This document shows positions 1-23,857 of a DNA stretch of 23,857 nt, one piece after another. A program made the translations under genes and the position numbers. Source of the stretch: a virus. The DNA is taken from positions 1-23,857 of the IMG/VR virus record IMGVR_UViG_3300040815_001067; one strand, given 5' to 3'. Below the pieces are notes generated by a model, which had not been told where the DNA came from, did no database searches, and saw nothing but the letters and a program-made list of their open reading frames with translations. Each line of letters begins with the position of its first letter. Position 1 is the first letter of the stretch.

Positions 1-500
1 GTGCTGGTGCTTCCTAACGATCTAAATGCTTGAGAATTTTCCAGCATTAACTTAGTTACATCATCTGTACTAAGTCCTAGTTCATTCAAAGATGCTATCT
101 GCTGTATTGTATTACCTGAAAGAGCTAAACCTGATTGGCTAAGAGTGTTTAATGATGTGCCTAACCTTGTTAAACTTGCTGTAGTAACTGCGGCGGCTGT
201 TCCAAGTGTCAGCAAAGCAACACCTACAGTTTTGTCTACAACTTTACCTATGAATTCACCAGCTCTATCGCCAACTTGTTCACTAGAATTTTTAAAGGCC
301 TTTCCTGCTTGTTCTAGATTGTCTCCTAAATCACCAAGACCATCACTTAGATCTCTGAACGCTTGTTCTGTCTTCTTTTGCTGTTCTTTAGATTGTTTTC
401 CTGTTAAGGCTGTTACTAATCGCTGTAACGTACTTTCAGTGGCCCATTCGGGTACCACTCTCTGGTTACCTCCGCCATCTTCAAAAGTAATATCTGCCAT
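1..500 (-). CDS. Tail/tape-measure-like structural protein, N-terminal part (runs off left edge)
   Basis: Open minus-strand frame of 166 codons from an ATG at 500 to the left edge, with no stop. It begins MADITFEDGGGNQRVVPEW, then a charged, Gln/Lys/Glu-rich helical stretch (about residues 35-75), an Ala/Thr/Val-rich hydrophobic segment (about 90-112) and a Ser/Leu-rich helical part. This mix resembles the N-terminus of phage tape-measure or other long tail proteins, but I do not recognise a specific motif. A late-promoter-like motif on the same strand (570-578) and a divergent gp26-like gene support a structural role. A purine-rich stretch (AGGAATTTAGG) precedes the start. The function is inferred from composition and context, so it could be another virion protein. 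Confidence 0.6.
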   Translation of the reverse strand, partial: MADITFEDGGGNQRVVPEWATESTLQRLVTALTGKQSKEQQKKTEQAFRDLSDGLGDLGDNLEQAGKAFKNSSEQVGDRAGEFIGKVVDKTVGVALLTLGTAAAVTTASLTRLGTSLNTLSQSGLALSGNTIQQIASLNELGLSTDDVTKLMLENSQAFRSLGSTS

Positions 501-534
501 TTACCTAAATTCCTATAAACACTAGTTTTAATGA

Positions 535-543
535 TGATAAATA
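535..543 (+). promoter_or_regulatory. Late-promoter-like motif TGATAAATA for the gp26-like operon
   Basis: TGATAAATA matches the T4 late -10 consensus TATAAATA in seven of eight positions over its last eight bases. The same nine bases occur at 7910-7918, 15661-15669 and, on the minus strand, 570-578, each in front of a structural transcription unit. By analogy with T4, transcription would start about 6 bases downstream, near 549, giving a leader of roughly 55 nt before the ATG at 605. A weaker ATAAATA copy follows at 553-559. Confidence 0.6.
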
Positions 544-552
544 GTCGTGTGA

Positions 553-576
553 ATAAATATCATATTATATATTTAT
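553..576. repeat. AT-only inverted repeat between the facing late-promoter motifs
   Basis: ATAAATAT (553-560) pairs with ATATTTAT (569-576) around an 8-base loop, nested inside the longer symmetry made by the two nine-base promoter-like motifs. It may be only a by-product of the facing TATA-like elements, or it may be a melting or regulator site. Confidence 0.5.
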
Positions 577-578
577 CA
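570..578 (-). promoter_or_regulatory. Late-promoter-like motif TGATAAATA for the left-edge gene
   Basis: The plus strand reads TATTTATCA, the exact reverse complement of the motif at 535-543. On the minus strand it would start transcription near 564, giving a leader of about 64 nt before the ATG at 500. The two motifs point towards each other across a 26-base gap, so the two divergent transcripts would overlap by about 15 nt at their 5' ends. Confidence 0.5.
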
Positions 579-604
579 TATTAATTAACAGGAGTTTTAA
601 TAGA

Positions 605-1441
605 ATGTCAAATACACCAAATCCTTTAAGCGGTCATTTTAGATCGCCAAAATTGTATGTAAAGATACCATCAGGAGGTAAGTTTTACACATCTGATATT
701 TTAGACTATCCTGATTCAGGTGAACTTCCTATTTTTCCTATGACAGCCAAAGACGAGCTTATTATGAAAAACCCGGATGCTTTACTTAATGGAGAAGCAA
801 TAAATCAACTAATATCTAGTTGCGTACCAAATGTTAAAAAAGTAAATCAACTTATTTCAAATGACGTTGATGTACTATTAGTTGCAATCCAAGGCGCAAC
901 ACATGGAGACGATATAGAAGTATCAACTCCTTGTCCTACTTGTGAAGAAACGATTTCAGGCGTAGCAAGTGTCGAGGGTGCTATAGAAACTATGGCTATT
1001 TTAGATGAAGTTTACACAGTTAAATTTGAAGATTTAGAAATAGAAATAAAACCATTTAAGTATGAAAACACAATTACGGCAGGTATTGCCAGTTTTCAGA
1101 GCACAAGAAGTTTGCAGGCACTCGCAGATATACCAGATGATATGGATAAATTAAAAGTTTTTAATGAAAACTTTATGAGGATGGCAGATATGAACTACAC
1201 ATTGATAGTAGATGCTGTACATTCTATAAAAATAGAAGATAACATTGTTACAGACCGTGGCCATATAAGAGAGTTTTTAGATAACTGTGAAGCATCAATT
1301 GGAAATGCTATAGAACAGCAAGTTACAGAAATTAATAAAATAGGTATCAATAAATCAATGCAATTTGAATGTGAGGAATGCAATGAAACCTTTGAAGCAC
1401 CTATATCGTTCGATCCTGTAAATTTTTTCACGGCTTCCTAG
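605..1441 (+). CDS. 26: gp26-like baseplate hub / tail assembly protein (zero-frame product)
   Basis: A 278-aa protein starting PLSGHFRSPKLYVKIPSGG, the typical opening of the T4 gp26-type baseplate family of marine T4-like phages, where gp26 helps to assemble the central hub. Two CxxC pairs (C110/C113 and C256/C259) could bind one zinc ion. The middle (about 40-100 and 140-245) is predicted helical and acidic. The start at 605 follows AGGAG (590-594). The frame ends at TAG 1439-1441, six codons after a T_TTT_TTC heptamer. An open -1 frame continues past the stop, so a longer fusion is probably also made. T4 gp26 is about 208 aa, so this version is longer. The family call rests on pattern recognition and on position next to tail genes. 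Confidence 0.7.
   Translation: MSNTPNPLSGHFRSPKLYVKIPSGGKFYTSDILDYPDSGELPIFPMTAKDELIMKNPDALLNGEAINQLISSCVPNVKKVNQLISNDVDVLLVAIQGATHGDDIEVSTPCPTCEETISGVASVEGAIETMAILDEVYTVKFEDLEIEIKPFKYENTITAGIASFQSTRSLQALADIPDDMDKLKVFNENFMRMADMNYTLIVDAVHSIKIEDNIVTDRGHIREFLDNCEASIGNAIEQQVTEINKIGINKSMQFECEECNETFEAPISFDPVNFFTAS
1423..1429 (+). promoter_or_regulatory. Candidate -1 programmed ribosomal frameshift site (T_TTT_TTC)
   Basis: The zero frame reads AAT TTT TTC ACG GCT TCC TAG, so T1423-C1429 is a canonical X_XXY_YYZ slippery heptamer. Immediately downstream is a GC-rich hairpin (CGGC 1431-1434 plus CCT 1437-1439 against AGG 1444-1446 plus GCCG 1447-1450, with a 2-base bulge), followed by a second hairpin at 1451-1472 (8 pairs with one mismatch). 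Slippage gives a product open to TAA at 1660-1662. The first stem begins only 1 nt after the heptamer, closer than usual, so the second hairpin or a pseudoknot may be the actual stimulator. Confidence 0.65.
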
Positions 1442-1662
1442 CAAGGGCCGAACCTGAGGAAATCCTCAAGTTCCTAGAGAAGCTCAAAAAAGACTCAGAG
1501 GCCATATTTAAAAACATTATGGAAACTCTGATTTACTCAGAAGGAAAAGTAACTTATGCAGAACTTTGGGGCATGAGTCCTTATGAAAGAAACATGTATG
1601 TAAAAACATTAAATAATTACTTTAAAAAGAAAAATAATCAATCTGGCACAGAAGATTTATAA
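1429..1662 (+). CDS. -1 frame extension of the gp26-like protein (gp51-like / tail chaperone-like C-terminal part)
   Basis: Reading on from the slippery site in the -1 frame gives 77 codons to TAA at 1660-1662, for a fusion of about 352 aa. The extension begins HGFLARAEPEEILKFLEKL and is charged and helical, with a conserved-looking TYAELWGMSPYERNMYV near its end. It has no convincing start of its own: the first ATG (1519) lacks a ribosome binding site and would drop the first third. Its stop overlaps the next gene's ATG by one base (TAATG), which argues that this frame is translated. In T4, gene 51 follows gene 26 and both act in hub assembly. Many other long-tailed phages make a paired tail-assembly chaperone by the same -1 shift. 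Equating this extension with gp51 is an inference. Confidence 0.65.
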   Translation, partial: HGFLARAEPEEILKFLEKLKKDSEAIFKNIMETLIYSEGKVTYAELWGMSPYERNMYVKTLNNYFKKKNNQSGTEDL

Positions 1663-2084
1663 TGAGCTGGTACTATAATAATAAAGAAGTTACGGAATTA
1701 CCTGAAGACTGCGAAGCATTTGTTTACTTAATAACAAATTTAACTAACGACAAAAAGTATGTTGGCAAAAAGTTAGCAAAATTTAAAACAACCAAACCAC
1801 CTCTAAAAGGAAAAAAGAACAAACGTCGTGGCACTAAAGAAAGTGACTGGCGTACTTATTGGGGTAGTAGTGATCATTTAAACAATGATGTTGTAGAGCT
1901 AGGAGAGGATAAGTTTCGTAGAGAAATATTGTATTATTGTCCTAGTAGAGGAGTAGCAAGTTACATAGAAGCCCGAGAGCAATTTGAAAGGCGAGTACTT
2001 GAAACTGATGACTATTATAACGGAATTATCAACGTCAGAGTAGGTGGTTCAAAAATCCTTAAAGAGGCCTTAAAGACCTTATAA
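1662..2084 (+). CDS. GIY-YIG family endonuclease (free-standing, homing-type)
   Basis: A 140-aa protein. The GIY-YIG signature appears as VYLITN (residues 21-26) and YVGKK (33-37). Other family residues fit: Arg86/87, a likely catalytic Glu103 in YIEAREQFERR, and Asn120 in DDYYN. Segment SDWRTYWGSSDHL (61-73) matches the SegE-like phage nucleases, which cut double-stranded DNA and often spread themselves by homing. No separate DNA-binding domain is visible beyond a Lys/Arg-rich loop (about 38-60). The ATG overlaps the stop of the frameshifted frame (TAATG), so it is translationally coupled to the tail-assembly gene and would be expressed late. It is followed by 474 bases with no gene. The active-site reading is from pattern, not structure. 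Confidence 0.8.
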   Translation: MSWYYNNKEVTELPEDCEAFVYLITNLTNDKKYVGKKLAKFKTTKPPLKGKKNKRRGTKESDWRTYWGSSDHLNNDVVELGEDKFRREILYYCPSRGVASYIEAREQFERRVLETDDYYNGIINVRVGGSKILKEALKTL

Positions 2085-2407
2085 GTAGGTGTGTTAAAAC
2101 GCAAGTTAGAACACAATTCACATCAAGGCATATCATAGGCACACATAGGACTATACACCGGCCCCAACCGAGGCTATAATTCGGACTCTTCGACAATCCA
2201 GTAATCCTGGTGCGAGATTTAGAGATGTATAGCGGCAAAGATACAAACACACGACAATCAGTATTAAAAGGATGTAGGCAATGAGAAAAAGCAACCTACA
2301 AACAGTATAACTAAACGTAACTAGGTTATAGTGTTTCCGTGAGATGAGACGGTAGTGTATGGGGACAGAAGGCTCACTGGTTCCTAATAGCACCCGAGTT
2401 TACGATG

Positions 2408-2422
2408 ACGATGACCCATCGT
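2408..2422. repeat. Perfect 6-bp hairpin (ACGATG / CATCGT)
   Basis: ACGATG at 2408-2413 pairs with CATCGT at 2417-2422 around the 3-base loop ACC. It is preceded by another GATGACGATGAC-like repeat unit and lies just ahead of the longer hairpin at 2428-2454 in the gene-free region. Confidence 0.6.
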
Positions 2423-2427
2423 GATGA

Positions 2428-2454
2428 CATATTCTCCTTTATAGGAGAATTATG
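2428..2454. repeat. 11-bp hairpin with one bulged base
   Basis: ATTCTCCT (2431-2438) pairs perfectly with AGGAGAAT (2443-2450) around loop TTAT. CAT (2428-2430) and ATG (2452-2454) extend it past a single bulged T. No T-run follows on either strand, so it does not look like a simple intrinsic terminator. On either strand the stem contains AGGAG, which could be a hidden ribosome binding site or just chance. Confidence 0.6.
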
Positions 2455-2542
2455 ACTCTTACCTTCGTGATAACGGTTAAACCTAAAAAACTTTAAGTCG
2501 AGTAAATGAGTTGAGTGAAACGAAACGAATTAACGAAGACTT

Positions 2543-2560
2543 AAAAAGTCCGAAGGACTT
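2543..2560 (-). terminator. Intrinsic terminator of the 55-47-46 operon
   Basis: Read on the minus strand: stem AAGTCC / GGACTT (2560-2555 with 2551-2546), loop TTC, then TTTTT. The loop is closed by a C-G pair in a CTTCGG context, typical of very stable phage hairpins. It begins inside the stop codon of the last operon gene (2559-2561), so transcription would end right after that gene. Confidence 0.6.
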
Positions 2561-3341
2561 AATAACATGTAACACTATGGAAATATTGGTATTTCGCAAT
2601 AGTTTCTAAATCTGGTTCATGTGTTAGTTTGCCTAATGGAATATGTCCTATAGAAAGTCTTTTGTCGTCTATTGGATAAGGCAGTTTGTTATTAACTTTG
2701 ACGCACCATCTTTTAATGTCTTTAACGACTTTCTCATGATTATCAACATACAGATTCCTACCAAACCAAGCCACAAGGTCATTCTTTAGTATAGACGTGG
2801 GTACAATATGATTTGCAGGTATGTCCACATCATTATCTATTGCTAGTTCCATAATGTGTTTACCTACATGTGGGTAATTCATATACAAATGGTTTTTAAG
2901 CCTTGTGGGAGAAAAAAGATCATAATCTTCTTCCAGCAATGGCTCTCCCTCACAATGTGAACAAGTTAAAAATCTTTTATTTTGATATCTAGTGATATCT
3001 TCTAAATGGTGCAAGTGATAATTAAACATACTCCACCAGTGAAGTAACTCGCCGGTACTCTGCTTTACATTATCAGGGAAGGCAATATGAAGTTTATTTA
3101 GGTCATTGACCCAATCTAAAGGCATGTCTGGATCTAGTTCTTTAATTTTTTGAATAGATTTATTTAACTGTGCTTTTACATCTTCTTCAGTTTCACCAAA
3201 ATTATAAAACTGTGTTCTGCTCACATACTCAAAATCATTTTCCTGAAAACGTTCCCATATACGTTTTGCAACACGATTATCGAAAAGCTCGTAAGTAAGA
3301 GTATAATCTTTGTTATGCCCTAAATGGATATCTATTTTCAT
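2559..3341 (-). CDS. Conserved phage protein of unknown function, paralogue B (260 aa)
   Basis: I do not recognise a function. The protein opens MKIDIHLGHNKDYTLTYEL and shares with the upstream neighbour the blocks FDNxVAxxIWxR, FYxFGE, EPLxxxDYDLF, YMNYPHxGKHIM, IPxxxIxPTSxLK, NKLPYPIDDK and IPLGxLTHEPD, so the two are tandem paralogues. It differs in the middle, where it has LLHWWSMFNYHLHHLED and a CSHC pair (about residues 127-130) that could bind metal. No membrane segment or signal peptide is visible. Its ATG overlaps the neighbour's stop (ATGA), and a terminator overlaps its own stop, making it the last gene of the 55-47-46 operon. The operon suggests a role in DNA metabolism or the early/late switch, but this is only context. 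Confidence 0.75.
   Translation of the reverse strand: MKIDIHLGHNKDYTLTYELFDNRVAKRIWERFQENDFEYVSRTQFYNFGETEEDVKAQLNKSIQKIKELDPDMPLDWVNDLNKLHIAFPDNVKQSTGELLHWWSMFNYHLHHLEDITRYQNKRFLTCSHCEGEPLLEEDYDLFSPTRLKNHLYMNYPHVGKHIMELAIDNDVDIPANHIVPTSILKNDLVAWFGRNLYVDNHEKVVKDIKRWCVKVNNKLPYPIDDKRLSIGHIPLGKLTHEPDLETIAKYQYFHSVTCY
3290..3332. repeat. 43-bp direct repeat, copy 1 (5' end of paralogue B)
   Basis: These 43 bases are identical to 4078-4120 and encode, on the minus strand, the shared segment from DIHLGHNKDYTL to about the Tyr-Glu that follows. The rest of the two genes has diverged well below this, so the perfect stretch stands out. Confidence 0.9.
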
Positions 3342-4129
3342 GATGCTTTTACTGAATGAACAACATTGTGTCTTTTTATTTCTAATAAATCTGGTTCGTG
3401 TGTTAATCTGCCTAGTGGAATGTTACCAATAGCAAGTTTTTTATCATCTATTGGATACGGAAGTTTATTGTGTATTTTTGCAAGAAATCTATTTAAGTTT
3501 TTTAAATATGTTTTTCCTGCTAAAACGTCTTCGTCTAACCAACAAACAAAATTACTTTTTAAAACAGAAGTAGGAATTATTTGTTCTTTAGGTATGTTAA
3601 TATCTCCAGAATTAAATATTCCCATAATATGTTTACCTATATGTGGATAATTCATATATAACCAATTTTTCCTCATGTTAGGGTCAAACAGGTCATAATC
3701 TTTGTCCACTAAAGGCTCTCCTGTATCTTCCGTGTTTACTAAAATTTTAGTATTATTAGTTCCCTTTAAACTATTTAAATGAATAATAGATTTATTTAAA
3801 TTTTGTAATAGAGTTTGTACTTTTTGCGAGGGATACTTTTCCGATAAAAGTTTATTATGAAGTGATACATACAAATTATGTAGGTAATTTAAATCATTGC
3901 TCAGTACTTTTAAATCAGGAATTTTTAATTTAAGCTCAGCAATACAATTATTTAAATTCTTTTCTATATCTTTGGAAGATTCTCCAAATCCGTAAAATAG
4001 ACTACTTTGAGATACAGGAAAATTTTTATTATTAAGTCGCTTCCATATCTTTGATGCGACATTATTATCAAAAAGTTCGTAAGTAAGAGTATAATCTTTG
4101 TTATGCCCTAAATGGATATCAACCAACAT
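3338..4129 (-). CDS. Conserved phage protein of unknown function, paralogue A (263 aa)
   Basis: Tandem paralogue of the 2559-3341 gene, with the same block order: DIHLGHNKDYTL at the N-terminus, FYGFGES near 50, DYDLFDP near 145, LYMNYPHIGKHIMG near 160, NKLPYPIDDK and IPLGRLTHEPD near the C-terminus. The middle (about 60-130) is a Leu/Asn/Lys-rich helical region without the CSHC pair of its sister. I chose the ATG at 4129 (MLVDIHLGHNK) because it aligns with the sister's start and overlaps the end of gene 46 by 11 bases. A longer reading from 4162 would add 11 residues with no counterpart. The function is unknown; co-transcription with 46/47 suggests nucleic-acid metabolism. Confidence 0.75.
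   Translation of the reverse strand: MLVDIHLGHNKDYTLTYELFDNNVASKIWKRLNNKNFPVSQSSLFYGFGESSKDIEKNLNNCIAELKLKIPDLKVLSNDLNYLHNLYVSLHNKLLSEKYPSQKVQTLLQNLNKSIIHLNSLKGTNNTKILVNTEDTGEPLVDKDYDLFDPNMRKNWLYMNYPHIGKHIMGIFNSGDINIPKEQIIPTSVLKSNFVCWLDEDVLAGKTYLKNLNRFLAKIHNKLPYPIDDKKLAIGNIPLGRLTHEPDLLEIKRHNVVHSVKAS
4078..4120. repeat. 43-bp direct repeat, copy 2 (5' end of paralogue A)
   Basis: Identical to 3290-3332 and spaced 788 bases from it, about one gene length. It is the conserved start of the duplicated gene. The pair could recombine to delete or re-duplicate one gene. Confidence 0.9.
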
Positions 4130-5885
4130 ACTCAGTATCTGTATTATAACTCGTAAACCCACCTTCTTTTACGACTGTTAATACATTGTTTACACGACCA
4201 ACTAGTTCTTCTTTATGTGATATTAACATAATGTTCTTACCTTGTTCACGATGCATTTTCTTTAGTACAGCAAGTGCATTTTCAACACCCATACTATCCA
4301 TACCACTATCAACAAGTTCATCAATACACATTAGGTTCATAGGTCTGTTTAAACTTTCGTACATATCTCTAAATGCCCAACTTAAACCAAGTATAAGCCT
4401 ATTACGTTCGCCTCTACTTAAATTATCAAAGTCTAAGTCTCTGCCATATTCTGTAATTTCTACACCTAAGTCATTACTAAACTTTACATCATGTGGCAGA
4501 CCAAGTTTGTCTAAATAGTACCCAAGTCTGTGGTTCATATATGCAATATTTTGGTCAATAATTTTCTTTCTGATAAAACTATCCTTGCTAGTAAGAAGTT
4601 TGTATAAAAAGTCTTGATGCTCTTGTAAATGAGTTAGTTCGTTCATTATATCAAAACTAATTTCTTGTATACCTGTTGTACGCAATCCTTCTATTTGTTC
4701 TATATAAGGATTTACTTCTTCTGCTTTATCAGACAATTGGCTATGCATAGTTTCTAAATTATGTTTATGCTGTAATGCCTCTTCTAAAGTGGTATAAGTT
4801 GTTAAAGGATCTTGGTCTATATCAGTAAAATCTTGTACAGCCAATAATACTTCATCATGTCTTTCTACTATTTCTTTATTGTATACTTCTTCAGCAACAA
4901 TTTTATCTTCTACTTCTTTTGTGTATTCTTCATGTGTATCTAAATGAGCAGTAGGTTGTTCACATGCTGGACACACACCTGCTTTTGCACTCTCTAAATC
5001 ACTTTTAAGTTGGTCTAATTTATCATTACTTCTATTTAAACTAGTATCTAATCTTTTTAATTCCGTTTCAAGTGTTAGTTTAGTACTTCTTTTTTCTTTT
5101 AAATCTGTTTTCAATTTATGGTTTTTTAGTTCTTGCTCTATGTCAAGTTTTTCCATATCTACTATTGCTATGCCTAATTCGTTTAATTTATTTTCTTTGT
5201 TTATTTCCCAGGCTTTACTACGACTTTCTATTTCAGTAATGTTTTTTTCTATTCTTTTATTACTTGCCTCTATGGCATTGATCGTAATTTCTTCTTCTTT
5301 AATACTATCTCTAGTAAACTTTTGTCTTTCCTTTAACACTTCTGCTTTAAGAGATAATTCTGTAATACCCAACAACTGCTCAATCATGTCCTTTTGGTCA
5401 TTATTTTTCATAGCAAGGAAAGGTTCAGTATAGGTATTTAATGCAATTAAATGCTTAAACATATTATGTGGAAAGCCTATAATTTTTTCTATCTCTTTTT
5501 GTGTCTCTCTGCTATCGCCTTGTTGTTCTTCACTTATAGCATCTTCGCCATCTATGTAAAACTTTAAAATATTAGGTCTTCTTCCTCTTTCTATTCTGTA
5601 CTTTTTGCCTTGTATTTCAAACTCAACTGTGGTTATCATACCTTTGCCGTTTGTTTTGTTTATAAGGTTATCTTTACGGATATTAGTCAATGCTTCACCG
5701 TACAATGCATAACTGAGTGCATTTATTATAGTAGTTTTGCCAGTACCATTTCTGCTACCGTCTCCGCCCATGTCTAAGTTATGACCTAGTACAAGTGTAA
5801 GTTGGCAGTTATCAAAATTAACTGCCTGTGTGTTGTTGCCAACACTCATAAAGTTTTTTGCTGATACGTTTTTAATCTTTAACAT
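4119..5885 (-). CDS. 46: gp46-like recombination endonuclease subunit (Rad50/SbcC-type ATPase)
   Basis: A 588-aa ABC-type ATPase of the SMC/Rad50 group; T4 gp46 is about 560 aa. Walker A is GSRNGTGKT (43-51), followed by a long charged coiled coil, a zinc-hook motif CPAC (305-308) at its apex, the second coil arm, the ABC signature NLSRGER (488-494), Walker B MNLMCIDEL (516-524, Asp522/Glu523) and a switch His in ISHKEEL (555-561). Every part needed for an active enzyme is present. With gp47 it forms the phage Mre11-Rad50-like complex that processes DNA ends for recombination-dependent replication and host DNA breakdown. Its ATG overlaps the stop of 47 by one base (TAATG), so the two subunits are translationally coupled. 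The next gene starts inside its last codons. Confidence 0.95.
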   Translation of the reverse strand: MLKIKNVSAKNFMSVGNNTQAVNFDNCQLTLVLGHNLDMGGDGSRNGTGKTTIINALSYALYGEALTNIRKDNLINKTNGKGMITTVEFEIQGKKYRIERGRRPNILKFYIDGEDAISEEQQGDSRETQKEIEKIIGFPHNMFKHLIALNTYTEPFLAMKNNDQKDMIEQLLGITELSLKAEVLKERQKFTRDSIKEEEITINAIEASNKRIEKNITEIESRSKAWEINKENKLNELGIAIVDMEKLDIEQELKNHKLKTDLKEKRSTKLTLETELKRLDTSLNRSNDKLDQLKSDLESAKAGVCPACEQPTAHLDTHEEYTKEVEDKIVAEEVYNKEIVERHDEVLLAVQDFTDIDQDPLTTYTTLEEALQHKHNLETMHSQLSDKAEEVNPYIEQIEGLRTTGIQEISFDIMNELTHLQEHQDFLYKLLTSKDSFIRKKIIDQNIAYMNHRLGYYLDKLGLPHDVKFSNDLGVEITEYGRDLDFDNLSRGERNRLILGLSWAFRDMYESLNRPMNLMCIDELVDSGMDSMGVENALAVLKKMHREQGKNIMLISHKEELVGRVNNVLTVVKEGGFTSYNTDTEYVG

Positions 5886-6898
5886 TATACCTCAATACTA
5901 TTATAAATTTCCACTAGCAGGTCTTTTTGTACTGTGTTACTTTCGATTGTATCTAATTGTTGTAGCACTATTTGATCAACACTTTCAAATGTTATATCTC
6001 CACCTTCGAACTCCTCTTCCTCCTTTATAGGTATTAATTGTAGTTCTCTAACGTTATATTGCTGAGCAAATTTTTCTCGTATAAAATTTGCCTCCTCGTA
6101 ACTGATACTTACGTCTAACTTTACTCTTGCAAAAGTATATTCATCTAATAAATTTTGATGATCATCCAATAATTCTTTAAGTGTAAAGACCCTGTATTTA
6201 GGACATTCAGTCCAATTTACATATTGTGGTTCCTCGCCCCATGTTAAGAACATAGCACCACGTTCGTCATCACCTACATCTGCGTAATTGTGTGGGAAAG
6301 CATTGCCTATATAATGTATATTGTTTTTGTATTGGCGTTTGTGAAAGTGTCCGCTAAACACATACTCAGGACCACTCAGCATTTTATCACTAATGCCTCC
6401 GTGGTCTGGCATCTCTACCATTGCATTCATTTTAAAGTATGGTAATTCGAAATGCCCAAACATATACTTGCATTTCATCTTTGCAACTTGTTTGTATTCG
6501 TCTCCTACTAACCAAGGTATAATAGCAACATCATCTTGTAGGAAATGTTCATCTACCATAACAAAGTTAGAAAGATCCCTGGTATATTCTATACTGTTAA
6601 GTTCACGTTTATCTTTATAATATAAGTCATGGTTTCCTGTTATAAAGTAAACAGTTTCAAATGCATCATTTAGTTTTTTAAAGTCTTGAATAGACGCATT
6701 CATAGTTGCAACACTAATACTTGCTCTGTGATGATTCCAATCACCAAGGAATATACAGGTTTCTGCATTTCTGGCTTTTGCTTCTGCTATAAACCAGTCC
6801 ACATACCTGTGGCAGTCTTCTAAATGTAAGCGACTGTTCTGCTTTAATCCGTAATGTATATCCGTAAAGCAGGCCGCTGTCTTAAACAGTTGGGCCAT
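5885..6898 (-). CDS. 47: gp47-like recombination endonuclease subunit (Mre11/SbcD-type nuclease)
   Basis: A 337-aa calcineurin-like metallophosphoesterase, about the length of T4 gp47 (339 aa). The metal-binding motifs appear in order: TDIHYG (12-17), LGDWNHHR (51-58), TGNHD (87-91), FGHFE (147-151) and SGHFHKR (182-188), so the nuclease site looks intact. The C-terminal 120 residues, acidic and helical, should form the cap and the region that contacts the base of the gp46 coils. Together gp46 and gp47 resect DNA ends in phage recombination. The gene starts 2 bases after the stop of the gp55 gene and overlaps gene 46 by one base, in one operon. Confidence 0.95.
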   Translation of the reverse strand: MAQLFKTAACFTDIHYGLKQNSRLHLEDCHRYVDWFIAEAKARNAETCIFLGDWNHHRASISVATMNASIQDFKKLNDAFETVYFITGNHDLYYKDKRELNSIEYTRDLSNFVMVDEHFLQDDVAIIPWLVGDEYKQVAKMKCKYMFGHFELPYFKMNAMVEMPDHGGISDKMLSGPEYVFSGHFHKRQYKNNIHYIGNAFPHNYADVGDDERGAMFLTWGEEPQYVNWTECPKYRVFTLKELLDDHQNLLDEYTFARVKLDVSISYEEANFIREKFAQQYNVRELQLIPIKEEEEFEGGDITFESVDQIVLQQLDTIESNTVQKDLLVEIYNSIEV

Positions 6899-6900
6899 AA

Positions 6901-7770
6901 TTAGTTGCTAGTTTTTGAAGTTTCGTTATCTATTGCGGCTTCACGAAGCTCACGCAATTCATTTTCATGTTGAATTTGTCTTCCGTAACTTGGTAAGTGC
7001 CCTTGCTCAATCAAAATATCATCTCGGATCATCTGGTTTCTTTTTTCCAAATTAAGCACTCTGGTAAAACTGTTGTTTACTGCGGCCGTGTAATATGCAA
7101 AAGGATTGTCGGATTTCATTTCATTAAACTGTAATCCAATATAACTTAATTGCAGTAATGCTTGTCCACGCATTTCGTCTACATAAGTATAACCTCTCCA
7201 GTTACCTCTATGCGAATATCTTTCTACTAATTTTAAAAACATTGTTCCAAGTTTGTTTGTAATTTTTCCGTGTTCTGGATTAAAATTGCCATTACTTAGA
7301 CTGCCTTCCCAATGACTTCTGGCAACTTCTTTAAGTTCGTCATTTACAAAAGCATAATGTTTGAATGGAGGAAAGTTTACTTTTGCCTTTGTTTCTGCTT
7401 CGTTCCTAGGATTCTTTTTTCTGCCTGGTTCTAGTGGAATGTGATCCATACCCATTACACGGAAAATTAAATCTTCTTTATCTATGCTTTTAGGATCTAC
7501 AGCAAATTCTTTTTGCTTAGGTTTGTTTCTGTAATCTTTAGGATCATGTTCTGCCATTGCGGCCTGATAGGCATCATACTGCATTCTTGCGGCTTTATTT
7601 TCCCTTGCGGCTTTTATACTGATTCTGTTGATCTTTTTAACGTCTTCCAGTATAATATCAAAACCATGATATTTTTCATCTGCTATCCAGCAGTATGTCA
7701 TTTTACTCTTGTGAATTTCTTTTAGAATATCTTTATTATTAAGATAGTTTACTTTTTTAGGCTGTGCCAT
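6901..7770 (-). CDS. 55: gp55-like late transcription sigma factor
   Basis: A 289-aa protein; T4 gp55 is 185 aa. NYLNNKDILKEI (8-19) matches the T4 N-terminus (NYVNNKELLQAI). Residues 174-245 align well with the T4 core: KLGTMFLKLVERYSHRGNW, GYTYVDEMRGQALL and NPFAYYTAAVNNSFTRV correspond to the sigma region 2-like part that contacts RNA polymerase and melts the TATAAATA-type element. Between them is an insert of about 130 residues (24-160), rich in Lys, Arg and Ala, not present in T4. The C-terminus ends LREAAIDNETSKTSN; the hydrophobic tail with which T4 gp55 binds the sliding clamp is not recognisable. It is the first gene after a sigma-70 promoter, with AGGAG ahead of its ATG. It should direct polymerase to the TGATAAATA sites in this window. 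Confidence 0.9.
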   Translation of the reverse strand: MAQPKKVNYLNNKDILKEIHKSKMTYCWIADEKYHGFDIILEDVKKINRISIKAARENKAARMQYDAYQAAMAEHDPKDYRNKPKQKEFAVDPKSIDKEDLIFRVMGMDHIPLEPGRKKNPRNEAETKAKVNFPPFKHYAFVNDELKEVARSHWEGSLSNGNFNPEHGKITNKLGTMFLKLVERYSHRGNWRGYTYVDEMRGQALLQLSYIGLQFNEMKSDNPFAYYTAAVNNSFTRVLNLEKRNQMIRDDILIEQGHLPSYGRQIQHENELRELREAAIDNETSKTSN

Positions 7771-7811
7771 TAATAACTCTCCTCAAAATTATCGTTCATT
7801 TATATTGTGTT

Positions 7812-7839
7812 ATTATACACATTACCTGTGTATTGTCAA
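7812..7839 (-). promoter_or_regulatory. Sigma-70 promoter of the 55-47-46 operon
   Basis: On the minus strand: TTGACA (7839-7834), 16 bases, TATAAT (7817-7812). Both hexamers are perfect consensus. Transcription would begin near 7805, giving a leader of about 35 nt before the ATG at 7770, with GAGGAG as the ribosome binding site. This is what an early gene read by unmodified host polymerase should have. Confidence 0.85.
7815..7833. promoter_or_regulatory. Dyad inside the promoter spacer; possible operator
   Basis: ATACAC (7815-7820) and GTGTAT (7828-7833) form a perfect 6-bp dyad with a 7-base centre. It fills the spacer and overlaps the -10 element of the 55-47-46 promoter, where a repressor would block polymerase. 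No repressor gene is seen in the window. Confidence 0.4.
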
Positions 7840-7909
7840 TTAATATTTACCAGAATTACTAAAAACTGGAGAAGTTTATAGGAATTATTATAACATGCTT
7901 TAATAAAAC

Positions 7910-7918
7910 TGATAAATA
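7910..7918 (+). promoter_or_regulatory. Late-promoter-like motif TGATAAATA for the baseplate operon
   Basis: Same nine bases as at 535 and 15661. A start about 6 bases downstream (near 7924) would leave a leader of about 12 nt containing only the AGGAG at 7926-7930 ahead of the ATG at 7936, a compact arrangement that fits the motif being real. Confidence 0.65.
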
Positions 7919-7935
7919 GATGTATAGGAGACAAA

Positions 7936-8865
7936 ATGCCGGGATTTTTAAAAAACATTGCACAAGGATATTTAGGTAATTTAGCCAACCAGAAGATTGG
8001 TGGAATAAGAAATCCAGTTGCTAGACGTTTAGCAGGTGGGTTATTGAGCAATACTGGGTTAGGTAATTTCCTACCAGGGCTAAATAATCCTCCTAGAAAC
8101 CCAGATCAAAATTTACTTTTTGGTGCAAGAAATTTGAGTGAGCTTCAACTAAGGGACCAGATAGCACAAGAAACATCTATGTCTTCAGCATTTGAAATCC
8201 CAAATCAGGATAAAATATCAGAAAATTACGATTGGCGAGCAAGATTAAGACCTAAAAGAGGTGGTGAGTCGTATGTATACGGAACAGCATACGAAAATGA
8301 GGGGACTAACATACTACAGCCTATTATAAATTCAAACGGGTTAATATGGCAATATACACCGCAAATATTTGTTGCGGCTGGAACAAATTATACACAATAT
8401 GATTTACAAGGCATGAATTATCCTATATATGCATATCAAAATAGTAGACCGCCTGAATTACCTATTGCCGCAGAATTTACAGCAAACAATATTGATGAAG
8501 CAAGGTATATGTTGGCAATCATGCATTTTTTAAAAGTAATAACAAAAAGTTATTCAGGTGATGCCGCAGTGGCACAAGGTGTAGCAGGAACTCCGCCTCC
8601 GGTATTATTATTTGAATATCTGGGAGAGCATGGATTTAATAAAGTTCCAGTAATTGTAAAAGATTATTCTATACAGTATTCAGAAGATGTGGACTACGTT
8701 CCGGTACATTACAAAATGGGAAGTAGAGATACAGTAACTTATGTACCAACAGCCGCATTGGTTTCAATCAATATGTCAGTAAATTATACACCTAAGAAAC
8801 TTAGAAAGCAATTTGATATTACAGGACTCACAACAGGAGCCGCCTACTCAGACGGATTTATTTAA
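7936..8865 (+). CDS. Baseplate / tail-tube junction protein (gp48/gp54-like)
   Basis: A 309-aa protein. The first 60 residues are Gly/Asn/Leu-rich and likely flexible. The rest fits the small tube-initiator type baseplate proteins of T4-like phages: LQPIINSNGLIWQYTPQI (about 126-143), a tube-like beta domain, then PPPVLLFEYLGEHGFNKVPVIVKDY (about 215-239) and a C-terminal strand VSINMSVNYTPKKLRKQFD. In T4, gp48 and gp54 cap the baseplate and start tail-tube polymerisation. I cannot decide which of the two this is, or whether it replaces both, as no second copy is present here. It is first in the operon, preceded by a late-promoter-like motif and AGGAG, and its stop overlaps the gp53 start (TAATG). 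Confidence 0.75.
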   Translation: MPGFLKNIAQGYLGNLANQKIGGIRNPVARRLAGGLLSNTGLGNFLPGLNNPPRNPDQNLLFGARNLSELQLRDQIAQETSMSSAFEIPNQDKISENYDWRARLRPKRGGESYVYGTAYENEGTNILQPIINSNGLIWQYTPQIFVAAGTNYTQYDLQGMNYPIYAYQNSRPPELPIAAEFTANNIDEARYMLAIMHFLKVITKSYSGDAAVAQGVAGTPPPVLLFEYLGEHGFNKVPVIVKDYSIQYSEDVDYVPVHYKMGSRDTVTYVPTAALVSINMSVNYTPKKLRKQFDITGLTTGAAYSDGFI

Positions 8866-9167
8866 TGGCATTATTTCATAGTAAAAATAGTTTTCTAAAG
8901 AATGCTGGAACAAAAGGTGAGTATTTAGATGTAAACAATCTACCCAGAATGCCTAAAGGCATATATGACGAAGACTTTGTGATATCTGCAGAATTTAATA
9001 ATAGACCTGACATTTTAGCTCTAAAATTATATGGTTCAACATCATTATGGTGGGTATTTGCATTAAGAAACCCTGACATACTGATTGATCCTATTAGAGA
9101 CTTTAAATCCGGTATAGAAATAAAACTACCATCCCAAGAGTCAGTAAAAGCAGTCACAGGAGGGTAA
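8865..9167 (+). CDS. 53: gp53-like baseplate wedge protein
   Basis: A 100-aa protein with the family core RPDILALKLYGSTSLWWVFALRNPD (about 47-71, shown in part) followed by DPIRDFKSGIEIKLPS. The pattern 'Tyr-Gly-x-x-x-x-Trp-Trp' followed by a short Asp-Pro turn and a strand ending in Leu-Pro is typical of gp53 and of LysM-like wedge proteins. T4 gp53 is 196 aa, so this is about half length and keeps mainly the core. In T4, gp53 joins adjacent wedges around the hub. The start overlaps the previous stop by one base, and AGGAGG at its 3' end serves the next gene. Confidence 0.85.
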   Translation: MALFHSKNSFLKNAGTKGEYLDVNNLPRMPKGIYDEDFVISAEFNNRPDILALKLYGSTSLWWVFALRNPDILIDPIRDFKSGIEIKLPSQESVKAVTGG

Positions 9168-9168
9168 G

Positions 9169-12018
9169 ATGGGTATACCAGAAAATTATGGATACCATAC
9201 AGATAATGGAAGTGGTAGCCCTCAAAAAGATTACTCCACAAACCCTATGGCTTTTGAGGGACCTGTAAAACCCCCTGAAACAAACTCTAAAAAACCTAAA
9301 AATATTGCTATTAATGAATATGTAGGTGAAGTATTATCTAATGAATTAGATGATTTTGACAATGCTACATATAATCTGAAACTTTATATGATAGCACCTG
9401 GTACAGCAACTACTAGTGCAGGTAATGAAAGCACAGCAGTAGAAGACACAGAAGGTGGTGGACAACTACAATCAGGTGGTACTGGTTGGCTTAATGACAG
9501 CGTCAGAGACAAACCAGAAAATACAGTAGTACTTGCACAAACAGGTGTAACTGAGGTTGGAATAGACAGTCTATCAATTATTACTGTAGGCAACGAACAA
9601 TCAATATGTAATTTTAGAATTACACAGCCACTTGCCGCAGATTTCCCTGACCAAATAGTAAGAGCCAGAACATACTTAGGAATGCCTGCAGACGCAATGG
9701 ATTGTCCTTTATTTCTAGAGATTAATTTTGTAGGTTACAAAGAATCAGACATGAATCAATACACATGGAATGTTGAAGAAGGTGGCAAACCACAACTTAT
9801 AAAAGGTCCGTATATTTTTCCTTTGTTACTTAAAAACTTTAATATGAATGTAGATGGTGGTGGCTCAACATATGAATTTGAAACAGTAGTAAAAGACGAT
9901 GTTGCATCTGCGGATAAATTCAATAGGCTATCTAGATTATTTACTATTTCAGGTAGCTCAATATATGAAATGTTAGCAGACCTAGAAGAACAAGTAAATG
10001 CAGAAAAAGAAAAAGATGGCAAAGTAGAAAGAATAAGTTTTGGTCTACCTGGCCCTGCTGGTACAACAGATACTGAATCTGATACTTTTACCTTTTCTGC
10101 AGAAGATTTTCAAGGTGGGTCTCTTACAAAAACTGTGCCTGGTTTACTTTTAAATGATCAAAGTTTAGATGTAGCACAAGCAGAAAACGTTGCAAAAGTT
10201 ATTAACCCAGAAACATCTGAAGCAAAGGATACGGTAGAAGCAGAAGCAAAAACTAAAAAGCCTAGAAAAAAATCTAACAGTGATGATAAAGATGCAGACG
10301 ATAATGCAGTTTCTATAGATCTCAGAAAGCAAATGAAAATGGAAGAAGCGGTTGGTATTATACTTTCCATGAACAAAGAGTTTATGGAAAAATCCAATAG
10401 ATCTAAATTAGATCCATCTAAAACAGATGTGGACATTAATAAACAAGTAATGTGGTACAGGCTGAATACAAGTGTTGGGTATGGAAAATTTATACCTGAA
10501 CGTAAAGAGTACGAAAAAACAGCATACTTTATACCTGAAACATACCTAAGTCCAAGATCAGATATTGCGGCACTACCTGAAGAAATTATTAAAACTGCGG
10601 AAATTACAAAAGAAGAAGCTCGACAACGTGTAAATCAAATGCATGTTAGAAAAGCATACGAATATATATTTACAGGAAGGAACGATCAAATTTTAGATGT
10701 AAATATTCAATATAATGAAGGTATTGCATTATTACTACCTAAAGAAAGAGGATTATTAGGAGATGTAAGTTTAAATGCGTCGAGTGTTTTAAATTCAAAT
10801 AGTGTACCTAAAAATGAAAGTGCAAAAGACGGTGGTATAGACAAATTAAATGAAGCCGCTAAAAAAGATGGTATGGGTTTCTTTGATGCACTTAAAGAAC
10901 TTAAAGATACAGCAGAAAGCACACTAAATCTAATAGGACAAGCCGCTAACTTTAACTCCGAACAATTAAAAGATCTTATAGATAACCAAGTAGGTGCTTC
11001 TGCACAAAAATTAAAAAATATTTTATCAGATCAGGTCAGTGCTCAGGCGATAGCAGACTCACTTACCCCAGGAAGAAAAGCCCAAGCTCAAGAAAACGTA
11101 ACAACAGAAGTAGATGAATTCTCTCCTAAAGAGTCAGGATTTATTTATGGTGGTGATTTAGGTTTGCAAGGGCAACAAAAATTTGCAGAAAAACTTAAAG
11201 ACGGCGGTCTACTTTTTAAAGACCAACATACTAAAGACGATAGCGATGATAAAGAAGGATCATCAAAAAATGGTATAGCATTAAGGTATAGAGAAGAATT
11301 TAAATCAGGCTTTGCAAAAGTAGGAACAACCAAGGGAATTAAAAATAACTTGTTTACATATCTTTACGACCAACACCAAGCAATAGACTTCTTAATGAAA
11401 CTTGACTTAACATTAAGGGGAGACCCGTGGTGGTTAGGCAAGGAGCCTTTAGCACCAGGTGTTAATAAAATGCCTGCCGGAGAACCAACCAGTAATACTA
11501 AAGAAACATCTGGTGACAGTGATAACTACTTAACAACTACCAGAGATAATTTTTTCTTGTTTAGTATGAATTCCCCAAGGCTGTTTGACGCCAATAACGA
11601 GGATGAAGATGCAAATACCGGTTTATGGGATCAAAAGAATGATGGCACATCATACTTTTTGTCAGGCATTTATCAAGTGAAAAAGGTTACACATAATTTT
11701 GATTCAGGTGAATATAAAATGGATGTAGAAGGTGTAAAAGAAACAGCCATTAATTTAGATCAAGTTGGTAGGTTACATAATTTTAGTTATGTTGATACAG
11801 AAAGAACAGGGTTTACAGCACGAAGCCAAGATGGTAATTTAACACAGTCAGATATAGATGCTCAAGGCGGAAGATTTAGAACAGACCCATATTACCTTGT
11901 TAAAGGCGCTATGGCTAACTCTAAAGAAAGCCCAGAGCAACTTCTTAAGAGTAATAAAATATCTCAAGAAGAATATGACGGTTACATATCAAGGAAAAAG
12001 GAATTAGATAATGGGTAA
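9169..12018 (+). CDS. Large baseplate hub-like structural protein (949 aa), possible gp27 counterpart
   Basis: Position between gp53 and the gp5-like spike, and the C-terminal end, suggest a hub protein. Residues 745-756 (DLTLRGDPWWLG) and 834-859 (GIYQVKKVTHNFDSGEYKMDV...) fit the hub pattern in which a last beta domain reads 'Leu-x-Gly-Asp-Pro-Trp' and then 'Gly-x-Tyr-x-Val-x-x-Val-x-His-x-Phe-x-x-Gly'. T4 gp27 (391 aa) forms the trimer that holds gp5. N-terminal residues 45-270 look like a second beta-rich domain. Between are long Lys/Glu/Asp-rich and low-complexity stretches (about 90-110, 275-390, 535-720). AGGAGG precedes the ATG at 9169. Its end overlaps the gp5-like gene by 8 bases. 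The gp27 link is inferred from pattern and place; no clear full-length homology is claimed. Confidence 0.6.
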   Translation: MGIPENYGYHTDNGSGSPQKDYSTNPMAFEGPVKPPETNSKKPKNIAINEYVGEVLSNELDDFDNATYNLKLYMIAPGTATTSAGNESTAVEDTEGGGQLQSGGTGWLNDSVRDKPENTVVLAQTGVTEVGIDSLSIITVGNEQSICNFRITQPLAADFPDQIVRARTYLGMPADAMDCPLFLEINFVGYKESDMNQYTWNVEEGGKPQLIKGPYIFPLLLKNFNMNVDGGGSTYEFETVVKDDVASADKFNRLSRLFTISGSSIYEMLADLEEQVNAEKEKDGKVERISFGLPGPAGTTDTESDTFTFSAEDFQGGSLTKTVPGLLLNDQSLDVAQAENVAKVINPETSEAKDTVEAEAKTKKPRKKSNSDDKDADDNAVSIDLRKQMKMEEAVGIILSMNKEFMEKSNRSKLDPSKTDVDINKQVMWYRLNTSVGYGKFIPERKEYEKTAYFIPETYLSPRSDIAALPEEIIKTAEITKEEARQRVNQMHVRKAYEYIFTGRNDQILDVNIQYNEGIALLLPKERGLLGDVSLNASSVLNSNSVPKNESAKDGGIDKLNEAAKKDGMGFFDALKELKDTAESTLNLIGQAANFNSEQLKDLIDNQVGASAQKLKNILSDQVSAQAIADSLTPGRKAQAQENVTTEVDEFSPKESGFIYGGDLGLQGQQKFAEKLKDGGLLFKDQHTKDDSDDKEGSSKNGIALRYREEFKSGFAKVGTTKGIKNNLFTYLYDQHQAIDFLMKLDLTLRGDPWWLGKEPLAPGVNKMPAGEPTSNTKETSGDSDNYLTTTRDNFFLFSMNSPRLFDANNEDEDANTGLWDQKNDGTSYFLSGIYQVKKVTHNFDSGEYKMDVEGVKETAINLDQVGRLHNFSYVDTERTGFTARSQDGNLTQSDIDAQGGRFRTDPYYLVKGAMANSKESPEQLLKSNKISQEEYDGYISRKKELDNG

Positions 12019-14800
12019 GAAAGGAGATTATTCACAGCAGATCTTAGGGACCACATTTCATAATCCTGAGCCTGATAAACCTGATCATTTAGATAATGGT
12101 ATCTTTCTTGCTAAAATTGTAAACAATCAAGACAGTTTCTATACAGGTTCGGTAGATGTTGAAATCCCACAATTACATAAAACTACTGGCACAAAAGTAA
12201 AATCAATAAAAAAGGTAAGATTTTCTACACCGTTTGGCGGTATTTCTAACATAGATAATCTAAATGCTAACGACACAGAAAAGTATGAAAATACACAACA
12301 AAGTTACGGAATGTGGACCTCACCACCAGATGTTGGAAGTATGGTTCTGGTTGCATTTGCTGACGGTAACACCAAACACGGATACATATTAAGTCACGTT
12401 TTACCACCAGATTTTAATCATATGATTCCTGGCATACCTGCAGGGAAGACTTTTCAAGGAGGAAACTTTTTACTCCCTGCGGCAGAAAAAAACAAATACT
12501 CTGAACAAAAAGGCCATAACAATATATTGAGACCAGTACACCATGATATGGCTGAAGCAATTACTAAGCAGGGCCTTATAAATGACAACATAAGAGGAGC
12601 AGGAACGCAAGGTGCAAGAAGAGAGACACCTAGTTCACTAGTAGGAATACTTACAAAAGGCCCTAGGGGTAAAGACGGCACAACAGTTATTGGGGCAGGA
12701 CATCAGTTTGTAATGGATGATGAAACAACCAGTTCAATGATTAGATTGCGATCCGGTAAAGGGCAACAAATATTATTAGATGATGTAACTGGCTCCATTT
12801 ACATGATCAATAAAGACGGAAAAGCATGGGTGGAGTTAGACAGGCTTGGTAATATAAATGTTTTTGGAGAAGGTGATCTTAACCTAAGAGCTAAAAAGAA
12901 TTTTAACTTACGAGCAGACTATGATATTAATATTGAAGCAGGCCAAAACGTAAGAGTAAAAGCCGCAGGAGATAATATAGCAGGAGATTATACTGGAGTT
13001 AAATTAGGAAAATTAGGATTGCCACCATTAGGTTCAGGAGGAAATATAAATTTTCATGCGGCCGCAGATATGGGTATGTTAGCAACTCGTAATGCTCAAC
13101 TATCTGCTATAGGCGGCGACATAGACATTAACTGTGGTAACATGCTAAAGACAGCAAGTGGTACAGCAACGTCTATCACATCTACAACAATGGGTGTAGA
13201 TATAAAAGCAGTCGCTGGTGTTGTAGGCATTGCCGCACCCTCAGTAGGAGTTACATCAGCACTAACAGGAATATCTGGAGGTATAATAAATTTAAATACA
13301 GGGCCTGCACCAGTACTTAAAGGATTAGAAGCATTAAAAGTTTCTGCACCTTCGTTAGATGGAAACGAAATAGAAGATCAACCCAGTGATCCACCTGAAT
13401 ACGACCGGGAAGGTGATGTTGTATTGACTAGTGGTGGTAAAAGGCCAGGTAAAAAAACAAAAATAAGTACCATTGTGGGGACATTAATAACTGCTGAACC
13501 ATACGATGGGCATGGACAGTTTGACCCAACCACAGAAGATCCCTCGTCAATAGGAGAGGATAAGAACGCAGATAAAGAAACATTACCAAATCAAATTGAA
13601 GCAGGAGATGATAACCCTGCAGACGCTGTAACGCCTGAAGGAGATAAAAAAGGAAATGGCTTTGCCGATAAGGCATCTGGAGCAGTAGGTACAGCATCAG
13701 ATATATCTTCGGCAATAGGAAATGGATTAGGATCGGTAAGCAATCAAATTGGTGGAGCCATAGACTCTGCTCTTGGCATGATTCCAAATATGGAAGGCAT
13801 TACAGGAATGGCTAGCAATTTCTTACCAGCAAGTATGAAAAATTTAATGGGTATAAAGAATATGTCAGGTTTAATGGCGGCATTAGGCATAGCCATTCCT
13901 GCATTTAGGTTCCCCACAGGCAATGCATTAGGAGATAAAGTTATAGGTGTTGCTAAAGATTTGAAAGAACTAGAAGCAAGACTAGGGCAATTTAGTTTAA
14001 ATGATTTTGACTTACCTATAGATCTAGACTCACTGCAAATAAAAGAAATGAAAAATAAAATTACAGGTGTTGTGGATTCAGTAAACGAACTTCAAAGCAG
14101 GGCTAGTGAAATTAGCGGCGCAGTGAATGATTTAAGAACCCATGCAGACCTCTTAAAAGGAAAAGTTGGAGACTACCGGGAAATATATGATGGGGTTACT
14201 GGAGAGCCTATGGGTTCTATGGGAGTTACATCAAAAAACTTTACAGCAGTAAAAGATGCATTAGCAGAAAAACAAGTAGACATGGTAGTAGATGGACCTA
14301 GTTTGATATTCGCAGACAGAAAAACAGGAAATAAAATCGTAGATGTATCTAATGGTATAGGACCAGTTGGACAACAGTTAGGTCTTATAAGCAGATTAGG
14401 TGAGACTAAGAGACTTATATCAGACCTAATAACAGTACAAATAAGCGACAACCAATTATTAGCATTAGTAAGTTTTGCTACTCACATAGGAGTAGATAGA
14501 TTTGCTAAAAGCGAATTGTTATTAGAATTAAATAACGGAAACTACGAAAGAGTACCAACATTAATGAAACGTTGGAGAACTGGAAAGGTAGGTCCTGACA
14601 GTGATGTTGTAGTACGACAGGATTATGTACAAAGACGTGAATACGAATGTGAGCTCTTTACCACGCCTGATTGGTTAAACTTAACGAATGAGGAATTGGG
14701 AGTAAGTGATCAGAGTAAAAATTTGTCGTTTAGACAACTAAGATCATTATTAAAATCCGCAAAAGAGCGTAAGTATAAAGAAATGGGAATTACAAACTAA
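12011..14800 (+). CDS. 5: gp5-like baseplate central spike protein with C-terminal lysozyme-like domain
   Basis: A 929-aa protein. Residues about 28-135 form the OB-fold domain of gp5/VgrG-type spikes (IFLAKIVNNQDSFYTGSVDV ... GSMVLVAFADGNTKHGYIL). Residues about 190-420 are short beta repeats (MIRLRSGKGQQILLDD, GSIYMINKDGKAWVELD, NLRAKKNFNLRADYDINIEA) of a trimeric beta-helix needle. Residues 430-560 are acidic low complexity, 560-650 Gly/Ala/Met-rich, 650-720 helical. In T4 gp5 the lysozyme domain sits between OB fold and needle; here that place holds none. Instead residues about 755-885 look like a GH24 lysozyme: NQLLALVSFATHIGVDRF (814-831), a following LLLELNNGNYERV and QRREYE (874-879). 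The expected catalytic Glu appears as Asp761 and the usual TIGYGH is not recognisable, so activity is doubtful. T4 gp5 is 575 aa. Confidence 0.85.
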   Translation: MGKKGDYSQQILGTTFHNPEPDKPDHLDNGIFLAKIVNNQDSFYTGSVDVEIPQLHKTTGTKVKSIKKVRFSTPFGGISNIDNLNANDTEKYENTQQSYGMWTSPPDVGSMVLVAFADGNTKHGYILSHVLPPDFNHMIPGIPAGKTFQGGNFLLPAAEKNKYSEQKGHNNILRPVHHDMAEAITKQGLINDNIRGAGTQGARRETPSSLVGILTKGPRGKDGTTVIGAGHQFVMDDETTSSMIRLRSGKGQQILLDDVTGSIYMINKDGKAWVELDRLGNINVFGEGDLNLRAKKNFNLRADYDINIEAGQNVRVKAAGDNIAGDYTGVKLGKLGLPPLGSGGNINFHAAADMGMLATRNAQLSAIGGDIDINCGNMLKTASGTATSITSTTMGVDIKAVAGVVGIAAPSVGVTSALTGISGGIINLNTGPAPVLKGLEALKVSAPSLDGNEIEDQPSDPPEYDREGDVVLTSGGKRPGKKTKISTIVGTLITAEPYDGHGQFDPTTEDPSSIGEDKNADKETLPNQIEAGDDNPADAVTPEGDKKGNGFADKASGAVGTASDISSAIGNGLGSVSNQIGGAIDSALGMIPNMEGITGMASNFLPASMKNLMGIKNMSGLMAALGIAIPAFRFPTGNALGDKVIGVAKDLKELEARLGQFSLNDFDLPIDLDSLQIKEMKNKITGVVDSVNELQSRASEISGAVNDLRTHADLLKGKVGDYREIYDGVTGEPMGSMGVTSKNFTAVKDALAEKQVDMVVDGPSLIFADRKTGNKIVDVSNGIGPVGQQLGLISRLGETKRLISDLITVQISDNQLLALVSFATHIGVDRFAKSELLLELNNGNYERVPTLMKRWRTGKVGPDSDVVVRQDYVQRREYECELFTTPDWLNLTNEELGVSDQSKNLSFRQLRSLLKSAKERKYKEMGITN

Positions 14801-14801
14801 T

Positions 14802-14990
14802 TTATTTTATTAGTTTCTTTAAATCTGCATTTTCAACAAGTAACCTGTACTTTTGTTCTTGTTCTTCAGCAACTGCTTTTTCTAGTAATTCAATATGAGC
14901 TCTTAAAGACGCACACTCATTATTTTTATCAACTAACATTATTCTTAGTTCTTCTTCTAATGTATTATTTAATGTGGAAACTTCAGCCAT
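14802..14990 (-). CDS. Small coiled-coil protein of unknown function (62 aa)
   Basis: Almost the whole protein is one predicted helix with heptad-like spacing (LNNTLEEELRIMLVDKN, then LRAHIELLEKAV, then YRLLVENADLKKLIK) and many Glu, so a coiled-coil dimer or adaptor is likely. No catalytic motif or membrane segment is visible. GAGGAA precedes the ATG at 14990. The start lies 1 base after the hydrolase stop, so the two are one transcript, and the stop lies 1 base from the end of the gp5-like gene coming the other way. I do not recognise its family. Confidence 0.6.
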   Translation of the reverse strand: MAEVSTLNNTLEEELRIMLVDKNNECASLRAHIELLEKAVAEEQEQKYRLLVENADLKKLIK

Positions 14991-14991
14991 T

Positions 14992-15597
14992 TTATTCCTC
15001 GAAAATTATATTCTGTAGTAAGTCTGTTACAGTATTATTTAACAAAACTTCACTATGTCCTGCTTCTATTGTGATGTTTTGAGTGTTTTTAAAACCTGGT
15101 GGTGTAGCACCCTGGCTATCACAAGATATCATACCGTCATTTGCTTTGCCACCTAGTCCTGCAACAGGATTAGAACCTCTGGTACATATGATATTAGTAT
15201 GCTTACCATTAAAATTCTTTTCCTGTAATAATGATAACACTTCTGCACCAGGTTTTGTATTTTGGAAAACTTTGCCTTTAAAAAACATACCAAATATTCT
15301 AGCAACTGGTGTGCCTTCCCAAGGTGTAGCAATAGTTACTAAGTGTTTAACACGCCTAGGGTATACACTAGCATACCAACTAGCAATTAAACCGCCAAAA
15401 CTATGCCCTACAACTACAACAGGTTCTTTTCCAAACTCTCTTTCTTTACGAATTCTTAATATTTCTACGATATCAAAAGGATCGTCTTCCATATCATATG
15501 CTGGAGCCATAAATTTATGCTCAGGTAACTTTAAAGTAAAATAATTAAAGTTTTCTGGGCTGGCATTTGCACCATGTAAGTAGATTGCATTTTTCAC
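14992..15597 (-). CDS. Alpha/beta hydrolase, lipase/esterase-like
   Basis: A 201-aa protein with a complete alpha/beta-hydrolase layout: YLHGANAS (6-13, oxyanion strand-turn), nucleophile elbow GHSFG (64-68, Ser66), TIATPWEGTP (88-97, the conserved Thr-Pro after strand 6 in lipases), NDGMIS (153-158, Asp154 as acid) and EAGHSEVL (178-185, His181). It has no signal peptide, so it would act in the host cytoplasm unless released at lysis. The substrate is unknown; an ester or lipid is most likely from the lipase-like pattern. The start is GTG at 15597, as an in-frame TAG lies just upstream and no other start is available. A sigma-70 promoter sits directly before it. It interrupts the baseplate cluster on the opposite strand, which suggests a cargo (auxiliary) gene. 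Confidence 0.85.
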   Translation of the reverse strand: MKNAIYLHGANASPENFNYFTLKLPEHKFMAPAYDMEDDPFDIVEILRIRKEREFGKEPVVVVGHSFGGLIASWYASVYPRRVKHLVTIATPWEGTPVARIFGMFFKGKVFQNTKPGAEVLSLLQEKNFNGKHTNIICTRGSNPVAGLGGKANDGMISCDSQGATPPGFKNTQNITIEAGHSEVLLNNTVTDLLQNIIFEE

Positions 15598-15603
15598 TAT
15601 CCT

Positions 15604-15631
15604 AGTATACTACAAAAATTATATAAGTCAA
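15604..15631 (-). promoter_or_regulatory. Sigma-70 promoter of the hydrolase cassette
   Basis: Minus strand: TTGACT (15631-15626), 16 bases, TATACT (15609-15604), one mismatch from consensus in each hexamer. A start about 7 bases after the -10 element falls on or next to the GTG at 15597, so the mRNA may be leaderless or nearly so. This differs from the late-type motif of the flanking structural genes. Confidence 0.7.
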
Positions 15632-15660
15632 CTATTAATTAAAACTTGTTATAATGAATA

Positions 15661-15669
15661 TGATAAATA
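15661..15669 (+). promoter_or_regulatory. Late-promoter-like motif TGATAAATA for the gp25-gp6 operon
   Basis: Third plus-strand copy of the motif. Its end is only 5 bases before the ATG at 15675. With T4-like spacing the transcript would begin at about that ATG, so gp25 mRNA would be leaderless. No Shine-Dalgarno sequence is seen before this or the earlier in-frame ATGs at 15654 and 15660. Confidence 0.55.
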
Positions 15670-15674
15670 CTTGT

Positions 15675-16046
15675 ATGGCAACATTGTTTAAAGGATTTAG
15701 TACAGTAGATAAAGTTAGGGCACCATATACTCTGACTGATGCTGATTTAGTTAAAAGAGATCTGCTAAATCACTTTTATACCAGAATAGGTGAAAGAGTA
15801 ATGAGACCCACATTTGGAAGTGTTATATGGGATTATCTTATGGAACCGGAAGATCCTGAAACACAAGAAATAATTAAAGAAGATATTGAGCGTATTGTTA
15901 ATAGTGATCCAAGAGTCCAGTTCCAAGAAACAATTTTAACAATTTTAGATCATACAATACAAGCAGAAGTAAAAATAAGATATGTATTACTTAACAGTGA
16001 TGATAGTTTGTTTTTAGAATATGTTACTAATAGAGATAGTGAATAA
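15675..16046 (+). CDS. 25: gp25-like baseplate wedge protein
   Basis: A 123-aa protein of the gp25 family (also found as W/gp25 and type VI secretion TssE-like proteins): LKRDLLNHFYTRIGERVMRP as VKRDLLNHFYTRIGERV, then FGSVIWDYLMEP, then ERIVNSDPRVQ and a C-terminal beta strand. The length is close to T4 gp25 (132 aa). In the baseplate wedge it binds gp6 and starts sheath polymerisation. The frame also opens at 15654, but I prefer 15675 (MATLFKGFSTVD), because the earlier ATGs lie upstream of or inside the promoter motif. The stop overlaps the gp6 ATG by one base (TAATG), matching their one-to-two partnership in the wedge. Confidence 0.9.
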   Translation: MATLFKGFSTVDKVRAPYTLTDADLVKRDLLNHFYTRIGERVMRPTFGSVIWDYLMEPEDPETQEIIKEDIERIVNSDPRVQFQETILTILDHTIQAEVKIRYVLLNSDDSLFLEYVTNRDSE

Positions 16047-19000
16047 TGGCATCAGTAAATAGACAAAACAATTTATTTGCCGCAGAAGATTGGAAAATTG
16101 CCTATAAGGCATTCAGCCAAGTAGATTTTCAGGCTTATGATTTTGATACAATACGAACAACTTTAGTTGATTATATAAGAACAAATTTTCCCGAAAACTT
16201 TAACGACTACATTGAAAGTTCAGAGTTTATTGCAATCCTAGAATTACTTGCATTTTTAAGTACAAGTATTTCCTTCAGAATGGATGTTAATACTAGAGAA
16301 AACTTTTTGGAAACAGCAGAAAGAAGAGACTCAGTATTTAAATTAGCAAGAATGTTAGGTTATAATCCTAAAAGAAATATAACAGCAAGTGGATTAATGA
16401 AACTTAGTGCTGTAACAACCACAGAGCCATTAGTAGATAGTCAAGGAACACAATTAAGTAATACTAAAGTTTTCTGGGACGACGCAAATAACCCTGACAG
16501 TTACGAACAATTTATTACAATACTTAACTCAGCGATGAGTAGCACAAATAGATTTACTGCTCCTGTTAAGACAGGTAAAGTTGCAAATATTAATACAGAA
16601 AAATATAATTTAAATACAACTATAGGTTCACCGATATCCTATTCATTTACAGTAAATGCAAATGGTGTAAACAGAACATGCGAAATTGTAAATGGTGATT
16701 TTTATGACGGAAAGTATTTTTATGAGCAAGAACCAAACCCTACAAATAACTTTGGGTTATTTTATAGAAATGATGGACAAGGAATAGCAAGTAACAACAC
16801 AGGATTCTTTTTATTATTTAAACAAGGCACATTGGCATTTGAAGACTTTAACTTTACCACACCTGTGGTAAGCAGAGTACAAGATATAAACATATCTAAT
16901 ATTAATGAGACTGATGTTTACTTACAAGAAATTACTACAGGCGGCACAGTATTAAACCAATGGACAAAGATTCCAAATACTGTAGGACAAACTTTAAACT
17001 ACAATAGCCAACAACTTAATAGTAGAAATTTATATGCTGTTGAGAACCTTAACAATAATGGCATACGATTAAGATTTCCAGACGGCAACTTTGGAAACAT
17101 TCCTAATGGTGTTTTTAGAGCTTGGTACAGAACTAGTGATCCAGAGTCATATAGCATACAACCAGACGACGCAACTAATTTAAGTGTTACCTTACCTTAC
17201 GAAAATGCTTCAGGCGAACAACATAATTTAACATTAACATTTGGATTAAAATCATCAGTAAACAATAGTTTACCTGCAGAAACATTAACAAATGTAAAAG
17301 CAAATGCTCCTGAAACATTCTATACACAAAACAGAATGGTTAGTGCTCAGGACTACCAAACATTTCCGGCTAGTCAATCATCTAATCTTAAAAAAATAAG
17401 AGCTACAAATAGAACACATGCAGGGCATAGTAGGTATATAGATATTACTGATCCTACTGGTACATTCCAAAGCATAGAAACTTATGCAGAAGACGGTATT
17501 TTATATGCTGATGTAAATAATATTTCTGAAACATTTACTATAAATGAAAACAATACAGCAACAGAAGTAGTTAATAGTATCCTGCCTTTATATTTAAAGG
17601 ATCAATCATTAAATAACTTTACATATGATACTTTAAGAAAAAGTGTTATAGCAACATCACCAGCAACGTTTGATACAAGTGGTAGAACAATAAACTGGGC
17701 TACACTACCAGTTATGGCCACAAACAATACAGGCTATCTAACAGAAAATACCGTAGCAAATGAAGTTGTAACTACAAGTGTATTAATTAATACTACAGCA
17801 GATACATCAATGTTTAAGGAAAACAATTTTGTAAAATTTGTTAATCCGGAAAATGTGTCAGATTATAAATGGGTAAGATTAACAAGGATTGATAATAACG
17901 GACAATTATCAAGTGGATTAAGTACATCTACAGGACCAATTACAATAAGCTCATCAGTAACGAATGGCTGGAAGGCAAACGAAATTATTGCAAGTTTAAG
18001 AAAAACATTTACTGCTACCGAACAATCACAAATTATAACAGAATTAAATAACAAGAGAAATTTCGGTTTAGGATATGATCCATCTTTAGATGAATATTAC
18101 ATTATACAAAACGAAAATTTATCTTTACCTTCAAATGGTGTACTACCAGATTACAGTTTTGCTAATGCCAAAGATACTTCCGGTACAAATGCTGACGCAA
18201 GTTATATAGTACATTTTAAATATAATCCTATATCAACAGACTCTTATAGTTATAATGTAACAGTTAGAGGTCTAGATTATGTTGTTCAAAGTAAGGAAGA
18301 CTTAAAGTTTTATAACGTAAAGAGTACTAAAGTTACAGACAATACTACTAAGGCAGTAAGAGATACCATTACGTTTAACACATTAAATACAAAACCTGGT
18401 GTTACTGAAGTATTTAAATGGTATGACAACGATAACGATAATAAAGGTGAACAATGGGAGAGCCAGGAAACAGGCGCCAGGTATACACCTAATACTACAG
18501 TTCCAATGATACCTTTAAGAAGTAGAAATTATTATTGGTACGATTTGGAAGTGGAATGGCAAAGTACATTTGGTATTTTAAGAGGTGGTGATTCAGGAGC
18601 CAATGTAATTGCAAACAATAGTTTTGTTGATGAAGCAAAAATAAACATTAACACTTTCTATGAAGACAACACCGTATTTGAAGAAAGAACAAACGTAACA
18701 ATAGCAAACGTTTCAGGAAGAATAGAACATTTCCCTGCAAATATTACCATTAATTTTGATAACACTACTTTTGGATATAACTTATTTGACAGCACAGGCA
18801 ACATTATATACAAAGCAGAAAACACCAGTACTGGAGTAGTTGAGTTTTACAAGGCATTTGCAAATAGTGAAGGATATTCTTTTGGTGTGACAGGTGGTAC
18901 AGCAAATGCAGACTCCACAGGGAGATTAATATTATCAAATGCAAATACTGTAGCACAAACAGGAACACTAACATACACAGGTGTACAAAATGCTACAGGG

Positions 19001-20260
19001 TTCTTACATGCACAAGACAGCAGTTCTAACTTTAGTGTTGATAAAGTAAACGTAATTTATCTAAATGATAAAGACAAACTAGACGAAGACATTCAATGGG
19101 TAATATCAGACACATTTACTGAACCTGACGGATATGTAGACCCTAGAAAAGTAAAAGTAGCACCAATAGATTCAGATGAGGACCTAGTTCCTGATAAACC
19201 ATTACAGTATGATGATTTTGTTGGGCCTAAGAATTTAGTATTTTTTGAATACTACACAGACTTTGATGGTTATACATATGACAGACCAGCAAGTGGAGTA
19301 ATTTTAGACTATAGAGGTGAAACAGGAATTGATATCTCTGATACAACATATCTTTCTCCATTAAGTTACAGCAACCCAACAGCATGGGGCACAGATGGTG
19401 ATTTAAAAGTAAACTTTTTAATTGTGGATACTGTAGAGATTGCAGAATCTCTTAACAATACAGCAACAGGAAATGATGCACCAAGGTATAACGGGTTAGT
19501 AATTTATGTTACTGAAAACAAAAAAGTATACCAAATGACCAAAAGTAGCACGAATAGTAATACAGTTACTTTGATAGAAACAAACGATTATATTGTTAGA
19601 CAAGGTAGGTCTTCTACGCAAAATACAGCAGTTAGAGATCCTCAAAATGTAATAATTAAGTGGAATCATACAGCACCAAATGACGTTAGAATAGACCCAA
19701 GCATCAGTAATGTTGTAGAAATGTTGGTATTAACACAAACATATTATACAGAAATATTAAAATATATCAATGTACCTGGTACTCCATATCCACTTGCACC
19801 CACAAGTGAAGAACTTGCAAATGAATTTGAAAAATTAAATGAATTTAAAAGTGCTAGTGATACCATAGTATATAAAAGTGCTAAGTTTAAAACATTGTTT
19901 GGTTCAAATGCAGACGCAACTAATCAAGCCAAATTTAAAATAGTAAAATTACCTGGTACAAATTTAAGTGATAATGAAATAAAATCAAAAGTTATAAATC
20001 TTTTTAAAGTATATTTTGATGCAGATAATTGGGAGTTCGGTGAAACTTTTTACTTTACTGAATTAGCAAGTTATATACATCAAAACTTAGGAAACTCAGT
20101 AGGAAGTATAGTAATTTTACCTAAAAATACATCAGGAAGTTTTGGAGATTTATTCCAGGTAAAAGCAGAGCCTAATGAGTTATTCCTTAGTACTGCTACT
20201 GTTGACGATATTTCAATAGTTGAAAAAATAACATCTCAAACATTAAGAGCTGACAGATAA
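16046..20260 (+). CDS. 6: gp6-like baseplate wedge protein, very large (1404 aa)
   Basis: The N-terminal 130 residues carry the gp6 pattern (DFDTIRTTLVDYIRTNFPENF, in part; then SSEFIAILELLAFLSTSISFRMDVNTRENFLETA in pieces; then RRDSVFKLARMLGYNPKR). This is the baseplate J-like core that dimerises into the inner wedge ring and closes the iris around the hub. T4 gp6 is 660 aa; this protein is more than twice that. The extra length is mostly Asn/Thr/Ser-rich beta sequence between about 130 and 1230, with a gp6-like end after that (LTQTYYTEILKYINVPGTPYPLAP near 1230, then TELASYIHQNLGNSVGSIV near 1340). It is translationally coupled to gp25 and followed 1 base later by the next structural gene. 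Confidence 0.85.
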   Translation: MASVNRQNNLFAAEDWKIAYKAFSQVDFQAYDFDTIRTTLVDYIRTNFPENFNDYIESSEFIAILELLAFLSTSISFRMDVNTRENFLETAERRDSVFKLARMLGYNPKRNITASGLMKLSAVTTTEPLVDSQGTQLSNTKVFWDDANNPDSYEQFITILNSAMSSTNRFTAPVKTGKVANINTEKYNLNTTIGSPISYSFTVNANGVNRTCEIVNGDFYDGKYFYEQEPNPTNNFGLFYRNDGQGIASNNTGFFLLFKQGTLAFEDFNFTTPVVSRVQDINISNINETDVYLQEITTGGTVLNQWTKIPNTVGQTLNYNSQQLNSRNLYAVENLNNNGIRLRFPDGNFGNIPNGVFRAWYRTSDPESYSIQPDDATNLSVTLPYENASGEQHNLTLTFGLKSSVNNSLPAETLTNVKANAPETFYTQNRMVSAQDYQTFPASQSSNLKKIRATNRTHAGHSRYIDITDPTGTFQSIETYAEDGILYADVNNISETFTINENNTATEVVNSILPLYLKDQSLNNFTYDTLRKSVIATSPATFDTSGRTINWATLPVMATNNTGYLTENTVANEVVTTSVLINTTADTSMFKENNFVKFVNPENVSDYKWVRLTRIDNNGQLSSGLSTSTGPITISSSVTNGWKANEIIASLRKTFTATEQSQIITELNNKRNFGLGYDPSLDEYYIIQNENLSLPSNGVLPDYSFANAKDTSGTNADASYIVHFKYNPISTDSYSYNVTVRGLDYVVQSKEDLKFYNVKSTKVTDNTTKAVRDTITFNTLNTKPGVTEVFKWYDNDNDNKGEQWESQETGARYTPNTTVPMIPLRSRNYYWYDLEVEWQSTFGILRGGDSGANVIANNSFVDEAKININTFYEDNTVFEERTNVTIANVSGRIEHFPANITINFDNTTFGYNLFDSTGNIIYKAENTSTGVVEFYKAFANSEGYSFGVTGGTANADSTGRLILSNANTVAQTGTLTYTGVQNATGFLHAQDSSSNFSVDKVNVIYLNDKDKLDEDIQWVISDTFTEPDGYVDPRKVKVAPIDSDEDLVPDKPLQYDDFVGPKNLVFFEYYTDFDGYTYDRPASGVILDYRGETGIDISDTTYLSPLSYSNPTAWGTDGDLKVNFLIVDTVEIAESLNNTATGNDAPRYNGLVIYVTENKKVYQMTKSSTNSNTVTLIETNDYIVRQGRSSTQNTAVRDPQNVIIKWNHTAPNDVRIDPSISNVVEMLVLTQTYYTEILKYINVPGTPYPLAPTSEELANEFEKLNEFKSASDTIVYKSAKFKTLFGSNADATNQAKFKIVKLPGTNLSDNEIKSKVINLFKVYFDADNWEFGETFYFTELASYIHQNLGNSVGSIVILPKNTSGSFGDLFQVKAEPNELFLSTATVDDISIVEKITSQTLRADR

Positions 20261-20261
20261 T

Positions 20262-23200
20262 ATGGCAGATAAAACATATACATTATTACCAGTTGTAAAT
20301 CAAACTACAGCAGTAAAGAACTTTTTTGAAAGCACAGTAGAGCAATTATTTGCAGAGGCAAATAGTGAGATAATTACAGGGTTTATAGGTAAAAAGACAA
20401 GTAGTGACTATAATGTTAGTCTTGCATTCTTAAATGAACCCACTGTTGACAGAAAATTCTATAGTCTAAGCCCAGTTGTTAATACTTTAAATTTAACATC
20501 AGGAGAAAGTGAAAACTTTAAATTTTATGACGAGTATATAAACACACTCAAAATATATGGTGGAAATGTTGTAAATCAAAATAAAATATTTTCAAGTGAT
20601 TTTAAAACATTTTTACCTCCTGTTAATGTAGACAAACTAGTAAACTTTCAGGAATATTATTGGGATCCAGAAACATCTGCAAACTGCCACACAGTAAGAG
20701 ATTGGTCAGCAGAATATAGTTATGTAACAAATGATGTTATAAAAAATGGAACAGATTATTACATAGCAAATAGAAACTTTACATCTGGGTTATCATTTAT
20801 TAATGATACATCAATTGATACTTATAACTTTACCCCAGATATTACACAAAGCACTAAGGCTACCATTACAACAAATTTAGATCATAATTTCTATACTGGA
20901 GACAAGGTAACAATTACTGGTGTTAGTGGCATGACTGAAATTAACGGACAGACGTATTATGTTGAAACAGTTACTTCTAGAACTTTAAGATTATATACAG
21001 ATAAAGATTTAAGGAATCCATTAGATACTACAAGTTTTTCACCATGGACATCAGGCGGCACAATAACACATAAAAGTGGTCCAACTTCAATAGGTATTAC
21101 AGGAAACGTATCGAATTATATTGATGTTGAAAAAGATATTATAGGAAAAACTAACTTTACACCTGTAGGAGGGACAGCATTTAAAAATGGTATGGTTGTA
21201 ACCTTTAGTGGTGATTATATAATAAGCTCAACAATATCAAAAGATGTAGATTATATTGTTGAAGGTGTCGGCACAAGCATTAAACTGGTAAACAGAAATG
21301 TAAGTAGATCAGCACCATATTCATATACAACAGGAAAAGATTATATTCATTTAGAGAGGGGTTCTGTAAACAATAATATTTGGAGCAGAAACAATTTTTG
21401 GTTCCACAGAGACAACTATATAGATGCAAACGACAGAATACCAAATAAAGGAAAGCGATCTCTTAGGCCTATTTTAGAATACGATGCAGATTTAGAATTA
21501 TATAATCATGGTATAACATATAAAGGAAATGTTGATCTAAGTATTTCAGATTTAACATTCACACAGGCAAGTGCATTAACAGAAGGCCAATCTATAGATG
21601 GTATTGAAATAAATGCTAGTGTTACTCCAGCATATCGCTGTATTTTTCCTAATGAAAGTGAAGACATAGCAAAACAAATTTTTACATTAAACGTTTCAGG
21701 AGGCGTCGTAAGTTTTACAAGTGCTGAAATATGTAATGAAGGTGATGTTGTTAGTATCCATAAAGGTCTAAAAAATATTGGTTCTGAATACTATGTTAGT
21801 TCTACAGGATTTACTTTAGCACAACAGAAGTCTAATAAATCTACAGCACCGTTATTTAATTTATATAAAGATGATAAAACATTTTTAGGAGATAAAACCT
21901 TATATCCTTTAAATAATTTTACTGGTAATAAAATATTTGCTCACAAAGAAGCAACAGGCACAAATGATGTTGAATATGGTTTCCCATTAAGTTATAAAGC
22001 ATTCAAGAGCTCCAGCGAAATACAATATGAAAACTATATTACTACTTTAACTTATAAGTATACGCCACTTGGTTCAACAACGGAAACAGAACAATTAGGT
22101 TACTACTATTATAAGTTATTAAGAACTACAGATGAGTATCACACATTATTTAAAAACTCAGATAAAAAACATGAACAGCGAATTGATACAAATTTTGAAT
22201 TAACGGTTGCAGATGTTGATAGTGCTAAAATTAATTATTTTTGTGGTGGTGTTCCTAATACAAATACAAGTAACCCTAGTGGATACGACATTTTAGTAAA
22301 AGTGGATAATGTTAAAAATACAGACTTTACATATGATGGAAACGGATATATTAAGTTTAACAGTTTTAATTTTGCAAAAGGCACATTAATAGACATTAGT
22401 ATAAAATCCAGCTCGGGACTAATTTACGAAAATAGTATTAGTAAATATGAGCTTCCTTTGAGTTGGAGAGGAAATCCTAAAAATACAGAAATAACAACTA
22501 TATCTGAGCCTGAGTATTTGTCTCACTTTACTAATTATATGAGCGGTCAGGACGGCTTTACTGGAAATGTACTCTCAGTAAATAACTTCGTGAATCTAAA
22601 TAAACAAAATAGACACGCAACTGACATTGTACAAACAACGCAAGATACAATGTTAAGTGTGTTCTTATTAGACGCTCAATCACATAATTTAGTAGATTCA
22701 TTAAGATTTAATTCTAGAGAGTATTCTAGATATAAGAAAAGATTCTTAAAAGAATTAGAAAATTATTATAACAATTACAACGTTGACGATTTTACTAATG
22801 AGTTTATTTTAGAAAAAGTTTTAAGAAATGTCATTTCTTTTAGTGTTGGAAGAACTGTTTTTAACTCCACATACTTACTCCCATTTGGTGATAACTATGT
22901 TGAAGAAAATATTTCAGTAACAGATACTTCTGTAACAGAATATACTCCAATAAATTATTTAGATTTAGATAAAATAGAAAATAGTATGTTGGTGTATAAA
23001 GACAGAGGAACATCAAGAACATTACTATGCATAGACAAAGACTATACAATAACAAATTATAACCCAATTACTATAAATCTTACTAGTATTAGTGATTTTA
23101 ATACTGGAGATTTATTAGTATTTAAATTTTATGACGCAGAAAGAGATAGTGCTCAATGCCCACCTACACCTAGTGCTATGGGATTATATCCACTATATCA

Positions 23201-23857
23201 ACCAGCTCAAGAAACAGACAACAGTTTTCAAACACCAACTTCAGTTATTATAGGACATGATGGTTCCAAAACTTCTCCGTTAGGCGATAGAAGAGATGAA
23301 ATTATAATAGAGTTTGAAAACAGAATATACAATTCAGCAAAAGCAGAATTTAGAACAAATAATAGTGTAGGATACTATAGCGAAATAAATGTTAGACCTG
23401 GGCATTTCAGATCAAACGATTATGGAATACAAGACTGGAACGACTTACTTAACCTTAACTATTATAACTGGGTACAAGAAAATAAACTAGACCCAGTAGC
23501 AAATGATTTTTATGACTTAACAAATGAGTTTACTTGGAACTATAGGGGCTCAACGGAAACTCCTGGGCATTGGAGAGGATGGTATCAGTATTATTATGAT
23601 ACTGTAAGACCACATACGCACCCATGGGAAATGCTAGGATTTACAGAAAAGCCTACATGGTGGGATATCACATATATCACTGCAACATATACAGATTACA
23701 GTAGCAATAATACTCCTATGTGGAAAGATATAGAAGAAGGGAAGATTGTTAGTGGAAGCAGAGAGAATGTTTTATCTGGTATATATAAGAATGCAGAATT
23801 TAACCCATATAGAAGACTAGGTCTATTAGATCTTTTGCCTGTTACTGGAAATGCAAC
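20262..23857 (+). CDS. Very large baseplate/virion structural protein in the gene 7 position (runs off right edge)
   Basis: Open from ATG 20262 to the right edge: 1198 codons without a stop (checked codon by codon). It follows gp6 by one base, the place of gene 7 (1032 aa) in T4, whose product is the backbone of the outer wedge. I see no clear gp7 motif, so the link is positional. Residues about 195-265 look like the FCCH-type beta domain common in phage structural proteins (LDHNFYTGDKVTITGVSGM ... INGQTYYV ... TSGGTITH). A later aromatic-rich part (about 960-1190) has strongly patterned blocks: LYPLYQPAQETDN, IIGHDGSKTSPLGDRRDE, NWVQENKLDP, HTHPWEMLGFTEKPTWWD. Asn, Thr and Tyr are abundant. 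Probably a baseplate or tail-fibre-network protein. Confidence 0.75.
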   Translation, partial: MADKTYTLLPVVNQTTAVKNFFESTVEQLFAEANSEIITGFIGKKTSSDYNVSLAFLNEPTVDRKFYSLSPVVNTLNLTSGESENFKFYDEYINTLKIYGGNVVNQNKIFSSDFKTFLPPVNVDKLVNFQEYYWDPETSANCHTVRDWSAEYSYVTNDVIKNGTDYYIANRNFTSGLSFINDTSIDTYNFTPDITQSTKATITTNLDHNFYTGDKVTITGVSGMTEINGQTYYVETVTSRTLRLYTDKDLRNPLDTTSFSPWTSGGTITHKSGPTSIGITGNVSNYIDVEKDIIGKTNFTPVGGTAFKNGMVVTFSGDYIISSTISKDVDYIVEGVGTSIKLVNRNVSRSAPYSYTTGKDYIHLERGSVNNNIWSRNNFWFHRDNYIDANDRIPNKGKRSLRPILEYDADLELYNHGITYKGNVDLSISDLTFTQASALTEGQSIDGIEINASVTPAYRCIFPNESEDIAKQIFTLNVSGGVVSFTSAEICNEGDVVSIHKGLKNIGSEYYVSSTGFTLAQQKSNKSTAPLFNLYKDDKTFLGDKTLYPLNNFTGNKIFAHKEATGTNDVEYGFPLSYKAFKSSSEIQYENYITTLTYKYTPLGSTTETEQLGYYYYKLLRTTDEYHTLFKNSDKKHEQRIDTNFELTVADVDSAKINYFCGGVPNTNTSNPSGYDILVKVDNVKNTDFTYDGNGYIKFNSFNFAKGTLIDISIKSSSGLIYENSISKYELPLSWRGNPKNTEITTISEPEYLSHFTNYMSGQDGFTGNVLSVNNFVNLNKQNRHATDIVQTTQDTMLSVFLLDAQSHNLVDSLRFNSREYSRYKKRFLKELENYYNNYNVDDFTNEFILEKVLRNVISFSVGRTVFNSTYLLPFGDNYVEENISVTDTSVTEYTPINYLDLDKIENSMLVYKDRGTSRTLLCIDKDYTITNYNPITINLTSISDFNTGDLLVFKFYDAERDSAQCPPTPSAMGLYPLYQPAQETDNSFQTPTSVIIGHDGSKTSPLGDRRDEIIIEFENRIYNSAKAEFRTNNSVGYYSEINVRPGHFRSNDYGIQDWNDLLNLNYYNWVQENKLDPVANDFYDLTNEFTWNYRGSTETPGHWRGWYQYYYDTVRPHTHPWEMLGFTEKPTWWDITYITATYTDYSSNNTPMWKDIEEGKIVSGSRENVLSGIYKNAEFNPYRRLGLLDLLPVTGNA

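Follow-up and report, generated by a model that had tools for sequence, protein, structure and literature searches.

The window, as the whole stretch of DNA analysed here is called, comprises 23,857 nucleotides (positions 1 to 23,857 of IMG/VR record IMGVR_UViG_3300040815_001067) from an uncultured virus of bacteria. It contains a T4-like baseplate cluster with genes for a gp53-like protein (8865–9167), a 949-aa protein that carries the PHROG label "virion structural protein" and is listed between gp53 and gp5, a gp5-like cell-puncturing spike, a gp25-like protein (15654–16046), and a gp6-like protein (16046–20260). The spike, a central spike of the baseplate hub/tail lysozyme family, is encoded on the plus strand at 12011–14800 and is 929 aa long. 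Its residues 244–415 match PHROG 13211 ("baseplate hub subunit and tail lysozyme"; E=7.6e-29), and residues 30–376 share 37% identity with PA5oct-like Pseudomonas phages by tblastn. PA5oct gp5 itself is only 477 aa long and shows no match for a C-terminal domain.

The T4-type order of OB fold followed by beta-helix needle is present in the spike, as indicated by sub-threshold Pfam matches together with the strong PHROG and tblastn matches. Part of the OB-fold domain lies at residues 98–128 (12302–12394; PF04717, sub-threshold), and the triple beta-helix needle at residues of about 288–400 (12872–13210; DUF2345, sub-threshold). Pfam and PHROG searches yielded no match to a lysozyme family between the two, which agrees with a preliminary description, made from the sequence alone, in which the OB fold ran straight into the needle. 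That description also placed a linker of some 300 residues ahead of a GH24-like lobe, and the needle and the C-terminal domain are indeed about 300 residues apart. The linker (residues of about 441–743; 13331–14239) belongs in relatives either to gp5 or to a separate gene for the C-terminal domain. It is followed by a rebuilt N-lobe at residues 744–789 (14240–14377), delimited by predicted elements and conserved residues, a GH24 C-lobe at residues 792–858 (14384–14584), the end of the C-lobe with an RR-x-x-E motif and TPD at residues 859–887 (14585–14671), and an extra C-terminal helical extension in the predicted fold at residues 888–929 (14672–14797), all on the plus strand. The two landmarks by which the lobe had been recognized, NQLLALVSFATHIGVDRF and QRREYE, occupy residues 814–831 and 874–879, respectively. 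The domain referred to here as the half-lysozyme spans about residues 744–887.

Sequence comparison identifies the C-lobe as GH24. PF00959 matches residues 792–858 over profile positions 44–110 of 125, with E=1.1e-10 and 42.3 bits (cut-off 22.3 bits), well beyond what chance would give. One such match per record was obtained in the window and 20 related virus records (21/21), always beginning at profile positions 39–49, whereas matches in controls (the C-terminal GH24 domains of 121Q, RaK2, and Vibrio 2.275.O plus two separate lysozymes) begin at positions 9–11. All 31 members of one alignment (A6) also match the profile. Searches with phmmer linked the lobe to SpmX and to the P22 and R21 lysozymes, with the SpmX muramidase domain (6h9d) as best match; among solved lysozymes, the best alignment begins at spike residue 796 or beyond. 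Likewise, hhalign of the 31-sequence profile against nine phage GH24 endolysins gave 99.3% probability in a local alignment confined to residues 790–884. The spike C-terminal domain is thus a true relative of GH24 that is canonical in its C-lobe only. Profile, fold, and conservation across 61 sequences all support the GH24-like lobe first noticed at the C-terminus, although the domain as a whole reaches further than that lobe, back to about residue 744 and onward to the C-terminus.

Counts of individual residues depend on how the sequences were assembled. Exclusion of 11 matches that were weak or short left 65 distinct domain strings, five of which (L001, L199, L201, L203, and L204) are re-reads of contigs already included. 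Removing these five and adding the window gave a set of 61 rows, which are distinct sequences rather than independent phages; counts out of 60 omit one row that is truncated at the column in question. Since duplicates had been merged beforehand, this step also took the L004, L007, L022, and L032 sequences out of the 61; each of the four has Asp761 in a separate set of 47 rows.

The canonical active site of GH24 is missing from these domains. The pattern T-hydrophobic-G-x-G, which represents the TIGYGH-type strand with the catalytic Thr, occurs in 0/65 distinct C-terminal domains as opposed to 15/15 control GH24s, in keeping with the earlier remark that the TIGYGH region was unrecognizable. A longer Glu-to-Gly pattern is found in 0/65 and 14/15, respectively (the one control that failed was ctEw122). 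In the 61-row set, columns 742–811 contain no conserved Glu, and residues 752–754, at the helix end expected to bear it, are variable among 60 sequences. Comparison of the catalytic positions among homologues therefore recovers neither a conserved Glu nor the Thr-strand motif. A displaced catalytic Glu was also considered and rejected, as no Glu is conserved at any other place in the domain and only column 798 exceeds 30% Glu (21/61).

Other positions are strongly conserved. Asp761 is invariant (60/60), as are Gly773, Gly782, Gly784, Phe831, and Ser834 (61/61 each). Asp769 occurs in 54/60 and is otherwise Asn or His, while residue 778 is Asp in 54, Glu in five, and Asn in two of the 61 sequences (acidic in 59/61). 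Ile766 (59/61), His825 (53/61), Trp855 (52/61), and Arg876 (60/61) are also well maintained, and the conserved set takes in both the core of the GH24 C-lobe and the RR-x-x-E motif. Of 16 hand-chosen pairs, 15 returned a dN/dS value, the window–L004 pair being lost since L004 is absent from the set; values ranged from 0.03 to 0.16, with several of the underlying dS estimates above 1 and only approximate. The invariant residues and the low dN/dS indicate that the domain is maintained rather than decaying, and its strict conservation across many related viruses implies that the altered form has a job.

The structure prediction proposed in the preliminary description was carried out, and the predicted fold matches lysozymes best. 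A first AlphaFold2 run with 13 sequences gave a mean pLDDT of 72.6 and a poor N-lobe, and a run with 31 aligned sequences raised the mean for the C-terminal domain to 87.2. In the latter model, a helix at 744–753 is followed by strands at 756–761, 764–769, and 775–778, a long helix at 785–806, the C-lobe helices, and an extra C-terminal helix at 907–924 that has no counterpart in PF00959. As modelled, the rebuilt N-lobe consists of one short and one long helix with three strands between them, and lacks TIGYGH and a conserved Glu. The best 22 Foldseek rows are all lysozymes, endolysins, or muramidases, headed by the SpmX muramidase domain (E=6.8e-6), and VIA-align gave Z 12.8 and rmsd 4.0 over 117 aligned residues with 8app, and Z 12.6 and rmsd 3.8 over 114 with 6h9d.

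The register of Asp761 is less secure than had been supposed. The residue was originally placed at the position of the catalytic Glu; however, none of the alignments in the best ten VIA-align rows begins before model residue 25, which is Asp761. The first residue of P22 lysozyme (2anv) to be aligned with the model is 19. The TIGVGH strand of this enzyme lies at 31–36, while T4 e lysozyme, whose Glu is residue 11, has the corresponding TIGIGH strand at 26–31; if the same spacing holds with no indel, the P22 Glu is residue 16. The Glu-bearing element of P22 lysozyme therefore has no partner in the spike alignment, which starts at Asp761, three residues beyond that Glu. By the order of predicted elements, Asp761 would instead mark the end of the first strand and lie nearer the position of T4 Asp20, for which the candidate equivalents by register are Asp769 (54/60) and Asp761 (60/60).

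The half-lysozyme occurs both fused to gp5 and as a separate protein. It is fused in 20 of the 61 sequences, encoded by the following gene in 35, and of indeterminable state in six. In 24 of the split cases the break falls after the linker, so that the second gene encodes little beyond the domain, while in the other 11 it falls before the linker and the second gene encodes both. The tree requires at least five changes among the three states (fused and two split types), and thus the domain has become joined to or separated from gp5 several times, yet the two have stayed adjacent. Such a pattern is consistent with a protein that acts together with the spike, be it covalently attached or not. Inspection led to the rejection of a programmed frameshift joining the split genes: their relative frame is not constant, and there is a start codon close to the gp5 stop. 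Misassembly was likewise rejected, as many contigs have the same layout.

Half-lysozymes were found only in IMG/VR contigs. A tblastn search of 50,697 phage records with residues 701–929 returned three records, two of them from the same phage, with the annotations lysozyme, lysin, and endolysin. These correspond to two different proteins, which were rejected as half-lysozymes, being GH24 endolysins with TIGYG, and none was therefore found among isolated phages. Contigs from bacterial genomes (84,980 species, one genome per species) yielded 19 pattern-matching stretches, none of which was a relative by that method. A separate observation concerns the "putative lysin" of S-PM2 (116499–116717; L212 532–750), annotated at about 72 aa. 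Its open frame extends upstream to take in an intact GH24 N-lobe, and judging from the reading frame the annotated start looks to be too late.

The relocation of the lysozyme in gp5 has precedents. In the sections consulted of the published accounts, T4 gp5 carries its lysozyme domain between the OB fold and the needle (PMC3622015), RaK2 gp5 combines a beta-helix with a lysozyme domain at its C-terminus, as set out in 2013 (PMC3622015), and CBB gp5 likewise has a C-terminal lysozyme, with a possible central M23 domain and an adjoining separate lysozyme gene (PMC5259590). The preliminary description was thus right that the domain is C-terminal, but a move to this place had already been described; C-terminal placement is known, and what has no known precedent is the half-lysozyme variant. 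Within the sections searched of the literature, including PMC3622015, PMC5259590, PMC10253068, PMC10966104, and PMC12364344, no account was found of a gp5 spike whose GH24 domain lacks the active site. A literature search for the peptide-contact residues of T4 returned no hits.

Spikes of the RaK2/121Q/CBB type resemble that of the window in having an OB fold, a needle, and a GH24-type domain at the C-terminus, in their baseplate gene neighbourhood, and in the presence of a separate lysozyme gene nearby (121Q 586, RaK2 ORF073). The C-terminal GH24 is intact in RaK2, 121Q, and Vibrio 2.275.O; in 121Q and RaK2 it has the full N-lobe, with Glu and TIGYGH, that is replaced in the window spike, whose C-lobe is nearest instead to the SpmX, P22, and R21 lysozymes. 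T4 gp5 shares the spike of OB fold and beta-helix, but its lysozyme has Glu and TIGIGH and precedes the needle, whereas the window domain follows it. The same C-terminal slot holds SLT_3 in XacN1, and in other spike homologues PF18013 (L079 5935–9477, L084 5941–9450), M15_4 (L067 2789–5455), or GH19 (L104 3289–5769). It is not always a murein hydrolase, since Atu_ph07 carries a trypsin-like domain there. The half-lysozyme is one more filling of a freely swapped slot.

There are also more distant parallels. The muramidase domain of SpmX from Caulobacterales, which was both the best phmmer match and the top Foldseek row for the second model, belongs to a bacterial localization factor and retains a recognizable N-lobe, unlike the window domain, which lacks the Glu-bearing element. 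SpmX is reportedly a detoxified phage lysin and would be a precedent for a GH24 put to another use. In the evolved VgrG spikes of type VI secretion, an effector-like domain is added after the needle, much as here, although in a secretion system rather than a phage baseplate. A possible parallel by analogy is the hub protein gp15 of A-1(L), which according to the sections consulted combines a lysozyme domain with an endoglucanase and a peptidase domain, the last two of which are reported to be active (PMC10966104).

The reading that we favour, at a probability of roughly one half, is that the domain is a lysozyme-derived, non-cutting, peptidoglycan-binding tip module in which the GH24 C-lobe was kept and the N-lobe rebuilt. 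It would descend from a GH24 phage lysozyme whose N-lobe was shortened with loss of the catalytic Glu and the TIGYGH strand, and would be borne as C-terminal cargo of a trimeric spike, or, in relatives, as a separate partner encoded by the gene that follows gp5. Tail contraction would carry it through the outer membrane into the periplasm, where the retained groove may grip peptidoglycan or a periplasmic wall partner without performing the standard muramidase reaction. The sequences themselves show the domain content, the missing motif, the conservation, and the fused and split forms, while the trimer, the location at the tip, the binding of peptidoglycan, and the absence of cutting are points that we infer. 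Binding without cutting is favoured because neither the general-acid Glu nor the strand with the Thr is left, and the murein hydrolases found in the slot of relatives (GH24, PF18013, M15_4, GH19, and SLT_3) count towards a wall-directed module. These hydrolases would also suit an active murein-cleaving enzyme in which an aspartate site (Asp761, Asp769, and Asp/Glu778), set above the former GH24 groove, has replaced Glu-Asp-Thr, an alternative that we consider unlikely but of real weight. Strong purifying selection is in keeping with either reading. The conservation of these acids counts against a non-cutting module and would suit an enzyme, as would the relative G016 (250,519 bases), in which the half-lysozyme is the sole hit to ten murein-hydrolase families, with GH19 and GH108 searched without a working control; endolysins of families beyond the ten could be present there. 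Against an aspartate site stand the lack of a conserved Glu at the general-acid position and the predicted placement of the acids in turns and at the ends of strands, positions at which Asp is often found on structural grounds. T4 lysozyme is not known to tolerate any replacement of Glu11. The active site, earlier termed "probably dead", is likely so for the standard GH24 mechanism but not proven to be, given the (near-)invariant acids of the rebuilt N-lobe and the strong purifying selection on it. That phage spikes here carry murein-cleaving enzymes of a new class, combining the GH24 C-lobe groove with a rebuilt N-lobe and Asp761 paired with Asp/Glu778, is a doubtful proposition.

A purely structural role, in which the domain caps, trimerizes, or docks the spike tip or binds a baseplate protein and makes no contact with peptidoglycan, seems improbable. 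Its fusion to a structural protein in some sequences and encoding by an adjacent gene in others are what a docking partner might show, and the extra C-terminal helix is compatible with such a role, but conservation extends to the core of the GH24 C-lobe and to RR-x-x-E, and hydrolases occupy the slot in relatives. A decaying lysozyme remnant without function has nothing in its favour beyond the loss of the canonical motif and is contradicted by what was observed of selection and conservation, as well as by the retention of a free-standing gene in more than half of the sequences; we regard it as scarcely credible. In the favoured reading of binding without cutting, how such phages open the wall becomes a testable question, while if the domain does cut, it has a new active site. 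In giant T4-like viruses, then, the end of the gp5 spike is a swappable slot with mostly wall-acting cargo, and in one widespread group this cargo is a domain of lysozyme origin, strictly conserved although its cutting half has been rebuilt.

Several other genes of the window deserve mention. An alpha/beta-hydrolase gene (PF00561, PGAP1-like) lies antisense between gp5 and gp25 at 14992–15597 on the minus strand. Many relatives have a minus-strand ORF of about 202–215 aa at the equivalent site following gp5 or the half-lysozyme, the sequence having been examined for the window, L006, and L007 only. Two adjacent minus-strand genes (2559–3341 and 3338–4162) are diverged tandem copies with 44% identity over 265 aligned columns, and neither has a convincing Pfam match (none in one, a single sub-threshold match in the other). 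Finally, the gene at 1662–2084 on the plus strand encodes a SegE-like GIY-YIG homing endonuclease (PF19835, E=5.4e-34), and the "NAD synthetase" label of PHROG 447 for this gene looks to be a wrong PHROG name.
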